DNA of 64,000 nt from Conexibacter arvalis (GTDB taxonomy: Bacteria; Actinomycetota; Thermoleophilia; Solirubrobacterales; Solirubrobacteraceae). The stretch is from NCBI RefSeq assembly GCF_014199525.1, contig NZ_JACHNU010000003.1, positions 248,001 to 312,000 of the forward strand, read 5' to 3'. Position 1 is the stretch's first letter, and each line of letters starts with the position of its first letter. Shown in pieces: positions 1 through 64,000 of this stretch. A program made the translations under genes and the position numbers. Under the pieces are notes generated by a model, which was not told the origin of the DNA, did not search any database, and saw only the letters and a list, made by a program, of their open reading frames with translations.

Positions 1-1157
1 CCCAGCACGAGCACCGTGTGGGCGAACTCGAGGTCCGGGATCGTCGCCTGCAGGCCGGGCGCCGCGAGCGCCTGCTGCAGGCCCAGGTCGACCTGCGGGA
101 GGCCGGCGCGGGAGTCGACGTGGGGCGACTTCAGCGCCTCGCGCACGACGCGCTGGAGCAGGAAGCCCTCCTCGTTGGTCGTCGTGCCGCCGGCGAGCGC
201 CGCGGTCTTCGACCCGCCCGCCTGCAGCGCGGCGGCGGCGACGTCGAGCGCGTACTCCCACGTCGCCGGGACCAGCTCGCCGCTCTCGGAGTCGCGCACG
301 AGCGGCTCGGTGATCCGCTCCTCGCTGTGGATCGCCTGGTAGGCGAAGCGGCCCTTGTCGCACAGCCAGCCGTCGTCGACGCCCTCGTTGTCGCGCGCGA
401 GGACGCGCAGGACGCGCTCGTCGCGGACGGTGAACTCGACGTTGCACTGGGCCGGGCAGTGGGTGCAGACCGAGCCGGCGCCCTCGATGTCCCACGGACG
501 GGCGCGGAAGCGGTAGGCGCGCGAGGTCAGCGCGCCGACCGGGCACAGCTCGATGATGTTGCCGCTGAACGGCGCGACGTACGGGTGGCCGTCGAAGGTG
601 CCGACGTAGGTCGACGCGCCGCGCTCGTTGAGGACCAGCTGGTAGTCCTCGGAGACCTCCTGCGAGAAGCGGACGCAGCGGTAGCAGAGGATGCAGCGCT
701 CGCGGTCGATCGCGATCAGCGGCGAGAGCTCGAGCGGCTTCTTGAAGTGGCGCTTGGGCTCGACCATCCGCGATATGCCGCGGCCCCAGCCGAAGGTGAT
801 GTCCTGCAGCGGGCACTCGCCGCCCTTGTCGCAGACCGGGCAGTCGAGCGGGTGGTTGACGAGCAGGAACTCGATCACCGAGTTCTGCGCCTCTCTGACG
901 CGGTCGGTCTGGGTGTGGACGACCATGCCGTCCTTGACCGGCGTCGAGCAGGCGGTCTGCAGCTTCGGTATCCCCTCGACCTCGACGAGGCACATGCGGC
1001 AGGCGCCGACGGGCGCGCCGAGCTTCGGCTCGTAGCAGAAGACGGGGATCTCGACGTCGCCGTACTTGGCGCCGTCGACCAGCATCACGCCCTCGGGCGC
1101 GCTGACCTCGCGCCCGTCGATCGAGAACGTGACGAATCTTCTTTCAGGGCGCGGCAT
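1..1157 (-). CDS. nuoG: NADH-quinone oxidoreductase subunit G (3' end outside window)
   Basis: This subunit carries the iron-sulfur wire of the peripheral arm of complex I. About 385 residues are visible and the rest lies beyond the window edge. A plant-type 2Fe-2S motif is present at C41, C53, C56 and C70, followed by the CPVCDKGGEC block that ligates the next cluster, the RCILCYRC motif, and a CTHCPAQC motif that starts the molybdopterin-oxidoreductase-like part. The ATG at 1157 lies one base from the nuoF stop, so this is the most distal visible gene of the nuoABCDEFG operon. Confidence 0.95.
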   Translation of the reverse strand, partial: MPRPERRFVTFSIDGREVSAPEGVMLVDGAKYGDVEIPVFCYEPKLGAPVGACRMCLVEVEGIPKLQTACSTPVKDGMVVHTQTDRVREAQNSVIEFLLVNHPLDCPVCDKGGECPLQDITFGWGRGISRMVEPKRHFKKPLELSPLIAIDRERCILCYRCVRFSQEVSEDYQLVLNERGASTYVGTFDGHPYVAPFSGNIIELCPVGALTSRAYRFRARPWDIEGAGSVCTHCPAQCNVEFTVRDERVLRVLARDNEGVDDGWLCDKGRFAYQAIHSEERITEPLVRDSESGELVPATWEYALDVAAAALQAGGSKTAALAGGTTTNEEGFLLQRVVREALKSPHVDSRAGLPQVDLGLQQALAAPGLQATIPDLEFAHTVLVL

Positions 1158-1158
1158 C

Positions 1159-2466
1159 TCAGGCGGCTCCAGCGATCGCGATCGGAGACGGCTCCGGCAT
1201 CTCGCCGAAGCCGGCGGCGGCGCGCTTCTCCTCGATGTACTGCTCGAACTCGCCGCGGAACTTGGCGACCATCGACGACAGCGGCATCGCCATCGCGTCG
1301 CCGAGGACGCAGAGGCAGTTGCCCATGATCTGGTCCTGGACGGAGGCGATGATGTCGAGATCCATCGGCGTGGCGTCGCCCTCGTGGATCCGCTGGAGCA
1401 TCTTCACGGTCCAGTTGGTCCCCTCGCGGCAGGGGGTGCACTTGCCGCACGACTCGTGTCTGTAGAACTTCGCCAGCGTCAGCGCGACGTCGACGACCGA
1501 GTTGGAGTCGTCGACGACGATGATCGCGCCGGAGCCGAGCATCGAGCCGGCCTTCGCCATCGAGTCGAAGTCGTAGGGCAGCTCGAGGTCCTCAGGCGTC
1601 AGCACCGGCGAGGAGGAGCCGCCGGGGAACCAGAACTTGATCTCCCGGCCGGGCTCGGGGCCGCCCGCGAGGCCGTAGACGATGTCTCTCGACTTCATCC
1701 CCAGCTCGATCTCGTAGTTGCCCGGTCTCTGGACGTTGCCGGAGATCGAGATCAGCTTCGTGCCGGCCGAGTTGTCGACGCCGAGCTTCGCGTACTCCGT
1801 GCCGCCCATCTTGATGATGTGCGGGACGGTCGCGAGCGTCTCGACGTTGTTGATCAGCGTCGGGCCCTGGTAGAGGCCCTGGTTGGCCGGGAACGGCGGC
1901 TTCAGGCGCGGGTTGCCGCGCTTGCCCTCGAGCGAGTCGAGCAGGCCGGTCTCCTCGCCGCAGATGTAGGCGCCGGCGCCGCGGTGCAGCACGAGCGTCT
2001 GCGAGTGGCCCGAGCCAAGGATGTCCTCGCCCAGGAAGCCGGCCTCGCGCGCCTCGTGGATCGCCGCCTCGAGCTTCATCGCCTGCAGCTCGTACTCGCC
2101 GCGGATGTAGATGAAGGAGCGGTTGGCGCCGGCCGCGTACGCCGCGATGATCATGCCCTCGACGAGCATGTGCGGCGACTTCTGCATCAGCTCGCGGTCC
2201 TTGAAGGTCCCGGGCTCGGACTCGTCGGCGTTGCAGACGAGGTACTTGTCCATCGCCCCTCTGGGCAGGAACGAGACCTTCTTGCCCATCGCGAAGCCGG
2301 CGCCGCCGCGGCCGCGCAGGCCGGAGTCGAGCAGGTTCTGGAGGACCTCCTCGGGCGTCATTCTCAGCGCCCGCTTGAGCGACTCGTAGCCGCCGCGGCG
2401 CATGTAGACCTCGATCGTGTCGAGGCCCGGCTCGTCGATCCGGTCGAAGAGAAGCTTGTCACTCAT
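1159..2466 (-). CDS. nuoF: NADH-quinone oxidoreductase subunit F, NADH/FMN-binding
   Basis: 435 residues, the usual length. This subunit oxidises NADH, passes electrons to FMN and holds the N3 4Fe-4S cluster. Seen are the glycine-rich GLRGRGGAGF nucleotide/FMN motif near residue 50, the GAGAYICGEETGLLDSLEG segment near 160-180 and the C-terminal ESCGKCTPCREG cluster motif with a distal cysteine in GNCLCVLGD. Its start overlaps the 3' end of nuoE by 8 bases, so translation is probably coupled. Confidence 0.97.
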   Translation of the reverse strand: MSDKLLFDRIDEPGLDTIEVYMRRGGYESLKRALRMTPEEVLQNLLDSGLRGRGGAGFAMGKKVSFLPRGAMDKYLVCNADESEPGTFKDRELMQKSPHMLVEGMIIAAYAAGANRSFIYIRGEYELQAMKLEAAIHEAREAGFLGEDILGSGHSQTLVLHRGAGAYICGEETGLLDSLEGKRGNPRLKPPFPANQGLYQGPTLINNVETLATVPHIIKMGGTEYAKLGVDNSAGTKLISISGNVQRPGNYEIELGMKSRDIVYGLAGGPEPGREIKFWFPGGSSSPVLTPEDLELPYDFDSMAKAGSMLGSGAIIVVDDSNSVVDVALTLAKFYRHESCGKCTPCREGTNWTVKMLQRIHEGDATPMDLDIIASVQDQIMGNCLCVLGDAMAMPLSSMVAKFRGEFEQYIEEKRAAAGFGEMPEPSPIAIAGAA

Positions 2467-3100
2467 GGGCCTGTGCCTTTGCTCCAGGGTCGGCGCACGC
2501 GCGCCGGGAAAGCTGCTTCTCGGGCAGCACCTCGCGGCCCTCTCTCAGGTCCGCGACGAGCTGCTCGGCGTCGGCCAGCTCGAGCGGGCCGACGAACTCG
2601 CCGTTGACCGAGGCCATCGGCGCGATGTCGCAGGCGCCGAGGCACTCGAAGCCGCGGACGTTGAAGTCGGGGTCCTCGCCGGCCGCCTGCTGGACGGCGG
2701 CGAGCAGCTCGGGGCCGCCGCGCAGCGAGCAGCTGATGTTCGTGCAGACGTAGACTCTGTGTCTGCCGACCGGCTCGGTCTCGAACATGTCGTAGAAGGT
2801 CGCGACCGCCGTCAGGTAGCCGGGCGTGAGGCGCATGACGCAGGCGACCTGCTCGATCGCCTCCGGCGAGCACCAGCCGTGCAGGTCCTGCGCCGCGTGC
2901 AGCGCCGGGATCGCGGCGGAGCGGAAGTTCGGGTACTTCGCCATCGCCGCCTCGATCTGCTCGCGCAGCTGCGGCGGGACGGGCGTCGTCGCCGGGTCGG
3001 GGACCGGCGCCGGGTCCTTGCCGAGATCGACCGAGTCGTCCCAGCCAGGGATTCGCGAGCCGTGCCCGTAGCGAGCGACGGCCGGAGACTGCTCGGACAT
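2459..3100 (-). CDS. nuoE: NADH-quinone oxidoreductase subunit E, thioredoxin-like 2Fe-2S
   Basis: 213 residues. This 24-kDa subunit holds the N1a 2Fe-2S cluster next to NuoF. The four cysteine ligands are visible in CTNISCSLRG and, about 35 residues later, in ECLGACDIAP. The helical N-terminal part contains the family-typical LHAAQDLHGW segment. The start is set by a TGATG overlap with the nuoD stop. The first 35 residues and the last 25 are poorly conserved extensions. Confidence 0.96.
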   Translation of the reverse strand: MSEQSPAVARYGHGSRIPGWDDSVDLGKDPAPVPDPATTPVPPQLREQIEAAMAKYPNFRSAAIPALHAAQDLHGWCSPEAIEQVACVMRLTPGYLTAVATFYDMFETEPVGRHRVYVCTNISCSLRGGPELLAAVQQAAGEDPDFNVRGFECLGACDIAPMASVNGEFVGPLELADAEQLVADLREGREVLPEKQLSRRACADPGAKAQAHE

Positions 3101-4341
3101 CAGCGGTCCACTCCTCCGAGGACGGGGTCCAGCATCGCGAGCGTCGCCACGAGGTCCGCGATGTAGGTGTCGCGGCTCGCCGGCGCGGTCGCCTGAAGGT
3201 TCACGAACGAGGGGTCGCGCATGTGCACGCGCGCCGGCTTGGAGGAGCCGTCGGAGCGCACGAAGCAGCCGAGCTCGCCGCGCGGCGACTCGATCGGGAA
3301 GTAGACCTCGCCCGGCGGGACGCGGAAGCCCTCGGTCACCAGCTTGAAGTGGTGGATGAGCGCCTCCATCGAGGTCGCCAGCTCATGGCGCGGCGGCAGC
3401 GCGACCTTGCGGTCCTCGGTGATGAAGGGGCCCTCGGGGAGGCCGTCGAGCGCCTGGTCGATGATCTCGCACGACTCGATGATCTCGGCGTGGCGGACCC
3501 GGTAGCGATCGTAGTTGTCGCCCGTGGTCCCGACCGGGATCTTGAATCTGAAGTCCTCGTAGGAGCAGTACGGCGCCGCCTTGCGCAGGTCCCACGGGTT
3601 GCCGGTCGCGCGCAGCAGCGGGCCGGTGACGCCCAGGTCCAGCAGCGTCTCCTCGTCGACCGTGCCGGTGTTGCGCATGCGCTGGAGGAAGATCTCGTTC
3701 TTGTCCAGCAGCGCGCTGTACTGCTCGGAGCGGTGGCGCATCGTCTGCGTGAATCTCTTCACGCGCTCGGCCCAGCCGCGGGGGATGTCCTCGATCACGC
3801 CGCCGACCTGGAAGTAGCGCGTGTGCATGCGCTGGCCCGACGACATCTCAAACAGGTCGAGGACGGCCTCGCGCTCGCGGAAGCAGTACCACCAGACGCC
3901 GATCGCCCCGAGGTCGATGCAGCTCGTGCCGAGCCACACCAGGTGCGACATGATCCGGTTGAGCTCCATGTGGATCACGCGCAGGTACTGGGCGCGCTTG
4001 GGCACCTCGACCTCGAGCAGCTTCTCGACGGCGCCGCAGTAGGCGTACGAGTTGAAGTAGTAGGCGAGGTAGTCCATCCGCTCGACGACCGGGATGACCT
4101 TCCAGTACGCCTTCTGCTCGGCGGTCTTCTCGATGCCGGTGTGGACGTAGCCGATGATCGGCTTGATGTCGCGGACGATCTCGCCCTCGAGCGTGAGGAT
4201 GAGCCGCAGCACGCCGTGCGTCGACGGGTGGTGCGGGCCCATGTTGATCGTCATCAGCTCCTGCTCGAGCCCCATGCCGGCGGGCTCGGCGGAGTAGGAG
4301 ATCGACTGCTCGCGTCTGCGGTAGTCGCTCAGCGCGCTCAT
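3100..4341 (-). CDS. nuoD: NADH-quinone oxidoreductase subunit D, 49-kDa quinone-site subunit
   Basis: 413 residues from the chosen ATG. With NuoB it forms the ubiquinone/menaquinone pocket. Family signatures are MGPHHPSTHGVLR near residue 25, GYVHTGIEK, the long YCFREREAVLDLFE helix and the C-terminal ESPRGELGCF and MRDPSFVNL motifs. I prefer ATG 4341 to an in-frame GTG at 4350, because ATG 4341 overlaps the nuoC stop as ATGA, the coupling seen elsewhere in this operon. Confidence 0.96.
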   Translation of the reverse strand: MSALSDYRRREQSISYSAEPAGMGLEQELMTINMGPHHPSTHGVLRLILTLEGEIVRDIKPIIGYVHTGIEKTAEQKAYWKVIPVVERMDYLAYYFNSYAYCGAVEKLLEVEVPKRAQYLRVIHMELNRIMSHLVWLGTSCIDLGAIGVWWYCFREREAVLDLFEMSSGQRMHTRYFQVGGVIEDIPRGWAERVKRFTQTMRHRSEQYSALLDKNEIFLQRMRNTGTVDEETLLDLGVTGPLLRATGNPWDLRKAAPYCSYEDFRFKIPVGTTGDNYDRYRVRHAEIIESCEIIDQALDGLPEGPFITEDRKVALPPRHELATSMEALIHHFKLVTEGFRVPPGEVYFPIESPRGELGCFVRSDGSSKPARVHMRDPSFVNLQATAPASRDTYIADLVATLAMLDPVLGGVDR

Positions 4342-4847
4342 CGCGACCACCCCGGGATCTTGTCCTCGTTGTAGGTGAAGATGACCGGCTCGCCGCCGAT
4401 CGGGAAGTCGCGTCGCTGCGGATGGCCCTCGTAGTCCTCGGGCATCAGGATGCGGCGCAGGTCGGGATGGCCGTCGAAGATGACGCCGAACATGTCGTAG
4501 ACCTCGCGCTCGGGATGGTTGGCGCCGGACCAGAGGTCGCAGACGGTCGCGACGTGCGCATCGTCGATCGGCATGCGGACCTTCACGCAGATGCGGTCGA
4601 CGTTCGTCATGTCGAGCAGCTGGTAGTGGACGCCGAGGCGCGGCTCCTCGGGGTAGTAGTCGACCCCGTGGAGGCTGGCGAGCGCGTTGTAGCCGCGCGC
4701 CTTCAGCGTCTCCAGCACCGGATGGACCTGGGCGGGGTCGACGGAGATCGTCGCCTCGCCGCGGAAGTGGAGGGTGTCGAGGACCGCGTCGGGATGCTTC
4801 TCGCGCAGGTCCTGAGCGATCAGCTCCAGACCTGTCGCGTCAGGCAC
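4338..4847 (-). CDS. nuoC: NADH-quinone oxidoreductase subunit C, 30-kDa subunit
   Basis: 169 residues starting at GTG. This peripheral-arm scaffold subunit shows the diagnostic ANHPEREVYDMFGVIFDGHPDLRRIL block near residues 105-135 and ends with an RRDFP segment typical of the family. It overlaps the 3' end of nuoB by 8 bases and nuoD by 4, consistent with one polycistronic message. NuoC and NuoD are separate genes here, unlike the fused NuoCD of enterobacteria. Confidence 0.95.
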   Translation of the reverse strand: MPDATGLELIAQDLREKHPDAVLDTLHFRGEATISVDPAQVHPVLETLKARGYNALASLHGVDYYPEEPRLGVHYQLLDMTNVDRICVKVRMPIDDAHVATVCDLWSGANHPEREVYDMFGVIFDGHPDLRRILMPEDYEGHPQRRDFPIGGEPVIFTYNEDKIPGWSR

Positions 4848-5529
4848 CTTGGGTCTCCCCGCTCTGGAAGACGTTGATCGCGTTGACGCCGGGCCGGTCG
4901 GCGTCGCCGACGACCTCCTCGGTGCCCTCCGCCTCGTAGCGCTCGCGCCAGCCCTTCGGCGGGTTGCCGTGGACCTTGGAGCGCAGCTTCAGGATCGCGT
5001 GCGCGAGCGCCTCCGGGCGCGGCGGGCAGCCGGGCACGTGGACGTCGATCGGCATGAACTTGTCGGCCGGGACGAGCGCGTAGTTGTTGAAGACGCCCAT
5101 CGAGGAGCAGCAGGCGCCCATCGAGATCGCCCAGCGCGGCTCGAGCATCTGGTCGTAGATGCGGCGGACGATCGGCGCCATCTTGATCGAGACGCGACCG
5201 GAGAGGATCAGCATGTCGGCCTGGCGCGGCGAGGCGCGGAAGGCCTCGAAGCCGAAGCGGCCGATGTCGACGCGGGCGCCGGGCAGCGACATCATCTCGA
5301 TCGCGCAGCAGGCGAGGCCGAAGGTCGCGGGGAACATCGAGTTGCCGCGCGCCCACGCGGTCACCTTGTCGAGCGTCGTCGTGAGGACGCGCTCCTCCAC
5401 GTACTGCTCCAGCTCGGCGTCGGTGAGGTCGCCGCGCAGCATGTCGCGCGCGCGCTGCTGCCGGATGCGGAACTGCTCGCCGCCGCCCTCGACGAGGGGC
5501 TGGCCGAGCTTGGCGCGCGTTATCTCCAT
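4840..5529 (-). CDS. nuoB: NADH-quinone oxidoreductase subunit B, N2 cluster subunit
   Basis: 229 residues. It carries the terminal 4Fe-4S cluster N2 that reduces quinone. The ligands are visible as the adjacent cysteines of GLACCAIEMM, the cysteine of SMGACCSSMG and VPGCPPRPE. ATG 5529 has AAAGG seven bases upstream and overlaps the nuoA end by 10 bases. An in-frame ATG at 5550 adds seven residues and lacks an SD. Longer reading to 5748 runs through nuoA and is not coding. Confidence 0.95.
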   Translation of the reverse strand: MEITRAKLGQPLVEGGGEQFRIRQQRARDMLRGDLTDAELEQYVEERVLTTTLDKVTAWARGNSMFPATFGLACCAIEMMSLPGARVDIGRFGFEAFRASPRQADMLILSGRVSIKMAPIVRRIYDQMLEPRWAISMGACCSSMGVFNNYALVPADKFMPIDVHVPGCPPRPEALAHAILKLRSKVHGNPPKGWRERYEAEGTEEVVGDADRPGVNAINVFQSGETQGA

Positions 5530-5885
5530 TCCATTGCCTTTCGGCGCCATTCGTAGACGAAGGCGACGACCAGCGGCACGAGGAAGACGCACATCGCGAC
5601 CAGCGCGAACGTACCGACCTCCCGCAGCTGCACCGCGATCGGGTAGATGAACAGCAGTTCGACGTCGAAGATGATGAACAGCATCGCGATCAGGTAGAAG
5701 CTGATCCCGAAGCGGAAGCTGCCTCTCACCTCGGAGGGCAGGCCACACTCGTAGGGGGTTACCTGAGCGTCTCTCGTGGTGCCCGCGCGCTTGGGCCCGA
5801 GCAGCGAGCCGGCGGACACGAACACCGCGCCGATGACAGCGCCGAGGACGACAAAGACGATGGCGGGACCGTACGTAGTCAGCAT
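5520..5885 (-). CDS. nuoA: NADH-quinone oxidoreductase subunit A, membrane subunit
   Basis: 121 residues, first gene of the nuo operon. Three transmembrane helices are visible: the N-terminal FVVLGAVIGAVFV stretch, the segment around LIAMLFIIFDVELLF, and the C-terminal FALVAMCVFLVPLVVAFV. The family signature YECGLPS and the acidic FDVELLF segment next to the quinone channel are both present. The gene starts just downstream of an AT-rich region with a 15-bp palindrome. Confidence 0.95.
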   Translation of the reverse strand: MLTTYGPAIVFVVLGAVIGAVFVSAGSLLGPKRAGTTRDAQVTPYECGLPSEVRGSFRFGISFYLIAMLFIIFDVELLFIYPIAVQLREVGTFALVAMCVFLVPLVVAFVYEWRRKAMEWR

Positions 5886-5979
5886 CTCCGCCGTGGTTAT
5901 ATCACCAGTCCGTAGAAGCTTGTAACAACGTGTTACTTAGTGCTTAAAGTGTCGATATGCATGTGCTGAAAGGCGCAAG
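5886..5979. promoter_or_regulatory. Divergent intergenic region with palindrome upstream of nuoA
   Basis: This 94-bp gap between nuoA and the divergent gene at 5980 is much more AT-rich than its surroundings. It contains a perfect inverted repeat, GTAACA-acg-TGTTAC, at 5922-5936. The repeat is well placed to be an operator for the nuo promoter or for both directions. No convincing -35/-10 pair could be fixed, and the regulator is unknown. Confidence 0.5.
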
Positions 5980-6438
5980 ATGGCAACCGTTCACCTCGTC
6001 GTCGGCGTGCTCCTGCTCGCCCTCAACCTCGCCGCCGGCGTCGTCGGCGCGTGGGCCTGGCTGAGAGTCCAGCCGAGCCTCGTCTTCTGGCGCCTGCTGC
6101 GCGCCGGCCAGGCGGCGATAGTCGTGCAGGTGCTGCTCGGCGCGCTGCTGCTCGTGCTCGGCCACTCGCCCGACGGCGACCTGCACATCCTCTACGGGGT
6201 GCTGCCGCTCGCGATCGCGTTCATCGCCGAGCAGCTGCGGATCGGCTCGGCCGAGGCGATCCTCGACAGTCGCGGCTTCGCCTCCTCGCAGGATGTCGGG
6301 GAGCTGCCGGCCGACGAGCAGCGAGTCGTCGTCCTGTCGATCGTGCGGCGCGAGGTCGGCGTGATGACGATCTCCTGCTTCGTGATCGTCGTGCTGGCGC
6401 TGCGGGCGGCCGGCGAGGCCGGCGCGATCCCGCTCTGA
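5980..6438 (+). CDS. Small polytopic membrane protein, function unknown
   Basis: 152 residues, not recognised. Four hydrophobic helices are visible at about residues 2-27, 43-62, 68-86 and 125-145. Between the third and fourth is a short polar segment (LRIGSAEAILDSRGF...ADEQRVVVLSIVRREVG). The start ATG has AAAGG about eight bases upstream. It is transcribed away from nuoA, and a hairpin terminator follows at 6496. A respiratory-chain role is possible from context only. Confidence 0.7.
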   Translation: MATVHLVVGVLLLALNLAAGVVGAWAWLRVQPSLVFWRLLRAGQAAIVVQVLLGALLLVLGHSPDGDLHILYGVLPLAIAFIAEQLRIGSAEAILDSRGFASSQDVGELPADEQRVVVLSIVRREVGVMTISCFVIVVLALRAAGEAGAIPL

Positions 6439-6495
6439 GCGCGCGCGCCTCGGCCGCCCCGGTGAGGAATGCGGCGCGGCCGAGCGCGAGGAAGC

Positions 6496-6520
6496 GAGGG
6501 TCCCGGCACCGACCCTCTTT
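6496..6520 (+). terminator. Rho-independent terminator after the 5980 gene
   Basis: The stem GAGGGTC (6496-6502) pairs with GACCCTC (6511-6517) across an 8-base loop and is followed by TTT. A second hairpin, GACGATC/GATCGTC, lies downstream near 6537-6557. No other feature is seen in the 210-bp gap between these convergent genes. Confidence 0.6.
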
Positions 6521-6648
6521 GGTTGCCGCCGTTGAGGACGATCGAAGGAAGATCGTCTCGGCCGGCGCCGGGACTGGGAGGGCTTTCGGCGCCGCGCGGC
6601 TCGCTCCTGCACGACTTCGAGCGATTCCCATCCACGCGCGAGAGGCGC

Positions 6649-7041
6649 TCAGCCGCGAACGGTCACCGTCCCCCACTCGCCGAGCGTGTTGTGGCGCTCC
6701 TGGGCGCAGCGCATCAGGTACTCGCCCGGGGTCAGGCGGACGGTGAGCGTCTGCGACTCGCCTGGCTTCAGCGGGCGGCCGCGCACGAGCAGCCTTCTGT
6801 CGCCGTCGGCCCGGCGCAGCTCGAAGCGGTGGACGATGCGGCCGTCGTTGCGGATCGTGAAGGCGCGGCGCCCGGCCGAGAGGCGCAGCTCCTGGGGGTC
6901 GAGGCGGAACTCCGACATCGCCACGACGGCGGCGCTGGTGTCGGCGACGTCGGCGCTGCGACCGCTGCCGCAGCCGCCGAGTGCGAGCGCGGCCACGACG
7001 AAAAGGGCCGCAAACGGACGCTTCGGGGGGAGTGGGGGCAT
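6649..7041 (-). CDS. Cupredoxin-like lipoprotein
   Basis: 130 residues. The lipoprotein signal peptide ends in the lipobox LGGC near residue 23, so the protein should be anchored on the outer face of the membrane. The rest is a single small beta-domain resembling plastocyanin/azurin folds. A histidine lies in IVHRFEL and the late loop is MRCAQERHN, giving the His, Cys and second His ligands. The usual axial Met is not evident in the following turn, so copper binding is plausible but unproven. The start is 34 bases from the divergent cytochrome c gene, which suggests shared control and an electron-transfer role. Confidence 0.7.
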   Translation of the reverse strand: MPPLPPKRPFAALFVVAALALGGCGSGRSADVADTSAAVVAMSEFRLDPQELRLSAGRRAFTIRNDGRIVHRFELRRADGDRRLLVRGRPLKPGESQTLTVRLTPGEYLMRCAQERHNTLGEWGTVTVRG

Positions 7042-7075
7042 CGCGGCGGGATTCTTCCGTATAGTCCCCGACCGC

Positions 7076-7594
7076 ATGACGCGCCTTCCGAAGTCGATCA
7101 CCATCATCGCCGCCGCGCTGGCGGTCTCCGTCTCGGTCGCCGCCTGCGGCGAGCAGAAGATCCAGGTCGCCGCCGACAGCCCGGAGCGGCATGCCGCCGA
7201 GGTCTTCAAAGAGCGCTGCGCCGGCTGCCACACCTTCAACGCCGCCGGCACCCGCGGCTCCGCGGCCAACATCAGAACCCGCGAGCGCACCGACGGCCCG
7301 AACTTCAACGTCCGCTTCGCCTGCGTCGAGCGCGTGCTCTACGCGATCCAGAACGGCGGCTTCTCCGGCGCGATCATGCCGGGCAACATCGTCGTCGGCA
7401 GAGATGCCGTCGCGGTCGCGGAGTTCGTCTCCAAGTACGCCGGCTCCGAAGCGCCCGGCGGCCGCCCCGCCGGCATGGGCGACGAGGCCAACGGCTATCA
7501 GTGCACGGCCGACACCGCGGAGCCGAGCGACCCGTCCGAGAACCAGCCCGACCAGGCTGGCAGCGGCGACAGCGGCACCGGTCCCGGCGAGTAG
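7076..7594 (+). CDS. c-type cytochrome lipoprotein
   Basis: 172 residues. The signal peptide ends in a VAAC lipobox. One haem-binding CAGCH motif sits in the mature N-terminus after EVFKERC. The candidate axial Met is in SGAIMPGNIV, followed by the AVAEFVSKYAG helix typical of class-I cytochromes c. The C-terminal 40 residues are an acidic, Gly/Ser-rich low-complexity tail. It diverges from the cupredoxin gene and precedes serS by 18 bases. It likely carries electrons on the outer face of the membrane. Confidence 0.85.
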   Translation: MTRLPKSITIIAAALAVSVSVAACGEQKIQVAADSPERHAAEVFKERCAGCHTFNAAGTRGSAANIRTRERTDGPNFNVRFACVERVLYAIQNGGFSGAIMPGNIVVGRDAVAVAEFVSKYAGSEAPGGRPAGMGDEANGYQCTADTAEPSDPSENQPDQAGSGDSGTGPGE

Positions 7595-7612
7595 TTCCGG
7601 AGCACCCGAGGC

Positions 7613-8848
7613 GTGCTCGACCTCCGGCTGATCCGCAGAGAGCCCGACGCCGTGCGAGCCGCGCTCGCGCGGCGCGGCGACGTCGCGGCCGACGCGATCG
7701 ACCGCCTGCTCGCGCTCGACCAGCGCTGGCGCGGGCTGACCGCGCAGCTGGAGGAGATCCAGGCGCAGCAGAACAGGCTCAGCCGCGCGCTGCGGGGCGC
7801 GCCGACGCCCGAGCAGCACGCCGAGATGAGCGAGCTGGCCGCGCGCGGCCGCGCCCAGTCCGACGAGCAGGCCGGCATCAGACGCGAGCTCGACGAGCTG
7901 CTCGCCTCGCTGCCGAACGTCCCGGCGCCCGATGCTGCGCCGGAGGACACCGTCGTGCGCGAGGTCGGCGACGCGACCAAGACCGGCAAGGACCACCTCG
8001 AGCTGGCCGGCGAGCGGATCGACATGGAGCGCGGCGCGCGCCTGTCGGGCTCGCGCTTCGCCTACCTGCGCGGCGACCTCGTGATGCTCGAGCTGGCGCT
8101 CGTCCGCTACGCGCTCGAGAAGCTGCGCGGCGAGGGCTTCGAGCCGGTGATCCCGCCGGTGCTCGTGCGCGAGCAGGCGCTGTACGGGACGGGCTTCCTG
8201 CCCGACACCGAGCAGCAGATCTACCACCTGCCCGCCGACGACCTCTACCTCGCCGGCACCTCGGAGGTGGCGCTCGCCTCGCTGCACCAGGGCGAGATCC
8301 TCGCCGAGGAGGAGCTGCCGCGCCGCTACGCCGGCTTCTCCCCCTGCTTCCGCCGCGAGGCCGGCGCCGCCGGCAGAGACACGCGCGGCATCTTCCGCGT
8401 CCACCAGTTCGACAAGGTCGAGATGTTCTCGTTCGTCACCCCCGATCAGTCGGAGGCCGAGCACGAGCGTCTGCTGGCGATCGAGGAGTCGATCCTGCAG
8501 GACCTCCAGATCCCGTACCGCGTCGTCAACATCGCGGTCGACGACCTCGGCGCCTCGGCGGCGAAGAAGTACGACACCGAGGGCTGGCTGCCGGGACAGG
8601 AGCGCTTCCGCGAGCTGACGTCGACCTCGAACACGACCGACTACCAGGCCCGGCGGCTCGACATCCGCTACCGGCCCAAGGACGCCAAGAAGCCGGTCAC
8701 GCTGCACACGCTCAACGGCACCGCCGTCGCGGTCGGCCGCACGATCATCGCGCTGCTGGAGAACGGCCAGCAGGAGGACGGCTCGATCGCGCTGCCGCCC
8801 GCGCTGGTCGCGGCCGGCGCGCCCGCGGTCATCCCGGCCGCGTCCTGA
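7613..8848 (+). CDS. serS: Seryl-tRNA synthetase
   Basis: 411 residues from a GTG start, close to the family length. It charges tRNA-Ser. The N-terminal long coiled-coil arm (about residues 30-100) is followed by the class-II catalytic core. Visible parts include TGFLPDTEQQIYHL, the serine-site TSEVALASLH, motif 2 FRREAGAAGRDTRGIFRVHQF and motif 3 LNGTAVAVGRTIIALLEN near the C-terminus. It may share a transcript with the upstream cytochrome c gene. Confidence 0.97.
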   Translation: MLDLRLIRREPDAVRAALARRGDVAADAIDRLLALDQRWRGLTAQLEEIQAQQNRLSRALRGAPTPEQHAEMSELAARGRAQSDEQAGIRRELDELLASLPNVPAPDAAPEDTVVREVGDATKTGKDHLELAGERIDMERGARLSGSRFAYLRGDLVMLELALVRYALEKLRGEGFEPVIPPVLVREQALYGTGFLPDTEQQIYHLPADDLYLAGTSEVALASLHQGEILAEEELPRRYAGFSPCFRREAGAAGRDTRGIFRVHQFDKVEMFSFVTPDQSEAEHERLLAIEESILQDLQIPYRVVNIAVDDLGASAAKKYDTEGWLPGQERFRELTSTSNTTDYQARRLDIRYRPKDAKKPVTLHTLNGTAVAVGRTIIALLENGQQEDGSIALPPALVAAGAPAVIPAAS

Positions 8849-8872
8849 GCGCGCGCTAGGCTCCCCGGCCCC

Positions 8873-10465
8873 GTGCAGTACCCCCGCGAGACCTTCACCG
8901 ACGCCGAGCGCGCGCGCCTGGCCCCCCACTTCAGCGACCTCGACGGCCCCGTCTTCGCGCTCACCAACCTGCCCGAGACCGTGAAGGGCGCGCTGTTCGC
9001 GCGCTACTCGCGCTACCCGGGCACGCTGCGGCGGCTGTTCCTCGACGAGTTCGCGCCGTCGCTGCCGGAGCTGCCGGCCGGCTGGGACACGGTCGGCGAG
9101 GGCGAGCGCGCGGCGCGCCTCTACGAGACGATCTTCCTCGGCTACGGCGACGACTCGGTCGCGCAGCTCGGCGGCGTCCACGTCGCCTGCGAGTGGGTCT
9201 CCAACGTGCTGACGAAGGTCCTCCAGCGGCCGCGGATCGGCGCCTACCTGGAGCAGTCGACGCGCTACATCGCCTACGACGCCGAGATGCCCGGCGGCGG
9301 CTATCGCTACTGGCGCGACCCGGAGCTCGGGCCCGAGTACGCGGCCGCGATGGACGAGCTGTTCGCGATCTACTCGGCCGCGATCCCGGTCGTCACGGCC
9401 TCGGTCGCCGAGCGCTTCCCGCGCGGCGAGGGCGAGTCCGAGAGAGCGCACGCGCGCGCGATCAAGGCGAAGGCGCTCGACCTGCTGCGCGGCCTGCTGC
9501 CGGCCGCGTCGCTGTCGCACATGGGGATCTTCGCGACCGGCCAGACCTACGAGCAGCTGATCCTCCACCTGCTCGCCCACCCGCTGCCGGAGGCGCGGCG
9601 ATACGGCGAGATGCTGCTCGACGCGGTCAAGGCGACGATCCCCAGCTTCGTGACGCGCGTCGAGCGGCCCGACCGCGGCGGCGCGTGGGTCGACTACCTG
9701 CGCACCCGCGCCGACGCCGGCCGCGCGTGGGCGAGACGGCTCGGCCTCGACGAGGCCGACGGGGCGCTCGGCTCGTCGGTGCGCCTGCAGCGCGTCGACG
9801 GCGACGAGGACGACCTGCTCGCCGCGCTGCTGTTCGAGGCGACCGGCGTCGAGGAGGAGCGCACCCGCGAGCGCGTCCGCTCGCTGGACGTCGAGGAGCG
9901 CGCGCGGCTGCTGCGCGACCTCGTCGGCGCCCGCGCCAACCGCCGCCACCGCCCCGGCCGCGGCTTCGAGGCGCTGCGCTACCGCTTCGAGATCGTCTCC
10001 GACTACGGCGCCTTCCGCGACCTCCAGCGCCACCGCATGCTGACCGTCCAGTGGCAGGCGCTCTCGCCGGCGCTCGGCGCCGAGGTCCCGGCGGAGGTCG
10101 ACGAGGCCGGCGCGGGCGACGCCTATCGCCGCGCGCTGGAGATCTCCCGCCGCGAGTACGAGCGGCTCGTCGCCGCCGGGCACGCCGAGGCGGCGCCGTA
10201 CGCCGTCTGCCTCGGCTACCGCATCCGCTACGTGCTCGACATGAACGCCCGCGCCGCGATGCAGCTGATCGAGCTGCGCTCCGGCCGCGAGGGCCATCCG
10301 AGCTACCGCGCCGTCGCGCACGAGCTGCACGCGCAGATCGCGGCCGTCCACCCGGCCGTCGGCGCGACGATGACGCATGTCGACCGCACCGCCGAGCCGC
10401 GCCTGGAGCGGATCCTCTCGGAGATGCGGACCGAGGCGAAGCGGGCGCAGGCCGAGCGGGGCTGA
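8873..10465 (+). CDS. Tandem ThyX-like protein (flavin-dependent thymidylate synthase fold, two copies)
   Basis: 530 residues from GTG, about twice the length of a normal ThyX. The C-terminal half (roughly 330-520) has the ThyX-like segment QRHRMLTVQWQ, where the canonical motif is RHRxxS, and an ELRSGREGHPSYR block like ThyX's second signature. The N-terminal half (roughly 70-140) repeats the pattern as GYGDDSVAQLGG followed by RPRIGAYLEQSTRYIAYD. Both motifs deviate from canonical ThyX, with Thr or Tyr where Ser is usual. Thymidylate synthesis is therefore uncertain; a single-chain pseudo-dimer or a diverged flavoprotein is equally possible. Confidence 0.75.
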   Translation: MQYPRETFTDAERARLAPHFSDLDGPVFALTNLPETVKGALFARYSRYPGTLRRLFLDEFAPSLPELPAGWDTVGEGERAARLYETIFLGYGDDSVAQLGGVHVACEWVSNVLTKVLQRPRIGAYLEQSTRYIAYDAEMPGGGYRYWRDPELGPEYAAAMDELFAIYSAAIPVVTASVAERFPRGEGESERAHARAIKAKALDLLRGLLPAASLSHMGIFATGQTYEQLILHLLAHPLPEARRYGEMLLDAVKATIPSFVTRVERPDRGGAWVDYLRTRADAGRAWARRLGLDEADGALGSSVRLQRVDGDEDDLLAALLFEATGVEEERTRERVRSLDVEERARLLRDLVGARANRRHRPGRGFEALRYRFEIVSDYGAFRDLQRHRMLTVQWQALSPALGAEVPAEVDEAGAGDAYRRALEISRREYERLVAAGHAEAAPYAVCLGYRIRYVLDMNARAAMQLIELRSGREGHPSYRAVAHELHAQIAAVHPAVGATMTHVDRTAEPRLERILSEMRTEAKRAQAERG

Positions 10466-10485
10466 GCCGGCCGGGCGCGCGGGCG

Positions 10486-10515
10486 CCGGCGCCGCGGTGC
10501 TCGCCGCGGCGCCGG
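10486..10515. terminator. Hairpin between convergent genes
   Basis: A perfect 12-bp stem (10486-10497 with 10504-10515) and a six-base loop lie between the ThyX-like gene and the convergent secreted-protein gene. There is only a short TTGT after it. It probably serves both directions. Confidence 0.6.
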
Positions 10516-10524
10516 TTGTCTCGC

Positions 10525-11631
10525 TCAGCGCGTCGCCGGGGCGAAGAAGGTCGAGCGGACGGGGCGTCTGCCCCGCGCGCTCAGCGTGACCTCGACGACG
10601 GCGCCGCCGTCGTCGAGGATCGCGGCCCGCTTGGAGGCCGGGATCGCGACCGCGATCGTGCGCGCCGCCTTCCCCGCCGGCAGCCTGCCCGCTCTCGTCG
10701 CGACCACGGTCGCGGCGCGGGCGAGCGGCGAGGAGGCGGCCGCGGACGGCGCCGGGCGCACGAAGCCGCGGCCGATCACGCCTCTCCCTCTCCGCGGCGG
10801 CAAGAAGACGCGGATCCGGTATCTGCAGCCGCGCGGGCATCTGGCGGTCGCTCTCGCTCTTCTCGCGCCGCGCTCGATCTTCGGCTGCTTCGGGACGACC
10901 GGGGCGAGCCGGTCGTCGCCGTCCTCTGATGCGAAGGTGCGGAAGAGCGTCAGCTCGACGTAGATTCTCGAGACGCAGTATCTGAGCTGCGTCGGGACGA
11001 AATCGCCGGGGCAGGTCGCCAGCCTGCGATCGGTGTGCCGCCCTCTGAGCCTGATCACGTGGTCGCCCAGATCGCCTCTCGGCACCGTCAGCGCCAGGCG
11101 CAGGTGGCCGGGGCCGGTGTCGTTGGAGCGGTGGGAGCGGGCGCCGAGCCGGAGGACGGCCCCGTTGACGGCGCAGTTGAGGTCGAAGGTCGCGATCGAG
11201 AACGGCGTGATCCCCATCGCGGCCGGCGCTGCTCTCGGGTCGACGGCGCGCAGCGGGTTCAGCACCCCCGCGAAGGTCTCCTTCACGGCCGTCGTGCTGC
11301 AGTTGGTGATGTCGGGCGGAGAGGTGTCGTTGTTCTGGTACGCCAGCTCCGCGCCGACGCCGTAGAAGCGCGCGCCGCTCGCCATCCGCTGCGTCAGCAG
11401 CGCGCCGTCGATGAATCTGAGGCCGCGGAACCAGCCGTTCACGCCCATGCCCGCGGAGATCGCGCGGGTCACCTTGCCGCTCTCGGTCGCCTCTTCGCTG
11501 CTGTAGTCGACGCCGGCGACCATCCAGGCGTCGTAGACGTATCTGACCTCGGCGTGCGCGGCGGGCGCGGCGGCGGCGAGCGCGAGCGCCGCCGCGCCTG
11601 CGGCGGCCAGCGCGCGTGCGCTGACGGACAT
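10525..11631 (-). CDS. Secreted protein of unknown function
   Basis: 368 residues. A clear Sec signal peptide, about 27 residues ending in AHAEV, exports it. The mature part has no family I recognise. The N-terminal two-thirds contains paired cysteines (NCST, LNCAV, TCPGDF, RYCVS) and is probably beta-rich. The last 120 residues are basic and include a CPRGCRYRIRVFLPP segment like repeats of actinobacterial cell-surface proteins. ATG 11631 is chosen because the signal peptide begins there. The same frame stays open far upstream, but that part lies inside the next gene. Confidence 0.65.
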   Translation of the reverse strand: MSVSARALAAAGAAALALAAAAPAAHAEVRYVYDAWMVAGVDYSSEEATESGKVTRAISAGMGVNGWFRGLRFIDGALLTQRMASGARFYGVGAELAYQNNDTSPPDITNCSTTAVKETFAGVLNPLRAVDPRAAPAAMGITPFSIATFDLNCAVNGAVLRLGARSHRSNDTGPGHLRLALTVPRGDLGDHVIRLRGRHTDRRLATCPGDFVPTQLRYCVSRIYVELTLFRTFASEDGDDRLAPVVPKQPKIERGARRARATARCPRGCRYRIRVFLPPRRGRGVIGRGFVRPAPSAAASSPLARAATVVATRAGRLPAGKAARTIAVAIPASKRAAILDDGGAVVEVTLSARGRRPVRSTFFAPATR

Positions 11632-11735
11632 GGGGACTCCTGCGTCGGGGGACCGGTGCCCGCGCCAGGCTGCCGTCAGCGGCGCCGCGCCGCAACGGGG
11701 CGTTCCCTCGTCGCGGCGGGCGCGGGAGCCGCGCC

Positions 11736-13319
11736 CTACCCGCCAGCTCTCGCCCGCTCCGCCTCGAGCTGGCGCAGCTCGATGCGGCGGATCTTGCCGG
11801 TCAGCGTCTTCGGCAGGCCGTCGACGAACTCGAGCTTGCGCGGATAGGCGTAGGCGGAGAGGCGGTCGCGCACGAACGCTCTCAGCTCGTCGGCGAGCGC
11901 GTCGGAGGGATCGTGGCCGGCGGCGAGCACGACGAACGCCTTCACGACCATCCCGCGCCGCTCGTCGGGCGAGGCGACGACCGCCGCCTCCGCGACCGCC
12001 GGGTGCTCGAGGCAGACCGATTCGACCTCGAACGGGCCGATGCGGTAGCCGGCGGCGATGATGACGTCGTCGGCGCGGCCCTCGTACCAGTAGTAGCCCT
12101 CCGCGTCCTGGGAGGCGGCGTCCTTGGTGTGGAACCACTCGCCGCCGAACGTCTCCTCGCTCGCCTCCGGCTTCTCCCAGTAGCCGAGCGGATAGTGGGG
12201 GTTGGAGCGGGCGCGCAGGCAGATCTCGCCGCGCTCCCCCTGCCCCACCGGCTGCTCGTCCTCGTCGAGGATCCGCACGTCCCAGCCCGGCATCGGCTTG
12301 CCCATCGACCCCTCCCGCACCTCCATGAAGGGATAGTTGGCGACGAGCGGATACGACTCCGACAGCCCGTAGTAGTCGAGCACGGTGACGCCGTACTGCT
12401 CGCGGAACCAGCGGATCGCCTCCGGGTTGAGCGGCTCGCCGGCGCTGCAGACCCGCCGGAACCGCTGCGGGTAGCGGTCGCCGGCGTCGGCGATCGTCAT
12501 CATCGAGCGCATCGCCGTCGGCGTCGTGAAGACGTTCGTCACCTCGTGGCGGGAGAGGAAGTCGAGCTGTCTGTGCGGGTCGAAGCCGCCCTCGCGCCGG
12601 TAGACGCACTGGACGGCGCCGTAGCGCCACGGCCCCAGCAGCGGTGCGATCCCGGCCGCCCACGCCCACTCCCCCATCCCGTGGAAGCGCTCGCCGTCCC
12701 GCACCTCGTGGCAGTAGCGGAACTCCTCGTGCGCGAGCAGGTAGCGGTGGGCGTGGACGATCCCCTTCGCCAGCCCGGTCGTGCCGGAGGTGTAGTAGAG
12801 CTGCGCCGGGTCCTCAGCGGCGGTGTCGACCGGCTCGAACTGCTGGGCGCCGGTCGCGAGCAGGTCGTCGTCGAGGATCAGCACCCGCTCGACCAGCGCC
12901 TGGTCTATCCGTCCGGCGTTCTCGGCGTCGGTGACGAGCACGCGGGCGCGCGAGTCGGTCAGGCGATGGCGGATCCCCTCGTCGCCGTAGAGGACCGACA
13001 TCGACAGCAGCAGCGCGCCGCACTTCCACGTGCCGAAGAAGGCGGCGGCCGTCTCCGGCGTCGGCGGCAGCAGCATCGCGACGCGGTCGCCGCGCTCGAC
13101 GCCGGCGGTCCGCAGCACGCTGGCGAAGCGGTTGGACTTCTCCTGCAGCTCGCCCCACAGGACCTCTCGCACGTCGCCGCGGAAGTCCTCGTGGATCATC
13201 GCGAGCTTGCCCGGCGGATGCTTGTCGCAGACGTCGTGCGCGATGTTGTAGCGCTCGGGCACGATCCAGCGATGCTGGGCGCACGCCTCCTCGTAGGAGC
13301 TGAAGCCGGTCGTCGCCAT
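11736..13319 (-). CDS. AMP-forming acyl-CoA synthetase (ACS-like)
   Basis: 527 residues. It activates a carboxylic acid to an acyl-AMP and then a CoA thioester. Motifs are the P-loop-like YYTSGTTGLAKGIVHAH near residue 180, the YGLSE adenylate motif near 315, the ADDVIIAAGYRIGPFEVE hinge near 435 and the catalytic lysine in LPKTLTGKIRR near 510. Size and architecture fit medium-chain acyl-CoA or benzoate/propionate-type ligases rather than true acetyl-CoA synthetase. It lies directly downstream of acs on the same strand, separated by a hairpin. Confidence 0.88.
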   Translation of the reverse strand: MATTGFSSYEEACAQHRWIVPERYNIAHDVCDKHPPGKLAMIHEDFRGDVREVLWGELQEKSNRFASVLRTAGVERGDRVAMLLPPTPETAAAFFGTWKCGALLLSMSVLYGDEGIRHRLTDSRARVLVTDAENAGRIDQALVERVLILDDDLLATGAQQFEPVDTAAEDPAQLYYTSGTTGLAKGIVHAHRYLLAHEEFRYCHEVRDGERFHGMGEWAWAAGIAPLLGPWRYGAVQCVYRREGGFDPHRQLDFLSRHEVTNVFTTPTAMRSMMTIADAGDRYPQRFRRVCSAGEPLNPEAIRWFREQYGVTVLDYYGLSESYPLVANYPFMEVREGSMGKPMPGWDVRILDEDEQPVGQGERGEICLRARSNPHYPLGYWEKPEASEETFGGEWFHTKDAASQDAEGYYWYEGRADDVIIAAGYRIGPFEVESVCLEHPAVAEAAVVASPDERRGMVVKAFVVLAAGHDPSDALADELRAFVRDRLSAYAYPRKLEFVDGLPKTLTGKIRRIELRQLEAERARAGG

Positions 13320-13397
13320 CGGTGCTCTCCTCCGCGTGGACTTGCACCGATCCTCTCCCCGGTGCGCATCACCGTCAACCGCGTGCGGCGCAACGGC

Positions 13398-13447
13398 GCG
13401 AGTTCCCGCCGGCGCCGCGAGCGTCTCGGCGCCGACGTGGAACTCGC
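13398..13447 (-). terminator. Two-tier hairpin downstream of acs
   Basis: The outer stem GCGAGTTCC/GGAACTCGC (13398-13406 with 13439-13447) encloses an inner GGCGCCG/CGGCGCC stem. It lies 12 bases past the acs stop and may end that transcript or attenuate read-through into the next synthetase gene. Confidence 0.5.
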
Positions 13448-13458
13448 AGGGCGAAGCC

Positions 13459-15456
13459 CTATCTCTCCTGCGACTGCGCTTCCTGGATCTGCGATTCGAG
13501 CGCGGCCATCACGCTCGGGTCGCGCAGGGTCGTGACGTCGCCCAGGGCGCGGCCCTCGGCGATGTCGCGCAGGAGGCGGCGCATGATCTTGCCCGAGCGG
13601 GTCTTCGGCAGGTCGTCGGCCCAGATGATCCGCTTCGGGCGGGCGAACTTGCCGATCCGCTCGGCGACGACGCCGCCGATCTCGGCGACCAGCTCGTCGC
13701 TGCCCTCGATGTCGCCCTGGAGCGTGACGAAGGCGGCGATCGCCTGGCCGGTCTGCTCGTCGGACTGCCCGATCACGGCCGCCTCGGCGACCTTCTCGTG
13801 CGCGACGATCGCCGACTCGACCTCCGCGGTCGAGAGGCGGTGGCCGGAGACGTTCACGACGTCGTCGATCCGCCCGATGATCCAGAAGTAGCCGTCTCTG
13901 TCGGTGCGGGCGGCATCGCCGACGACGTACGTCTCCTTGCCGAGGCGGGAGAAGTAGGTCTCGACGAAGCGCTCGGGCTCTCTGTAGAGCGTGCGCAGCA
14001 TCGACGGCCACGGCTGGGTCAGCACCAGCAGCCCCTGACCGCTCTCGACCGGTCTGCCGTCGGCTTCGCTGACGACCTCGGCGCGTATGCCGGGGAACGG
14101 CGTCGTCGCCGAGCCGGGCTTCGTCTCCGTGATCCCGGGCAGCGGCGTGATCATGATCGCGCCGGTCTCCGTCTGCCACCACGTGTCGACGATCGGGCAG
14201 CGGCCGCCGCCGATCACCTGGTGGTACCAGAGCCACGCCTTCGGGTTGATCGGCTCGCCGACCGAGCCGAGCAGCCGCAGCGAGGAGAGGTCGTGTCTCT
14301 CCGGGAGCTCGTGGCCCCACTTGATGAAGGTGCGGATCGCGGTCGGGGCGGCGTAGAGGATCGTCGCTCTCGTCTTCTCGACGACCTCCCACCAGATCCC
14401 TCTGTGCGGGTAGTCGGGCGCGCCCTCCCACATCACCGAGGTCGCCCCGTTGGCGAGCGGGCCGTAGACGATGTAGGAGTGGCCGGTGATCCAGCCGACG
14501 TCGGCGGCGCACCAGTAGACGTCGCTCTCCGGCTTCAGGTCGAAGACGTATCTGTGGGTCGCCGCGACGCCGGTCAGATAGCCGCCGGTCGTGTGCAGGA
14601 TCCCCTTCGGCGAGGCGGTCGAGCCCGACGTGTAGAGGATGAACAGCGGATGCTCGGCGTCGAGCGGCTCGGCCGGGCAGTCGGGCGCCGCGGCGGCGCA
14701 GACCTCGTCGTACCAGACGTCCCTGCCGTCGGCCATCGGCACGTCGGCGATCCCGGCGTGTCTGACGACGACGATCGTCTTCAGCGTCTCCAGGTCGCCC
14801 ATGTGCTCGTCGACGGTCGCCTTGATCGGCGCGGTCTTGCCCTTGCGGCGGGCGCCGTCGACGGTGACGAGCACCTTCGCCTCGGAGAACTCCATCCGCT
14901 CCTTGACCGACTCGGCGCTGAAGCCGCCGAAGACGACGTTGTGCGGTGCGCCGATGCGGGCGCAGGCGAGCATCGCGACGACGACCTCGGGGATCATCGG
15001 CAGGTAGATCCCGACGACGTCGCCCTGCCGCACGCCGAGGTCCTTCAGCGCGTTCGCGAACCGCTGCACGTCGCGCAGCAGGTCGGCGTAGGTGACGTCG
15101 CGGACCTCGCCCTCCTCGCCGTGCCAGTGGTAGGCGACGCGGTCGCCGCGGCCGGCCTCGACGTGGCGGTCGAGGCAGTTGTGCGAGACGTTCAGCTTCC
15201 CGCCCGTGAACCACTTGTAGAACGGCGGATCGGAGTCGTCGAGGACGGTCTCCCAGCGCTCGAACCAGTCGAGCGACTCGGCCTGTCTGGACCACCACGC
15301 CTGCGGGTCGGCGGCCGCCTGCTCGTAGATCGCCGGGTCGCTCAGCAGCGCATCGCGCTTGAACGCCGGCGAGGGCTCGAAGCGCTCGATCTCGAGCATC
15401 TGGTCGAGCTGCTGCTCGAGCGACGTGCCCGAGCCTCCTGTTGCGGTGTCTGCCAT
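13459..15456 (-). CDS. acs: Acetyl-CoA synthetase
   Basis: 665 residues, the family length. It converts acetate, ATP and CoA to acetyl-CoA. Family motifs are WFTGGKLNVSHNCLDRH near residue 80, VFGGFSAESVKER near 180, YTSGSTASPKGILHTTGGYL near 270, DTWWQTETG near 415, the GRIDDVVNVSGHRLSTAE hinge and the catalytic lysine in LPKTRSGKIMRR, which is the site of regulatory acetylation in this family. ATG 15456 is preceded by GAGAGGAG at good spacing. The same frame remains open upstream without an SD. Confidence 0.96.
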   Translation of the reverse strand: MADTATGGSGTSLEQQLDQMLEIERFEPSPAFKRDALLSDPAIYEQAAADPQAWWSRQAESLDWFERWETVLDDSDPPFYKWFTGGKLNVSHNCLDRHVEAGRGDRVAYHWHGEEGEVRDVTYADLLRDVQRFANALKDLGVRQGDVVGIYLPMIPEVVVAMLACARIGAPHNVVFGGFSAESVKERMEFSEAKVLVTVDGARRKGKTAPIKATVDEHMGDLETLKTIVVVRHAGIADVPMADGRDVWYDEVCAAAAPDCPAEPLDAEHPLFILYTSGSTASPKGILHTTGGYLTGVAATHRYVFDLKPESDVYWCAADVGWITGHSYIVYGPLANGATSVMWEGAPDYPHRGIWWEVVEKTRATILYAAPTAIRTFIKWGHELPERHDLSSLRLLGSVGEPINPKAWLWYHQVIGGGRCPIVDTWWQTETGAIMITPLPGITETKPGSATTPFPGIRAEVVSEADGRPVESGQGLLVLTQPWPSMLRTLYREPERFVETYFSRLGKETYVVGDAARTDRDGYFWIIGRIDDVVNVSGHRLSTAEVESAIVAHEKVAEAAVIGQSDEQTGQAIAAFVTLQGDIEGSDELVAEIGGVVAERIGKFARPKRIIWADDLPKTRSGKIMRRLLRDIAEGRALGDVTTLRDPSVMAALESQIQEAQSQER

Positions 15457-15757
15457 CTCGCTCCTCTCGTGTCCGGCGTGCCCGCCGACATTTGTACCCC
15501 TATGGGCACGGCAAGGCATTTCCGCTGGCTGAAACGCCGCGTCGGCTCGGCGCGACCGGGTTGGGATCGCCCGACTGCCAACGATCCCGGAGTGACAGAG
15601 CTGGAGGACCCCGAGCTCTCCGCCGCCGACATGGAGGCCGCGCTGGAGCGCCTGCCGCAGGCGCCGGCGATCGGGGAGCGACGGCACGCGGACACCGGCT
15701 CGCGCCGCGCGGCGCGAGCCGCGCGGTCGCTCCGGTGCCGGGCCGCGCTCGCGCCGG
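15457..15757. other. 301-bp intergenic region with a 24-bp perfect palindrome
   Basis: This gap lies between the acs start and the end of the 15758 gene. The half nearest acs should hold the acs promoter, but no clear -35/-10 is seen. At 15697-15720 a perfect 24-bp palindrome begins GGCTCGCGCCGC. It is a likely terminator for the minus-strand gene ending at 15758. A plus-strand reading frame from ATG 15502 to 15795 exists but is not convincing. Confidence 0.5.
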
Positions 15758-16030
15758 CTACTGCAGGCCCGAGCGCGCTTCGCGCACGAGCGTGACCGCC
15801 TCGGGGAAGACGACCGCCATCACGCTGCGGATCTGGTTCGCCTGCTCCTCGGTGGTGCCCTGGATGTTGACGCGGTTGATCGCCGCGACCGTCAGGTCGA
15901 CGGCCAGCTTGATCGCGTTGTCGGCCCAGGCGAGTCTCTGGGCGCCCTGCATCTGGTCCGCGAACTCCGCCATGCGGCGCTGAAGCTCGTCCGGATCGCC
16001 GAAAAGTCCTCCGAATCCTTCCATTCGCAA
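15758..16030 (-). CDS. Small conserved-looking protein of unknown function
   Basis: 90 residues, not recognised. It is soluble, Met/Gln-rich and helical, with an amphipathic DELQRRMAEFADQMQGAQ segment followed by a hydrophobic-faced NAIKLAVDLTVAAINRV stretch, and has no signal peptide or motif. The start may be TTG 16030, which has GGAG seven bases upstream, or ATG 16024, which is too far from that SD. It is divergent to the alpha/beta-hydrolase-fold gene at 16090. Confidence 0.6.
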   Translation of the reverse strand: MRMEGFGGLFGDPDELQRRMAEFADQMQGAQRLAWADNAIKLAVDLTVAAINRVNIQGTTEEQANQIRSVMAVVFPEAVTLVREARSGLQ

Positions 16031-16089
16031 GATGCTACTCCCCGCGAGGTGCCGGCCCGGCGGGCGGGCGACGGACTAGGCTCCCGGGC

Positions 16090-16851
16090 ATGAGCGAGCC
16101 GGAGCGGATCGAGGGCGCGGGAGTCGAGCTGGCGATCGAGCAGCGCGGCGCCGGTCGGCCGGTCCTGCTGGTCCACGACCTCGCCGCCGACCGCCGCTCG
16201 CTCGCCCCGCTCGCCGCCGCGGCGCACGCGCTCGGGGCGCGTGCGATCGCCTACGACCGCCGCGGCTACGGCGACAGCGGAGCGCCCGAGCCGTACGAGG
16301 GCACGACCGTCCAGGAGCAGGCGCAGGACGCGGTCGCGCTGCTGGGCGCGCTCGACGCGGCCGGCGGCGACGCGATCGCGGTCGGCGACGGCTTCGGCGC
16401 GCTGGTCGTGCTCGACCTGCTCGTGCGGCTGCCCGGCCTGCTCGCCGGCGCGGTGCTCGTCGCGCCGCCGCTCAACCAGCTCTCCGACAGCGCCGCGGCG
16501 GTCCTCTCGACGCAGCGCGAGCTGCTGGAGGCGGCGCTGCGCGACGGCGGCCCGGCCGACGCCGTCGAGGCGTGGCGACCGGACGCCGACGCCGGCGTGA
16601 GAGCGGCCCACCGCGCCTTCTTCGCCGACTTCGGCGGCCTGTCGAGCTGGCCGGTCTCGCGGCGGGAGCTGCGCGCGGTCGCCGTGCCGGTCTTCGTCGT
16701 CACCGGCAGCGCGACCCCGCCCCACCTGCTGGAGACCTCCGACGCGCTCGCCGGGCTGCTCGGCGACGGACGGCGGCTGCATGGCGAGGCCGTCGAGGGC
16801 GCCGGCGCCGGCGACCCGCTGCCGGCGCTGCGCGAGCTGCTCGGCGCCTGA
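16090..16851 (+). CDS. Alpha/beta-hydrolase-fold protein with degenerate catalytic residues
   Basis: 253 residues with the layout of the alpha/beta-hydrolase family: VLLVHDLAADRRS (oxyanion region), AIAYDRRGYGDSGAP and a nucleophile elbow near residue 100. The elbow reads VGDGFG, placing Gly where the Ser/Asp/Cys nucleophile should be. The C-terminal loop that normally carries the catalytic His reads GAGAGDPLPAL, with no His. As read it cannot do standard hydrolase chemistry, so it may bind a ligand or use unusual residues. Confidence 0.75.
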   Translation: MSEPERIEGAGVELAIEQRGAGRPVLLVHDLAADRRSLAPLAAAAHALGARAIAYDRRGYGDSGAPEPYEGTTVQEQAQDAVALLGALDAAGGDAIAVGDGFGALVVLDLLVRLPGLLAGAVLVAPPLNQLSDSAAAVLSTQRELLEAALRDGGPADAVEAWRPDADAGVRAAHRAFFADFGGLSSWPVSRRELRAVAVPVFVVTGSATPPHLLETSDALAGLLGDGRRLHGEAVEGAGAGDPLPALRELLGA

Positions 16852-16864
16852 GCCCGGCGCCGCC

Positions 16865-16917
16865 GCGAGCTGCGTACGTCCGTACCCCTCTGCGGGGTAC
16901 GGACGTACGCAGCTCGC
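16865..16917. terminator. Exceptionally long perfect hairpin between convergent genes
   Basis: A perfect 24-bp inverted repeat (16865-16888 with 16894-16917) with a five-base loop (TCTGC) sits between the stops of two convergent genes. It lacks a U-tract but is far longer than the other terminator hairpins in the window, and each arm itself contains GTAC-type palindromes. Confidence 0.65.
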
Positions 16918-16926
16918 CTTCGGGCC

Positions 16927-18039
16927 TCAGGCCGGCAGCGGGTCGAGCGCCCAGCCGACGCCGGCCGGGGCGAGGGCGTCGAGGAAGCCGGCGGCGTCGA
17001 AGGCGCTCGCCGGGCTCAGCACGCCGACGGCCGCGTGGTCGCCGGCGCGCAGGCGGACGGCGCCCTCGACGACGGTCGCCGCCGTCAGGCCGTAGACGTC
17101 GCTGCCGGTGACCGTTCCGCCGCGGACGCGGCCGTCCTCGCCGCGGGCGACGGCGACGACGGCGAAGCGGGCGGCGCGCCGCCGCTCCTCGGGCGGTCCC
17201 TCCGGGAGCCGGTCGACGACGGCGTCGACGAGCCGTCCCAGCGGCGTGCGCAGCGCGAGCGTGACGGCCGGCGCCAGCAGCGGGACCAGCGGCGCGGCGC
17301 GGCGGCTGCCGGCGAGCGTCTCGACCGTCATCAGCGTCGTCAGCGTCCGGGTCTCGACGTGGCGCGGGACCATCGCCACCTCGCCCGACGGAAATGGCAT
17401 CACCGGCTGGCGGCCGAACGGCGGCGGGAACGGGAAGGTGGCCCGCGGGACCCGCAGCGGCGCCCTGTGCCAGCCGCCGTCCCGCCACACCTCGCCGCCG
17501 TCGGCGGCCTGGCCGAGCGCCGTCCGCGTCGTCCCGCGCGTCGGCCGCACGCCGCGCGTCGCGTAGGCGATCGTCAGCTCGCCCAGCGGCTCCAGGCCCT
17601 GCGCGGCGAGATGGGCGATCAGGTCCCCGGGGACGTAGTCGAAGCCCATCGCCGGGACGACCGCGACCTCGGCGGCGCGGGCGGCGTCGCCGTAGCGCGC
17701 GTGCGCGAACTGGATGTAGGACTGCTCGCCGGTCGTGTCGACGTAGTGGGTGCCGGTCTCGACCGCGGCGCGCAGGATCGGCTCGCCGATCCGGGCGAAC
17801 GGCCCGGCGCAGTCGATCACGACCGCGCAGTCGCCGAGCAGGTGGCGCAGGCCGTCGCGGTCGTCGAGCTCGACCGCGCGCGTCGGCATGTCGCCGCCGA
17901 GCTGCTCGGCGAGGCGGGCGAGCTTGTCGGGATCGCGCCCGGCGACGATCGCGTCGAGGCCGCGGCGCCGCAGCTCGCGGGCGACGAGCGCGCCCGTGTA
18001 GCCGGTCGCGCCGTAGACAGCGATCGCCCCGTCCGCCAT
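16927..18039 (-). CDS. Saccharopine-dehydrogenase-like NAD(P)-dependent oxidoreductase
   Basis: 370 residues. The N-terminal Rossmann domain starts AVYGATGYTGALVARELRRRG, and the GRDPDKLARLAEQLG turn favours NADP. The family pattern continues with VIDCAGPFARIGEP near residue 75, ETGTHYVDTTGEQ near 95 and PAMGFDYVPGDL near 130. This arrangement matches the saccharopine-dehydrogenase/trans-acting enoyl reductase group of actinobacteria, whose substrates are usually lipids or unknown. ATG 18039 starts at the Rossmann strand. It converges on the degenerate hydrolase gene. Confidence 0.82.
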   Translation of the reverse strand: MADGAIAVYGATGYTGALVARELRRRGLDAIVAGRDPDKLARLAEQLGGDMPTRAVELDDRDGLRHLLGDCAVVIDCAGPFARIGEPILRAAVETGTHYVDTTGEQSYIQFAHARYGDAARAAEVAVVPAMGFDYVPGDLIAHLAAQGLEPLGELTIAYATRGVRPTRGTTRTALGQAADGGEVWRDGGWHRAPLRVPRATFPFPPPFGRQPVMPFPSGEVAMVPRHVETRTLTTLMTVETLAGSRRAAPLVPLLAPAVTLALRTPLGRLVDAVVDRLPEGPPEERRRAARFAVVAVARGEDGRVRGGTVTGSDVYGLTAATVVEGAVRLRAGDHAAVGVLSPASAFDAAGFLDALAPAGVGWALDPLPA

Positions 18040-18164
18040 CGCGCGAGTCTACCCGCCGTCGAGGCCCGCGCGAGCGGGATCGGGGAGCTCCGGCGGGCGT
18101 CGGCGCCCGGGCGCGCGCCACCGGCGAGGGGCACGCCGCGCGTCGCGGAGCGCCCGGATAGCAT

Positions 18165-19034
18165 GTGCGGCCCATGGTCACGAACGAGCTTGTCGAGGCG
18201 GAGACGCGAGACCGCCGGCGCGTGGCCATCGTCGCGGTCCTCGCCGCGGTCCTGACGCTCGCCGCCCCGCTGGTGGCGCGCGCCATCATCGGCACCGACC
18301 CGACCGACAACGCGCTGACGCGCGCCCTGGTCCAGGCCGACAACCGCGGCGCGATCCTGCTCAGCGCCGCCCTGTCGGTGCTCGGCCTGCTCGGGATCAC
18401 CTTCGTGCTCGACTTCCTGCTGCGCGGCGCGCGCGCCCGCGACACGTCGATCCAGCCGTACGTGCGGATCCTGCTGCTCGTCGGCGGCATCGGCCTCGCG
18501 CTCTTCACCGGCGTGATCCAGGCGATCACCTCGCTGCGGCTCGAGCATTGGGCGACCGAGGGCACCCAGACGTGGGAGGAGCTGCGCGACGCCTCCAACT
18601 ACGGCCCGTACGTCTTCTTCGGGATAGCGGCGCAGCTGGCGTTCGCGTTCGCGTTCGTGCTCGTCAGCCTCAACGCGATGAGAGTCGGGCTGCTGACGCG
18701 CTTCCTCGGCTACCTCGGCGTCATCAGCGCGGTGCTGTTCGTGCTGGCGGTGCTGCCGCTGCCGATCGTGCAGGCCTACTGGCTGGCGATGATCGGGCTG
18801 CTGCTGTGGAACGTGCGCGGCCCGAGAGAGCCGCCGGCGTGGCAGCTCGGCGAGGCGGTGCCGTGGCCGTCGTCGGCCGAGCTGCGCGAGCAGCGCGTGC
18901 GCGCCGCGGAGGCGCGCCGCGGCGGCGGCGAGCGGGAGCCGGAGCCGGTCGGCGCCGGCGACGACGCCGAGGCCGACGCGGGCGCCCGCCCGGTCCCGGC
19001 GAGCGCCCGCAAGAAGCGCAAGAAGCGGCGCTGA
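18165..19034 (+). CDS. Polytopic membrane protein, function unknown
   Basis: 289 residues (GTG 18165, or 286 from ATG 18174; neither has a clear SD). About six transmembrane helices run between residues 22 and 220. A charged cytoplasmic tail of about 70 residues follows, rich in Arg/Glu/Gly and ending in KKRKKRR. The loop around LRLEHWATEGTQTWEELRDA is the most distinctive soluble part. No domain is recognised. Confidence 0.7.
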   Translation: MRPMVTNELVEAETRDRRRVAIVAVLAAVLTLAAPLVARAIIGTDPTDNALTRALVQADNRGAILLSAALSVLGLLGITFVLDFLLRGARARDTSIQPYVRILLLVGGIGLALFTGVIQAITSLRLEHWATEGTQTWEELRDASNYGPYVFFGIAAQLAFAFAFVLVSLNAMRVGLLTRFLGYLGVISAVLFVLAVLPLPIVQAYWLAMIGLLLWNVRGPREPPAWQLGEAVPWPSSAELREQRVRAAEARRGGGEREPEPVGAGDDAEADAGARPVPASARKKRKKRR

Positions 19035-19060
19035 CCGCACGCGGCCGCCGGCGCTGAAGC

Positions 19061-19083
19061 GGCCCGCGCGTCGCGCGCGGGCC
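19061..19083. terminator. Hairpin between convergent genes
   Basis: A 10-bp perfect stem (19061-19070 with 19074-19083) with a TCG loop lies between the membrane-protein gene and the convergent GGDEF gene. Confidence 0.55.
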
Positions 19084-19088
19084 CGACC

Positions 19089-20795
19089 TCACGCGCTGCC
19101 GGCGTCGTCCCCCGGGACGCGGTCCCACTCCTCCAGCGCGCCGGCGCGGTGGAGCGTGCGCAGCGCGATCGCCGGCGCCGCCATGAACTGCTCGCCGACG
19201 AGCCGCTCGACGCGCGCGATCGCCTCCGCCAGCGGGATCGGCGCGGAGTACACCCGGCCGACCGTCATCACGTCGATCGCGTCGGCGACGCTCAGCAGCG
19301 CCGCGCCGAGCGGGATCTCGTGCGCCCGCAGACCGTCGGGGTAGCCGTCGCCGTCGGGGCGCTCGTGATGGGCGCGGACCCACGCGACCTGCTCGTCGGT
19401 GAGCACGTCCTGCAGGATGTCGGCGCCGAGCGCGGCATGGCGTCGGACGACGGCCTGCTGCTCGGGCGTGAGACGGTCGCCGTTCAGCAGGATCGCGTCG
19501 GGGACGCCGATCTTGCCGACGTCGTGGACGAGCGCCGCCTCGCGCAGCGCGCGGATCCGCCGCTCCGACCAGCCGCAGGCGCGGCCGAGCTGCTCGGACA
19601 GGTCGGCGACCCGCTCGGAGTGCTGCCGCGTGCTCGGGTCCTTCGCGTCGATCGCGCGCGCGAGCGCGGTGATGCCGGCGAGCGTCTGCCGGCGCAGCAG
19701 CGTCTCGGCGCGGTCGGTCGGCGACAGCTCGCTGACGATCGAGGCGTCGAAGGTGCAGACGAGGTCGCGGCCGTTGAGCTTGGCCCAGTAGAGCGCGCCG
19801 TCGGCGCACGCGAACAGCAGCTCGCCGTGGCCGGCCGCGTCGAGGTCGGCGAGCCCGGCGGAGGCGGTCAGCTCGCAGCCGGCCTCGCCGAACGGGGCGC
19901 GCGCCACCGCGGCGCAGGCGCGCTCGACCTCGGCGCGCGCCTCGTGCCGGGTCAGCCCCGGCAGCACGAGCGCGAACTCGTCGCCGCCGATGCGCGCGAG
20001 CAGACGCCCCGGCTCGACGGCCGCCTCGATCCGACGCCCGACCTGGGCGAGGATCGCGTCGCCGGTGAGATGGCCGTGGAGGTCGTTGACGTCGCGGAAG
20101 CGGTCGAGGTCGAGCACCGCGACCGACAGCGTGCGGCCGTGCCGCGCCGCCTCGGCCGCCTGCTCGCGCAGGGTCGCGTGGAAGACGCGGTGGTTGGCGA
20201 GGCCGGTGACCGGGTCGGTCGCCGCCAGCCGCGCGAGGCGGTCGTGGGCGTCGGCGTTGCCGATCGCGACGCTGAGCAGCTCGGCGAACTCGACATGACG
20301 CGAGGTCGCGACGTCGTCGAACGCGTCGAGCCTGCTGCTCGAGAGCCCGAGCGCGCCCCAAAGCCGTCCCTCGACGTGGATCGGGACCTGCAGCCAGGAG
20401 CGCCGGCCGAGGTCCCACAGCGAGCTCGTCCGCGGGTCGCCGTCGACGTGCCCCGCGACCGGTCCGCGCGTCCGTCTCAGCTCCGCGAAGGCGTCTCTGT
20501 CGGGGACCGCCTCCCCCGTGTGAAACAGCGCGACCGGATGCTCGTTCCACATCCCGACGACGCGCACCTCCCGCTCCCCGTCGAAGCGGAAGACGGCGGC
20601 GCCTTCGACGCCGTGGACGTGCGCGACCTCCTGCGCCACCTGGGCGAACAGCCTCGGCGGCGGAACCTGCCGCGCGACCGCGCTCGCTATCCGCGACAGC
20701 GCGGCGACGATCCGTGCGCTCCCCCGCTCCGGCTCGCGCCCGCCGCGCTCGATCCCGCTCCACTCCCCGGTCGACTTCGGCCCAGCTCCCTCCAC
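19089..20795 (-). CDS. GAF-GGDEF-HD-GYP cyclic-di-GMP signalling protein
   Basis: 568 residues from GTG 20795, which has AGGA about eight bases upstream; the frame stays open further up but looks non-coding. Order: GAF sensor (about 25-185), GGDEF domain (about 190-350) and HD-GYP phosphodiesterase domain (about 385-550). The cyclase motif reads GGDEF in RIGGDEFALVLPG. The HD domain shows the HSERV, VHDVGKIGVPD and HHERPDGDGYPDGL motifs, so both synthesis and breakdown sites look intact. As a bifunctional enzyme its net direction probably depends on the GAF ligand. Confidence 0.9.
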   Translation of the reverse strand: MEGAGPKSTGEWSGIERGGREPERGSARIVAALSRIASAVARQVPPPRLFAQVAQEVAHVHGVEGAAVFRFDGEREVRVVGMWNEHPVALFHTGEAVPDRDAFAELRRTRGPVAGHVDGDPRTSSLWDLGRRSWLQVPIHVEGRLWGALGLSSSRLDAFDDVATSRHVEFAELLSVAIGNADAHDRLARLAATDPVTGLANHRVFHATLREQAAEAARHGRTLSVAVLDLDRFRDVNDLHGHLTGDAILAQVGRRIEAAVEPGRLLARIGGDEFALVLPGLTRHEARAEVERACAAVARAPFGEAGCELTASAGLADLDAAGHGELLFACADGALYWAKLNGRDLVCTFDASIVSELSPTDRAETLLRRQTLAGITALARAIDAKDPSTRQHSERVADLSEQLGRACGWSERRIRALREAALVHDVGKIGVPDAILLNGDRLTPEQQAVVRRHAALGADILQDVLTDEQVAWVRAHHERPDGDGYPDGLRAHEIPLGAALLSVADAIDVMTVGRVYSAPIPLAEAIARVERLVGEQFMAAPAIALRTLHRAGALEEWDRVPGDDAGSA

Positions 20796-20964
20796 CGCTG
20801 GGATCCTCGCCCACGCGGACGACCCGCGCCCGGATCGTGGCGCTCCCCCGCTCCGCGTGTCAGCGCACCGGCGACCGCGCCCCGTCGGCCGCCGTTCTGT
20901 GCTTGCGGCGCGCGGCCACCAGCCGCTCCAGCGGCAGACGCGGCGGCGCTTGCGGAAATGCAAA

Positions 20965-21012
20965 GCCCCGGCCGCATAACTCCCTTGCAGGAGTCCTAGG
21001 CGGGACCGGGGC
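20965..21012 (+). ncRNA. Structured leader-like element (possible riboswitch half)
   Basis: Nested pairing is perfect: GCCCCGG (20965-20971) with CCGGGGC (21006-21012), CCGC with GCGG inside it, then ACTCC/GGAGT closing a CTTGCA loop, with an asymmetric ATA/CCTAG internal loop. The 5' strand begins with TGCAAAGCC, resembling the conserved GCAAAGCC of cyclic-di-GMP-I riboswitches, but the first half of that aptamer was not found. It lies 25 bases before the Abi/HEPN gene, and the divergent neighbour makes or degrades cyclic-di-GMP. Confidence 0.3.
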
Positions 21013-21036
21013 GTCACGAAGTAGGGTAGCGCGATC

Positions 21037-21666
21037 GTGGTGCCCAACCAAGCTCAGAGTTGGCTTTCGTCAGCCCGTTTCCAACCGTTCTTGGATGAGG
21101 CCGCCGGCGACCACGAACGGGCGCTTGAGCTGTACGACTGGCACGCGGACTTGGCGGCGGCGTGCTTCGGGATGGTCCACCACTTCGAGGTTCTCGTCCG
21201 CAACGCGATCGACGCCGTGCTCGGCGACGGCCAGCCGCAGGACCCGATCCGCGACACATGGCTGATGGACTTCGGAATCCTCCAGCCCGACGGTGTGAAG
21301 CAGGTGATCGTCGCCGTCGAGCGCCTCGACAGAGGCAAAGCGGTCACACGCGGCCGCGTCGTCGCCGGCGTCTCGTTCGGCTTCTGGGCCGGCCTCTTCA
21401 GCAAGACCTACGAAGAGCTGTGGCGTCACCAGCTTCGCCACGCCTTTCCTCACGGCTCCGTCGTCCGAAGAGATCTGACCCAGCGCATGCGTCTGCTCCA
21501 ACGCTTCCGCAACCGCATCGCGCACCACGACTGCTTGCTCAAGCAAGACATCGCCACGCGATGCGACGACATGCTCCTCATCGCTGGCTGGATCGACCCG
21601 CACGCCGAGCGCTGGCTCGCCGAACGCACCCGCGTCCCGGCGCTGCTCGACGCGCGGCCGATCTGA
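21037..21666 (+). CDS. Abi-like HEPN-domain protein
   Basis: 209 residues from GTG 21037 (a second GTG follows at once). The architecture resembles Abi_2/AbiD-F proteins: an N-terminal helical region with HFEVLVRNAIDAVLGD and a C-terminal RLLQRFRNRIAHHDCLL segment carrying the Rx4H motif of HEPN ribonucleases. Such proteins typically act in abortive infection by cutting RNA. Codon use is less GC-biased than in neighbouring housekeeping genes, suggesting transfer. A TAGGGT hexamer at 21023-21028 could give a near-leaderless transcript. Its stop is one base from the convergent bcp stop, just outside the integrated element. Confidence 0.72.
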   Translation: MVPNQAQSWLSSARFQPFLDEAAGDHERALELYDWHADLAAACFGMVHHFEVLVRNAIDAVLGDGQPQDPIRDTWLMDFGILQPDGVKQVIVAVERLDRGKAVTRGRVVAGVSFGFWAGLFSKTYEELWRHQLRHAFPHGSVVRRDLTQRMRLLQRFRNRIAHHDCLLKQDIATRCDDMLLIAGWIDPHAERWLAERTRVPALLDARPI

Positions 21667-21667
21667 G

Positions 21668-22141
21668 CTACGCCGCCGCGCTCAGCTGCTCCAGGACCTT
21701 CAGCACCTCGTCGTCGTGCGTTCTCGGCGAGACTCTCGGGATCACGTGGACGACGGTGCCCTCGCCGTCGATCACGAAGGTCGCGCGCTGGGCGCCCCAG
21801 AATCTCTTGCCGTACATGCTCTTCTCGGCCCAGACGCCGTAGGCCTCGCAGACGGCGTGGTCCTCGTCGCCGAGGAGGGTGAAGTCGAGCGCGAACTTGT
21901 CGGCGAATCTCTTCACCTTGGCGTAGGGGTCGGGCGAGACGCCGATCACGACGGCGCCGGCCTCGGCGTAGTTGGGCAGGTGGTCGCGCACGCCGCACGC
22001 CTGCGTCGTGCAGCCGGGCGTGTCCACTTTGGGGTAAAAATACAGTACAATGGTCTTACCCTGCAGACCCGACAGACGCACCGGATCTCCGTTCTGATCC
22101 GGCAGCTCGAAGTCAGGTGCCTGCTGGCCCGTCTCGATCAT
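21668..22141 (-). CDS. bcp: Thiol peroxidase Bcp (peroxiredoxin), chimeric host/element gene
   Basis: 157 residues. It reduces H2O2 and organic peroxides using the peroxidatic cysteine in FYPKVDTPGCTTQAC. ATG 22141 has GGAG six bases upstream; a second in-frame ATG at 22153 adds four residues. The gene crosses attL: bases 21668-22022 are host sequence, whereas the first ~40 codons come from the integrated element. The codons just inside the element (TATTTTTACCCC) are AT-rich and unlike the host part. The original host 5' end survives at 33335-33466. Any promoter now lies in element DNA, only 37 bases from the divergent integrase start. Confidence 0.92.
   Translation of the reverse strand: MIETGQQAPDFELPDQNGDPVRLSGLQGKTIVLYFYPKVDTPGCTTQACGVRDHLPNYAEAGAVVIGVSPDPYAKVKRFADKFALDFTLLGDEDHAVCEAYGVWAEKSMYGKRFWGAQRATFVIDGEGTVVHVIPRVSPRTHDDEVLKVLEQLSAAA
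22000..22050. other. attL attachment site
   Basis: The host-derived left part (up to 22022) encodes the reverse of DTPGCTTQAC. The presumed TC crossover core is 22023-22024 and element sequence starts at 22025. Placement rests on reconstruction: joining the host sequence left of the core here to the host sequence right of the core at 33349 restores an unbroken peroxiredoxin motif. Confidence 0.8.
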
Positions 22142-22178
22142 CGTTCGCTCCATTCAGCCTGGGAGGTTCCGCCGCAGT

Positions 22179-23555
22179 ATGGCTGCCGCCAGACAACGAC
22201 GCGCGCTCGGAGTCGTCCGCGTATCGCGCGTCGCGGGACGCGACGGCAGAGGCGCCAGAGACGACAGAGGCGATCGACTTCTCTCGCCCGCCGAACAGCG
22301 CGACCGGATCGAGCGGCTCTGCGAACGAGAGAGACTCGACCTCCTCGACCTCAACGTCCAGCCCGAGCTGAACACCTCCGGCGGCGACCCGCTCTCCAAG
22401 CGCGAGGGACTCCGCACCGCCATCGAGGCAGTCGAGGCGGGCAGGGCGGAAGTGATCGTCGTCGCCTACTTCGACCGGCTGGTGCGATCGCTCAGAGTCC
22501 AAGCCGAAGTGCTCGAACGAATCGAGGCAGCCGGCGGCAGAGTACTCGCTGCCGATGTAGGCGAGATCAGCGGCGAGACGGCCGCCAAGTGGCTCTCGGC
22601 CACTATGCTCGGGATGGTCAGCGAGTACGTGCGCCGCACCACCGCCGAGCGGACGAGAGGCGCCCAGCGGCGCGCCGTCGAGGAGGGTCGGCCACCGTTC
22701 CCGCTGATCCCCGGTCTCATCCGCGTCAAGGAGCGCGTCGAGATCGATCACGACCTCGCCGACGTCGTGCGCGAAGCCGTTGCGATGCGCGCTCGGAAGG
22801 AGACGATCGCCAGCATCCGCGGGCACCTTCGCAGCCAGGGGATCGAACGGTCGTATCACGGCGTGCAGTCGTTGATCTCGTCACGGCTGCTGATCGGTGA
22901 AGTCGTCTTCGGCGACTACCGTGGCAGCGTGCCAGCACTGATCGAGGACCGGGCGCTCTGGGAGAAGGCCCAACGCGCGAGAGTCCCGCGAGGCCGGCGG
23001 CCGAGATCGGACCGCCTGCTTGCTCGACTCGGCGTCCTGCGCTGCGGCACCTGTGGCGCTCGCATGGTTGTCGGAAGTGCCAACAACCGCCAGTACCCGC
23101 TCTACCGCTGCCCGCCAGTCGGGGACTGCACCCGGCGGGTGACGATCAGCGCAGAGTTGGTCGAAGGCACCGTGGTCGATCACGTGAAGCTGTTGCTCGC
23201 CGACCTGAACGGCAGAGCCTCCGCAGACCAAGGGATGCTTGCTGCGTCTGCACGGCTCGATCGCACCCAGGAAGAGCTGGACGCCGCCATCCGCGCGTTC
23301 TCCGCGCTCGGCGACGAACCGGCAGCGGTCGCACGACTCGCGGAGCTGAGAGCCAACCGCGACGCAGCGCGCGACGAATACGAGCGGATGGCCGACACCC
23401 AGGCCGCACTGACCATCACCGTCGCCGACTGGGACGACCTCACCCGTGACGAGCAGCGCGACCTGATCAGTGCCGTGATCGAGACCGTGACCGTTCAGCC
23501 TGGGCGTGGCGCTGATCGCATCGCTGTTCATCCACGAGCGCTAGCCGCCTCATGA
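22179..23555 (+). CDS. int: Large serine recombinase (integrase)
   Basis: 458 residues. It catalyses attP x attB recombination through a serine-DNA link. The catalytic serine is S16 in GVVRVSRVAG. The resolvase domain continues with VVAYFDRLVRS (the conserved DRLxRS) and the long E-helix around LSATMLGMVSEYVRRTTAERT. Then come the recombinase domain, a zinc ribbon (CGTC ... YRCPPVGDC) and a C-terminal coiled coil (about 340-410). ATG 22179 follows GGGAGG at a somewhat long spacing. It lies at the left end, reading into the element and divergent from bcp. Confidence 0.93.
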   Translation: MAAARQRRALGVVRVSRVAGRDGRGARDDRGDRLLSPAEQRDRIERLCERERLDLLDLNVQPELNTSGGDPLSKREGLRTAIEAVEAGRAEVIVVAYFDRLVRSLRVQAEVLERIEAAGGRVLAADVGEISGETAAKWLSATMLGMVSEYVRRTTAERTRGAQRRAVEEGRPPFPLIPGLIRVKERVEIDHDLADVVREAVAMRARKETIASIRGHLRSQGIERSYHGVQSLISSRLLIGEVVFGDYRGSVPALIEDRALWEKAQRARVPRGRRPRSDRLLARLGVLRCGTCGARMVVGSANNRQYPLYRCPPVGDCTRRVTISAELVEGTVVDHVKLLLADLNGRASADQGMLAASARLDRTQEELDAAIRAFSALGDEPAAVARLAELRANRDAARDEYERMADTQAALTITVADWDDLTRDEQRDLISAVIETVTVQPGRGADRIAVHPRALAAS

Positions 23556-23713
23556 GACGCCGGTTGGCGGCTGCGGCCGTGTCGGCCGGTCAGTCTGCTC
23601 GGGCACCCTCGGAAGGTCGCTCGCGCCAATTCTCAGCTCCGCTGAATTCATGTGCGTGTGTCGTGTAGCCAGCCATACTGATGGTCTATTTCAACCATCC
23701 ACAGGAGGCAACG
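23556..23713. other. Intergenic region after the integrase
   Basis: 158 bp with no gene. It becomes AT-richer near 23630-23700, where a promoter for the next gene is likely, and contains a small TCAGC/GCTGA inverted repeat near 23634. AGGAGG at 23703-23708 is the SD of the gene at 23714. Confidence 0.4.
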
Positions 23714-24034
23714 ATGAGCGTGCAGTCGAAGGTAGATGACAGAGCGACCAAGGCCCGTGAGCGGGCGGCGGCAAGAGCGACGCCCGAGATCGCGAAGGTC
23801 CTCAACGACGGCCAGCGGATCAGACTCGCGGCACTGATCGAGAAGGTCGCGAAGGACGCGGCCGACACCGGCCTCAACGAGTACGACGAGACGGTGATGA
23901 AGCGGCTCGGCAACACGGTCGTGAAGCACGGCCTGCTCGTCGGCTACACGGCCGCGAAGTACGGCGACGGCGCATGGCTGGCGAGATCGACCAGCAGGAC
24001 GCTCGCGAGAGCGTTCGAGGCCGCGAAGTCATGA
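23714..24034 (+). CDS. Small helical protein of unknown function
   Basis: 106 residues, not recognised. ATG 23714 is fixed by a perfect AGGAGG six bases upstream. The protein is basic and helical (DDRATKARERAAARATPEIAKVL), then has a second region with VKHGLLVGYTAAKYGDGAWLARS. It has no signal or membrane segment. Its stop overlaps the DUF488 start as ATGA, so the two are probably translated together. Confidence 0.75.
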   Translation: MSVQSKVDDRATKARERAAARATPEIAKVLNDGQRIRLAALIEKVAKDAADTGLNEYDETVMKRLGNTVVKHGLLVGYTAAKYGDGAWLARSTSRTLARAFEAAKS

Positions 24035-24480
24035 CCGTCCCGCTCGTCACGAGCTACTGGCGGGCGGTCCTCGCAGACGCGAGGGGAAGCAACCAACGCC
24101 CGGCCTACACGCCAGTCGCTGCAAGTGTTGGACTGCCTCGCGGCGTCCGGTGGGCCAATGCGATGCGGTGCTCGGAGATCACGCCGTGGGGACTCGTCAG
24201 CGCCAAGGCGAAGGAACTGACGGCGGACGAGTGGCGCGAGCGCTACGTCGCCCGCTTGGAGCGCCACGGCGTCGAGAAGATCCAACAGCGCTTCGAGACG
24301 CTCTACCGCGAGTACGGCAAGCACCCGCTCGCGCTGCTGTGCTGGGAGGAGAACCCGGCCGACTGCCACCGCAGCTACTTCGCTGACTGGTGGGCGGCGA
24401 GAACCAGCCAGGTCGTGCCCGAGGCGATCGGCCTCGACAGGCAATCGCTGATGCTCTCGCTCAGCGGCGCGCTGTTCTGA
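24031..24480 (+). CDS. DUF488-family protein
   Basis: 149 residues. The C-terminal half carries the DUF488 signature LALLCWEENPADCHRSYFADW, near residues 105-125, with the Cys-His pair of the family. An N-terminal extension includes PRGVRWANAMRCSEITPWGL. The biochemical role of DUF488 proteins is not established; they occur often in mobile elements. Translation is coupled to the preceding gene by ATGA. A 16-bp palindrome starts 12 bases after its stop. Confidence 0.82.
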   Translation: MTVPLVTSYWRAVLADARGSNQRPAYTPVAASVGLPRGVRWANAMRCSEITPWGLVSAKAKELTADEWRERYVARLERHGVEKIQQRFETLYREYGKHPLALLCWEENPADCHRSYFADWWAARTSQVVPEAIGLDRQSLMLSLSGALF

Positions 24481-24491
24481 ATTTGCGCGCA

Positions 24492-24533
24492 GTCTCGGCG
24501 CCGAGACAGTGAGCGTCATATCATCTGTATAAC
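24492..24533 (+). promoter_or_regulatory. Element operator site 1 with candidate promoter
   Basis: The perfect palindrome GTCTCGGCGCCGAGAC occupies 24492-24507, and a good -10 (TATAAC) is at 24528-24533. The palindrome's right half would overlap the -35 position, as expected for repression. Near-identical palindromes occur at 30998 and 33272 within the element; I saw no copy elsewhere in the window. Confidence 0.55.
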
Positions 24534-24615
24534 GACCCGGTTCCTTCCGCTGTGCGGCGTAACGTTCTCCAAGCGATCGTCACGGAACGCGCCGACGACA
24601 AGGAGAGGCAGCACG

Positions 24616-24996
24616 ATGCAGCAGCAAGAACGCCCTGAGGCGGTGAACGCGGCGTCCGTCGCCTTCGCCGACCTGATCCGGCAGAAGGCCCGAAGAGGTC
24701 GCATCTCGTTCACGGCTGAGCCACCGGCCCAGCCCAGCGGCGGCGTGGCTCTTCTCGCTGATCTGCAAGCGGCCCGACAGTCCGGTGATCGAGTGCGGAT
24801 CGCGGCAGCCGAGGCCGCTGTCGATGTCGCTGTCGAGGAGGCATGCGAGAAGGTGCGCGAGAGCGCCGCTCGCCAGCAACAGCGCAGCACGACCCGGCAG
24901 CCGATCTGGCCGGCAGGCGCTCAGGCGCCCGAGCCGCCGGACGAGTTCGCACAGTTCGAGCAACTGTTGCGTCGGAAGATCGGGCGGGTGGCGTGA
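24616..24996 (+). CDS. Small acidic/helical protein of unknown function
   Basis: 126 residues, not recognised. Its SD AAGGAGAGG lies at 24600-24608. An Ala/Arg-rich helix spans about residues 12-90, followed by a Pro-rich linker (WPAGAQAPEPPDE) and a short helix ending LLRRKIGRVA. The stop overlaps the next start as TGATG. It is the first gene downstream of operator site 1, so it probably heads a small operon. Confidence 0.72.
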   Translation: MQQQERPEAVNAASVAFADLIRQKARRGRISFTAEPPAQPSGGVALLADLQAARQSGDRVRIAAAEAAVDVAVEEACEKVRESAARQQQRSTTRQPIWPAGAQAPEPPDEFAQFEQLLRRKIGRVA

Positions 24997-25652
24997 TGTC
25001 TGAGCTGAAGCCGATCGACCTGGACTCGCCGATGTCGTCCGGTCCCTACCAGGGGCCGCCGCCCGAGGTGATCTCGCATCCGCTGATCGCTGACGCCGTG
25101 GGCGGCTACTTGAAGGCGCGAGCTGAGGCCCGCGCCGCACGCCAGGACGTGACCGAGCTGGAGCATCAGCTCCCGAACGCCGAGCAGGCCGACAAGGAGG
25201 CGCTCGCAGACGCCATCGCTGCCGGTAGAAGAGATCCCGGCACCAAGCACGCTGACGCCCACCGGGCGAAGATCGAGCAGGCGAGACGGACCGCCGAGGC
25301 GTACACGGTGATCGAGCAGCGTCGTCTAGCCGACCTTCAGCCCGTGCTCGACCAAGGTCAGGAGGAGTGGTTCGCGCAGGCGACTGACGACGTTCGACGC
25401 CTGGAAGCTGAACGGATCTCGGCGATCAAGATGCTGGCTGAGGTCAACAACCGCCTCGACCACGCTCGCAGTGTGTGGAACTTCGCTCGCGGTGGCCGCT
25501 ACCACGCTCTCGACGTGTTCAAGACCCAAGCCGGCGAGCGCACTACGGTCAGCGTGATCGGTGAGCTGCTCGACCACGCGAAGCAGCCGTGGCCGAAGAC
25601 GCCGAGAAGACCGCGGTTCACCGGCGGGCCGATGATCGCTTCGCACGGCTGA
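24996..25652 (+). CDS. Coiled-coil protein of unknown function
   Basis: 218 residues, not recognised. A Pro-rich N-terminus (SSGPYQGPPPEVI) is followed by long coiled-coil helices (about residues 35-150) with heptad-like ARAARQDVTELEHQLPNAEQ. The C-terminal 60 residues are basic and end in a Pro/Arg-rich tail. Size and helix content are compatible with a phage scaffold- or head-associated protein, but no homology is visible. It is coupled to the preceding gene through TGATG. Confidence 0.72.
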   Translation: MSELKPIDLDSPMSSGPYQGPPPEVISHPLIADAVGGYLKARAEARAARQDVTELEHQLPNAEQADKEALADAIAAGRRDPGTKHADAHRAKIEQARRTAEAYTVIEQRRLADLQPVLDQGQEEWFAQATDDVRRLEAERISAIKMLAEVNNRLDHARSVWNFARGGRYHALDVFKTQAGERTTVSVIGELLDHAKQPWPKTPRRPRFTGGPMIASHG

Positions 25653-25668
25653 GGTAGCACCAGCGCCG

Positions 25669-26073
25669 ATGACCGCCCGCCCCTGTATCGAGCGGTTGCC
25701 GGACGGTCGCGGCTGCCCCGAGTACGCGGAGCCGGGCGGCTCCCGGTGCGCCGGGCACGAGGCCGAGCACGAACGCAACCGCCGTACGCCCTCACAGAGG
25801 GTCACCGAGACGCAGCGCTGGCGGAAGCTGCGCAGACACCTGATCGCCACCCGTCCCCACGTCTGCGGGATCTGCGGCAAGCGCATCCTCCACGAGCGCG
25901 ACATCGAAGCCGATCACGTCGTGGAGGTCGTGAACGGCGGCAGGCCGTACGACCCCGCGAACGTCCAGCTCACCCACAAGCGCTGCAACCGCGCGAAGCG
26001 GGCCAGAGCGATCCGCAGGCCGTCACCCGCTGGTCGCGGCTACCGCCCACCGTGGACGCTCGGCGAGGACTGA
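25669..26073 (+). CDS. HNH endonuclease
   Basis: 134 residues. The C-terminal 75 residues form an HNH nuclease: the CGICGKRI zinc knuckle, the IEADHVVEVVNGG active-site strand with DH, and NVQLTHKRCNRAKRAR closing the finger. A second cysteine set at the N-terminus (RPCIERLPDGRGCP...SRCAGH) adds another zinc-binding region. Small HNH proteins of this type are common beside phage terminases and are required for packaging by some cos phages. It follows the coiled-coil gene by 16 bases. Confidence 0.9.
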   Translation: MTARPCIERLPDGRGCPEYAEPGGSRCAGHEAEHERNRRTPSQRVTETQRWRKLRRHLIATRPHVCGICGKRILHERDIEADHVVEVVNGGRPYDPANVQLTHKRCNRAKRARAIRRPSPAGRGYRPPWTLGED

Positions 26074-26349
26074 ATGCCCCGAACGATCCCAGGCGATCTC
26101 CGGCCCTCTCGCCATCCAGACCCACGCACCTACTCGGACACCCGACTTGACGGCGTATGCGGCGGTTCTGTGGCTCTCGCGACGGTGTCCGGGGGTCCCG
26201 GCCGATAGCCGCAAGAGCGCAGCACCCCCGGCTCGCTACCTCGCGCGGTCTAGCCGACCAGATCTGATCGCTGAACTGCCCAGAGAGGCGGCTGACCGTG
26301 AGAGACTCACGACGCTTCGCGTACCGGGTGCGACAAGGAGGACGTTCTC
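26074..26349. other. Non-coding gap with inverted repeat, possible packaging site
   Basis: 276 bp without a credible gene. It contains CCGGGGGT (26189-26196) and its exact complement ACCCCCGG (26224-26231) around a 27-base GC-rich loop, and GTGAG/CTCAC near 26298. The SD AAGGAGG precedes GTG 26350. Lying next to the HNH gene in an element with terS, it could hold a cos site or a terminator, but nothing proves it. Confidence 0.35.
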
Positions 26350-27414
26350 GTGGCTCAGTGTTTCTGTGGATGTGGCCGGAAGGTCAAGTTCGGCATGCGC
26401 GCCGTCAACAAGCGCGGAGCGATCATCCGTGCCGACGTGGCTGTCGTAGAACGGCTCGTAGAGCGTGGCATGAAGTCGCCCAACAGTGAGGCGTTCGTCC
26501 ACGACGGCCTTCTGATGTGCGCCGATCTTGCCGAGGCAGTGCATGCCGGTGTCAATCCCGGACCGGTGCTCCAGGAGCAAACGGCCGGCTTCATGGCCTT
26601 CGCGCGGCAGAACTTCAGCGAACCCGTCCTCGGGCGCAACCTCCGTGAGGCCGGTCTGTCCGTCGACCAAGCGGTAGCTGAGATTGGTGCTGGGACGCTT
26701 GACCCGTTCGAGAATGTCGACTACCCGTTCAAGGAAGCGCCCTATGACGACGCCGATGCCGAGAAGTTGGCAACGACTTCGCCCGACCTCGGGGAGGATT
26801 TCGTCGTCATCCCCCATGACGAGGCACAGCGAATCGCGCACGAGATCGCGGACAAGGCTGCCGCAATGTTCGAAGAACTCGCGCCACCTCCCGACGAAGT
26901 CCTGAGCATTCTGCAAATCGGCCTGCTCGGGGTGCTCAACGTTCAAGGGCGCGACCCCGACGACGTGCAGCCCGATGCCCTTCTCGTGGGCCAGACGATC
27001 GCGCGTATGGGCTTCAACGTCCGCATGCTTGAGTTCGAGGGCTACAACAGCGCACGCGAAGCCGATCTCGACTTCCTGCACGTCTTCCAAGAATGGGCCG
27101 AAGATCCTGAGTTTGGCGGCCCCGGCATGGACCTCACGATCACCGAAGCGGCAGCTCAAATCGCATCCGCCGAAACCCTCGACGCCGACCCTGACGACTC
27201 AGCGGCGTTCCTGTGGCGCGTTCCTGGTCTCGGGGGCGCTATCCGCACACTCGCTGCCCAGCGGTGCGTCCTGGCCGCCACGATCATCGATGAGTCAGGC
27301 GACCGCCGCAGCTGGGAGCACGTCAACAGCGAAGACCTGCTCCGCACCTGGATCTTCGGATTCGCCGTCCGCTACATGGTCGAGCTTCTCAACGACGGCG
27401 AGCGCATGCACTGA
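26350..27414 (+). CDS. Large acidic protein with N-terminal CxCGC motif, unknown
   Basis: 354 residues from GTG, with a strong SD just upstream. The N-terminus MAQCFCGCGRKVKFGMRA resembles a compact zinc knuckle also seen in other actinobacterial hypothetical proteins. The rest is acidic and helical, with HDEAQRIAHEIADKAAAMFEEL and VLSILQIGLLGVLNVQGR. No catalytic motif is recognised. Codon use is less GC-biased than in flanking host genes. It ends about 100 bases before a convergent gene. Confidence 0.75.
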   Translation: MAQCFCGCGRKVKFGMRAVNKRGAIIRADVAVVERLVERGMKSPNSEAFVHDGLLMCADLAEAVHAGVNPGPVLQEQTAGFMAFARQNFSEPVLGRNLREAGLSVDQAVAEIGAGTLDPFENVDYPFKEAPYDDADAEKLATTSPDLGEDFVVIPHDEAQRIAHEIADKAAAMFEELAPPPDEVLSILQIGLLGVLNVQGRDPDDVQPDALLVGQTIARMGFNVRMLEFEGYNSAREADLDFLHVFQEWAEDPEFGGPGMDLTITEAAAQIASAETLDADPDDSAAFLWRVPGLGGAIRTLAAQRCVLAATIIDESGDRRSWEHVNSEDLLRTWIFGFAVRYMVELLNDGERMH

Positions 27415-27513
27415 CCGCCGGCACGCTCCTCAAAGAACACCGGGGCACTCGGCGTCCCGCCGGCACAGCTCCTCGCCGCGATCGACTGACGCGGCATCCC
27501 TAGCGGGGAGATC

Positions 27514-28122
27514 TCATCCCCACCATCTGTCCTGTGGCCGTTCGGCTTCCACCAGTCTGCGCAAGGCGTTGTCGCGCCGGATCGCTGCGGCTCTCGCAAG
27601 CTCTCCCACTCCAGCCCGGATCTCCCGCTCATCGACGCTTCCTGCGAGTGCCAGCAGCATGTTCGCAACGCTCTCGCGGGCGTCTCTCGGGCTGCTGAAC
27701 CATGCGTTCGGGTTCGTGAATCTGCCCGCCGCCGCCGGCCCCAACGCGAGCCGAATGTACTCAGCCGTCCGTCTGGTCCAATCCTCCATCTCGGCTATGC
27801 CCCGCTGCCACGCGAACACGCCGGGCCGCGACGTCGCAACGTTCAGCTCTTCCCATGCCGCCACCAGCTCGGCCTCGACCACGCTCGCCACGCCACGATG
27901 GTCGCTCTCCCGTTGCAGAGCCAGCCCGGCCAGCACCGACAACACGAGCAGCACACCAAGCACGCCCGCAAGCGCCCACGCAGGCCCGACCGCGACACCG
28001 AGAATCGTCGGGCTTGCGATCAACGCGATCGCAGCGACGACCCACTGCACGACCGTCTGGACGTCGCCCGCGAGGGAAAGAGGTCGCCCAAGCCGAACCA
28101 GGTAGCGCCCGACCGATCGCAT
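27514..28122 (-). CDS. Membrane-anchored protein of unknown function
   Basis: 202 residues. Two hydrophobic helices (about residues 24-43 and 47-68) are followed by a soluble helical domain containing WQRGIAEMEDWTRRTAEYIRLALGP and a C-terminal basic helix. It lies eight bases downstream of the 28131 gene and is probably co-transcribed with it. Topology fits a membrane sensor or exclusion-type protein, but this is only analogy. Confidence 0.65.
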   Translation of the reverse strand: MRSVGRYLVRLGRPLSLAGDVQTVVQWVVAAIALIASPTILGVAVGPAWALAGVLGVLLVLSVLAGLALQRESDHRGVASVVEAELVAAWEELNVATSRPGVFAWQRGIAEMEDWTRRTAEYIRLALGPAAAGRFTNPNAWFSSPRDARESVANMLLALAGSVDEREIRAGVGELARAAAIRRDNALRRLVEAERPQDRWWG

Positions 28123-28130
28123 GCCGACGT

Positions 28131-28355
28131 CTACAAGCCCGGCGAGACGCCACGCGCAGCGAATCTCTCCATGAGGTTGTCGCGCTCATCAGCAACCCGA
28201 CTGAGGTCCTTCGCAGCCAACGAGATCGCGTTGCACGCCCACTGCTCGTCCCCAGCAGCCAGGTGTCTCGCGGCCTCTTCAACCGTGGCCAACAGCTTCC
28301 CTGCGTCCTTCTCCATCTCCGCGATGTATTCCGCGACGGTTGGTCCCGTGCCCAT
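28131..28355 (-). CDS. Small helical protein of unknown function
   Basis: 74 residues. ATG 28355 has GGAGGAG five bases upstream, which rejects a longer reading to 28478. The protein is an amphipathic helix-turn-helix-like bundle (EYIAEMEKDAGKLLATVEEAARHLAAGDEQW) ending LMERFAARGVSPGL. It is first of a two-gene unit with 27514-28122. Confidence 0.68.
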   Translation of the reverse strand: MGTGPTVAEYIAEMEKDAGKLLATVEEAARHLAAGDEQWACNAISLAAKDLSRVADERDNLMERFAARGVSPGL

Positions 28356-28489
28356 GGCAGCTCCTCCGGTCGTAGGAGGCGCGAGCCTACGCCAACCGCC
28401 GCATGCGGGATCGCAGTTCCGGCCCGACCCCGCTCCGTCCAGCAAGCCGCCCTGCCCCACCCGCTTGCATCTCCCCATACGCTCCGCGC

Positions 28490-29026
28490 ATGCTGCCGCC
28501 CGTCTACTCCGCGATCGAGGTCCGCGACGTGCTGCTCCCCGTGCTGACGTTCGCGGGCGGGCTGATCGGTGTTCTCGTTGCCGGCCGCATGAACCGGAAC
28601 ACGCTCACCGCGCTCCAGAGCAGACAGGCAGCGGAAGAGAGAGCACTGCACGAGGCGCGCCGCGAAGAAGAAGCCCGAGGCGAACGACGGATGGCACTCG
28701 GCGCGGCGAAGGTGCTCAGCGAAGAACTCCGGCGTAGCGCGCTGCTGCTTGAGCTCATGAGAACCGAAGCGGGAGACCCCGGCAACCGTGCAGAACGACA
28801 CGCCGAAGAGCTGCCACTCAGGATCCGCGCCGAAGACCTGGCGCTGCTCGCCCGGCACATGACCGACGACGCATGGCTCAAGCTCGCAGAAGCACGGGCA
28901 CGGCTCGACCAGGAACGCTGGGACTACGAGTACTCCGACTTCCTGAACATGAACGACACGCTCGGCGCGATCGAGGACGCCCAGGGTGCGCTGCTTGACG
29001 AACTGATCCCATCGCTGTCCGAGTAG
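28490..29026 (+). CDS. Single-pass membrane protein with coiled coil, unknown
   Basis: 178 residues. A transmembrane helix at about residues 12-32 (LLPVLTFAGGLIGVLVAG) is followed by a charged coiled coil (about 40-90), then a helical domain with LLARHMTDDAWLKLAEARARLDQ. ATG 28490 starts just before the membrane helix. Its start lies 134 bases from the divergent 28355 start. Similar Tm-coiled-coil proteins occur in many actinobacterial genomes without known function. Confidence 0.68.
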   Translation: MLPPVYSAIEVRDVLLPVLTFAGGLIGVLVAGRMNRNTLTALQSRQAAEERALHEARREEEARGERRMALGAAKVLSEELRRSALLLELMRTEAGDPGNRAERHAEELPLRIRAEDLALLARHMTDDAWLKLAEARARLDQERWDYEYSDFLNMNDTLGAIEDAQGALLDELIPSLSE

Positions 29027-29133
29027 ACCCACCCCCATCACCCCCAGCCGGCGGACCTCTCCCATTCACCCCCACCTCGCCTCACGGCGCTGCGAAATAC
29101 AGCGAAAACGCCTGTGAAGCTGCGAGACTGGTC

Positions 29134-29637
29134 GTGATGAGAGGTCGCCGCCCGAAGAGCGTTGAGGTCAAGCTCCGCGAGGGCAACGTCGGCAGACGCA
29201 CCCAGCCGGTGATGCTGGTGTCGGGTCGTCCGATGCCCGAGGAGCTGGTCGACCCGCCCGAGCACCTGCCGAAGGACGCGCAGGAGTTCTGGCGGGAAGT
29301 CGTCCCGCAGCTCGCGAGCATCGGGATGGTCGACCGGATCGACAAGGTCGTGTTGGAGCTGCTCTGCACCCAGTACGCCCGAGCCCGCCAGGCTCAGCGT
29401 GTAGTGACCGAAGATGGGCACTTCGCCCTCGGTGCTGCTGGCCAAATCAAGGAGCACCCGGCCGTGAAGATCGAGCGTGAGGCGACGATCGTCTTCCTCC
29501 GCCTCTGCGAGCAGGTCGGCATCGGCCCGGTCGCCCGCGCACGCCTCGGGCTGGCGAGCCTCCACGGCCGGGCGCTGGCGAACGAGATGGACTCGGCGTT
29601 CGGCCCGGTGCATCTGACGCCAGTCGGCCAGGGCTGA
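29134..29637 (+). CDS. terS: Phage terminase small subunit, P27 family
   Basis: 167 residues from GTG 29134, or one fewer from ATG 29137. Terminase small subunits recognise the packaging site. The family pattern is visible: MRGRRPKSVEVKLREGNVGRR at the N-terminus, then LPKDAQEFWREVVPQLASIG, DRIDKVVLELLCTQYAR, the KEHPAVKIEREA motif and the C-terminal VGIGPVARARLGL block. No large terminase subunit gene lies nearby. In satellites, such an orphan terS redirects the helper phage's packaging machinery, and that is the inferred role here. Confidence 0.85.
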   Translation: MMRGRRPKSVEVKLREGNVGRRTQPVMLVSGRPMPEELVDPPEHLPKDAQEFWREVVPQLASIGMVDRIDKVVLELLCTQYARARQAQRVVTEDGHFALGAAGQIKEHPAVKIEREATIVFLRLCEQVGIGPVARARLGLASLHGRALANEMDSAFGPVHLTPVGQG

Positions 29638-29694
29638 CCGTCAGCGGCGATTGGGCGTGAGACAGCAGCGCGCCATGCCCGGCACGTTTCTCGC

Positions 29695-29724
29695 TTGACG
29701 CTGGGCGGCGGCGCCCTTCAGGAT
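29695..29724 (+). promoter_or_regulatory. Candidate promoter
   Basis: TTGACG (29695-29700) and CAGGAT (29719-29724) are separated by 18 bases, close upstream of an AGGAGGAG SD and ATG 29748. The -10 is weak, so this is a tentative call. Confidence 0.3.
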
Positions 29725-29747
29725 GCCTTCCCCCGAGGAGGAGAGAC

Positions 29748-30086
29748 ATGCCGCGACAGGACACCATCCAGCAGATCATCGCCACGTACGGGCGGCTGGC
29801 CAGCGAGGCGCACTACCGGCCAATGGCGCCGAGCGACGGTCTCGGCAACATCACCGTCCCAGAGGAAGAACTCGACCTCGAAGCCGAGGCAACCGACTAC
29901 ATGCAGCGCTGGGACGACGAGGAGGACAACGGCAGGTTCTACATCGGGACCTGCAACTTCGAGACGCGGCCCGCGACGATCTTCGCCGTGGAAGCTGCCC
30001 GCATGCTGTGCGCCACAGAGGACGACACCGCCCTCCGCCTTCTGCGCATGGCTGTCGCCGAACTGGAAGCACAGCAGGACGAGTAG
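29748..30086 (+). CDS. Small acidic protein of unknown function
   Basis: 112 residues with a strong SD (AGGAGGAG) upstream. It is acidic, with a predicted mixed fold (GRFYIGTCNFETRPATIFAVEAARMLCA) and a C-terminal helix LRLLRMAVAELEAQQDE. No family is recognised. It is followed nine bases later by the membrane-protein gene 30095. Confidence 0.68.
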   Translation: MPRQDTIQQIIATYGRLASEAHYRPMAPSDGLGNITVPEEELDLEAEATDYMQRWDDEEDNGRFYIGTCNFETRPATIFAVEAARMLCATEDDTALRLLRMAVAELEAQQDE

Positions 30087-30094
30087 GCGGCGCG

Positions 30095-30568
30095 ATGGCC
30101 GATCCCGCGACCATCCTGGTCGTCGCCGGGGGACTGTGCGAGGCGACCGGCATCGGCATCGCGTTCTACGAACTTGCGCTGATCCGTAGCCATGAGTTCG
30201 GGGTTGCCCTGCCCTGGGCGAGAAGGCGCTTGGAACACCGCGACGGACACGCAAACCGGGCCGGGTTCGGTGCCAGCCCGGCCGGTTACAGCGTGCCAGC
30301 GCGAGAGCATGTGCGCCGTCGAGTGAGCATTGAGGACGAGATGCAGTGGGGTCGAGACCTCAACACCGCCGTCGACCGAACCATGCGCGAGATCACGGAA
30401 CAGTCCCAACGGGATGACGCACGCATGAAGGCCGAACTCCAGGCCGAGCGCGCTCGAGAAGAGATGAGGCGGAAAGCCATTCTCCGACCCTCGCTCCAGC
30501 GCCAAGGGATCGGACTCGTGCTCGTCCTCATCGGACTTGTGCTGGGCACGATCGGCGGCCTGCTGTAG
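30095..30568 (+). CDS. Two-helix membrane protein, unknown
   Basis: 157 residues. One hydrophobic helix at each end (about 4-25 and 135-155) flanks a basic, charged coiled-coil middle (DRTMREITEQSQRDDARMKAELQAERAREEMRR). ATG 30095 is chosen at the first hydrophobic helix. The hairpin-like topology with both ends in the membrane is reminiscent of phage spanin- or exclusion-like proteins, but nothing supports a specific role. Confidence 0.65.
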   Translation: MADPATILVVAGGLCEATGIGIAFYELALIRSHEFGVALPWARRRLEHRDGHANRAGFGASPAGYSVPAREHVRRRVSIEDEMQWGRDLNTAVDRTMREITEQSQRDDARMKAELQAERAREEMRRKAILRPSLQRQGIGLVLVLIGLVLGTIGGLL

Positions 30569-30591
30569 CCGCGGCCGGCTATGGCTCGCCG

Positions 30592-30953
30592 CTACTCCAC
30601 GAGCAGCAGATCGTCGGGCGACACGCCCCGCTCGGCGAGCCGATCCCGGCGCTGCTCGACGCGGTATCGGTCGCGTGCCCACGCTGCGGTGCACGGTTTG
30701 CATTCGGAGCGCACGTAGCCTCGGCTGGCGGTGAACTCCTCGATCGCCTTCGTCTCGCCGCACCACGAGCACCGCTTGTCGATCGCGGCCGGCGCTCTTG
30801 GCCGGTGCGCTCTCCCGTAGGCGCATTGCACGCTCCGCACCGCCGCTCACGACCACCGGCCGACCGACGGCTGGTGGGGAATTGGTCCAGCGGCTTCGTC
30901 TCGCCGCAGACACGGCACACACGGGCCGCCTCGACAGGCACAGTCATGCTCAT
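30592..30953 (-). pseudogene. Duplicated zinc-finger protein gene with a -1 frameshift
   Basis: Two homologous halves are in different frames. Half one (start ATG 30953 or 30947) encodes RVCRVCGETKPLDQFPTSR...RCGACNA. Half two (about 30592-30840) encodes KRCSWCGETKAIEEFTASRGY...ECKPC and ends DDLLLVE. Each half is a CxxC...CxxC finger of the kind found in phage endonuclease-VII-like proteins. A one-base slip near 30830 would fuse them seamlessly, so this is a mutation, a sequencing error or programmed -1 frameshifting. A GTG at 30840 could start half two alone. Confidence 0.6.
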
Positions 30954-30997
30954 GGCCGGGATCGTCGCCGTGCGGCTGGACGGACAACCCTCTGTGC

Positions 30998-31013
30998 GTC
31001 TCGGCGCTGAGAC
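30998..31013 (-). promoter_or_regulatory. Element operator site 2
   Basis: The palindrome GTCTCGGCGCTGAGAC (one mismatch between halves) lies 44 bases upstream of the minus-strand start at 30953. It differs by one base from the site at 24492. Confidence 0.5.
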
Positions 31014-31236
31014 ACGGCGAGAACCTGACCACAATTCACGACTCCTGGCCACGTTAGTTCAACGACGTCGAGATCGAGCTAGAGGAGCTGCGCGGAGGCG
31101 AAAATCGTAGGACCAAGTGCCGGTTCAGACGTCGAGCCAATCGAACCTGCCCACAACAACAAACACTGCTCCGAGATATGGCCAGGTTCGCCGTCCCGAC
31201 CGACGCGCCGCGTAGCCTCGATCGTGTCGTACGGCA
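31014..31236. other. Intergenic stretch without a recognised gene
   Basis: This is the first part of a ~550-bp region (30954-31504) that lacks a gene on either strand. It is AT-richer than host DNA (for example CCACAACAACAAACA near 31151) and should hold the promoter of the structured RNA that follows. No clear promoter hexamers were found. Confidence 0.35.
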
Positions 31237-31416
31237 GGAGGGCGTCGCCGCGGATCAGAGGGCGGCGCCCTCCGTCTACATCCGGCGAGCTGGGTACAGT
31301 CAGCAGCGAGCGGGTCGGTCCCCAACCTTCTCCTGCTCGCTGTGCCAGACGATCCTGCGTCGTCTCCTTGTGTCGAAGCCCGCCCCGCTCTCCTCAGTGT
31401 CGGGGCGGGTTTCTTC
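31237..31416 (+). ncRNA. Candidate small non-coding RNA ending in a terminator
   Basis: Three hairpins follow one another: GGAGGGCG (31237-31244) with CGCCCTCC (31266-31273); CAGCGAGC (31304-31311) with GCTCGCTG (31335-31342); and CCCGCCCCG (31379-31387) with CGGGGCGGG (31401-31409) followed by TTTCTTC. The last is a classical plus-strand terminator, yet no plus-strand protein gene lies between it and 30568. This strongly suggests a short stable RNA. Its exact 5' end and role are unknown. Confidence 0.5.
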
Positions 31417-31504
31417 ATGTGTCCGGCATGCCGGCTACGGTCTCCGGTAACCCAGCCCTCACGGGGACCGAGCGGTCTGGGACGAACACTGAGGAGCAGT
31501 ACCG

Positions 31505-31921
31505 ATGCAGCACCAGGCGCTTGTCGCCGAGCAGCACAGCAACTCTCACCCCGGCGACGACGTGCTGATCGCCGAGGCGGTCGCAGACATCGCTGGCGAT
31601 CCGGAGCTTCGTCGGCTCCAACGGCAGTGCATGCAGCGGGCGAGCATCGATCCGCGATCGTGGGAGGCAGCCGTCATGCGCGGCGGCACGAGACGTGGAG
31701 CGCGCGCAACCAGAGCGGCCCGAACTTCGTCACGACCACGAGGAGCCGGACGGCCGGCTCCCCGACGTCGCGTCACCCGCTCTTCGTCGTCCAGCAGCGA
31801 CGACGACGGCCCAGCAGAACCAGCACCAGCTCTCACCCCGACAGCGCGCGCTGATGCTCAGCGAGTGCTCGACCGAGCCGCCCGCCGCATCCTGGCCGAG
31901 CGGCTGGAGCGACAGCCATGA
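31505..31921 (+). CDS. Protein of unknown function preceding the replication gene
   Basis: 138 residues with a GAGGAG SD upstream of ATG 31505. The N-terminal ~55 residues (VLIAEAVADIAGDPELRRLQRQCMQ) and C-terminal ~30 residues (ARADAQRVLDRAARRILAERLERQP) look helical and genuine. The middle is an Arg/Ser-rich low-complexity linker. The stop overlaps the primase start as ATGA, so it is probably co-expressed with the replication protein and might act as its partner. Confidence 0.68.
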   Translation: MQHQALVAEQHSNSHPGDDVLIAEAVADIAGDPELRRLQRQCMQRASIDPRSWEAAVMRGGTRRGARATRAARTSSRPRGAGRPAPRRRVTRSSSSSSDDDGPAEPAPALTPTARADAQRVLDRAARRILAERLERQP

Positions 31922-33405
31922 CGGGTGTCAACACCGCGCTGGAGCTTCACCAGCGCGGCTTCTGGCTGATCCCGTTGGCGGCCGGCAGCAAGACGCCGAA
32001 CTTCCGGGTGCTCAACGCTGTGTACGACGGCACCGCCGGATGGGGTGGTCTCACCGACCGTCGCGCGAGCGTCCCCGAGATCACGGCGTGGTTCGAGCAC
32101 GACCCGAGAACGAACGTCGGGATCGTCGTCACGGACGGCATGGTCGTGGTCGACGTTGACGACCCCAGCCGCTTCGACCACCACCACCCGCCCACACCGA
32201 CCGTCCGCACCCGGCGCGGATTCCACCTCTACTTCGCCGGCCGCCACGCCGGGGTCGCGAAGACCGCGTGGGGCGAGGTCCGGGGCACTGGCTCGTACGT
32301 CGTCGCCCCGCCGAGCGTCGTGGACGGCCATACCTACGAGTGGCCACTCGGTCTCGACCGGGCCGAGCTTGCACCGCTGCCCGAGTGGGCTTCGACCTCA
32401 CCCCTCACTACTAGGACCAATGGTCCTAGTAGAACGTCTAGAGAGACGGGGTCCGACGAAGCGCTGACCAGAAGCGCGATGGCGGTCGCAGCAGCACTCC
32501 GATCGATGGGTCGCCCCGATGCTCTTGATCCTGCTGGTGAGCGTCAGCGCGACTTCGCGTGTCTGCTGCCTGGCCACGACGATGCACACCCGTCCGCCAC
32601 GGTCTTCCGGTCTGCGAGCGGAGCGTTCCGGTATCGGTGCCGGGGATGTGGCGCGAACCTGTCGCTCGCTCGGCTGTTCGCGACCGTCACGACGGGGAGG
32701 CATGTCGCCGACGACGAGATGCGTGGCCCGACTGCCGCACGGTGGCTGAGGCGGCTGTGGCATCAGGCCGGCTTCGAACCGGTGACGATCGCGGGCAGAC
32801 TGCCGCAGGGCGTTTCCGTGACGGCGATGGAGCTGGCCGCCGGCTTCCGGCTGCTGGCCGCGCTGCGAGACGACGACGAGACGATCCCGTACACCGCCTT
32901 GTTCGCGGCCGGCTGGTGCAACCTGGACCTCGAAGCGGCCAAGGCCGGCCTGAAGGAGCTGCGGGCCTGCGGGTGGCTCAGACCGACCGGCCCGAGCCGA
33001 CCGGGCGTCGGCTACCTGTACGAGACGCCGTCAGAGGATCGTGCGGCCGAGTCTGGCGCCGTGGATGTTCTCCCACCAGATCGCCCGGCACCGATCGAAA
33101 GACATGACCGCGTCCCCGTTCTCCACCCAGCGAGCGAACGCGGTGACGAGCGTCAGGTGCGCGTCGCAGAGTTCCTCCCCGACGACAGCCTCGTCGTCGC
33201 AGCAAGCAGCACAGCAGCGGTTGGTCTCCATGCGATGGAGCGTACGCGCAGCGTCGGAGCGGTTGCCGGCTGTCTCGACGCCGAGACGGAAGAGTGTGGC
33301 CAGCGCTGGCGGCGCAAGCCAGGTTACTTCTTTTTCAACCCTTCCTCTCGGCCTTCGGATAGAAGTAGAGGACGACCGTCTTGCCCGCGAGGTCGGACAG
33401 GCTGA
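31918..33405 (+). CDS. Prim-Pol/CHC2-type replication protein
   Basis: Up to 495 residues. The N-terminal Prim-Pol (AEP) domain shows the HQRGFWLIPL start, the catalytic aspartates in MVVVDVDDPSRF, the RRGFHLYF histidine motif and RGTGSYVVAPPSVV. A linker with palindromic DNA follows, then a primase-type zinc finger (CLLPGHDDAHPSA...YRCRGCGANLSLARLF) and a winged-helix-like region ending near residue 375. Such proteins prime and copy satellite or plasmid origins. From about 33030 the frame is low-quality, overlaps an antisense gene and even crosses attR into host bcp, so the true functional C-terminus is uncertain. Confidence 0.82.
   Translation: MTGVNTALELHQRGFWLIPLAAGSKTPNFRVLNAVYDGTAGWGGLTDRRASVPEITAWFEHDPRTNVGIVVTDGMVVVDVDDPSRFDHHHPPTPTVRTRRGFHLYFAGRHAGVAKTAWGEVRGTGSYVVAPPSVVDGHTYEWPLGLDRAELAPLPEWASTSPLTTRTNGPSRTSRETGSDEALTRSAMAVAAALRSMGRPDALDPAGERQRDFACLLPGHDDAHPSATVFRSASGAFRYRCRGCGANLSLARLFATVTTGRHVADDEMRGPTAARWLRRLWHQAGFEPVTIAGRLPQGVSVTAMELAAGFRLLAALRDDDETIPYTALFAAGWCNLDLEAAKAGLKELRACGWLRPTGPSRPGVGYLYETPSEDRAAESGAVDVLPPDRPAPIERHDRVPVLHPASERGDERQVRVAEFLPDDSLVVAASSTAAVGLHAMERTRSVGAVAGCLDAETEECGQRWRRKPGYFFFNPSSRPSDRSRGRPSCPRGRTG
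32408..32448. repeat. Paired palindromes inside the primase gene
   Basis: CTACTAGGACCA (32408-32419) and its exact complement TGGTCCTAGTAG (32421-32432) flank a single A. Immediately after, CGTCT/AGACG (32435-32439, 32444-32448) forms a second inverted repeat. They lie in the linker between the Prim-Pol and zinc-finger domains and are AT-rich for this genome. Possible roles are replication origin or protein-binding site. Confidence 0.55.
33031..33231 (-). CDS. Small zinc-binding protein, antisense to the primase 3' end
   Basis: 66 residues. METNRCCAACCDDEAVVGEELCDAHLTLV gives CxxC and Cx2H ligands of a small zinc finger, followed by a Trp-rich AFARWVENG...AIWWENIHG segment that looks far more protein-like than the sense frame here. 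ATG 33231 lies in a CTCCAT-GCG-ATGGAG inverted repeat (33226-33240) and is 40 bases below operator site 3. No family is assigned. It runs head-on into the primase gene. Confidence 0.6.
   Translation of the reverse strand: METNRCCAACCDDEAVVGEELCDAHLTLVTAFARWVENGDAVMSFDRCRAIWWENIHGARLGRTIL
33272..33287 (-). promoter_or_regulatory. Element operator site 3
   Basis: The palindrome GTCTCGACGCCGAGAC (one mismatch) lies 40 bases upstream of the minus-strand start at 33231, the same distance class as site 2 from its gene. Confidence 0.5.
33324..33375. other. attR attachment site
   Basis: Element sequence runs up to 33347, the TC core is 33348-33349, and host bcp continues from 33350. Around the core, the element half here and the element half at attL share a mirrored GGG-x-T-x-AAAA...AGTA pattern at matching distances, as expected of the two arms of a serine-integrase attP. 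Confidence 0.78.
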
Positions 33406-33466
33406 CGTCGTTGCCGTCCTGGTCGGGAAGCGTGAACTGCGGAGCCTTCTCGCCGGTCTCGATCAT
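33335..33466 (-). pseudogene. bcp: Displaced 5' end of the host bcp gene
   Basis: From ATG 33466 (AAAGG upstream) it encodes MIETGEKAPQFTLPDQDGND... through YFYPKA, then runs into element DNA and stops after ERKG, 43 codons in all. It is the original host start of the peroxiredoxin interrupted by the element. It parallels the replacement copy at 22141, which differs in sequence but encodes a similar peptide. The host promoter upstream now drives only this fragment. Confidence 0.88.
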
Positions 33467-33542
33467 GGGTGCCTTTCGGTCTTCGCGGATCGTCGAGGGC
33501 GGAGGATACGAGACGGCCGCGGGCGCGGCGGCCGGGCGCCCG

Positions 33543-34388
33543 CTACTTCAGCAGCCGCGACAAGCGGCGGTCCTTCAGCGCTCTCCCGCCGGTCTGCTCG
33601 CGCGGGCAGTAGGCGATCACGTAGTCCTCGTAGTGGACGGCCTTCAGCTCCTCGCCGCAGCGCGGGCACGGGCTGCCCTCGTGGCGGTGGACCCGCAGCG
33701 GCAGCGGCAGTCTGTCTCTCAGCGGCAGCGACAGTCTCCGCTCGTAGACCTCGAGCGCGCCGCCAAGGATCGCGACGGTCGCCGCGCGCAGGCGCTCCGC
33801 CTCCTCCTCCGAGAGGTCTCTGCCGCGCTTGAACGGCGACAGCCTCGCCTCCCACAGGATCTCGTCGACCCACGAGCGGCCGATGCCGGCGATCGTGCGC
33901 TGGTCGCGCAGCAGCGTGTGCAGCGGCCGCGGCTGCGCCAGCAGCGGCAGGAACGGCGGCGGGTCGGGCCACGCCTCCGGGCCGAGCGACGCGACCGACT
34001 CCTCGGCGTCGAGCTCCTCCGCGCGCAGCAGCTTCGCCCACGCGCGCTGCTTGGTGCCGAACTCGCGCAGCCGCAGCTCGCGGCCGTCGTCGAGCCGGAC
34101 CAGCACGCGCGAGGTTCTGTCGCGCAGGCCCGCCCGTCTGTCATAGAGCTGCAGGCGGCCGGCCGACATCAAGTGGATCAGCAGCACGAGGCCGGCGTCG
34201 CTCTCGACGACCAGCTGCTTCCCGCGCCGCGAGACGCCGGTCAACGTCGAGCCGTCGAGCGCGTGCAGCGGCGGGTCGAAGGTCTTCAGCGCGTTGACGC
34301 CGGGCGCGAGCGTCGACTCGACGCGGGCGCCGGCGACCGCCTCGCCGATCAGGCGGGCGGTGATCTCGACCTCGGGCAGCTCGGGCAT
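33543..34388 (-). CDS. mutM: Formamidopyrimidine-DNA glycosylase family protein
   Basis: 281 residues. It begins MPELPEVE with the catalytic proline and glutamate of Fpg/Nei enzymes, which remove oxidised bases and nick the strand. The beta-clamp lysine (RRGKQLV), the helix-two-turn-helix around GIGRSWVDEILWEARLSP and the C-terminal finger CPRCGEEL...YCPREQTGGR are visible. In the finger the fourth cysteine, normally CxxCQTGG, is Glu here (CPREQTGG), so zinc binding may be altered. It precedes the native bcp start by 76 bases, consistent with an oxidative-damage operon before the insertion. Confidence 0.92.
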   Translation of the reverse strand: MPELPEVEITARLIGEAVAGARVESTLAPGVNALKTFDPPLHALDGSTLTGVSRRGKQLVVESDAGLVLLIHLMSAGRLQLYDRRAGLRDRTSRVLVRLDDGRELRLREFGTKQRAWAKLLRAEELDAEESVASLGPEAWPDPPPFLPLLAQPRPLHTLLRDQRTIAGIGRSWVDEILWEARLSPFKRGRDLSEEEAERLRAATVAILGGALEVYERRLSLPLRDRLPLPLRVHRHEGSPCPRCGEELKAVHYEDYVIAYCPREQTGGRALKDRRLSRLLK

Positions 34389-34535
34389 GCCAGCTCAGGC
34401 TAGCCGGTCGCGGGGACCGCCCCGCCCCTCCGCGGCGGCACGGGCCGTCGCGCTCTGAACGGAGGCGTTTGCAACGGGCGTCGCCGCGCCCGTATCCTCG
34501 CCTGTCGAGAGACGGTCCCCGAGAGAGGTGGAGCT
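34389..34535. promoter_or_regulatory. Divergent intergenic region
   Basis: 147 bp between mutM and the secreted oxygenase gene. It should contain both promoters; no convincing hexamers or operator are seen. The plus-strand gene has an AGAGAGGTGGAG SD just before GTG 34536. Confidence 0.35.
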
Positions 34536-35930
34536 GTGGCACGCAGACGGTCGGTTCGCATCCTCGCGCTGGCGCTCGCGCTGACGCTGCTGGCGGCCGC
34601 GTCGGCCTCGGCCGCCACCCAGACGGTCAAGAAGACCTTCGGCCCGATCAGAATCGGCGGCTACGAGGTCAAGCAGAACACGACCGTCGGCGTCCCCAAC
34701 GCCGGCGTCGACGGCTACATCACCGACATGAAGGTGAACGTCGTCGACAGAGCCGGCAAGCCGCTGCCGATCTCGCGCATCATGCTCCACCACGTCGTCT
34801 TCCTGAACATGGGCGGCCCCGGCGATCCGCGCATGGACCGCACCTGCGGCCAGTTCACGCTGTGGAACTCGCGCGACACGCTGCCGGCGCTGGCCGAGCG
34901 CTTCTACGCCGCCGGCGAGGAGCGGGCCGAGATGCACCTGCCGCCCGGCTACGGCTACCGCGTCTCCAGCAGAGACACGTGGTTCATGGTCTGGATGCTG
35001 ATGAACCACCGGCAGCAGCCCGACGAGGCGTACGTGCAGTACGAGATGACGGTCGAGACCGAGCAGCCGCTGAAGGCGGTGACGCCCTACTGGCTCGACG
35101 TCGCAAACTGCGCCGTCGACCCGATCTACAACGTCCCCGGCAACGGCCGGCCGGGCACCGTCCACAGACGCAGCTCGGAGTTCACCGTCCGCGAGTCGGG
35201 CCGGCTGGTCGCGGGCCTCGGCCACGTCCACGGCGGCGGCCAGAGCCTGACGGTGACGCAGCCGACCTGCGAGAACCGCGAGGTGGCGCGCTTCCTGCCG
35301 ACGTGGGGCTCGCGCAGACACCCCTTCTACAACGTCCGGCCGATCCTCCACGAGCCCGGCCCGATCGACGTCACGGCGATGCAGACGCCGACCGGCATCC
35401 CGGTCACGGCCGGCTCGACGCTGGCGCTGACCTCCAACTACGAGGGCTCGCTGCCGCACACGCGCGTGATGGGGATCGCGCTCGCCTACGTCGCGCCCGA
35501 CGAGGCCGTCACCGACCCGTGCGGCGCGCTCCCGGGCGACATCACGTACTCGAAGCGGCCGGCCGGCCGCAGCGCCCCGCCGCGCTTCACCGTCCCGCTG
35601 ACCGGGATCGATCCCGACACCGGCAGAGCGGTGACGATCAAGGCGCCGCCCGGCAGACGGGTCGCGCTGCGCAACGGCGCGACGGTCGACATCCGCCGCT
35701 TCGCCTTCTCGCGCCCGAACATCGCGCTCAAGAAGGGCGCGAGACTGACGTGGCGGTTCCGCGACAGAGGCGAGATCCACAACGTCACGCTCGCCTCCGG
35801 CCCGATCGGCTTCGGCTCGGACAACAAGGACAGAGGCAGCTTCTCGCAGCGCTTCACCAAGCGCGGCACCTACCGCATCTTCTGCGCGCTGCACCCGGTC
35901 GCGATGACCGAGTCGATCGTCGTCAAGTGA
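34536..35930 (+). CDS. Secreted PHM-like copper monooxygenase fused to a cupredoxin domain
   Basis: 464 residues with a Sec signal peptide (to about residue 27). The middle resembles the two-copper monooxygenases of the peptidylglycine/dopamine type: an MLHHVVFLN motif near residue 85 with the His pair of the first copper and GLGHVHGGG near 228 with the HxH of the second. The last ~100 residues form a cupredoxin: the ligands are His in GEIHNVTL and Cys, His and Met in FCALHPVAM. It probably oxidises a substrate outside the cell, with the cupredoxin as electron donor, but this is inferred from motifs alone. Confidence 0.65.
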   Translation: MARRRSVRILALALALTLLAAASASAATQTVKKTFGPIRIGGYEVKQNTTVGVPNAGVDGYITDMKVNVVDRAGKPLPISRIMLHHVVFLNMGGPGDPRMDRTCGQFTLWNSRDTLPALAERFYAAGEERAEMHLPPGYGYRVSSRDTWFMVWMLMNHRQQPDEAYVQYEMTVETEQPLKAVTPYWLDVANCAVDPIYNVPGNGRPGTVHRRSSEFTVRESGRLVAGLGHVHGGGQSLTVTQPTCENREVARFLPTWGSRRHPFYNVRPILHEPGPIDVTAMQTPTGIPVTAGSTLALTSNYEGSLPHTRVMGIALAYVAPDEAVTDPCGALPGDITYSKRPAGRSAPPRFTVPLTGIDPDTGRAVTIKAPPGRRVALRNGATVDIRRFAFSRPNIALKKGARLTWRFRDRGEIHNVTLASGPIGFGSDNKDRGSFSQRFTKRGTYRIFCALHPVAMTESIVVK

Positions 35931-35935
35931 CGTTC

Positions 35936-35968
35936 GCGCCGCCCCGCTGATCGCCCGCGGGGCGGCGC
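35936..35968 (+). terminator. Strong hairpin after the copper-oxygenase gene
   Basis: A perfect 12-bp stem (35936-35947 with 35957-35968) and nine-base loop begin six bases past the stop codon. There is no U-tract. Confidence 0.6.
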
Positions 35969-36109
35969 TCTGCGCGTCGAACAGGAAAGCGGTGCCGAAC
36001 GCCGCAACTCACGGCCTCGACGGTGGTTAAGAAAGTCGTCACCGATGCTTGAGCGAACCGTTCCGAACCCGTTATGGCGGCTTAACGGCCGCCGAGAAGA
36101 CTGGCGGAC

Positions 36110-36409
36110 ATGATGACCGAGATCCTTCTGATCGCCGGGCCGGAGGGACATGACGAGGAGCTCGTCGCCTCCGCCGCCGCACACCATCCGCATCATGTGA
36201 CCGTGCTGATCGAGGCCGGCGATCCGGCCTGGTCGTGGAGCGAGACGAACGTCGCCCGCCGGCGCCGCCACCGCCTCGCGAAGCTGCTGACCGCGACCGA
36301 GCTGACCACCGGCGCCGCCGTCGTCGGCCTCGTCGGCGACCCCGCCCACCTCGAGCTCGGCGGCTTCGACGCGATCGTCGACAGCCGCAACCTCCTCACC
36401 GCAGCCTGA
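36110..36409 (+). CDS. Small soluble protein of unknown function
   Basis: 99 residues. A His-rich N-terminal half (SAAAHHPHHVTVLIEAGDP) precedes a basic helix (NVARRRRHRLAKLL) and a hydrophobic-strand C-terminus (AVVGLVGDPAHLELGGFDAIV). The alternating strand/helix pattern suggests a small alpha/beta fold such as a flavodoxin- or universal-stress-like half domain. The 180-bp upstream gap has a possible promoter (TTGAGC, 18 bases, TATGGC near 36048-36077). Confidence 0.62.
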   Translation: MMTEILLIAGPEGHDEELVASAAAHHPHHVTVLIEAGDPAWSWSETNVARRRRHRLAKLLTATELTTGAAVVGLVGDPAHLELGGFDAIVDSRNLLTAA

Positions 36410-36553
36410 CCTTCCGCGTCCCCCCGCGACCGGCGCCGTCCGCGGCGCCGGTCGCTTCGGCGCGTCCGCCGGAGACGGCCCGCTCGCCGGCGCCAGCGGG
36501 GCGCCCGGCGCCACGGGTCCCGGCGCCGGGCGACCGACTAGCATCAGCCGGCC

Positions 36554-37078
36554 ATGTCGACCCGCCGTGCCGCCGAGGACCGTCGCCGCCGTCCCGCCCC
36601 GCAGAGAAGACCGGTCCTCTCCCCAGGCGCACGGATCGCGATCGGCGCGGTCGTCGCGCTGATCGTGCTCGTCCTGCTGGTGCGCGGCTGCGGTGACGGC
36701 AGCCTCAGCGCTGACGAGCTGCGCAGCCAGGCGGGCGAGATCTGCGCGAGCGCCAACGCGGTGACCGACAGAGTCGCCGTGCCCAACGCCCCCAGCGGCG
36801 GCGAGCGCTTCCTCAGAGAGGGGCTCGCGCAGCTGCGCCCGGCGAGCGCGAGACTGGCCGCGCTGAAGGCGCCCGAGCAGCTGCGCGACCGCTACGAGCG
36901 CGCCGTCGCGCTGACCCGTCAAGAGGTGAGGCTGATCGACGACACGACGAGAGCGATCGCCGGCGGCGAGGACGTGATCGACGCCTTCGCGGCGCTCCAG
37001 GCGCAGCTCGCGCCGGTCCTCAACGAGGCCAACGCCGCCTGGCGGACGCTCGAGATCCCCGCCTGCGTCCGCCGCTGA
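36554..37078 (+). CDS. Membrane-anchored extracytoplasmic protein, unknown
   Basis: 174 residues. A basic cytoplasmic N-terminus is followed by one transmembrane helix (about 27-46) and a helical outer domain with two cysteines (GEICASAN and the C-terminal IPACVRR) that could form a disulfide. No family is recognised. Confidence 0.65.
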   Translation: MSTRRAAEDRRRRPAPQRRPVLSPGARIAIGAVVALIVLVLLVRGCGDGSLSADELRSQAGEICASANAVTDRVAVPNAPSGGERFLREGLAQLRPASARLAALKAPEQLRDRYERAVALTRQEVRLIDDTTRAIAGGEDVIDAFAALQAQLAPVLNEANAAWRTLEIPACVRR

Positions 37079-37199
37079 CCGCGTCCCCCGCCCACGCCGG
37101 CACGGCTCCGCGCGGCGGAGCGCGCCTCCGTCGAAGGTCGGAGCCGCATCCCACCAACTGCGGTCGCGCGTTCGCGGCATCTGCCCGATCGTCCTCCGC

Positions 37200-37871
37200 A
37201 TGTTCCGACGCCACCGCCTCGCGGCCGCGGCCGCGCTCGCCGCGCTGCCGCTGCTGATCCCCGCCGCGGCACCCGCCGCCAAGAAGAAGCCCGCCAAGCC
37301 CAAGCCGGCCGCCACCGCCCGCTTCGAGGTGCTCAGAGTCGACATCAGAGGCGAGCGCACCTCGCGCTACGACGAGGGTGAGACCGTCTACGACTACAGG
37401 GGGATCGCCCGCTACGAGACCTCGGTCGACAATGACGCCGCGCTCGTGATCCCGCCGCCTGCGAAGCGCAGGCTGCCGACCACGGTCGTGATCAGAGGCC
37501 TCGAGTACAACGGGCTCAGCGACGCGAAGATCACGACGCTGACCGGCGTCGACGACTGCTCGATGGAGGCCGAGGGGGCGTGGGCGCCGGAGAGCCTGCC
37601 GATCGTCGTCGCGTTCAGAGGGCAGCAGATGCACGTCAACTGGCAGCTCGTCGCGCCGGGGATCAGATGCCCGGCGGACGCGCTGGAATGGTCGATCCCG
37701 CAGACGCAGCCGAGAGCCCTGCTGCGCACCTACAAGCTGTCGAGCCTGCTGAAGGTGCGGCGCGGCCGCCAGACGAGACTGCCGGTGAAGATCGCCGCGA
37801 AGTGGAACCACTCCGGGAGCGCGGAGTCGGTCAGATGGAGCGGCTACGTGCAGCTGAAGCGGCTGCGCTGA
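37200..37871 (+). CDS. Secreted beta-rich protein of unknown function
   Basis: 223 residues. A signal peptide (about 27 residues, APAA cut region) is followed by a Lys/Pro linker. The mature domain is beta-rich, with ATARFEVLRVDIRGERTSRYDEGETVYDYRG and two cysteines (DDCSME, GIRCPAD). Similar short secreted proteins are common in Thermoleophilia. It ends in front of a strong hairpin. Confidence 0.65.
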   Translation: MFRRHRLAAAAALAALPLLIPAAAPAAKKKPAKPKPAATARFEVLRVDIRGERTSRYDEGETVYDYRGIARYETSVDNDAALVIPPPAKRRLPTTVVIRGLEYNGLSDAKITTLTGVDDCSMEAEGAWAPESLPIVVAFRGQQMHVNWQLVAPGIRCPADALEWSIPQTQPRALLRTYKLSSLLKVRRGRQTRLPVKIAAKWNHSGSAESVRWSGYVQLKRLR

Positions 37872-37880
37872 GCCGGCTCC

Positions 37881-37905
37881 GGGCGCGCCCGTCGCGGGCG
37901 CGCCC
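37881..37905. terminator. Hairpin between convergent genes
   Basis: An 11-bp perfect stem (37881-37891 with 37895-37905) with a TCG loop separates the secreted-protein gene and the convergent aldehyde dehydrogenase gene. Confidence 0.6.
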
Positions 37906-37917
37906 CGCCCCGCGTGC

Positions 37918-39450
37918 TCAGTCGCGCTTGCCGCGCCCGTACAGCAGCTTCGTCAGCTTCCCGATCAGCCCCGTCACCCGCCTGCTGTACGGGAACATGT
38001 GCGGGTCTCTCTTGCCCGCCAGCCGGGTGACCAGCAGCGTCTGCTGCTTGGTGTACTTGCGGATGCCGGCGGCGCCGTGGCGGGTGCCGAGGCCGGAGGT
38101 CTTCCAGCCGCCCATCGGCAGCTCCAGCGCCGTGTAGTTGACCTGCGCGTCGTTGACGCAGACGGCGCCGGCCTCGACGCGCCGGGCGAGCGCCTCGCCG
38201 CGGCGGGTGTCCTTCGTCCACACCGAGGCCTGCAGGCCGTACGGCGAGTCGTTGGCGAGCCGCAGCGCCTCCTCGGCGTCGCCGACCTTCATGATCGGCA
38301 GCGTCGGGCCGAAGGTCTCCTCGGTCATGCACGACATCGTGTGGTCGACGTCGACGAGCACGGTCGGCTCGTAGAACATCCCCGGTCCGGCGGCCGCTCT
38401 GCCGCCGGTCAGCACGCGCGCACCCTTGTCGACGGCGTCTCTGACGTGCGCGTCGATGATGTCGAGCTGCGGCGGGAAGGTGACGGCGCCGACGTCGACG
38501 GAGCCGGGACCGGACGAGCGGCCCTGGCGCAGCGCCCTCACCTTGTCGGTCACCTTCGCGACGAACTGGTCGTAGACCGGCGCCTCGACGTAGACCCGCT
38601 CGATCGAGATGCAGACCTGGCCGCCGTTGTTCATCGAGTAGTAGGCGGCGGCGTTGGCGGCGCGCTCGAGGTCGGCGTCGGCGAGCACGATCATCGGGTC
38701 CTTGCCGCCGAGCTCGAGGCCGACCGGCGTCAGCGTCCGCGCCGCCCGCTCCATCACCTTCCTGCCGGTCTTGGTCGAGCCGGTGAACATGATGAAGTCG
38801 ACCTCGTCGATCAGCGCGGCGCCGGTCGCGCCGTCGCCGGTGGCGACCTGGAAGACGCCGTCGGGCAGGCCGCAGGCGCGCAGGCCCTCGGCCATCAGCA
38901 GCGAGGTCAGCGGCGTCACCTCGCTCGGCTTGAGGATCACCGCGTTGCCGGCCGCGAGCGCCGGGATGCAGTCGCCGAAGGAGTTCGTGAGCGGGAAGTT
39001 CCACGGGCCGATCACGCCGACGACGCCGACCGGCGCGTAGCGGACGACCAGCCGCTTGCCCTTGACGAGCGGATTGGCCGACTTCATCGGCTCGTCCGCG
39101 AGGAACTTCGGCGCCTCCTTGGCCCAGAAGCCGAAGGCGGCGGCGGCGTACATGATCTCGGCGAGCTGGGCGTCCTCGTAGGTCTTGCCGGTCTCCGAGA
39201 CGATCGTCTCGATGATCCGGTCGGCGTTGTCGGTGACCCACTTCTGCGCCCGCCGCAGCACGCGGCCGCGCTCCTCGAAGCCGATCGCGTCCCACGCCGG
39301 CTGCGCCGCGCGCGCTCTGGCGACGAGCGCCTTCACCTCGTCGGCCGACAGCGTCGGAACCGTCGTGATCGTCTGTCCCGTCGCCGGGTTCTCGACCGGG
39401 ATGCCGGTGCCGTTCTGCTCGGCCGCCGGCGCCTGCTCGACACTCGCCAT
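37918..39450 (-). CDS. NAD(P)-dependent aldehyde dehydrogenase
   Basis: 510 residues. It oxidises an aldehyde to the acid. The cofactor motif GPWNFPLTN, the glycine-rich FTGSTKTGRKV, the general base in LELGGKDPMIV and the catalytic cysteine in NNGGQVCISIERVYV are all present, followed by EETFGPTLPIM. It is closest in style to the succinate-semialdehyde/medium-chain aldehyde dehydrogenases, though the substrate cannot be read from sequence. An extra ~35 residues at the C-terminus (KRDPHMFPYSRRVTGLIGKL) are unusual and may form a membrane- or partner-binding tail. Confidence 0.92.
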   Translation of the reverse strand: MASVEQAPAAEQNGTGIPVENPATGQTITTVPTLSADEVKALVARARAAQPAWDAIGFEERGRVLRRAQKWVTDNADRIIETIVSETGKTYEDAQLAEIMYAAAAFGFWAKEAPKFLADEPMKSANPLVKGKRLVVRYAPVGVVGVIGPWNFPLTNSFGDCIPALAAGNAVILKPSEVTPLTSLLMAEGLRACGLPDGVFQVATGDGATGAALIDEVDFIMFTGSTKTGRKVMERAARTLTPVGLELGGKDPMIVLADADLERAANAAAYYSMNNGGQVCISIERVYVEAPVYDQFVAKVTDKVRALRQGRSSGPGSVDVGAVTFPPQLDIIDAHVRDAVDKGARVLTGGRAAAGPGMFYEPTVLVDVDHTMSCMTEETFGPTLPIMKVGDAEEALRLANDSPYGLQASVWTKDTRRGEALARRVEAGAVCVNDAQVNYTALELPMGGWKTSGLGTRHGAAGIRKYTKQQTLLVTRLAGKRDPHMFPYSRRVTGLIGKLTKLLYGRGKRD

Positions 39451-39536
39451 GTCCCACTCCTTCTCGGTGCGGTCGCTCGTCCTCTGCGCTCCACCCTACC
39501 GGAGCGAAGGCCGTCGACTGGCCAGCTGGCCAGTGC

Positions 39537-40898
39537 TCAGCGCGCGAGCGTCAGGCGGCCGAAGGCGCCGGCGCGGGGGATCACCTCGTCGGCGCCGGTC
39601 TTCAGCCAGCTCTCGAGCAGCGACGCGTAGACCGTGCGGAAGTCGACCGTCACGCGCAGGTTGTCGTCGCGGTCGAGCTGCGTGAGGCTCGGGTAGTCGG
39701 TCAGGATGCCGGGCGCTGCGCGCGTCCCCTGGACCCACGCGATGCCGCCGGCGCCGTGGTCGGTGCCGGCCGACTCGTTGCCCTTCGGCCGGCGGCCGAA
39801 CTCCGACCAGACGAGCGTCAGCACGCGGTCGGCGACGCCGCGCGCCTCCAGGTCGGCCTGGAAGGCGGCGAGCGAGCGCGACAGCGATCCGAACGCGCTC
39901 GCGAGGTCGTCGGGCTGGTTGTCGTGGGTGTCGTACTCGCCGTCGGCCTGGACCGCCGCGACGCGCACGCCGAGCGGCTGCGCGATCAGCGCCGCCAGCC
40001 GCGACAGCCGCTCGCCGAAGCGGTCGTCCTCCGGGTAGGGCACCGGCGGCGCGAGCGGGTCGACGCCGTCGTGCTCGGCGTACGGCGCGAGCCGATCGCC
40101 GACGCGCTTGGCCAGGCGCGCCGCGTCGCGCACCGCGGCCGGGCCGGCGCGGCGGTCGCGGCCGCGGGAGAGCTCCTCCCACGCCGCCAGCATCCGGCCG
40201 CGCACCTTGTCCTCCAGCCCCCAGATGTCGAGCGCGACCTCGCGCGGCGACTCCAGCGCCGCGACCGGCGCGCTCGCCGTCGCCAGCACCGGCGACAGCG
40301 TCGAGCCGAGCGTCAGCCCCTGCAGCGGGTTGTCGCGCGAGCCGTGGCGGTCGAGCCAGCGGCCGAGCCAGCCGGGGGCGGCGCGATCGGTGATCAGGCC
40401 GGTCTCCCAGAAGTGGCGGGAGTGGAAGTGCGAGAGGTCGGGGTTGGCGTAGTCGATCCCCGGCAGGAAGCCGACCTTGCCGGCGTCGAACAGGCCCTTC
40501 ACGCCGCCGCCGACGCCCTCCGTCAACGCCGGGTGGATCGCGAGGCCGGTCGCGCCCAGCAGCGGCGGGTCGGCGATCTTCGTGCCGGGACGCAGGTCGG
40601 CGTAGCGGCCGTAGTCGCCGACCGGGATCAGCGTGTCGAGCAGGTCGGCGCCGCCGGGCAGGAAGACCGTCACGAGCACCGGCGCGCCGGGCGCGCCGGC
40701 CGCCTGCGCCGCGGCCGCCTCGAGCACCGCCGCCGGCCCCATCGCGCGCTGGGTCCAGATCGCCAGCGCGCCGCCGAGGCCGGCGCCGACGAGCTGGCGG
40801 CGGGTGAGGCGGGCGCCGCCCTCGCGCAGCCACCGCTCGCGCGTCGCCGCGCTCGTCTGGCGGAAGTCGTCGCAGCCCCTGTGGACGGAGCGGGCCAT
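39537..40898 (-). CDS. DUF1501-family secreted protein
   Basis: 453 residues. The N-terminus has a twin-arginine-type signal (LTRRQLVGAGLGGALAIW, about 30-55), so the protein is probably exported folded. It then shows PVLVTVFLPGGADLLDTLIPVGD and LTLVWSEFGRRPKGNESAGTDHGAGG, the hallmarks of DUF1501 proteins, which resemble the sulfatase/alkaline phosphatase superfamily. In many genomes DUF1501 and DUF1800 are paired, as here, and their role is unknown. The start overlaps the preceding stop as TGATG. Confidence 0.88.
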   Translation of the reverse strand: MARSVHRGCDDFRQTSAATRERWLREGGARLTRRQLVGAGLGGALAIWTQRAMGPAAVLEAAAAQAAGAPGAPVLVTVFLPGGADLLDTLIPVGDYGRYADLRPGTKIADPPLLGATGLAIHPALTEGVGGGVKGLFDAGKVGFLPGIDYANPDLSHFHSRHFWETGLITDRAAPGWLGRWLDRHGSRDNPLQGLTLGSTLSPVLATASAPVAALESPREVALDIWGLEDKVRGRMLAAWEELSRGRDRRAGPAAVRDAARLAKRVGDRLAPYAEHDGVDPLAPPVPYPEDDRFGERLSRLAALIAQPLGVRVAAVQADGEYDTHDNQPDDLASAFGSLSRSLAAFQADLEARGVADRVLTLVWSEFGRRPKGNESAGTDHGAGGIAWVQGTRAAPGILTDYPSLTQLDRDDNLRVTVDFRTVYASLLESWLKTGADEVIPRAGAFGRLTLAR

Positions 40899-42295
40899 CA
40901 GCAGAGCTGCGCCTCCGGGCGGGCGATCAGCAGGTGGCGCAGCGTCTGCTGCAGCGACTCGGCGCGCCAGTCGGCCTCCGCGCGCCACGAGCGCGGGATG
41001 TCGTCGAACCAGCGGCGCGCCAATCTCGTCAGCGCGCGGCGCGTCTGCGCCGAGACCGGCGGCGAGCCGACGGCGGCGATCGCCAGCTCGACCGCCCGCT
41101 GCGGCGGCAGGGTCGCCTTGTAGGCGCCCTTGCGGACCCTCGGCGAGCCGTACGCGACGAGGTAGTTGGCGAACGCGAACCGCTGGCGCATCGCGTTCGA
41201 CGACATCCACTCCGCGCCCCAATCCCAGCCGGCGACCGAGGGCGGGCGGAACAGCTGCTGACCCATCGACGGCAGCAGCCACACCGGGTAGTCGTGGGTG
41301 ATCGGGGTGCCGGTGGTGCGCAGCGCGCCGGCGACGTAGACGACCGGCCACTTGACGAGGTCGCCGTCGCCGAGGTCGCGGTAGAGCGCCGGGTGCTCGA
41401 GGATCTGCCGCACGACCGGCTTGATCCGCAGGCCCGAGCGGCGGTAGGTGCGCGCGAGGCCGCGCACGGTCGCGGCGCTCGGCGGCGTCGCGACGAAGAA
41501 GCGCCACAGCTTCTCGACCAGGAACGGCGCGTGGCGGGGGTGGTCGCAGACGAGGTCGAGCACGTCGTCGACGCCGAACCGTCCCTGTCTGCCGAGGATC
41601 TGCTTGACGCCGCCGTCGTGCCGCTCGGAGTCGTATCTGATCCACTCCAGGCCGTTGCGGCCCCACTTCGAGCGGAAGCCCGTGAGCGCGCGCGACGCCT
41701 CGCGCACGTCGCGCTCGGTGTAGCCCCTGCCGAGCGTGAACAGCTCCATCAGCTCGCGCGCGTAGTTCTCGTTCGGGTGCTCCTTCGTCGAGTCGGCCAG
41801 CGACAGCCACAGCTGCATCGCCGGGTCGCGCGTGACGTCGCGCAGCAGCGGCCGGAAGGCGCCGAGCGCGTGGCGGCGGAAGAGGCGGTTCTGGGCCAGC
41901 ATCAGCGGCGTGTCCTGCTCGGCCGTCGCGAAGTGGTCGTGCCAGAAGAGCGTCATCTTCTCGACCAGCGGCCGGTTGCCGCGGACCATCCGGTCCAGCC
42001 ACCACAGCACGTCGTGGCCCCACTCGTTGACGGGGTCGAGCGGCCGTCCGTCGACGCGCGGCGCCGGGCCGGTCAGGCGCGTGCCGCCGGGCGGGCCGTC
42101 GACGATCCAGTCGAGCGTCGCGGCGCGCCCGCGCCGGGCCCATCTGCGCGCCTCCGCGGCCGTGGCGCCGAAGCCGGCGCGCCAGAAGAGGCGGTGGACG
42201 TGGGCCTCCGTCCAGCCGCCGCGGTTGCGCGACGGCCGGCTCGCGGCCTTGCGTCTCGCGGCTCTCCTGCGCGGCGCGCGGCGCCGTCTCGCCAT
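40898..42295 (-). CDS. DUF1800-family protein
   Basis: 465 residues. A basic N-terminus is followed by the DUF1800 start pattern VHRLFWRAGFGATAAEARRW and the later NPLVEKMTLFWHDHFAT-, NENYARELMELFTLG- and VAGWDWG-like blocks of the family. No recognised catalytic residues. It sits between a cupredoxin gene and DUF1501, overlapping each by one base, so the three form one translationally coupled operon. Confidence 0.9.
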   Translation of the reverse strand: MARRRRAPRRRAARRKAASRPSRNRGGWTEAHVHRLFWRAGFGATAAEARRWARRGRAATLDWIVDGPPGGTRLTGPAPRVDGRPLDPVNEWGHDVLWWLDRMVRGNRPLVEKMTLFWHDHFATAEQDTPLMLAQNRLFRRHALGAFRPLLRDVTRDPAMQLWLSLADSTKEHPNENYARELMELFTLGRGYTERDVREASRALTGFRSKWGRNGLEWIRYDSERHDGGVKQILGRQGRFGVDDVLDLVCDHPRHAPFLVEKLWRFFVATPPSAATVRGLARTYRRSGLRIKPVVRQILEHPALYRDLGDGDLVKWPVVYVAGALRTTGTPITHDYPVWLLPSMGQQLFRPPSVAGWDWGAEWMSSNAMRQRFAFANYLVAYGSPRVRKGAYKATLPPQRAVELAIAAVGSPPVSAQTRRALTRLARRWFDDIPRSWRAEADWRAESLQQTLRHLLIARPEAQLC

Positions 42296-42837
42296 CAGCG
42301 CACGACCTTCAGCGTCGCGCGCATGCCGCGGCGCGCGTGGTCGGCGACGTCGCAGCTGAGCCGATAGCCGCCGCGGCCGAGCCGGATCGACAGGACCGCG
42401 CGGCCGCCCGGTCTCACCTCGGGCGTGCGGCCGCGGATCCGGCCGCGCCGGTCGCGGACGACGAGGTCGTGGGCGTCCTCGCCGTAGTTGGTCAGGTTGA
42501 AGCGGACCTCGCCGACCCGCACGCGCGGCCGGTAGACCGACAGGCGGAACTCGCGCGCGCCGACGCCGACGGCGGTCGAGCGCTTCGGGCGCGGCTTGCC
42601 GCGCCGGGCGGTGGCAGCGGCGGTGAAGTGCGCGGTGGCGGGGCGCGCGGCGGGCGCGAGCGGGCGCGGGGCGGGCGGGAGCGGGCGCGCGGCGGGCGCC
42701 GGCGCCGCGGTCACCGACCCGCTCGTCGCTGCGGCCGCGGGCGCGCCGGGCGCGCCCGCACCCCTCACCGCGACCGCCGCCGCGACGGCGAGCGCGCAGG
42801 CGGCGACGAGCGGGGTGCGGCGCGTCCTCTGCTGCAT
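42295..42837 (-). CDS. Secreted cupredoxin with complete type-1 copper ligands
   Basis: 180 residues. A signal peptide/anchor (about 8-30) and an Ala/Pro-rich linker precede a C-terminal cupredoxin domain. The copper ligands are His in GEDAHDLVVR and Cys, His and Met in SCDVADHARRGM, a full C-x4-H-x4-M set. ATG 42837 is chosen because the signal peptide starts there. As first gene of the DUF1800/DUF1501 operon, it may donate electrons to, or be matured with, those exported proteins. Confidence 0.82.
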   Translation of the reverse strand: MQQRTRRTPLVAACALAVAAAVAVRGAGAPGAPAAAATSGSVTAAPAPAARPLPPAPRPLAPAARPATAHFTAAATARRGKPRPKRSTAVGVGAREFRLSVYRPRVRVGEVRFNLTNYGEDAHDLVVRDRRGRIRGRTPEVRPGGRAVLSIRLGRGGYRLSCDVADHARRGMRATLKVVR

Positions 42838-42878
42838 CGGCGTCAGTTTCGACGCGCCGGCGGACGTTCCCGCTGCTG

Positions 42879-43334
42879 CTAGCTGAGCTCGACTCTGTCG
42901 ATGCCGGCCGGCTCGACCGGGCGATCGCGCGCGTCGGTCTCGCTGCCCTCGATCGCGTCGACCGCCTCCATGCCGTCGACGACCTTGCCGAAGACGGTGT
43001 GTCTGCCGTCGAGCCACGGCGCCGCGTCGGTCGTCACGAGGAAGAACTGCGAGCCGTTCGTGTTCGGGCCGGCGTTCGCCATCGCGAGCGCCCCGCGGAC
43101 GACCTTGTGGTCGTTGATCTCGTCCTCGAAGGTGTAGCCGGGGCCGCCGGTGCCGGTGCCGAGCGGGCAGCCGCCCTGGATCATGAAGTCCTTGATGACG
43201 CGGTGGAAGGTGAGCCCGTCGTAGAAGCCGTCGGCGGCGAGTCTGCGGAAGTTCTCGACCGTCTTGGGGGCGTCGTCGTCGAAGAACTCGATCTCGATCG
43301 CGCCGTGCGTGGTGTGCAGCGTGGCCTTGGACAT
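42879..43334 (-). CDS. Peptidyl-prolyl cis-trans isomerase, cyclophilin type
   Basis: 151 residues, a minimal cytoplasmic cyclophilin that speeds proline isomerisation in folding. Active-site elements visible are [13 protein letters not shown] (Arg/Phe/Gln), [18 protein letters not shown] and [12 protein letters not shown]. No signal peptide. It precedes the cupredoxin operon by 41 bases. Confidence 0.95.
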
Positions 43335-43413
43335 GGGGCTCCTCCGGGGGATGGGGGCGGACGGGTGGTGGGTCCTGGACCCGACCCTAGCGACCCGCGC
43401 CGCCGGCCGGCCG

Positions 43414-43893
43414 TCAGCCGCCCAGCAGCGCTTCGAGCCGGTCGAGGAACGGCAGCTGGGCCGGCAGCAGCTTCTCGCGCGCCTGCGCGAGCTCGAACCA
43501 GCCGGCGCGGTCGACCTCCGGGAAGGCCTGGCGTCGGCCCGAGCGCGGCGGCCACTCCAACTCGAAGGTGTTGGAGACGATCGCGGCGGGGTCGAGGTCG
43601 CCCGCGACCGCCCACGCGGTGACGCGCTTGCCGCCCTTCTGCCTCACCTCGCCGAGCGGCCGCACCGCGTCGGCGCCGCCGTCGTCGGGCAGCTCCACTC
43701 CCAGCTCCTCCGCGAACTCGCGCCGCGCCGCCGCCAGCGGCTCCTCGTCGTCGCCGTGCTCGCCCTTCGGGATCGACCACGCGCCGGCGTCCTTCCGCGC
43801 CCAGAACGGCCCGCCCGGATGGACGAGCAGCACCTCTGCCGCGCCGTCGGCGCCGCGGCGGTGGAGGACGATCCCGGCGCTCCGTCTCGGCAT
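43414..43893 (-). CDS. NUDIX hydrolase
   Basis: 159 residues. The NUDIX box is intact: [23 protein letters not shown] near residues 44-66 matches Gx5Ex7REUxEExGU. The flanking [10 protein letters not shown] and WSIPKG segments also fit. The size and [17 protein letters not shown] pattern recall the subfamily hydrolysing nucleotide-sugar or dinucleoside polyphosphate substrates; the actual substrate is unknown. Confidence 0.9.
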
Positions 43894-44032
43894 GCCGCCG
43901 AGGCTAAGCGATCGGGCCGCCGGGCGCGCGTCTGCGCAGCCGAGCGCGCCGTTCGTGACGACACCACAAATTCACTGTAAATTCCCACACGCATCCGTCC
44001 AATTCAGCGTCGCGCTCGCGAACGCTGGGCGG
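43894..44032 (+). promoter_or_regulatory. AT-rich promoter region of hicAB
   Basis: The stretch around 43960-43990 (ACAAATTCACTGTAAATTCCC) is the most AT-rich DNA in this part of the window. It contains AAATTC twice 12 bases apart, fitting a promoter and operator for the toxin-antitoxin operon. HicB normally binds its own promoter. Confidence 0.45.
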
Positions 44033-44221
44033 ATGAAGTACCGTGAGATCCTCAAGCAGCTGAGACGGGACGGGTGGGTGGTCGTGACGATCCGGGGCAG
44101 CCATCGGCAGTTGAAGCATCCGACGAAGCCGGGCAAGGTGACGGTGCCAGGCCGCCCCGGCGACGACGTCCCTCCGAAGATGTTGAAGAGCATCCGCCGG
44201 CAGGCCGGCTGGGAGGTTTGA
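44033..44221 (+). CDS. hicA: HicA-type toxin (mRNA interferase)
   Basis: 62 residues. It shows the HicA pattern: YREILKQLRRDGW, then the catalytic-histidine motif GSHRQLKHP and the C-terminal VPPKMLKSIRRQAG helix. HicA is a double-stranded-RNA-binding-fold mRNA interferase neutralised by HicB. The stop is directly followed by the hicB ATG. Confidence 0.9.
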   Translation: MKYREILKQLRRDGWVVVTIRGSHRQLKHPTKPGKVTVPGRPGDDVPPKMLKSIRRQAGWEV

Positions 44222-44461
44222 ATGGAGCAGATCCGAGAGCACTACGTCGAGGTCCTCGGCTATGCCGTCCTGATCGAGGAGGGGGAGCGAAACTGCGGCG
44301 CCCACGTCCCCGATCTCCCCGGCTGCTACGGCCTCGCCAGAACCGTCGAGGAGATCGTCGCCCAGATGGAGGTCGGCATCCCCTTCCACATCGAGGGGCT
44401 GGAGGCGGACGGCGATCCGGTGCCGCCGCCGACGACGACCGTCGAGATGCTCGCCGCCTAG
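44222..44461 (+). CDS. hicB: HicB-type antitoxin
   Basis: 79 residues. It has the HicB partial RNase-H-like core: YAVLIEEGERNCGAHVPDLPGCYGLARTVEEIV and IPFHIEGLEADGDPVPPP. There is no C-terminal DNA-binding helix-turn-helix in this short form. It starts in the base after the hicA stop, as in canonical hicAB operons. Confidence 0.92.
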   Translation: MEQIREHYVEVLGYAVLIEEGERNCGAHVPDLPGCYGLARTVEEIVAQMEVGIPFHIEGLEADGDPVPPPTTTVEMLAA

Positions 44462-44566
44462 CGGGAGCGGCGAGCGGAGGAAGCAGGTAGGCGCGCGCCC
44501 GGATGGCGCACGCCCGTCGGTTGCTCAGCGGGCCGCCGCGGCGCGCGGCTGGCCACGGCCGGCCCG

Positions 44567-46024
44567 CTACTCGCGGACCGGCTCGAGGCGGAGGCGGTGG
44601 CCGTCGACGTCGGTGCCGTCGACGCGGTCGACGACGCGGGCGGCGTCGGCGGCCGGCACGTCGAGGAAGGCGAAGCGGCTCAGCACGCGCACGTTGCGGA
44701 CCTTCTCGCCGTCGATGCCGGCGGCTGAGGTGATCGCGTGGATCAGGTCCTTCGGCTCGATCCCGTCGTCGAGGCCGCCCGCGATCACGAGGCGGGTCCG
44801 CTCGCCGGGCCGGCCGTCGCGCGCGGCGCGGTCGCCGTTGGTCGTGACCGCCTCGTCGTGCGGCTTGGACTCGTGGCGCTTGGGCTTGACCTCGACCTTC
44901 AGGGTGCCGACTCTGGCGCCCTCGGTCCACGGCGCCATCGGCGTGGAGGTGTGGCGCTCGATCGCCTCGATGTCGCGCTTCTGCTTCGGCTCGAAGAAGG
45001 TGATCGCGCGGCCCGAGCGGCCGATGCGGCCGGTGCGGCCGATGCGGTGGACGTAGACGTCGGGCGAGGTCGGCACGTCGAAGTTGATCACGTGGGTCAC
45101 CGACGAGATGTCGAGGCCGCGGGCGGCGACGTCGGTCGCGACGAGGATCGGCACGCGCCCGCCCTTGAAGCCGAGCATGACGCCGTCGCGCGCGCCCTGG
45201 CTCATGTCGCCGTGGAGCGCCTTCACGTTCATGCCGCGGTCGCGCATCGTGCGGTAGAGCTGGTCGCAGCGGATCTTCGTGCGGACGAAGACGATCGCCT
45301 GGTCGGGCCGCTCGGCCTGCAGCACTCTCACGAGCGCGTCGGCCTTGTCGCGCGGGGCGACCTCGAGCGAGAACTGCTCGACCGTGTCGACGGTCAGCGT
45401 CTTCGCTCTCACCTTCACGTGCGCCGGGTCGTAGAGGTAGCGCTGCGAGAGCTTTCTGATCTCCGGCGGCATCGTCGCGCTGAAGAGCGCCGTCTGGCGG
45501 CTGCCGGGGGTCAGCGCGATGATCTTCTCGACGTCCTCGAGGAAGCCGAGGTCGAGCATCTCGTCGGCCTCGTCGAGCACGACGAAGCGGCAGCCGGTCA
45601 GCATCAGCGAGTGGCGCGAGATCAGGTCCTTCACGCGGCCGACGGTGCCGACGACGACGTGGCCGCCGGCGCGCAGCTGGGCCTGCTGGGAGCGGATCGG
45701 CGCGCCGCCGAAGACGGCGACGACGTCGACGCCCTTGCGCGCGCCGTAGGAGCGCAGCGCCTGCGTCACCTGGATGCAGAGCTCGCGCGTCGGCGTCAGC
45801 ACGAGCGCCTGGACGTCTCTGTCGGCCGGGTCGACGTACTCGATCAGCGGGAGGCCGAACGCCGCGGTCTTGCCGGAGCCCGTCTGCGCCTGCCCGATCA
45901 TGTCCCGCCCCTCCAGCAGGGCGGGGATCGACTGCTCTTGGATGGGGCTGGGGTTCTCGTAGCCGACGTCGCGCAGGGCTTCGAGCACCGGCGCGGAAAG
46001 GCCGAGTTCGGCGAATGTAGTCAC
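44567..46024 (-). CDS. deaD: DEAD-box RNA helicase with C-terminal RNA-binding domain
   Basis: 485 residues. It unwinds RNA during ribosome assembly and cold adaptation. Motifs are the Q motif NPSPIQEQ, AQTGSGKT, PTRELC, VLDEADEML, SAT, ATDVAARGLD and HRIGRTGR. The last ~75 residues (DGIEPKDLIHAITSAAGID...) form the DbpA/CsdA RNA-binding fold. Confidence 0.95.
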   Translation of the reverse strand: MTTFAELGLSAPVLEALRDVGYENPSPIQEQSIPALLEGRDMIGQAQTGSGKTAAFGLPLIEYVDPADRDVQALVLTPTRELCIQVTQALRSYGARKGVDVVAVFGGAPIRSQQAQLRAGGHVVVGTVGRVKDLISRHSLMLTGCRFVVLDEADEMLDLGFLEDVEKIIALTPGSRQTALFSATMPPEIRKLSQRYLYDPAHVKVRAKTLTVDTVEQFSLEVAPRDKADALVRVLQAERPDQAIVFVRTKIRCDQLYRTMRDRGMNVKALHGDMSQGARDGVMLGFKGGRVPILVATDVAARGLDISSVTHVINFDVPTSPDVYVHRIGRTGRIGRSGRAITFFEPKQKRDIEAIERHTSTPMAPWTEGARVGTLKVEVKPKRHESKPHDEAVTTNGDRAARDGRPGERTRLVIAGGLDDGIEPKDLIHAITSAAGIDGEKVRNVRVLSRFAFLDVPAADAARVVDRVDGTDVDGHRLRLEPVRE

Positions 46025-46084
46025 GTTGCTCTCAGATTAGACGTGTCACGCGCGCAAGGCTGTGCGGTAGGGCACGTAGGGGTC

Positions 46085-47038
46085 TCACGCGCGGGGGTCG
46101 AGCAGCAGCTTGCCGGTCGTCCGCCGCTGCGCCAGGTCGGTCTGCGCCCGCGCCGCATCCGCGAGCGGGTAGGTGGCGCCGACGACGACCCGCAGCTCGC
46201 CGCGGGCGGCGCGCGCGAAGAGGTCGTCGAGCGCCGCGGCGACCATCTCGGGCCGCTCGAGGCAGTGGTTGAACCAGAAGCCGGCGACCGTGCGCGAGCT
46301 CTTCAGCAGCCTGCCGGTGCGCAGCTCGTTCTGCTCGCGCGTCGCGATCCCGTACGCGACGATCCGGCCGAACGGCGCGAGCGCGGCGAAGGAGGCGTCG
46401 AAGACGGCGCCCCCGGCCATGTCGAAGACGACGTCGACCGCGCTGCCGCCGTTGGCCTCCAGCAGCCGCTCGGTCAGCCCCTCCGGCGCGCCGTCGATCG
46501 CGACGTCGGCGCCCAGCTCCAGCGCCAGCGCCCGCTTCTCCTCGCTGGAGGCGGTCGCGATCACGCGGCCGGCGCCGAGCAGCTTCCCGAGCTGGGTCGC
46601 GAGCGAGCCGGTCCCGCCGGCCGCCGAGTGGACGACGACCGTCTCCCGCGGCTGCACGCGCCCGGCGGTCCGGTGCAGGTGCCACGCGGTCAGGCCCTGG
46701 ATCAGCAGCGCGAGCGCCGTGCCGTCGTCGATCCCGTCGGGGATCGGGAAGGTGCGGTCGGCGCGCGCGGTCGCGTACTCGGCGTAGCCGCCCTCGCCGC
46801 AGAGCGCGATCACGCGCTCGCCGGTGTCGACGCGCGTGCCGGCGACCTCGACGCCCGGGACGAGCGGCAGCGACGCCTTCGCGACGTACTGGTTGGCGCG
46901 CGTGTGCGTGTCGGCGAAGTTGAGACCGGCGCGGCTGACCTCGATCAGCACCTCGCCCTCGCCCGGCACCGGTCTGGGCAGCTCGACGAGGCGCAGCACC
47001 TCCGGTCCGCCGAACTCCAGCTGCTGGATCGCGCGCAT
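46085..47038 (-). CDS. Zinc-independent quinone oxidoreductase, MDR family
   Basis: 317 residues. It is the NADPH:quinone reductase type of the medium-chain dehydrogenase family: LPLVPGVEVAGTR, VHSAAGGTGSLATQLGKLLG (NADPH motif) and VVFDMAGGAVFDAS. Zinc-ligand cysteines are absent. ATG 47038 begins the conserved MRAIQQLEFGGPEVL. It reduces quinones or alpha,beta-unsaturated carbonyls. Confidence 0.9.
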   Translation of the reverse strand: MRAIQQLEFGGPEVLRLVELPRPVPGEGEVLIEVSRAGLNFADTHTRANQYVAKASLPLVPGVEVAGTRVDTGERVIALCGEGGYAEYATARADRTFPIPDGIDDGTALALLIQGLTAWHLHRTAGRVQPRETVVVHSAAGGTGSLATQLGKLLGAGRVIATASSEEKRALALELGADVAIDGAPEGLTERLLEANGGSAVDVVFDMAGGAVFDASFAALAPFGRIVAYGIATREQNELRTGRLLKSSRTVAGFWFNHCLERPEMVAAALDDLFARAARGELRVVVGATYPLADAARAQTDLAQRRTTGKLLLDPRA

Positions 47039-47155
47039 GGCGTCGCAGGCTAGTCGAGGCCCGATCGGATGGCCGCCGATACGCTTAGCGCTCCGCGGCA
47101 CGCGCCCGGCGCGGCCGCCTCGGCCCTGATCCCGACCGAAAGACCGCACCTTCTC

Positions 47156-48088
47156 ATGTCCCTCACCGTCGTCGGCTCGATCGCGTTCGACGCCGTCACC
47201 ACGCCCTTCGGCTCGCGCGAGAAGATGCTCGGCGGCGCCGCCGTCCACTTCTCCCTCGCCTCCTCGTTCTTCACCGACGTGCGCGTCGTCGGACCGGTCG
47301 GCGACGACTTCGGCGACGCCGAGTACGCGGTCCTGCGGACCCGCGGGACGAACACCGACGACGTCGAGCACGTGCCCGGCGGCGAGACCTTCTTCTGGCG
47401 CGCGCACTACGAGTACGACCTCAACACCGCGCACACCGACGACACCCGCCTCGGCGTCTTCGGGACCTTCGAGCCGAAGCTGTCGCAGGCGAGCAAGGAC
47501 AGCGAGGTGCTGTTCCTCGCCAACATCCAGCCGGACGTCCAGCGCGGCGTGCGCGAGCAGTCGAACGCGAGATTCGTCGCGCTCGACTCGATGAACCTGT
47601 GGATCGAGACGGCGCGCGACTCGCTGATCAAGACGATCGAGACGGTCGACTGCGTGCTCCTCAACGACGCGGAGATCCGCCAGCTGACCGGCAAGGCCAA
47701 CCTCGTCCAGGCGGCGCGCGAGATCCGCGCGCTCGGCCCGAAGGTCGTCGTCGCCAAGCAGGGCGAATACGGCGCGGCGCTGCTGACCGACGAGGGCTTC
47801 TTCGGCCTCCCCGCCTACCCGCTGGAGACGGTCAACGACCCGACCGGCGCGGGCGACTCGTTCGCCGGCGGCTTCGTCGGCTACCTCGCCGCCCACCAGG
47901 GCGAGGACCTCTCCCACCAGACGCTCTGCCGCGCGATGGCGTACGGCACGGCGATCGCCTCCTACAACGTCGAGGAGTTCGGCACCGAGCGCGTCTCGCG
48001 CCTGACGCGCGACGAGATCACCGCCCGCGTCGGCGAGCTGCAGAAGATCACGCACTTCGTCGACGCGCCGGTCGCGCTGCGGGCGTAG
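47156..48088 (+). CDS. PfkB-family carbohydrate kinase
   Basis: 310 residues from ATG 47156. It phosphorylates a sugar or nucleoside with ATP. The family's second signature DPTGAGDSFAGGF near residue 232 includes the catalytic Asp, and the first signature is represented by GGAAVHFSLASSFF. Sequence style resembles the ribokinase/adenosine-kinase group; the substrate is not clear. Confidence 0.88.
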   Translation: MSLTVVGSIAFDAVTTPFGSREKMLGGAAVHFSLASSFFTDVRVVGPVGDDFGDAEYAVLRTRGTNTDDVEHVPGGETFFWRAHYEYDLNTAHTDDTRLGVFGTFEPKLSQASKDSEVLFLANIQPDVQRGVREQSNARFVALDSMNLWIETARDSLIKTIETVDCVLLNDAEIRQLTGKANLVQAAREIRALGPKVVVAKQGEYGAALLTDEGFFGLPAYPLETVNDPTGAGDSFAGGFVGYLAAHQGEDLSHQTLCRAMAYGTAIASYNVEEFGTERVSRLTRDEITARVGELQKITHFVDAPVALRA

Positions 48089-48094
48089 ACCGGC

Positions 48095-48122
48095 CCGGGC
48101 CCGCGCGGTCGCGCGGACCCGG
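48095..48122. terminator. Hairpin between convergent genes
   Basis: A 13-bp stem with one C-A mismatch (48095-48107 with 48110-48122) lies between the PfkB gene and the convergent MFS gene. No U-tract. Confidence 0.5.
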
Positions 48123-48196
48123 CTCGCCGGCTCGCGGACGGGCGGGACGGCCGCGCCGCAGGGGGCGCATGGCGCGCGCCGCGCCGCGCCGCGCGC

Positions 48197-49390
48197 TCAG
48201 CGGGGGCGCTGCCGCCGCTCGACGACCACCGACGCGGTCAGCAGCACCAGCCCGAGCAGCGCCAGCCCGACGCCGATCCACGCCGGCGCGGTCCAGCCGG
48301 CGTCGTGCGCGATCGCGATTCCGGCGAGCCAGGGGCCGAGCGCGTTGGCGGTGTTGAAGGCGGCGTGGTGGAGCGCGGCCGCGAGCGTCTGCGCGTCGCC
48401 CGCGACGTCCATCAGCCGCGTCTGCAGCCCCGGCCCGAGCGCGAAGCCGATCCCGAGCAGGAAGACGCCGACCGCCGCGGTCAGCGGGTGGGCCGACAGG
48501 ACCGTGAACAGCACGAGCGTGGCGGTGAAGACGACGAGCGTGAGGTAGAGCGAGCGCACGAGCGCGCGGTCGAACAGCGGCCCGCTGACGAGGTTGGCCG
48601 CGACCATCCCCAGCCCCCAGACGGCCAGCACCAGCGGCACGGCGCCAGCGGACATGCCGGCATGCTCGGTCAGCGTCGGCTTGATGTAGCCGTAGACGGC
48701 GAACAGGCCGCCGAGCCCGATCGCGCCGACCGCGAGCGTCAGCCACACGAGCGGCCGCCGCAGTGCCCCGAGCTCGGTGCGGACGTCGGCGCCGCGGACC
48801 GCCGCCTCGGGGCCGAGCGCCCGCGCCATCGCGGCGACGGCGGCGAGCGCGATCGCGGCGACGAACAGGAAGGCGCTGCGCCAGCCGGTCGCCTGCCCCA
48901 GCCAGGTCGCCGCCGGCACGCCGACGACCGTCGCGACGCTCAGCCCCAGCATCACGCGCGAGACCGCCCACGCCCGCCGCGTCGGCCCGGCGGCCGCGGC
49001 GGCGACCAGCGCGGCGACGCCGAAGAAGGCGCCGTGCGGGACGCCGGCGAGGAAGCGCGACGCGACCAGCGTCGGATAGCTCGGCGCCGCCGCGCTGAGC
49101 AGGTTCCCGGCGGCGAAGGCGACCATCAGCCAGATCAACAGGCCGCGCCGCGGCAGCCGCGCGCCGGCGATCGCGAGCACCGGCGCGCCGACGACGACGC
49201 CGAGCGCGTAGGCGCTGACGACGTGGCCGGCCTGCGTGATCGAGGTGCCGAGGCTGTCGGCGATCTCGGGCAGCAGCCCCATCGGCACGAACTCGCCGAC
49301 GCCGATCGCGAAGCCGCCGAGCCCCAGCGACAGCAGCCCGAGCGCGAGCGCGGAGCGGCCGGCCGCGGCGGACGGCGCGGCCGGGCTCAA
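48197..49390 (-). CDS. MFS transporter, drug/arabinose-efflux type
   Basis: 397 residues with about 12 hydrophobic helices. It looks like the AraJ/YdhP-type efflux group: FAIGVGEFVPMGLLPEIA in the first helix pair, GARLPRRG in the 2-3 loop and GLFAVYGYIKPTL later. TTG 49390 overlaps the stop of the upstream gene as TTGA and gives the normal family length. It should export small molecules; the substrate is unknown. Confidence 0.85.
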   Translation of the reverse strand: MSPAAPSAAAGRSALALGLLSLGLGGFAIGVGEFVPMGLLPEIADSLGTSITQAGHVVSAYALGVVVGAPVLAIAGARLPRRGLLIWLMVAFAAGNLLSAAAPSYPTLVASRFLAGVPHGAFFGVAALVAAAAAGPTRRAWAVSRVMLGLSVATVVGVPAATWLGQATGWRSAFLFVAAIALAAVAAMARALGPEAAVRGADVRTELGALRRPLVWLTLAVGAIGLGGLFAVYGYIKPTLTEHAGMSAGAVPLVLAVWGLGMVAANLVSGPLFDRALVRSLYLTLVVFTATLVLFTVLSAHPLTAAVGVFLLGIGFALGPGLQTRLMDVAGDAQTLAAALHHAAFNTANALGPWLAGIAIAHDAGWTAPAWIGVGLALLGLVLLTASVVVERRQRPR

Positions 49391-50379
49391 GCGGGCGTCA
49401 GCTCGACCGCGGCGGCGAAGCGCTCCATGCTCGCCATCGCCTGCGCCGGGTCCAGCGACGGGATCGCGAACTGCAGCAGCAGGTCGGTGACGCCGAGCGC
49501 CTCCAGCTCCCCCACGCGCGCTGCGACCGTCTCGGCGTCGCCGACGAGCACGTACTCGTCGAGCAGCGCCCAGTCGTCGAGCGCCTCGCGCACCTCGGGC
49601 GGGTTCCCGTACGTCACGTAGCGGTCGAACATCGCCGCGATCGCGGGCAGCGCGACGGCGCGGGCGCTCTCGACGCTCTCGCCGACGTAGGCGAGCCGCG
49701 GCAGCACGAAGCCGGCCGGCTCCCTGCCGGCGTCGGCGGCGAAGCCGCGGTAGCGCTCCCACAGCTCCCGCACCGCGGGCAGCGGCGTCGTCGCGCCGGG
49801 GAAGAGCGGCGCGCCGTAGGCGACTGCCCGCCGCAGCGCGGGGTCCGACCCGCCGCCGAGCCACAGCGGCGGATGGGGTCGCTGGAGCGGCGTCGGCCGC
49901 ACGACGATCTCGGGCAGGGAGATCGTCTCGCCGTCGTAGGAGAACGGCTCGCCGCTCCAGGCCGCCAGCAGCACCTCGAGCGACTCGCGGAAGCGCCTGC
50001 CGCGTCTGCGGTAGTCGGACTCCATCACCTCGAACTCGAGCTCGCGGTAGCCGGCGGCGACGCCGAGCGTGAGCCGCCCGCCGCTCAGCACGTCGACGAC
50101 GGCCGCCTCCTCGGCGATCCGCACCGGGTTGTGCAGCGGCAGGATCAGCATCCCGGTCGACAGCCGCAGCGTCGTCGTCCGCATCGCGACGGCGGCGAGC
50201 ACCGGCATCAGCGCCGGGCAGTAGCCGTCGTCGGTCGCGTGGTGCTCGGTGATGTTGACGTATGTGAAGCCGAGCTGTTCAGAGCGGACGATCTGGTCGA
50301 GGCCGTGGCGATAGACGCCGACGTGCCCATTCGGCTCGCCCGGAAGGGATTCGAAGCTGTGGATCGTCCCGTAGCGCAT
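49387..50379 (-). CDS. LLM-class flavin-dependent oxidoreductase
   Basis: 330 residues from ATG 50379 (other starts at 50394 and 50424 are possible). It is a luciferase-like TIM barrel using FMN or, commonly in actinobacteria, F420: SEQLGFTYVNITEHH, LILPLHNPVRIAEEAAVVDVLSGGR and GVAAGYRELEFEVM. The substrate is unknown. It is coupled to the MFS transporter, and its promoter faces the SDR gene at 50445. Confidence 0.88.
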   Translation of the reverse strand: MRYGTIHSFESLPGEPNGHVGVYRHGLDQIVRSEQLGFTYVNITEHHATDDGYCPALMPVLAAVAMRTTTLRLSTGMLILPLHNPVRIAEEAAVVDVLSGGRLTLGVAAGYRELEFEVMESDYRRRGRRFRESLEVLLAAWSGEPFSYDGETISLPEIVVRPTPLQRPHPPLWLGGGSDPALRRAVAYGAPLFPGATTPLPAVRELWERYRGFAADAGREPAGFVLPRLAYVGESVESARAVALPAIAAMFDRYVTYGNPPEVREALDDWALLDEYVLVGDAETVAARVGELEALGVTDLLLQFAIPSLDPAQAMASMERFAAAVELTPA

Positions 50380-50444
50380 CACGCCCGGTAACATACACTG
50401 AACAGTTGTATCTGTCTGCTGCACACGATCCCCGGAGGAGACAT
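50380..50444. promoter_or_regulatory. Divergent promoter region with inverted repeat
   Basis: An AT-rich stretch contains ATACA (50393-50397) and TGTAT (50407-50411) around a 9-base centre with its own CTG/CAG. It lies between the LLM gene and the SDR gene and is a good operator candidate for both. GGAGGAG precedes ATG 50445. Confidence 0.45.
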
Positions 50445-51224
50445 ATGAGCGGACGACTCGACGGCAAGACCTGCCTCATCACCGGCGCGGGCCGCGGCAT
50501 CGGCGCCGCGATCGCGCAGCGGCTCGCCGCCGACGGCGCCGACGTCACGGTCGTCGACCTCAACGGCGAGGCCGCCGAGCGGGTCGCAGCCGGCCTCGAC
50601 GGCCGCGGCCTCGGCATCGGCGCCGATGTCTCCGACCGCGCCGCCGTGGCGGACGCGATCGCCAAGACGGTCGAGCGCTTCGGCCGCCTCGACGTGATCT
50701 TCAACAACGCCGGCATCTCGCAGACGAAGCCGCTCCTCGAGGCGACCGAGGACGAGTTCATGAAGATCCAGCGGGTCAACGGCCTCGGCGTGCTGATCGG
50801 CACTCAGGAGGCGGCCAAGCAGTTCATCGCGCAGGGCGGCGGCGGCAAGATCGTCAACACCCACTCGATGGCCGGCAAGCAGGGCTTCCCGCTGTTCGCC
50901 GCCTACTGCTACTCGAAGTTCGGCGTCGTGGCGCTGACGCAGGCGGCCGCGCGCGGCCTCGCCGAGCACGGCATCACCGTCAACGCCTTCGGCCCGGGCG
51001 TCGTGCAGACGGAGCTGTGGGAGCAGCTCGACTCCGAGTTCCGCGAGCACAGACTGACCGAGCGCCCCGGCCAGGCGCTGGAGGAGTTCGGCGAGGGCAT
51101 CCTGCTCGGCCGCCTCTCCAAGCCGCAGGACCTCGCCGGCGTCGCGTCGTTCCTCGCCTCCAAGGACTCCGACTACATGACCGGCCAGGCGATCCAGGTC
51201 GACGGCGGGATGGTGCTCGACTGA
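50445..51224 (+). CDS. Short-chain dehydrogenase/reductase
   Basis: 259 residues. It is a classical SDR: cofactor motif TGAGRGIGAA, VVDLNGEAAE (NAD preference), NNAGISQ, catalytic Tyr/Lys in YCYSKFG and C-terminal QVDGGMVL. It resembles acetoin (diacetyl) reductases/2,3-butanediol dehydrogenases, of interest since an acetoin/2-oxoacid dehydrogenase lies at 62-64 kb, but the exact alcohol is uncertain. Confidence 0.9.
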   Translation: MSGRLDGKTCLITGAGRGIGAAIAQRLAADGADVTVVDLNGEAAERVAAGLDGRGLGIGADVSDRAAVADAIAKTVERFGRLDVIFNNAGISQTKPLLEATEDEFMKIQRVNGLGVLIGTQEAAKQFIAQGGGGKIVNTHSMAGKQGFPLFAAYCYSKFGVVALTQAAARGLAEHGITVNAFGPGVVQTELWEQLDSEFREHRLTERPGQALEEFGEGILLGRLSKPQDLAGVASFLASKDSDYMTGQAIQVDGGMVLD

Positions 51225-51301
51225 GCCGCTGAGCTTCACGCGCTCCGGGCCCCGCCGGCCCGGAGCGCGACCGAGTGGCGGGCAGGGGCCCGTGCAACGA
51301 G

Positions 51302-51335
51302 AAAAGGGCGGGCGCCTCGCGGCGCCCGCCCTTTT
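51302..51335. terminator. Bidirectional Rho-independent terminator
   Basis: A 15-bp perfect stem, AAAAGGGCGGGCGCC paired with GGCGCCCGCCCTTTT around TCGC (51302-51335), has T- or A-runs on both sides. It ends both convergent SDR transcripts. Confidence 0.88.
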
Positions 51336-51362
51336 CGTCGCGCGAACCCCTGGCCGCGAAGC

Positions 51363-52178
51363 TCAGGCGGAGGAGCCCTCCGCGCCGGTGCGGAAGTCGA
51401 AGCCGGTGGTGAGGCCGGCGTCGGCGGTCACCTGGGCGCCGGTCATTCCCTTCGCCGCGTCGGAGAGCAGGAAGAGCGCGACCTTCGCGACCTCCTCCGG
51501 ACGCGGGATCTCGCCGAACGGCTGGCGGTTGGCGCGCGTCGCGAGGAACTGCTCCGGGTCGGCCGCCGAGGACATGTGGCGCTCGAAGAGGCCGGCGCGC
51601 ATCGGACCGGGCAGCACGCAGTTGACGTTGACGCCGTCGCGCGCGTGGTCGAGCGCGGCCGTCCGCGACAGCTGCAGCACCGCCGCCTTGGAGGCGCAGT
51701 AGGAGACCAGCTGCTGCTCGGCGTGGAGCGCGTCGATCGACGCGATCGTGACGATCGAGCCGTCTCTGGCGGCGATCATCCGCGGCAGCAGCGCCTTCAT
51801 CCCGAGGACGGTGCCGATCACGTTGATCTCGTAGGTCTTGCGCCAGACGTCGAGGTCGAGGTCGAGCACGGTGCCGACCTCGAGGTAGGCGGCCGAGGTC
51901 ATCAGGCCGAGGCGGCCCGTCTCCCCGGCGGCGTCGAGCGCGGCGAGGACGCGGTCCCACGTCTCCTGCACCGTCACGTCGCCCCGCACGTGCGTGTAGT
52001 TGTCGTATTCGGCGACCTCCGCGAGGTCGACGCCGATCACGCGCGTGCCGGCGGCGGCGAGCAGCTTCGCCGACACGGCGCCGAGGCCGTCGCCGCCGGT
52101 CCCGGTCACGACGACCGTCGCCGGCAGCTGGCCGGGAAGGCGGCGGTCGTCGACCGCCGCCGTCTCCGTGGTGCTCAT
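51363..52178 (-). CDS. Short-chain dehydrogenase/reductase
   Basis: 271 residues. It has the SDR cofactor loop VTGTGGDGLGAVSAKLL, VDLAEVAE, the catalytic YCASKAA and a C-terminal GAQVTADAGLTTGF. The glycine loop has a GGDGLG spacing rather than the usual GxxxGIG. The gene starts straight after the cupin stop (TAAATG), ending the importer operon 57268-51363. Confidence 0.88.
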   Translation of the reverse strand: MSTTETAAVDDRRLPGQLPATVVVTGTGGDGLGAVSAKLLAAAGTRVIGVDLAEVAEYDNYTHVRGDVTVQETWDRVLAALDAAGETGRLGLMTSAAYLEVGTVLDLDLDVWRKTYEINVIGTVLGMKALLPRMIAARDGSIVTIASIDALHAEQQLVSYCASKAAVLQLSRTAALDHARDGVNVNCVLPGPMRAGLFERHMSSAADPEQFLATRANRQPFGEIPRPEEVAKVALFLLSDAAKGMTGAQVTADAGLTTGFDFRTGAEGSSA

Positions 52179-52595
52179 TTAGATGTGGCCCTCCAGCGTT
52201 CTTCTCCAGTCGGGCAGGCCCTCGTAGCCGAGGTCGGCGTAGCGGTCGACGCCGGTCCAGAAGGTCACGACCTCGCAGACCTCGTCGGTGTCGTTGTAGA
52301 AGCCGTGCCACTCGTTCGGCGGGTAGATCGCCACGTCGCCCTCGTTCAGGCGGACGGGGTCGCCGTCGGACATCGACAGGCCGGAGCCTCTGACGACGTA
52401 GAAGTACTCCGCCGCGTTGTCGTGTCTGTGGACCTCGTGCGCCTTCTGCGGCGGGAAGTCGACGGTGTTGAGCACGACGCCGGAGGTGCCGGTCTGCTCC
52501 TTGTCGATCAGCCACCAGATGTGCATGCCCTCCCAGCCCTCCTGGGCCGTGATGGCGACGTCCTCGGGGACGTTTCTGCGCGAGCGGACGATCAT
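52179..52595 (-). CDS. Cupin-domain protein
   Basis: 138 residues. A single cupin barrel has metal motif 1 in EVHRHDNAAEYFYVVRGSG (HxH...E) and motif 2 in IYPPNEWHGFYN (His). It probably isomerises, oxygenates or lactonises a small acid or sugar; the substrate is unknown. It overlaps the substrate-binding-protein stop by one base, so it is part of the importer operon. Confidence 0.87.
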   Translation of the reverse strand: MIVRSRRNVPEDVAITAQEGWEGMHIWWLIDKEQTGTSGVVLNTVDFPPQKAHEVHRHDNAAEYFYVVRGSGLSMSDGDPVRLNEGDVAIYPPNEWHGFYNDTDEVCEVVTFWTGVDRYADLGYEGLPDWRRTLEGHI

Positions 52596-53662
52596 CAGCC
52601 GACGCCCTCCGCGCAGGTGGCGAGGTTCTCTCTGACGATCACCTCGGCCGGCAGGTAGTCGTTGTGCTCCTGGTCTCTGCCGGACAGCACGTTGACGACC
52701 GCCTCGGCCGCCAGGCGGCCGTCGTCGAGCGGCGACTGCAGCACCGACGAGTACTGCTCGCCGCTTCTGATGTTGCGCAGGCCCTCCGGCTGGCAGTTGC
52801 CGCCGACGATCACGAGTCTTCTCGGGTCCAGCCCCTTGCGCTTGGCGGAGACGATCACGCCCGCGGCCATGTTGTCGGCCTGGGCGTAGACGCCGACGAT
52901 GTTCTTGCCGGCGTTGGCGGTGAAGAGGCCGTCGGCGGCGGTCGTCGCCTGCGTCTGGTCCCAGTTGCCGGGCTGGTTGCCGACGATTCTGATGCCGGGC
53001 GCTCTCTCGGCGAGCGTTCTCTCGAAGCCCTCCAGGCGCTGGATCGCCGGCGGCGAGCCGGGCTGGCCGCCGACGACGAAGATGTTGCCCTCGGCTCTGC
53101 CGTTCTTCTCCTCGAGGCCTCTGATCAGGCCCTCGGCCGCCAGCTCGCCCAGGCGCGTGTCGTTGGGGCCGGTGAAGGCGTTGAAGAGGTCGCTGTATCT
53201 CTCGCCGGGCGAGGAGTTGGTGACGATGACCGGGACTCTCGCCGCCTTCATGCGGTTCAGCGACGGGATCGACGCGGTCGCGTCGGCGGGCCAGTAGGCG
53301 ATCGCGTCCGGTCTCTGGGCGATCGCCTGGTTGACCTGGTCGGCCTGCTCGGCGGCGTCGTAGTTGGTGATCTTCTTCTCGACGACGAGGCCGGCTCTCT
53401 TGGCCGTCTCCTCGAACGCTCTCGTCGCGCGGGCGCAGTAGTCGCACTGCGGCGTGACGGTGAGCAGGATGACCTTCTTGCCGCTGACGTCGTCGGACGT
53501 CTGGACGGCGGCGGCGCCGCCGCCGTCGCTTCCGCCCGAGGAGCCGGACGAGTCATCCGACGAGCCGCAGGCGGCGACTCCGAACGTGACGACGGCGGCG
53601 GTCGTCAGGGCAAGCAGCGATCGGGCGACCCTGCGGGTCACCCCCTCCTCCAGGTGGAACAT
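52595..53662 (-). CDS. ABC importer substrate-binding lipoprotein, ribose type
   Basis: 355 residues. The lipoprotein signal ends VAAC near residue 32, followed by a Ser/Gly linker and a ribose-type periplasmic-binding fold (VILLTVTPQCDYCARATRAFEETAKRAG, IPSLNRMKAARVPVIVTNSS, AQADNMAAGVI). The CxxC pair in the first strand-helix is not typical of sugar-binding proteins and could form a disulfide. ATG 53662 has GAGGAG upstream. It delivers substrate to the two permeases. Confidence 0.9.
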   Translation of the reverse strand: MFHLEEGVTRRVARSLLALTTAAVVTFGVAACGSSDDSSGSSGGSDGGGAAAVQTSDDVSGKKVILLTVTPQCDYCARATRAFEETAKRAGLVVEKKITNYDAAEQADQVNQAIAQRPDAIAYWPADATASIPSLNRMKAARVPVIVTNSSPGERYSDLFNAFTGPNDTRLGELAAEGLIRGLEEKNGRAEGNIFVVGGQPGSPPAIQRLEGFERTLAERAPGIRIVGNQPGNWDQTQATTAADGLFTANAGKNIVGVYAQADNMAAGVIVSAKRKGLDPRRLVIVGGNCQPEGLRNIRSGEQYSSVLQSPLDDGRLAAEAVVNVLSGRDQEHNDYLPAEVIVRENLATCAEGVG

Positions 53663-53727
53663 GTCACTCCTCGTGTGTTTGACGGGGGGAAGCGGCGTGT
53701 GCGCGGTGGGCCGGGCGAGCCGGCGCC

Positions 53728-54711
53728 TCAGCTCGTGGCAGGGCGCCGGATCCGTGCTCGTACGAGCTCGGCCAGGCGGGCCGGCCCGCCCGCGCTGATC
53801 GTCACCACGGCGAGCAGCAGCAGGCCGTTGGAGATCGAGATCGCGGCGTCGGATGCGCCGATGAAGCTGAGGCCGTTGTTGAGCGCGGTGAGCGTCAGCG
53901 CGCCGACGGCGACGCCGGCCATCCCGCCGATCCCGCCGGCGAGCGCGACGCCGCCAAGGATCGCGGCCGAGACCGCCTGCAGCAGCAGGTCGCCGCCGGT
54001 GGTCGGGGCGGCGCTCAGCAGCGAGAAGGCGAGCAGCGCGCCGGCGAGCGCGGCGAAGGTGCCGGAGATCGCGAACGAGACGACGACCGCGGTGCGGGTC
54101 CGCGCGCCGGCGGCCGCCGCCGCCTCGCGCGAGCTGCCCGTCGCGATGATGTCGCGGCCGAGGCGCGTGCAGCGCAGCAGCAGCCAGACCAGCACGCCGG
54201 CGGCGATCGCGACCAGCGAGCGCGGCGAGAAGATCGTGGCGATCACCTGGTCGACGTCGGCGGCGACCTGGAAGTTCTCGTAGGAGACGGTCTGCCCGCC
54301 GGCGAGGCCGTACGCGAGGCCGGTCAGCATGATCTGCGTCCCGACGGTGACGACCAGCGACGAGACGCCGAGACCGACCGTCAGCAGCCCGTTGAGGATC
54401 CCGACGCCGAGGCCGAAGGCGACCGCCACGGCGAGGCCGGCCGCGGCGCCCGAGCCGCCGGCCTTGATCGCGATGATGCCGGCGACGGCGACCATCGCGC
54501 CGACCGACAGGTCGAACTCTCCGGCGATCATCGTCACCGACAGGCCGAAGGCGACGAGGCCGAGCAGCGCGAACGCCTGCATCAGGCTGAAGAGGTTCCC
54601 CGTGTCGAGGAAGCCGGCGCGGTTGGCGCTGAAGTAGAGGACCAGCGCGAGCAGCAGCGCGATCCGCAGCAGGGACGCGCGGTTGTCGCGCGCGAGCTTG
54701 GCGATGTTCAT
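53728..54711 (-). CDS. ABC importer permease (RbsC-like), second
   Basis: 327 residues with about ten membrane helices and the family's EFDLSVGAMVAVAG and GGVALAGGIGGM blocks. The coupling region is TGSSREAAAAAGAR. It pairs with the permease 54708-55736 as a heterodimer, a variation on the homodimeric RbsC. Confidence 0.9.
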   Translation of the reverse strand: MNIAKLARDNRASLLRIALLLALVLYFSANRAGFLDTGNLFSLMQAFALLGLVAFGLSVTMIAGEFDLSVGAMVAVAGIIAIKAGGSGAAAGLAVAVAFGLGVGILNGLLTVGLGVSSLVVTVGTQIMLTGLAYGLAGGQTVSYENFQVAADVDQVIATIFSPRSLVAIAAGVLVWLLLRCTRLGRDIIATGSSREAAAAAGARTRTAVVVSFAISGTFAALAGALLAFSLLSAAPTTGGDLLLQAVSAAILGGVALAGGIGGMAGVAVGALTLTALNNGLSFIGASDAAISISNGLLLLAVVTISAGGPARLAELVRARIRRPATS

Positions 54712-55736
54712 CGACGCCTCCGGGAGGCAAGCGCGGCGAGCGCGATCGAGAGGATCACGATGGCGCCCTTGGCGACGAGTTGCAGTTCGTAGGGCTGGCC
54801 GGAGACGATCAGGATGTTCCCGACCATTCCGATGAAGACGGCGCCGAAGGCGGCGTCGATGATCGAGCCGCGGCCGCCGGTGACGAGCACGCCGCCGACG
54901 AGCACGGCCGCGATCACGTCGAAGTCGAAGGTCGCGCCCAGTCTGAGGTTGCCCTGCGAGGCCTCGGCGGCGAGCAGCGCGCCGCTGAGCGCGGCCGCCG
55001 TCGCGGCGAGCACGAACGCGAGCACGATCACGCGCCGCACGCGCAGGCCGGCCAGCTCGGCCGCCTCGCGGTTGGAGCCGGTCAGCCGCACCTCGCGTCC
55101 GAAGCGGGTCTTCTGCATCACCCAGTGGGCGACGAGCGCGACGGCGAAGAAGATCAGCACGCGCACCGGCAGCACGTCGACGATCGTGTTGTTGAGCACG
55201 TCGGCGCTGGTGCTGTCGGCGTTGACGGTCAGGCCGCCGGAGACGATCTGCCCGACGCCGAGGATCAGCGAGGCCGCCGCGATCGTGGTGACGATCGGGT
55301 TGGTGTTGAGCAGGCCGACCGCGGCGCCCTGGACGAGCCCCGCGATCGCGCCGGCGCCGAGCGTGACGACGAGGGCGAGCGGCAGTCCGAGCGACAGCGC
55401 CTTCGCGAAGACGATCGTCGAGACGGCCGTCGTCGCGCCGACCGAGAGCATGAAGTAGTTGCCCGAGATCGTCACGAACGCGGTGCCGACCGCGGCGATG
55501 CCGATCAGCGCGACCGACTGCAGCAGCGACTTGACGTTGTCGACCGTGCCGAAGCCGTCGACGGCGACGCAGGCGTAGAGCAGGATCACGAGCGCGGCGC
55601 CGCGGATCGCGAGCGTCTGCATGTCGCGCTCGCGCAGCCAGGCGGCGAAGCCCTGCTGCTCGCTCACGCGCGTGTCGGCGGCCGCGGCGGCGCCGCCGTC
55701 GGCGAGCGCCGGCCGCCTCGTCTGCAGCGGGCTCAT
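54708..55736 (-). CDS. ABC importer permease (RbsC-like), first
   Basis: 342 residues. An Ala-rich cytoplasmic N-terminus of ~45 residues precedes about ten membrane helices. Family features are ISGNYFMLSVGATTAVSTIV, the coupling segment TGSNREAAELAGLR and GGVLVTGGRGSIIDAAFG. It overlaps the ATPase gene by four bases (ATGA) and the other permease by four. Confidence 0.9.
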   Translation of the reverse strand: MSPLQTRRPALADGGAAAAADTRVSEQQGFAAWLRERDMQTLAIRGAALVILLYACVAVDGFGTVDNVKSLLQSVALIGIAAVGTAFVTISGNYFMLSVGATTAVSTIVFAKALSLGLPLALVVTLGAGAIAGLVQGAAVGLLNTNPIVTTIAAASLILGVGQIVSGGLTVNADSTSADVLNNTIVDVLPVRVLIFFAVALVAHWVMQKTRFGREVRLTGSNREAAELAGLRVRRVIVLAFVLAATAAALSGALLAAEASQGNLRLGATFDFDVIAAVLVGGVLVTGGRGSIIDAAFGAVFIGMVGNILIVSGQPYELQLVAKGAIVILSIALAALASRRRR

Positions 55737-57268
55737 GCCGCCACCTCCTCCTCCTGCGGGTGCAGGATGTCGCGCAGGATCGCCTGCTCGTCCAGGCCCT
55801 CGACGTCGGCGGTCCGCACGACGCGACCGCGGAACATCGTCACGACGCGGTCGCAGGCCTCGATGATCTCGACGAGGTCGGTCGAGAACAGCAGCACCGC
55901 GGCGCCGTCGTCGGCGAGCTTGCGCAGGTGGTCGTAGATCTCGGCGCGGGCGCCGACGTCGACGCCGCGGGTCGGCTCGTTGAGCACGAGCAGCTTCGGC
56001 CCGGGCGCGATCGACTTCGCCAGCGACACCTTCTGCTGGTTGCCGCCCGAGAGCTCGCCGGCGCGCGATCCGAGCCGGCGCCGGTCGATCGCCATCAGCC
56101 TGCCGAGCCGCTCGCCGAGCGAGCGCTCCTTGCCGCGCTGCAGGACGCCGCCGGGGGCGACCTCGCCGAGCACCATCGAGGAGATGTTGCGCTCGACGGT
56201 CACGTCGAGGAAGACGCCGTCCTTCGCGCGGTCGCCGGAGACGTAGGAGATGCCGTGGGCGAGCGCCTCGCGGACGCCGGGCTTGGCGACCTCCCTGCCG
56301 TCGACGACGACGCGGCCGGCGCGGTCGCGGCCGAGGCCGGCGACGGTCTTGGTGACCCAGTCGGCGCCGGAGCCGATCTGACCGGTGATGCCGACGATCT
56401 CGCCGGCGGCCAGCTCGAGGTCGAGCGGCGCGAAGCGGCCGGGCAGCGCCAGCCGCTCCAGTCTCACGCGCGCCGACCCGGTGCCGGAGGCGTGGACGCG
56501 GGCGACGCGCTCGCGCTCCTGCAGCGCTCTGCTGCCGATCATCCGCGCGACCAGCTCGTCGGTCGTCAGCGCGCTGGCGGGGTCGGTCGAGACGTGCGCG
56601 CCGTTGCGCATCACGGTCACCTTGTCCGCCAGCTCGAAGACCTCCTTGAGCCGGTGCGAGATCCAGACGACCGCGCAGCCGTCGTCGCGCAGCCGGCGCG
56701 CGGCGGCGAAGACGCGCTCGATCTCGACGTCGGAGAGCGTCGCGGTCGGCTCGTCGAGGATCACGGTGCGGCACTCGCGCGCCGTCGCGCGGACGATCTC
56801 GACCAGCTGGCGCTCGGCGAGCGGCAGCTCGCCGGCCGGCCGGTCGAGGTCGACGTGCTCGAGCCCGAGCGCGTCGAGGTACTGCCGCGCGCGGGGCCGC
56901 AGCGAGCGGCGGCGCATCAGCTGCTTGACCGTCGGATGGCCGAGGAAGACGTTGTCGAGCACCGACAGCGCCGGCACGATCGTCAGCTCCTGGTACACGA
57001 CGCTGACGTCGGCATGGCCGCCTGCGATCTCGAGCTCGCCGCCGTCGGCCTGCTCGCGGCCGGCGATCACCTTCACCAGCGTGCTCTTGCCGGCGCCGTT
57101 CTCGCCGAGCAGCGCGTGGATCTCGCCGCCCATCAGCTCGAGGTCGGCCCGGACCAGCGCCTGGACGCCGCCGTAGCTCTTCGTGACGCCGCTCGCGCGC
57201 ACGAGCGGCTTGCCGGCCGGGGCGGCCTTCGACGGATCCACCACCGCGTTCTCTCCTCCGACGGTCAT
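55733..57268 (-). CDS. ABC importer ATPase with two nucleotide-binding domains (RbsA-like)
   Basis: 511 residues. The first domain has an intact Walker A (GENGAGKST), the LPLAERQLVEI signature and VILDEPTA. The second has a degenerate Walker A (GQIGSGADW), a canonical signature LSGGNQQK and VLNEPTRGVD, the usual asymmetry of sugar importers of this class. ATG 57268 lies eight bases below a strong -10 with no SD, implying a leaderless mRNA. Confidence 0.93.
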   Translation of the reverse strand: MTVGGENAVVDPSKAAPAGKPLVRASGVTKSYGGVQALVRADLELMGGEIHALLGENGAGKSTLVKVIAGREQADGGELEIAGGHADVSVVYQELTIVPALSVLDNVFLGHPTVKQLMRRRSLRPRARQYLDALGLEHVDLDRPAGELPLAERQLVEIVRATARECRTVILDEPTATLSDVEIERVFAAARRLRDDGCAVVWISHRLKEVFELADKVTVMRNGAHVSTDPASALTTDELVARMIGSRALQERERVARVHASGTGSARVRLERLALPGRFAPLDLELAAGEIVGITGQIGSGADWVTKTVAGLGRDRAGRVVVDGREVAKPGVREALAHGISYVSGDRAKDGVFLDVTVERNISSMVLGEVAPGGVLQRGKERSLGERLGRLMAIDRRRLGSRAGELSGGNQQKVSLAKSIAPGPKLLVLNEPTRGVDVGARAEIYDHLRKLADDGAAVLLFSTDLVEIIEACDRVVTMFRGRVVRTADVEGLDEQAILRDILHPQEEEVAA

Positions 57269-57276
57269 GTCTAGTA

Positions 57277-57330
57277 ATGCTACACGCTTGCCGTGAATTG
57301 TCAAGCAATAGCGCTCAAAACTGCGCTATT
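57277..57330 (-). promoter_or_regulatory. Importer operon promoter with operator
   Basis: A consensus -35 (TTGACA, 57304-57299) and a -10 (TAGCAT, 57282-57277) are 16 bases apart, and ATG 57268 follows about where transcription should start. Immediately upstream AATAGCGC (57307-57314) and GCGCTATT (57323-57330) form a perfect inverted repeat, a likely operator; a GCATGCATGC palindrome follows. Confidence 0.7.
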
Positions 57331-57363
57331 CGTGCATGCATGCTTTACAAGTGTGCGCGCTGA

Positions 57364-58167
57364 TCACACGATCGCGCGCACGCTGCCCCCGTCGACGCCC
57401 CACACGCTCGACGTCACGAACGCGGCCAGGTCGGAGGCGAGGAAGACGATCACGTTGGCGACCTCCTCAGCCGTGCCGAGCCGCTCGAGCGGGAGCTGGC
57501 GCAGCTTCATCTCGTGCTCGACCGCCTCCTGCGGCGGCAGGCCGTGGACCTCGGCGAGCGTGTCGGCGAAGCCGCCGGGCTTCGTCCAGAAGGGGGTCCA
57601 GATCGGACCGGGGGCGACCGCGTTGATGCGGATCGCCGGCCCCTCCGAGCGCGCCAGCGACTTGGTCAGCGCGAGCACGGCGGCCTTCGAGGCCGCGTAG
57701 TCGACCGGGTTGGCCTCCGGCTGGCGGGCGAGGTCGGAGGCGTTGTTGACGATCGCGCCCGTGCCGCGCGCCCGCATCCCGGGGAGCACCGCGCGGATCG
57801 TGCGCAGGTAGCTGAAGAAGTTGAGCTCGAAGGTCGCGTGCCAGTCGTCGTCGCTGAGGTCGTCGAAGGTGCGGACCGAGCCGGCGCCGACGTTGTTGAC
57901 GAGCACGTCGGGAGCGGTGCCGTCGCCGAGCAGCGTCGTGAGCGCCTCGTCGATGCCGGCGGCCGTTCCGAGGTCGGCGGTCGCGGTCGCGACCTCGACG
58001 CCCTGGGCGCGCGCCTCCTCGGCGGTCTGCGCGAGCGCGTCGGCATCGCGGTCGACCAGCGCCAGCTGCGCTCCCTCGGCGGCGAATCCGAGCGCCGCGG
58101 CGCGGCCGATGCCGGTCGCGGCGCCGGTGATGAGCGTGAGCTTGCCCTCGAGGTTGGTGCGCAGCAC
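57364..58167 (-). CDS. Short-chain dehydrogenase/reductase
   Basis: 267 residues from GTG 58167, preceded by GGGAGAGAG. It shows TGAATGIGRAAALGF, DRDADAL, NNVGAGSV, catalytic YAASKAA and GVDGGSVRAIV. It is read on the same strand as the importer operon, ending just upstream of its promoter, so it is a separate unit. Substrate unknown. Confidence 0.9.
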   Translation of the reverse strand: MLRTNLEGKLTLITGAATGIGRAAALGFAAEGAQLALVDRDADALAQTAEEARAQGVEVATATADLGTAAGIDEALTTLLGDGTAPDVLVNNVGAGSVRTFDDLSDDDWHATFELNFFSYLRTIRAVLPGMRARGTGAIVNNASDLARQPEANPVDYAASKAAVLALTKSLARSEGPAIRINAVAPGPIWTPFWTKPGGFADTLAEVHGLPPQEAVEHEMKLRQLPLERLGTAEEVANVIVFLASDLAAFVTSSVWGVDGGSVRAIV

Positions 58168-58409
58168 GTTCTCTCTCTCCCAGATCGATGCTTGGACAGC
58201 TGGGAGCCGGCCGCGGGGCGCCTGCTCCAGGGGATGCCGCGCGCCGACTCGCCCCGGCAAGCTAATTCCCACCCTTCACATTGTCAAGCAGAAATGGACA
58301 GAAGCTGGCGCACGAGAAGTAGAGAACCCCGATTCCTACAGGGAAATGCACCCAGATCCCCGTACAGCATCGCTTCTCGTGTGGTGTTGCTGTACGCTCG
58401 TCGACCACC
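58168..58409. promoter_or_regulatory. Divergent region between SDR and XRE-cupin gene
   Basis: 242 bp. The middle (58265-58400) is clearly AT-richer, with CACATTGTCAAGCAGAAATGGAC near 58276 and TGTACGC near 58391. The TTGTCAAG-like element recalls the TTGTCAAGC flanking the importer promoter at 57298-57306, a possible shared regulator site. Confidence 0.4.
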
Positions 58410-59111
58410 ATGGGAGGGAGTTTGGACGTGGGCCGCGGGGCCGACCGCCGCGCCGGCCCGACCACAGACAGGCTCGTCGCGTCGGTCGGCGAGCGGCTGC
58501 GCTCGGAGCGCGAGCGCCAAGGCCTCTCGCTGCGCGAGCTGGCGAAGCGGATCGGCCTCTCGCCGAGCGCCGTCTCGCAGATCGAGCGCGGCCAGGTGAT
58601 GCCTTCGGTCGGCACGCTGTACACGCTCACGAGCGAGCTCGGGCTGTCGATGGACGACGTCTTCGCGCAGACGAGCGAGTCCGGCGAGCACCCGGCGCTG
58701 GTCCGCCTCGACGCCGTCGTGCAGGACGGCGAGCGGCCGGCCGCGGCCGCGACGCTGGCGGCGCCGACGGGAAGGGTCTTCCCGCGCGCGGAGCGCGGCG
58801 TGATCACGCTCGCCTCGGGCGTCCGCTGGGAGCTGCTGACCGGCTACGAGCCGGGCACCGAGTTCCTCCACGTCACCTATCCGGTCGGCAGCCAGTCGTG
58901 CGAGCCCGACCAGCTGATCCGCCACGAGGGGACCGAGCGCGGCGTCGTGCTGAGCGGCCGCCTCGGCGTGACGCTCGGCGACGAGCACCACGAGCTGCGC
59001 GCCGGCGACTCGATCTCGTTCAGTTCCGACGTCCCCCATCGGCTGTGGGCGATCGGCGAGCAGCCGGCCGAGGCGATCTGGTTCATCACCGGCCGCAACG
59101 GCGCGGGCTGA
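58410..59111 (+). CDS. XRE-family regulator with C-terminal cupin domain
   Basis: 233 residues. A helix-turn-helix at about 25-85 (LRSERERQGLSLRELAKRIGLSPSAVSQIERG) is followed by a cupin at about 150-230 (HEGTERGVVLSGRLGVTLG and DSISFSSDVPHRLW). Such proteins sense a small ligand and repress catabolic operons. It is a paralogue of 60204-60857 and is the probable regulator of the neighbouring genes. Confidence 0.9.
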   Translation: MGGSLDVGRGADRRAGPTTDRLVASVGERLRSERERQGLSLRELAKRIGLSPSAVSQIERGQVMPSVGTLYTLTSELGLSMDDVFAQTSESGEHPALVRLDAVVQDGERPAAAATLAAPTGRVFPRAERGVITLASGVRWELLTGYEPGTEFLHVTYPVGSQSCEPDQLIRHEGTERGVVLSGRLGVTLGDEHHELRAGDSISFSSDVPHRLWAIGEQPAEAIWFITGRNGAG

Positions 59112-59120
59112 GCTCCGGGC

Positions 59121-59141
59121 GCGCGCGGCTCATCCGCGCGC
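59121..59141. terminator. Hairpin whose loop holds a stop codon
   Basis: An 8-bp stem GCGCGCGG/CCGCGCGC (59121-59128 with 59134-59141) has the loop CTCAT, containing the stop codon of the convergent 59130 gene. Confidence 0.4.
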
Positions 59142-60002
59142 GGCCGGCGACAGCAGCTCCAGCACGCTCGCGACGTCGCGGTCGCCGAGGCCGGAGGCGA
59201 GCGCCCGGTCGAGCAGCGCCGCGGCCGCCTCGCCGGCGCCGGCGTCGACGCCGCCGGCCTGCGCCAGCTCCAGCCCGAGGCCGACGTCCTTGCGCATCAG
59301 CTCGACCGAGAAGGCGACCGGCGCGTGCTCGGGATCGGTGAACGCCGCCCGCTTGTAGTGGACGTACGGCGCCGCCAGCGCGCCGCCGGCGAGCACGTCG
59401 TAGGCGGCGGCGCGGTCGATCCCGGCGCCCTCGGCGAGCGCGAGCGTCTCGGCGACCGACTGGTTGACGACGGCCAGCATCAGGTTGAGCGCGACCTTCA
59501 TCGCCGCGCCGGCGCCCGTGCCGCCAAGGTGGAGCTGCTCGCGCGTCATCGCGGCGAGCGCCGGCCGCGCCCGCTCGAGCGCGGCCGCCTCGCCTCCGAC
59601 CATCGCGACGAGCGTGCCGTCGGTCGCGGCCGGGACGCTGCCGGAGACCGGCGCGTCGAGGAAGGAGAGGCCGGCGCCCTCGGCACGGGCGGCGACGGCG
59701 CGCGCGGCCTCCGGCCCGATCGTCGACATGTCGACCAGCACGGTGCCGGGGGCGGCGCCGGCGAGCAGGCCGCCCGGCCCGTCGAGGATCGCGTCGAGCG
59801 CGGCCGCGTCGGCGACCATCGTGATCGCGACCTCGGCGCCGTCGACCGCCTCGGCCGGCGTCGCGGCGGCGGTCGCGCCGGCGGGCGTCAGCTGCGGGCG
59901 CGGCGTGCGGTTCCAGACGCGCAGCTCGTGGCCGGCGGCGGCGATCCGCGCCGCCATCGGCGCGCCCATCCGCCCGAGGCCGAGGAAAGCGACGGCGGTC
60001 AT
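59130..60002 (-). CDS. 3-hydroxyisobutyrate-dehydrogenase-family oxidoreductase
   Basis: 290 residues. It is a beta-hydroxyacid dehydrogenase: the FLGLGRMGAPMAARIAAAGH cofactor motif, the substrate-binding DAPVSGSVPAATDGTL block and the catalytic-lysine motif GAGAAMKVALNL. It reduces or oxidises a 3-hydroxyacid such as tartronate semialdehyde or 3-hydroxyisobutyrate. The start overlaps a 17-codon leader frame by ATGA. Confidence 0.9.
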   Translation of the reverse strand: MTAVAFLGLGRMGAPMAARIAAAGHELRVWNRTPRPQLTPAGATAAATPAEAVDGAEVAITMVADAAALDAILDGPGGLLAGAAPGTVLVDMSTIGPEAARAVAARAEGAGLSFLDAPVSGSVPAATDGTLVAMVGGEAAALERARPALAAMTREQLHLGGTGAGAAMKVALNLMLAVVNQSVAETLALAEGAGIDRAAAYDVLAGGALAAPYVHYKRAAFTDPEHAPVAFSVELMRKDVGLGLELAQAGGVDAGAGEAAAALLDRALASGLGDRDVASVLELLSPAARG

Positions 60003-60052
60003 GCCGACACCGCCTCGCGCGCCGCCGTCCGCCCGTTCTCGCTGCTCGTCAT
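59999..60052 (-). CDS. 17-residue leader ORF coupled to the dehydrogenase
   Basis: The reading frame MTSSENGRTAAREAVSA has a strong AGAGGAG SD just upstream and overlaps the 60002 start codon as ATGA. The dehydrogenase itself lacks an independent SD, so translation may be coupled through this short ORF. It may be an uncharacterised leader peptide or only a ribosome-loading device. Confidence 0.4.
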   Translation of the reverse strand: MTSSENGRTAAREAVSA

Positions 60053-60203
60053 CGCGTCGCTCCTCTCACGCCCAAAGTGTGCAGTTATAGTAAACGAAAG
60101 GCCGCACGGCGACCGGGGAATTGGCGGAACGTGCGCCATATCTTGTAATCCGGACTGAACAAAGCTGTACATCCGTTCTACCGAGGCCGTACACTCAGCA
60201 GTC
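60053..60203. promoter_or_regulatory. Divergent AT-rich promoter region
   Basis: 151 bp, AT-richer than the surroundings. On the minus strand TATAAC (about 60084-60089) is a good -10. On the plus side TGTACATCC, CCGTACACT and TCTTGTAATCC are the main short repeats. A shared operator for the XRE-cupin pair is likely but no strict palindrome was found. Confidence 0.4.
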
Positions 60204-60857
60204 ATGTCGAGGGGGATCGTGAGAGAGAACGGCGGCGCTGCCGCGGCACCCGGCTTCGGCGCGCGCCTGCGCGCGGAGCGCGAGCGCAAGGGCATCGGCG
60301 TCCGCGAGCTGAGCCGTCAGCTCGACGTGTCGGCGAGCATGATCAGCCAGATCGAACGCGAGCGCGTGATGCCGTCGGTCAACACGCTCTACTCGATCAC
60401 CTCCGCGCTCGGGATCTCGCTCGACGAGCTGTTCGGCGGCGCCCCTGCCGCCGCCCGGCCCGTCGACGGCGCCGAGCCGCACGCGGCCCGCGGCCCCGGA
60501 TACGTCCAGCGCCGCGAGGGCCAGCAGTCGCTGTCGCTCGGCTCCGGCGTCCGCTGGGACCTGCTCACCTCCGAGCCGAACACCGACGTCGAGTTCCTGC
60601 GCACGACCTACGACGTCGGCAGCGAATCGACGCCCGAGAACGCCCTGATGCGCCACAGCGGCCACGAGTACGGGACCGTGATCGAGGGGACGCTCGGCGT
60701 CACCGTCGGCTTCGAGACGCACGAGCTGGAGGCCGGCGACTCGATCTCGTTCGACTCCTCGACGCCGCATCGCCTCTTCAACGCCGGCGACGTCCCCGCG
60801 ATCGCGATCTGGGTCGTCGTCGGACGCGGCGGCGACCCCCGCACGACGAACCACTGA
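60204..60857 (+). CDS. XRE-family regulator with C-terminal cupin domain
   Basis: 217 residues. The HTH (about 20-75: LRAERERKGIGVRELSRQLDVSASMISQIERERVMPS) and a cupin (MRHSGHEYGTVIEGTLGVTVGF...SISFDSSTPHRLFN) are arranged as in 58410-59111, with which it is clearly paralogous. It diverges from the 3-hydroxyacid dehydrogenase gene, which it probably regulates. Confidence 0.9.
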   Translation: MSRGIVRENGGAAAAPGFGARLRAERERKGIGVRELSRQLDVSASMISQIERERVMPSVNTLYSITSALGISLDELFGGAPAAARPVDGAEPHAARGPGYVQRREGQQSLSLGSGVRWDLLTSEPNTDVEFLRTTYDVGSESTPENALMRHSGHEYGTVIEGTLGVTVGFETHELEAGDSISFDSSTPHRLFNAGDVPAIAIWVVVGRGGDPRTTNH

Positions 60858-60881
60858 GCTGCCGCGGCCGGCCGCGGCAGC
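60858..60881. terminator. Palindromic hairpin between convergent genes
   Basis: A 24-base perfect palindrome beginning GCTGCCGCGG starts at the XRE-cupin stop and separates it from the convergent Gfo/Idh gene. There is no U-tract. Confidence 0.55.
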
Positions 60882-60900
60882 CGCGCCGCACCGCCGCGCC

Positions 60901-62011
60901 TCAGGCCGTGGCGGCCGACGCGGGAGGCGCGGGAGGCGCGGGAGGCGCGGTCGCGACGCCGGCGCTCGCCAGCAGGCGGTCGATCGTCCGCAGGACCCCG
61001 ATCGTCTCCGCCGCCGGGATCGTGAAGCCGCCCGCGCCGCGGATCGCGCGGGCGACGTCCTCGACCTCGGACAGGTACGGGTCGCCGCCGGGCAGCTCGA
61101 TCCGCTCCTCGCCGGCGGCGGTCGACAGCGTCGCCTCCGCCGGGCAGCGGCGCGGCGCCCAGATCGACGGGCGGCCGGGCTGGAACGGGTTCGGGACCGT
61201 CAGCGTGCCGTGCTCGCCGGTCACGGTCAGGTGGAGCGCCAGCGCGCTGTCCATCGAGCAGTGAAACGACGCCGTCACGCCGCCGGCGTAGGAGAGCAGG
61301 CCGCCGAAGGCGACGTCGACGCCGCCGCGATGGAGCCGCGCGCGGCCGACCGCCTCCTCCGGCTCGCCGCCGGCCAGCAGGTTGAGCGCGCTGACGCAGT
61401 AGAGGCCGAGGTCGCGCAGGGCGCCGCCCGCCAGCTCCGGGCGGGCCCGCACGTCCCCGTCGAGCCCGTCGATCGGGTAGTGGAAGGCGGCGTGGAGCGC
61501 GCGCAGCGGTCCGAGCCGCTCGGCGACGACCTGCCGCAGCAGCGCGGTCTGCGGGTGGTGGCGGTACATCGCCGCCTCGGCCAGCACGAGCCCGCGGTCG
61601 GCGGCGAGCGCGAACAGCTCCTGCGCCTCGTCGGCGGTCGCCGTCAGCGGCTTCTCGCACAGCACGTGCTTCCCGGCCTCGAGCGCCCGCCGCGTCCACT
61701 CGCCGTGGAGGCCGTTGGGCAGCGGGACGTAGACGGCCTCGACCCGCTCGTCGGCGAGCAGCGCCTCGTAGGAGCCGTGGGCGACGGGCAGGCCGTGGCG
61801 GGCAGCCCACTCCGCGGCGCGGTCGCCGTCGCCAGCTGGCGACGGCGACCGGCTCGGTCAGCGGGGAGTCGCGCAGCGGGCCGACCAGGTGCTCGGCGAT
61901 CGCCGCGGTCGAGAGGATCCCGAAGCGGACGGGTGCGACGACGGCGCCTTCCCCGCCGGCCGCCGGCCGCTGCTGCTGCACGCCGTCGCTCACGGCCGGC
62001 CGCTGCTCCAC
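60901..62011 (-). pseudogene. Gfo/Idh/MocA-family oxidoreductase with a +1 frameshift
   Basis: The gene starts at GTG 62011 with AGGAGG upstream, giving the cofactor-side VRFGILSTAAIAEHLVGPL. Near 61842 the frame breaks: an extra base (AGC-T-GGCGAC) shifts it. The following frame continues the family sequence GDRAAEWAARHGLPVAHGSYEALLADERVEAVYVPLPNGLH and the EKP-motif HVLCEKPLTA through to the C-terminus. The fold is therefore complete apart from one base. It would oxidise a sugar or polyol. A sequencing error or a recent mutation is equally possible. Confidence 0.75.
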
Positions 62012-62023
62012 CGCTCCCGCCTC

Positions 62024-63010
62024 CTACGCGCCGGCGGCGACGCCGAGCCGCTCGCGCACGCTCGCGACGATCGCCTCGGTGCCGGGCAGGAAGTCGTCCT
62101 CCAGCGGCGGGCTGTACGGCGTCGGCAGGTCGTCGGTCGCCAGCCGCCAGACGTCGTCCAGCTCCCCGAGCGCGTGCTCGGAGACCTGCGCGACCAGCTC
62201 GCCGGCCCAGCCGCCGGTCAGCGGCCCCTCCTCGACGACGAGCAGGCGGTTGGTCTTCGTCACCGAGGCGACGACCGCCGGCACGTCGAGCGGGCGCAGC
62301 GAGCGCAGGTCGACGACCTCGGCCTCCAGGCCCTTGGCGGCGAGCGTCTCGGCGGCGGCGAGCGCGTGGTGGACGCTCGTCGCGACCGCCGCGATCGTCA
62401 GGTCGCCGCCCGCGCGCACGACCTTCGCCTCGCCGATCGTCGTGACCTCCTCGGTCGGAGCGTCGCCCTTGAGCGAGTAGAGCCGCTTGTGCTCGAGGAA
62501 GAGGACCGGGTTGTCGTCGCGGATCGCCGCCTTCAGCAGCGCCTTCGCGTCGGCCGGCGTGCTCGGCGCGACGATCTTCAGCCCCGGCACGTTCTGGAAC
62601 CAGGCGACCGGGGACTGGGAGTGGATCGCGCCGAAGCGGCCGCCGGCGCCGTAGGCGGACCGGACGACGATCGGCGCCGGCGCCTGCTCGTTGGAGAGGT
62701 ACCAGTACTTCGCCGCCTGGTTGACCATGCCGTCCATCGCGAGCGGCAGGAAGTCGGCGAACATGATCTCGATCACGGGGCGCAGGCCGCAGACGGCCGC
62801 GCCGAACGCGGCGCCGGTGATCGCCAGCTCCGAGATCGGCGTGTCGAAGACGCGCGCCTCGCCGTGGGCGTCGTAGAGCCCGGGCGTGGCGGCGAAGACG
62901 CCGCCCGGCTTGGCGACGTCCTCGCCGAAGAAGACGACCCGCTCGTCGCGCGCCAGCTCCTCGTCGAGCGCGTCGCGGATCGCGCGGCGGAACTCCAGCT
63001 TGTCAGCCAT
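62024..63010 (-). CDS. 2-oxoacid (pyruvate/acetoin) dehydrogenase E1 beta subunit
   Basis: 328 residues. It carries the beta half of the thiamine-diphosphate site: FFGEDVAKPGGVF, DTPISELAITGAAFGAAV, GAIHSQSPVAWF and HALAAAETLAAKGLEAEVVDLRSLRPLD. Family proteins include AcoB of acetoin dehydrogenase and PdhB. The alpha subunit is not in the window and presumably lies further on the minus strand. It is followed downstream by the frameshifted oxidoreductase gene. Confidence 0.93.
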   Translation of the reverse strand: MADKLEFRRAIRDALDEELARDERVVFFGEDVAKPGGVFAATPGLYDAHGEARVFDTPISELAITGAAFGAAVCGLRPVIEIMFADFLPLAMDGMVNQAAKYWYLSNEQAPAPIVVRSAYGAGGRFGAIHSQSPVAWFQNVPGLKIVAPSTPADAKALLKAAIRDDNPVLFLEHKRLYSLKGDAPTEEVTTIGEAKVVRAGGDLTIAAVATSVHHALAAAETLAAKGLEAEVVDLRSLRPLDVPAVVASVTKTNRLLVVEEGPLTGGWAGELVAQVSEHALGELDDVWRLATDDLPTPYSPPLEDDFLPGTEAIVASVRERLGVAAGA

Positions 63011-63085
63011 CGATGGACCCCTTCATTCCGAGTGAAGTGCTCTGCGCGCCGGCGTGGCGGCGGCCGGCGGTGGTTGCGTACGGGC

Positions 63086-64000
63086 TCACAGCGCCAGCAG
63101 CTCCGGCGTCTCGAGCAGCTCGCGGATGCGCGCGAGCAGGGCGGCGCCGTCGGCGCCGTTGAGGATGCGGTGGTCGCAGGTGAGGCGCGCCACCATCGTC
63201 GGCGCCAGCACGAGCGCGCCGTCGCGGCCGACCGCCCGCTCCCTGATCGCGCCGACGGCGAGGATCGCCGCCTGCGGCGGGTTGAGCACGGCGGTGAAGG
63301 CGTCGACGCCGAACATGCCGAGGTTGGAGACGGTGAAGGTCGCGCCGCTCATCTCCTGCGGCGTCAGCCTCCCGGCGCGCCCGGCCGCGGCCAGCCGCCG
63401 CACGTCGGCGGCGATCTGCCCGAGCGAGCGGACGTCGGCGTCGAAGACGGTCGGCACGAGCAGCGCGTCGGGCGCCGCGACGGCGACGCCGACGTTGACC
63501 CGTCCGTACAGCTCCACGGCGTCGCCGGCGAAGGCGCCGTTGGCGCGCGGGTGCTCGCGCAGCGCCAGCGCCGCGGCCTTGATCGCGAAGTCGCCGAGCG
63601 ACGGCGGCTTCCTCTCGCCGCCTGCGAGCAGCTGCTTGAACCGCTCGCGCAGCGCGATCGCCGCCGACATGTCGACCTCGGCGTCGAGCACGAACTCCGG
63701 CGCCTGCTTCGCCTCGGCCATCCGCTTGGCGATCGTCTGCTGCACGCGGCTGAGCGCGATCCGCTCGACCGCGCCCTTGGCGGCGTCGGCGGCCGGGCTC
63801 GCTTGCGCGGACGCGGCGGCCGGCGCGGGCGTGCCGTTCGCCGGGGCGGCCGGTGCGCTGCCGACGGGCGCGAGCGGCGCGCCGCTCGCGAGCACGGCCG
63901 GCTGCGCCGCCAGCACGTCGCGCTTGACGACCCGTCCGTTCGGCCCGCTGCCGACCAGCGCGGCGAGGTCGATCCCCAGCTCGCGCGCGATCCGCCGCGC
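63086..64000 (-). CDS. 2-oxoacid dehydrogenase E2 acyltransferase (5' end outside window)
   Basis: At least 305 residues of the dihydrolipoamide acyltransferase. Visible from the edge inward are an E3-binding domain (ARRIARELGIDLAALVGSG...GRVVKRDVL), an Ala/Pro linker and the catalytic domain with RIALSRVQQTIAKRM, SNLGMFGVDAFTAVLNPPQAAILAVG and the active-site TCDHRILNGADG. The lipoyl domain(s) lie beyond the edge. It is in the same unit as E1-beta. Confidence 0.92.
   Translation of the reverse strand, partial: ARRIARELGIDLAALVGSGPNGRVVKRDVLAAQPAVLASGAPLAPVGSAPAAPANGTPAPAAASAQASPAADAAKGAVERIALSRVQQTIAKRMAEAKQAPEFVLDAEVDMSAAIALRERFKQLLAGGERKPPSLGDFAIKAAALALREHPRANGAFAGDAVELYGRVNVGVAVAAPDALLVPTVFDADVRSLGQIAADVRRLAAAGRAGRLTPQEMSGATFTVSNLGMFGVDAFTAVLNPPQAAILAVGAIRERAVGRDGALVLAPTMVARLTCDHRILNGADGAALLARIRELLETPELLAL

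Follow-up and report, generated by a model that had tools for sequence, protein, structure and literature searches.

The locus raises the question of how a short integrated element of Conexibacter arvalis, carrying a terminase small subunit (TerS) and no recognisable particle genes, passes from cell to cell. We analysed it within a 64,000-nucleotide stretch of DNA, hereafter the window. Since the element encodes an integrase, an enzyme that copies DNA and helpers of phage DNA packaging and lacks recognisable particle genes, it probably spreads in the particles of another phage.

Insertion of the element into bcp

Composition, gene junctions and comparison with empty sites place the element at about 22030-33354 (11,325 bp, no strand assigned). 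The original prediction had given its length correctly as 11.3 kb and its bounds as 24616-33405; the latter had to be moved, as the integrase, g117 and DUF488 genes on the left also belong to the element. Its GC content is 0.671, compared with 0.727 in the remaining window. The insertion target is a bcp-type peroxiredoxin gene. At the left end, a full-length frame of this type (21668-22153, minus strand; AhpC-TSA, 3.1e-39) is chimeric, with a C-terminal part from the host, the first ~37 codons borne by the element and an internal ATG at 22141. Against bcp of six congeners, identity is 81-88% in its downstream half and 62-66% in its element-borne half. attL itself (22022-22060, minus strand) consists of the element arm TTGTACTGTATTTTTACCCC followed by the host half, as aligned with the empty sites and with the arms of two related elements, L056 and L059. 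At attR, a remnant of the host bcp 5' end (33335-33466, minus strand; host part 33354-33466) is 80-97% identical to bcp of the six congeners and holds the host's original first ~37 codons, which were left stranded there. The element carries replacement codons, and therefore a full-length bcp frame is kept at attL. Judged from the sequence, this is a large serine integrase element that lies in bcp and supplies 5' codons of its own to restore a full-length bcp frame. In all six other genomes of the genus that were searched, bcp is uninterrupted and the integrase is absent. Thus the element combines an integrase with a specific attachment site, both attL and attR lying within bcp, as is typical of phage-inducible chromosomal islands (PICIs). 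Scanned for Rfam families and tRNAs, the window yielded no match, so no tRNA attachment site is involved.

The integrase (22179-23555, plus strand, 458 aa) is a large serine recombinase with an open reading frame (Resolvase, 4.5e-17; Zn_ribbon_recom, 6.9e-9; phrog_95, 7.9e-57). It matched two records of the phage collection and one plasmid, all distant. Its profile found 17 loci over viral contigs, all of which were searched by tblastn and four of which (L090, L095, L097 and L098) had their genes called. Related serine integrases, 49-53% identical, were found at bcp in two other elements of ~10 kb. L059 (10.5 kb) encodes a large terminase subunit (TerL; phrog_9, 1.6e-70), a portal (phrog_12, 4.5e-83), a protease/head protein (phrog_2263, 4e-23) and an HNH protein, while L056 (9.9 kb) encodes a head protein (phrog_10, 7.3e-11) and an FtsK-like protein that has no match in the window. 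The viral contig L097 (8.4 kb) has the same gene set as L059, with a TerL 76% identical over 215 aa; no tail match occurred among the scanned proteins of either. The 40.8-kb phage contig L095 carries an integrase 53% identical to that of the element and a fragment of bcp 5' codons at its attP. Another integrase relative, L058 (51-53%), adjoins a miaB-like gene as judged by eye, and bcp was not seen on the contig read, an observation that counts against a satellite.

Packaging and replication genes

The P27-type TerS, HNH nuclease, Prim-Pol and large serine integrase named in the original prediction were all recovered by family searches. TerS (29134-29637, plus strand) matches Terminase_4 (5.8e-17), phrog_83 (1.7e-33) and TIGR01558 (1e-19, with a score above the family cut-off) and is the only Terminase_4 match in the whole genome. 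Against phage records it gave 530 matches, all below 60% identity and, among the 30 matches listed, at 28-39%, a distance that counts against a satellite. The HNH endonuclease (25669-26073, plus strand; PF01844, 1.2e-9; phrog_338, 1.3e-16) has relatives close to terminase genes in the three phages looked at, a genomic context that points to a packaging-type nuclease. The two genes are not neighbours, and their spacing of 3 kb counts against a satellite. Prim-Pol, with a CxxC-containing middle part (31918-33405, plus strand; PF09250, 4.8e-23), was delimited by alignment and by the junction. Homology to its relatives stops at about 33050, and the frame meets no stop before attR, so that ~50 bp (the last ~17 codons) lie inside the host bcp remnant; the missing stop inside the element likewise counts against a satellite. 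A small Cys-rich frame lies antisense to this 3' end (33031-33231, minus strand, from its coding score), and g138 (31505-31921, plus strand) directly precedes Prim-Pol with a 4-bp overlap. Prim-Pol had no match in phage or plasmid collections, two partial matches (28-35%) in genome contigs and, with a profile, 28 weak and partial matches over viral contigs. Scans of viral contigs with the single proteins integrase, TerS, Prim-Pol and g354 gave no relatives.

The original prediction that no TerL, portal or capsid gene is present held in six-frame searches of the whole genome, with zero matches to PF03354 (TerL_ATPase), PF04860 (portal) and PF05065 (capsid). PF03354 is incompletely sensitive, having missed the TerL of genomes G139 and G342 that a small home-made profile caught; the absence of TerL therefore rests on both together. 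When 18 element proteins were compared with Pfam and PHROGs, the only labels of virion type apart from that of TerS were phrog_9667 at the C-terminus of the integrase (E = 0.006), phrog_4581, whose "terminase small subunit" label falls within the HNH domain (3.2e-5), and names of animal viruses from Pfam (E = 0.06 and 0.33, well under cut-offs). No head PHROG was found on these proteins apart from TerS-type labels. Thus, by the families searched, the element has its own TerS without TerL or virion genes, the arrangement of a PICI packaging redirector, and lacks the TerL, portal and capsid of capsid-forming PICIs. No prophage, and with it no helper, was detectable in the genome by the families used, a further point against a satellite. 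No cos/pac site, origin, repressor, excisionase or interference gene was recognised in the element, which also counts against a satellite. Repeat searches gave no iteron array, and family searches of its proteins gave no regulators and no capsid-size genes.

The remaining genes are mostly small. On the left are g117 (23681-24034, plus strand) and the DUF488 gene (24031-24480, plus strand; PF04343, 6.2e-6), both with tblastn matches to another element, L025 (1.7e-5 and 2.4e-14, respectively). They are followed on the plus strand by g126 (24616-24996), an open frame without significant family, and g219 (24993-25652), a predicted long helical hairpin (single-sequence AlphaFold2 model, mean pLDDT 72.7). 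For g354 (26350-27414, plus strand) no family or relative was found, and its AlphaFold2 model was unusable (mean pLDDT 37.6). The minus-strand r202 (27514-28122), a putative membrane protein with hydrophobic stretches seen by eye, and r115 (28131-28478) precede g207 (28403-29026, plus strand), which has a hydrophobic stretch near its N-terminus, also by eye; it has no similarity to an L025 membrane protein. To the right of TerS lie g112 (29748-30086) and g160 (30086-30568), both on the plus strand, and two overlapping minus-strand frames for small Cys-rich proteins (30592-31052; phrog_1035 and phrog_5558) with endonuclease VII/Lar-like zinc motifs. This pair has a relative in L056 (tblastn, 1.8e-5); a link to an L025 protein was dismissed as too weak (E = 0.055).

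The element contains three copies of a palindrome: at 24491-24508, about 110 nt ahead of g126; at 30997-31014, 43 nt 5' of an ATG at 30953 within the longer Cys-rich frame; and at 33271-33288, 39 nt 5' of an ATG at 33231 and within the Prim-Pol 3' part. The degenerate pattern, derived from these three copies themselves, has four exact matches genome-wide, the fourth being inside a host reading frame; one-mismatch matches occur at 10 further places outside the element, which, like the derivation of the pattern, counts against a satellite. None of 200 shuffles yielded a three-copy family. The three copies suggest an operator, which may be that of the element's switch.

Satellite, decayed prophage or other integrative element

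On balance, we consider it somewhat probable that the element is an integrated phage satellite without a capsid of its own, whose TerS and HNH would redirect the packaging of a helper. This reading is the best supported because the element has precise ends in a host gene and an open integrase; because it combines TerS without TerL, a packaging-type HNH and its own primase; because its size class of ~10 kb is common to the capsid-bearing elements at bcp; and because an operator-like palindrome is concentrated in it. In the presence of an active helper phage, the integrase would excise the element and Prim-Pol would start replication of the excised circle. TerS and HNH would then recognise its packaging site and pass its DNA to the TerL, capsid and tail of the helper, and the packaged copy would reinsert into bcp of the next cell.

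An unlikely alternative is a prophage in decay, or a former capsid-bearing satellite whose TerL-portal-capsid block has gone and whose packaging has ceased. The phage contig L095 and the capsid-bearing L056 and L059 use integrases of this clade at the same gene; TerL follows TerS in six of 13 further loci of the class that carry TerS; and both the Cys-rich gene pair and the 3' end of Prim-Pol look untidy. However, neither the three Pfam families nor four small home-made profiles, run in six frames, detected any remnant of a TerL, portal or head gene, the integrase, TerS, HNH and Prim-Pol domain frames are open and both ends are clean. The proteins of L059 and L056 match the element interior just weakly, at HNH and a zinc motif, and L095 shares integrase and bcp only; the repeated palindrome argues for retained regulation. 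In the other seven of the 13 loci TerS stands without detected TerL, which favours the satellite, a head gene being confirmed in three of these seven.

Somewhat less likely still is a non-phage integrative element, i.e. a defence or cargo island or an IME-like element that replicates by Prim-Pol and has TerS and HNH as passengers. It draws on L025, the nearest Prim-Pol relative, which shares HNH, DUF488 and g117, has a different serine integrase and a TIR-TM defence gene (PADLOC, 2.8e-46) and contains no detectable TerS, a lack that counts against a satellite; several genes of the window element also have no assigned function. Against it stand the absence of relaxase and FtsK/TraB families among the 18 proteins (Pfam), the occurrence of TerS together with a packaging-type HNH, and the capsid genes of the bcp-site relatives. 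The recurrence of the same gene set in other genomes, proposed as a check, was not borne out: the exact set was not found, and L025 came closest.

Returning to the satellite, we tentatively propose a lineage of ~10-11 kb with one serine-integrase clade and a gene-restoring bcp site shared with full temperate phages, in which packaging modules are swapped: TerS and HNH only in the window, HNH, TerL, portal and protease-capsid in L059, and capsid and FtsK in L056. If so, phage, capsid-forming satellite and capsid-less satellite would form a natural series at one locus. With bcp as the dock of all three and related integrases throughout, conversion between lifestyles could be studied at a constant integration system. 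The satellite reading would also bring one more high-GC group under TerS/HNH packaging piracy, provide a serine-integrase site at which the target gene is restored instead of being lost, and make the palindrome a concrete candidate operator.

Comparison with known systems

AICEs integrate site-specifically, some with a Prim-Pol type replicase, and have an FtsK/TraB-type translocase as a defining feature. The window element resembles them in integration and replicase and differs in having TerS and no FtsK/TraB translocase (Pfam). The elements phiRv1 and phiRv2 of Mycobacterium are ~10 kb in size.

Like SaPIs and other PICIs (PMC6092414, PMC5052747), the element has its own integrase, replication gene and TerS without TerL. 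Unlike them, it has a serine integrase and no recognised regulators or interference genes, and occupies a phage-shared site. According to feature iii of PICIs, temperate prophages never use the attachment site (PMC6092414), whereas bcp is also used by L095, a sharing that holds at the level of the integrase clade. As far as capsid-forming PICIs are described in the part of PMC11389934 considered here, L059 and L097 resemble them in carrying TerL, portal and protease-capsid, with HNH in L059; of the L059 set the window element has just HNH. The V. cholerae PLE, in the portion of its description used here (PMC6002521), is likewise a satellite with a large serine recombinase, in another host and with other genes.

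The closest parallels come from Mycobacterium, where the section of PMC10654092 drawn on here describes candidate PICIs that encode serine integrases and carry packaging genes of phages, and the PICI-like phiRv1 and phiRv2. These candidates are also small and integrated, some with serine integrases or terminase genes, sometimes share sites with prophages, and are reported there without demonstrated helper induction. They are defined by an integrase plus a major capsid protein, whereas no capsid was recognised in the window element. The satellite interpretation of the original prediction remains the best supported, and its "new satellite type" was too strong: going by that section (PMC10654092), satellites of broadly this type, with capsid genes, are on record from Mycobacterium, and the window element would be a variant of them.

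Integration at a bcp-type peroxiredoxin gene

The window (G000:C3:248001-312000) belongs to a genome of 5.2 Mb in 18 contigs (99.16% complete) and contains an element extending from about 22030 to 33354 (11,325 bp). A complete bcp-type peroxiredoxin frame (21668-22153, minus strand) lies on the attL side; the attR remnant (33335-33466) is a further bcp 5' end. The gene was found in all seven genus genomes searched, including the source genome; in the six others it continues uninterrupted across the junction position and the integrase is absent at E 1e-20. Identity to bcp of these six congeners is 80-97% for the attR remnant and 81-88% over the downstream half of the copy at attL, but falls to 62-66% in the first ~37 codons of that copy. 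The divergence of these codons beside host-like sequence indicates that the element brings its own bcp 5' codons, so that a full-length bcp frame remains at attL after integration, with the crossover positioned at Pro-Lys codons. As read from the sequence, the ends correspond to a site-specific integration with a restored bcp frame.

GC content is 0.65-0.70 at about 21-34 kb and mostly 0.69-0.79 elsewhere (0.671 for the mapped element versus 0.727 for the remaining window), and is likewise 0.66-0.70 at 1-6 kb, outside the element. Directly outside attL, in the low-GC stretch, lies an Abi_2/PD-T4-5-like abortive infection gene (21037-21666), either a host gene or an older insertion.

Gene content and palindromic repeats

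The element encodes a large serine integrase of 458 aa (22179-23555; family matches in Pfam and PHROGs) and a DUF488 protein (Pfam). The three proteins named in the original prediction proved real: the P27 terminase small subunit, TerS, was recognised by Pfam, PHROGs and NCBIfam, and the HNH endonuclease and Prim-Pol by Pfam and PHROGs. Pfam and PHROGs were run on 20 proteins, 18 from the element and two from the flanking Abi and bcp genes, and NCBIfam on 10 element proteins; no large terminase (TerL), portal, capsid, tail or lysis protein was recognised in the element, the only virion-type labels besides TerS being weak. Searching the entire genome in six frames for TerL (PF03354), portal (PF04860) and capsid (PF05065) gave zero matches, and the element's TerS was the sole genomic match to Terminase_4; no helper prophage is visible to these families. 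By family assignment, the element combines packaging-family proteins and a primase family protein with no recognised virion genes. Two overlapping Cys-rich frames at 30592-31052, in which a zinc motif recurs (30722/30868, 80% at the DNA level), are possibly a broken gene.

A palindrome, GTCTCGRCGCYGAGAC, noticed post hoc, occurs in the element at 24492, 30998 and 33272. The first copy is about 110 nt ahead of the gene g126. The copies at 30998 and 33272 precede ATG codons of Cys-rich frames by 43 and 39 nt, respectively, and the one at 33272 also sits inside the Prim-Pol frame, in its 3' part. Three-copy palindrome families arose in none of 200 first-order Markov shuffles of the element (two-copy families in 6 of 200) and in one of five host segments, from low-complexity GCGGC repeats. 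A degenerate pattern written from the element's own copies has four exact matches genome-wide, three in the element and one within a host reading frame; one mismatch adds 10 places, all outside the element. None of ten related loci showed the exact forms. We regard the palindrome as a candidate regulatory clue.

Relatives of the integrase, packaging and replication genes

The integrase matched 14 of 146 family genomes (E 1e-20), and a five-sequence profile 10 of 399 class genomes (E 1e-60), both counts including the source genome. In G438 (locus L056) and G388 (L059) the related integrase is flanked by bcp fragments on both sides, the cores being 9.9 and 10.5 kb apart, respectively; in G363 (L060) and G369 (L105), which lie at contig ends, one side has such a fragment. 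L056 has the arm motif of the window, TTGTACTGTATTTTTACCCC, unchanged; the L059 version departs from it at three bases. L059 encodes TerL (phrog_9, 1.6e-70), portal (phrog_12, 4.5e-83), protease/head protein (phrog_2263, 4e-23; phrog_80, 3e-17), HNH (phrog_144, 1.3e-18) and primase-helicase (phrog_10729, 3.5e-21), and none of its scanned proteins matched a tail family; the 8.4-kb viral contig L097 has the same gene set (TerL 76% identical across 215 aa). In the 18.5 kb examined of L095, a 40.8-kb viral contig, we found TerL, the start of a portal gene, a primase, a single-strand binding protein and, by eye, a stretch resembling attP, with inverted arms of 9 bp, that separates a bcp 5' fragment from the integrase. 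The occurrence of the bcp site and a related integrase in both L095 and small elements shows an integration system common to full phages and small elements. Running against a simple integrase-to-bcp rule, L058 (integrase 51-53% identical) has no bcp on its 29-kb contig, a miaB-like gene (named by eye) adjoining instead; nor was bcp seen at L061 and L063 (40-45%). The 9.9-kb element in bcp at L056:8640-18540 pairs, oddly, a phage head protein (phrog_10, 7.3e-11) with an FtsK-like translocase (phrog_1358, 1.1e-33), and in the viral contig L098 (4405-6168) an HNH nuclease and TerL are apparently fused in a single frame (phrog_1808, phrog_9).

HNH relatives were few in the phage collection (four records, three phages). 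They lie near terminase genes in all three records examined, one for each phage: one or two small genes upstream of TerL in ctl617 and PMBT6, and at the end of the KLEA5 record, which has TerS at its start. In the class, 14 of 399 genomes, including the source genome, have a TerS relative. With a small TerL profile, TerL adjoins TerS in six of the 13 other loci (L029, L030, L031, L032, L037, L038) and is found nowhere in the remaining seven stretches (L028, L033, L034, L035, L036, L039, L040), so that TerS without TerL seems, from gene content, to recur in small integrated elements of the class. Among these seven, PHROGs confirmed a head protein in L034, L036 and L039; no capsid gene is recognised in the window element. 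The assessment of L033 and L028 was purely visual, the L035 contig measures 8.1 kb, and TerS is interrupted by stops in L040. PF03354 gave zero matches in six of the seven genomes and, in the seventh (G044), one below cut-off on a different contig from TerS. L063 has a TerS match near its related integrase, 0.6 kb from a contig end. At L028:80-5492, TerS lies between a RepA-like ATPase and a 1032-aa restriction-like gene (both named by eye), and the locus may be a satellite that carries defence cargo.

Prim-Pol protein relatives were found in five of 399 class genomes and profile matches in three of 232 order genomes, the source genome included in each. The original prediction had proposed looking for the same gene set in other genomes; the exact set was found nowhere else. 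The nearest, L025 (G234), shares Prim-Pol, HNH, DUF488 and the gene g117, has no detectable TerS, and carries a serine-integrase-like gene unlike that of the window. Its Prim-Pol spans two overlapping frames (L025:9297-11070), through either a frameshift or an assembly error. A TIR-TM defence gene (L025:5610-6446) lies inside this small element.

Readings of the element and described satellites

We consider it somewhat probable that the element is a satellite, which would be excised from bcp and replicated, and whose DNA TerS and HNH would direct into packaging by a helper. The element might instead be a decayed prophage or a decayed capsid-satellite, which we hold to be unlikely. That it is an integrative element unconnected with phages seems slightly less likely still.

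The open-licence literature returned nothing relevant on a serine-integrase satellite with TerS or on a serine integrase inserting at a peroxiredoxin gene. Some candidate PICIs of Mycobacterium have serine integrases and some occupy prophage sites (PMC10654092), small actinobacterial prophage elements are suspected satellites (PMC10023795), and satellites of a different kind are described in Streptomyces (PMC10690885); satellite families are reviewed in PMC11389934. SaPIs use their own TerS together with the helper's TerL (PMC5052747). Of the PICI features described in PMC6092414, the exclusive site does not hold for the element at clade level and induction is a prediction; we therefore refrain from classing it among the PICIs, although it may work like one.
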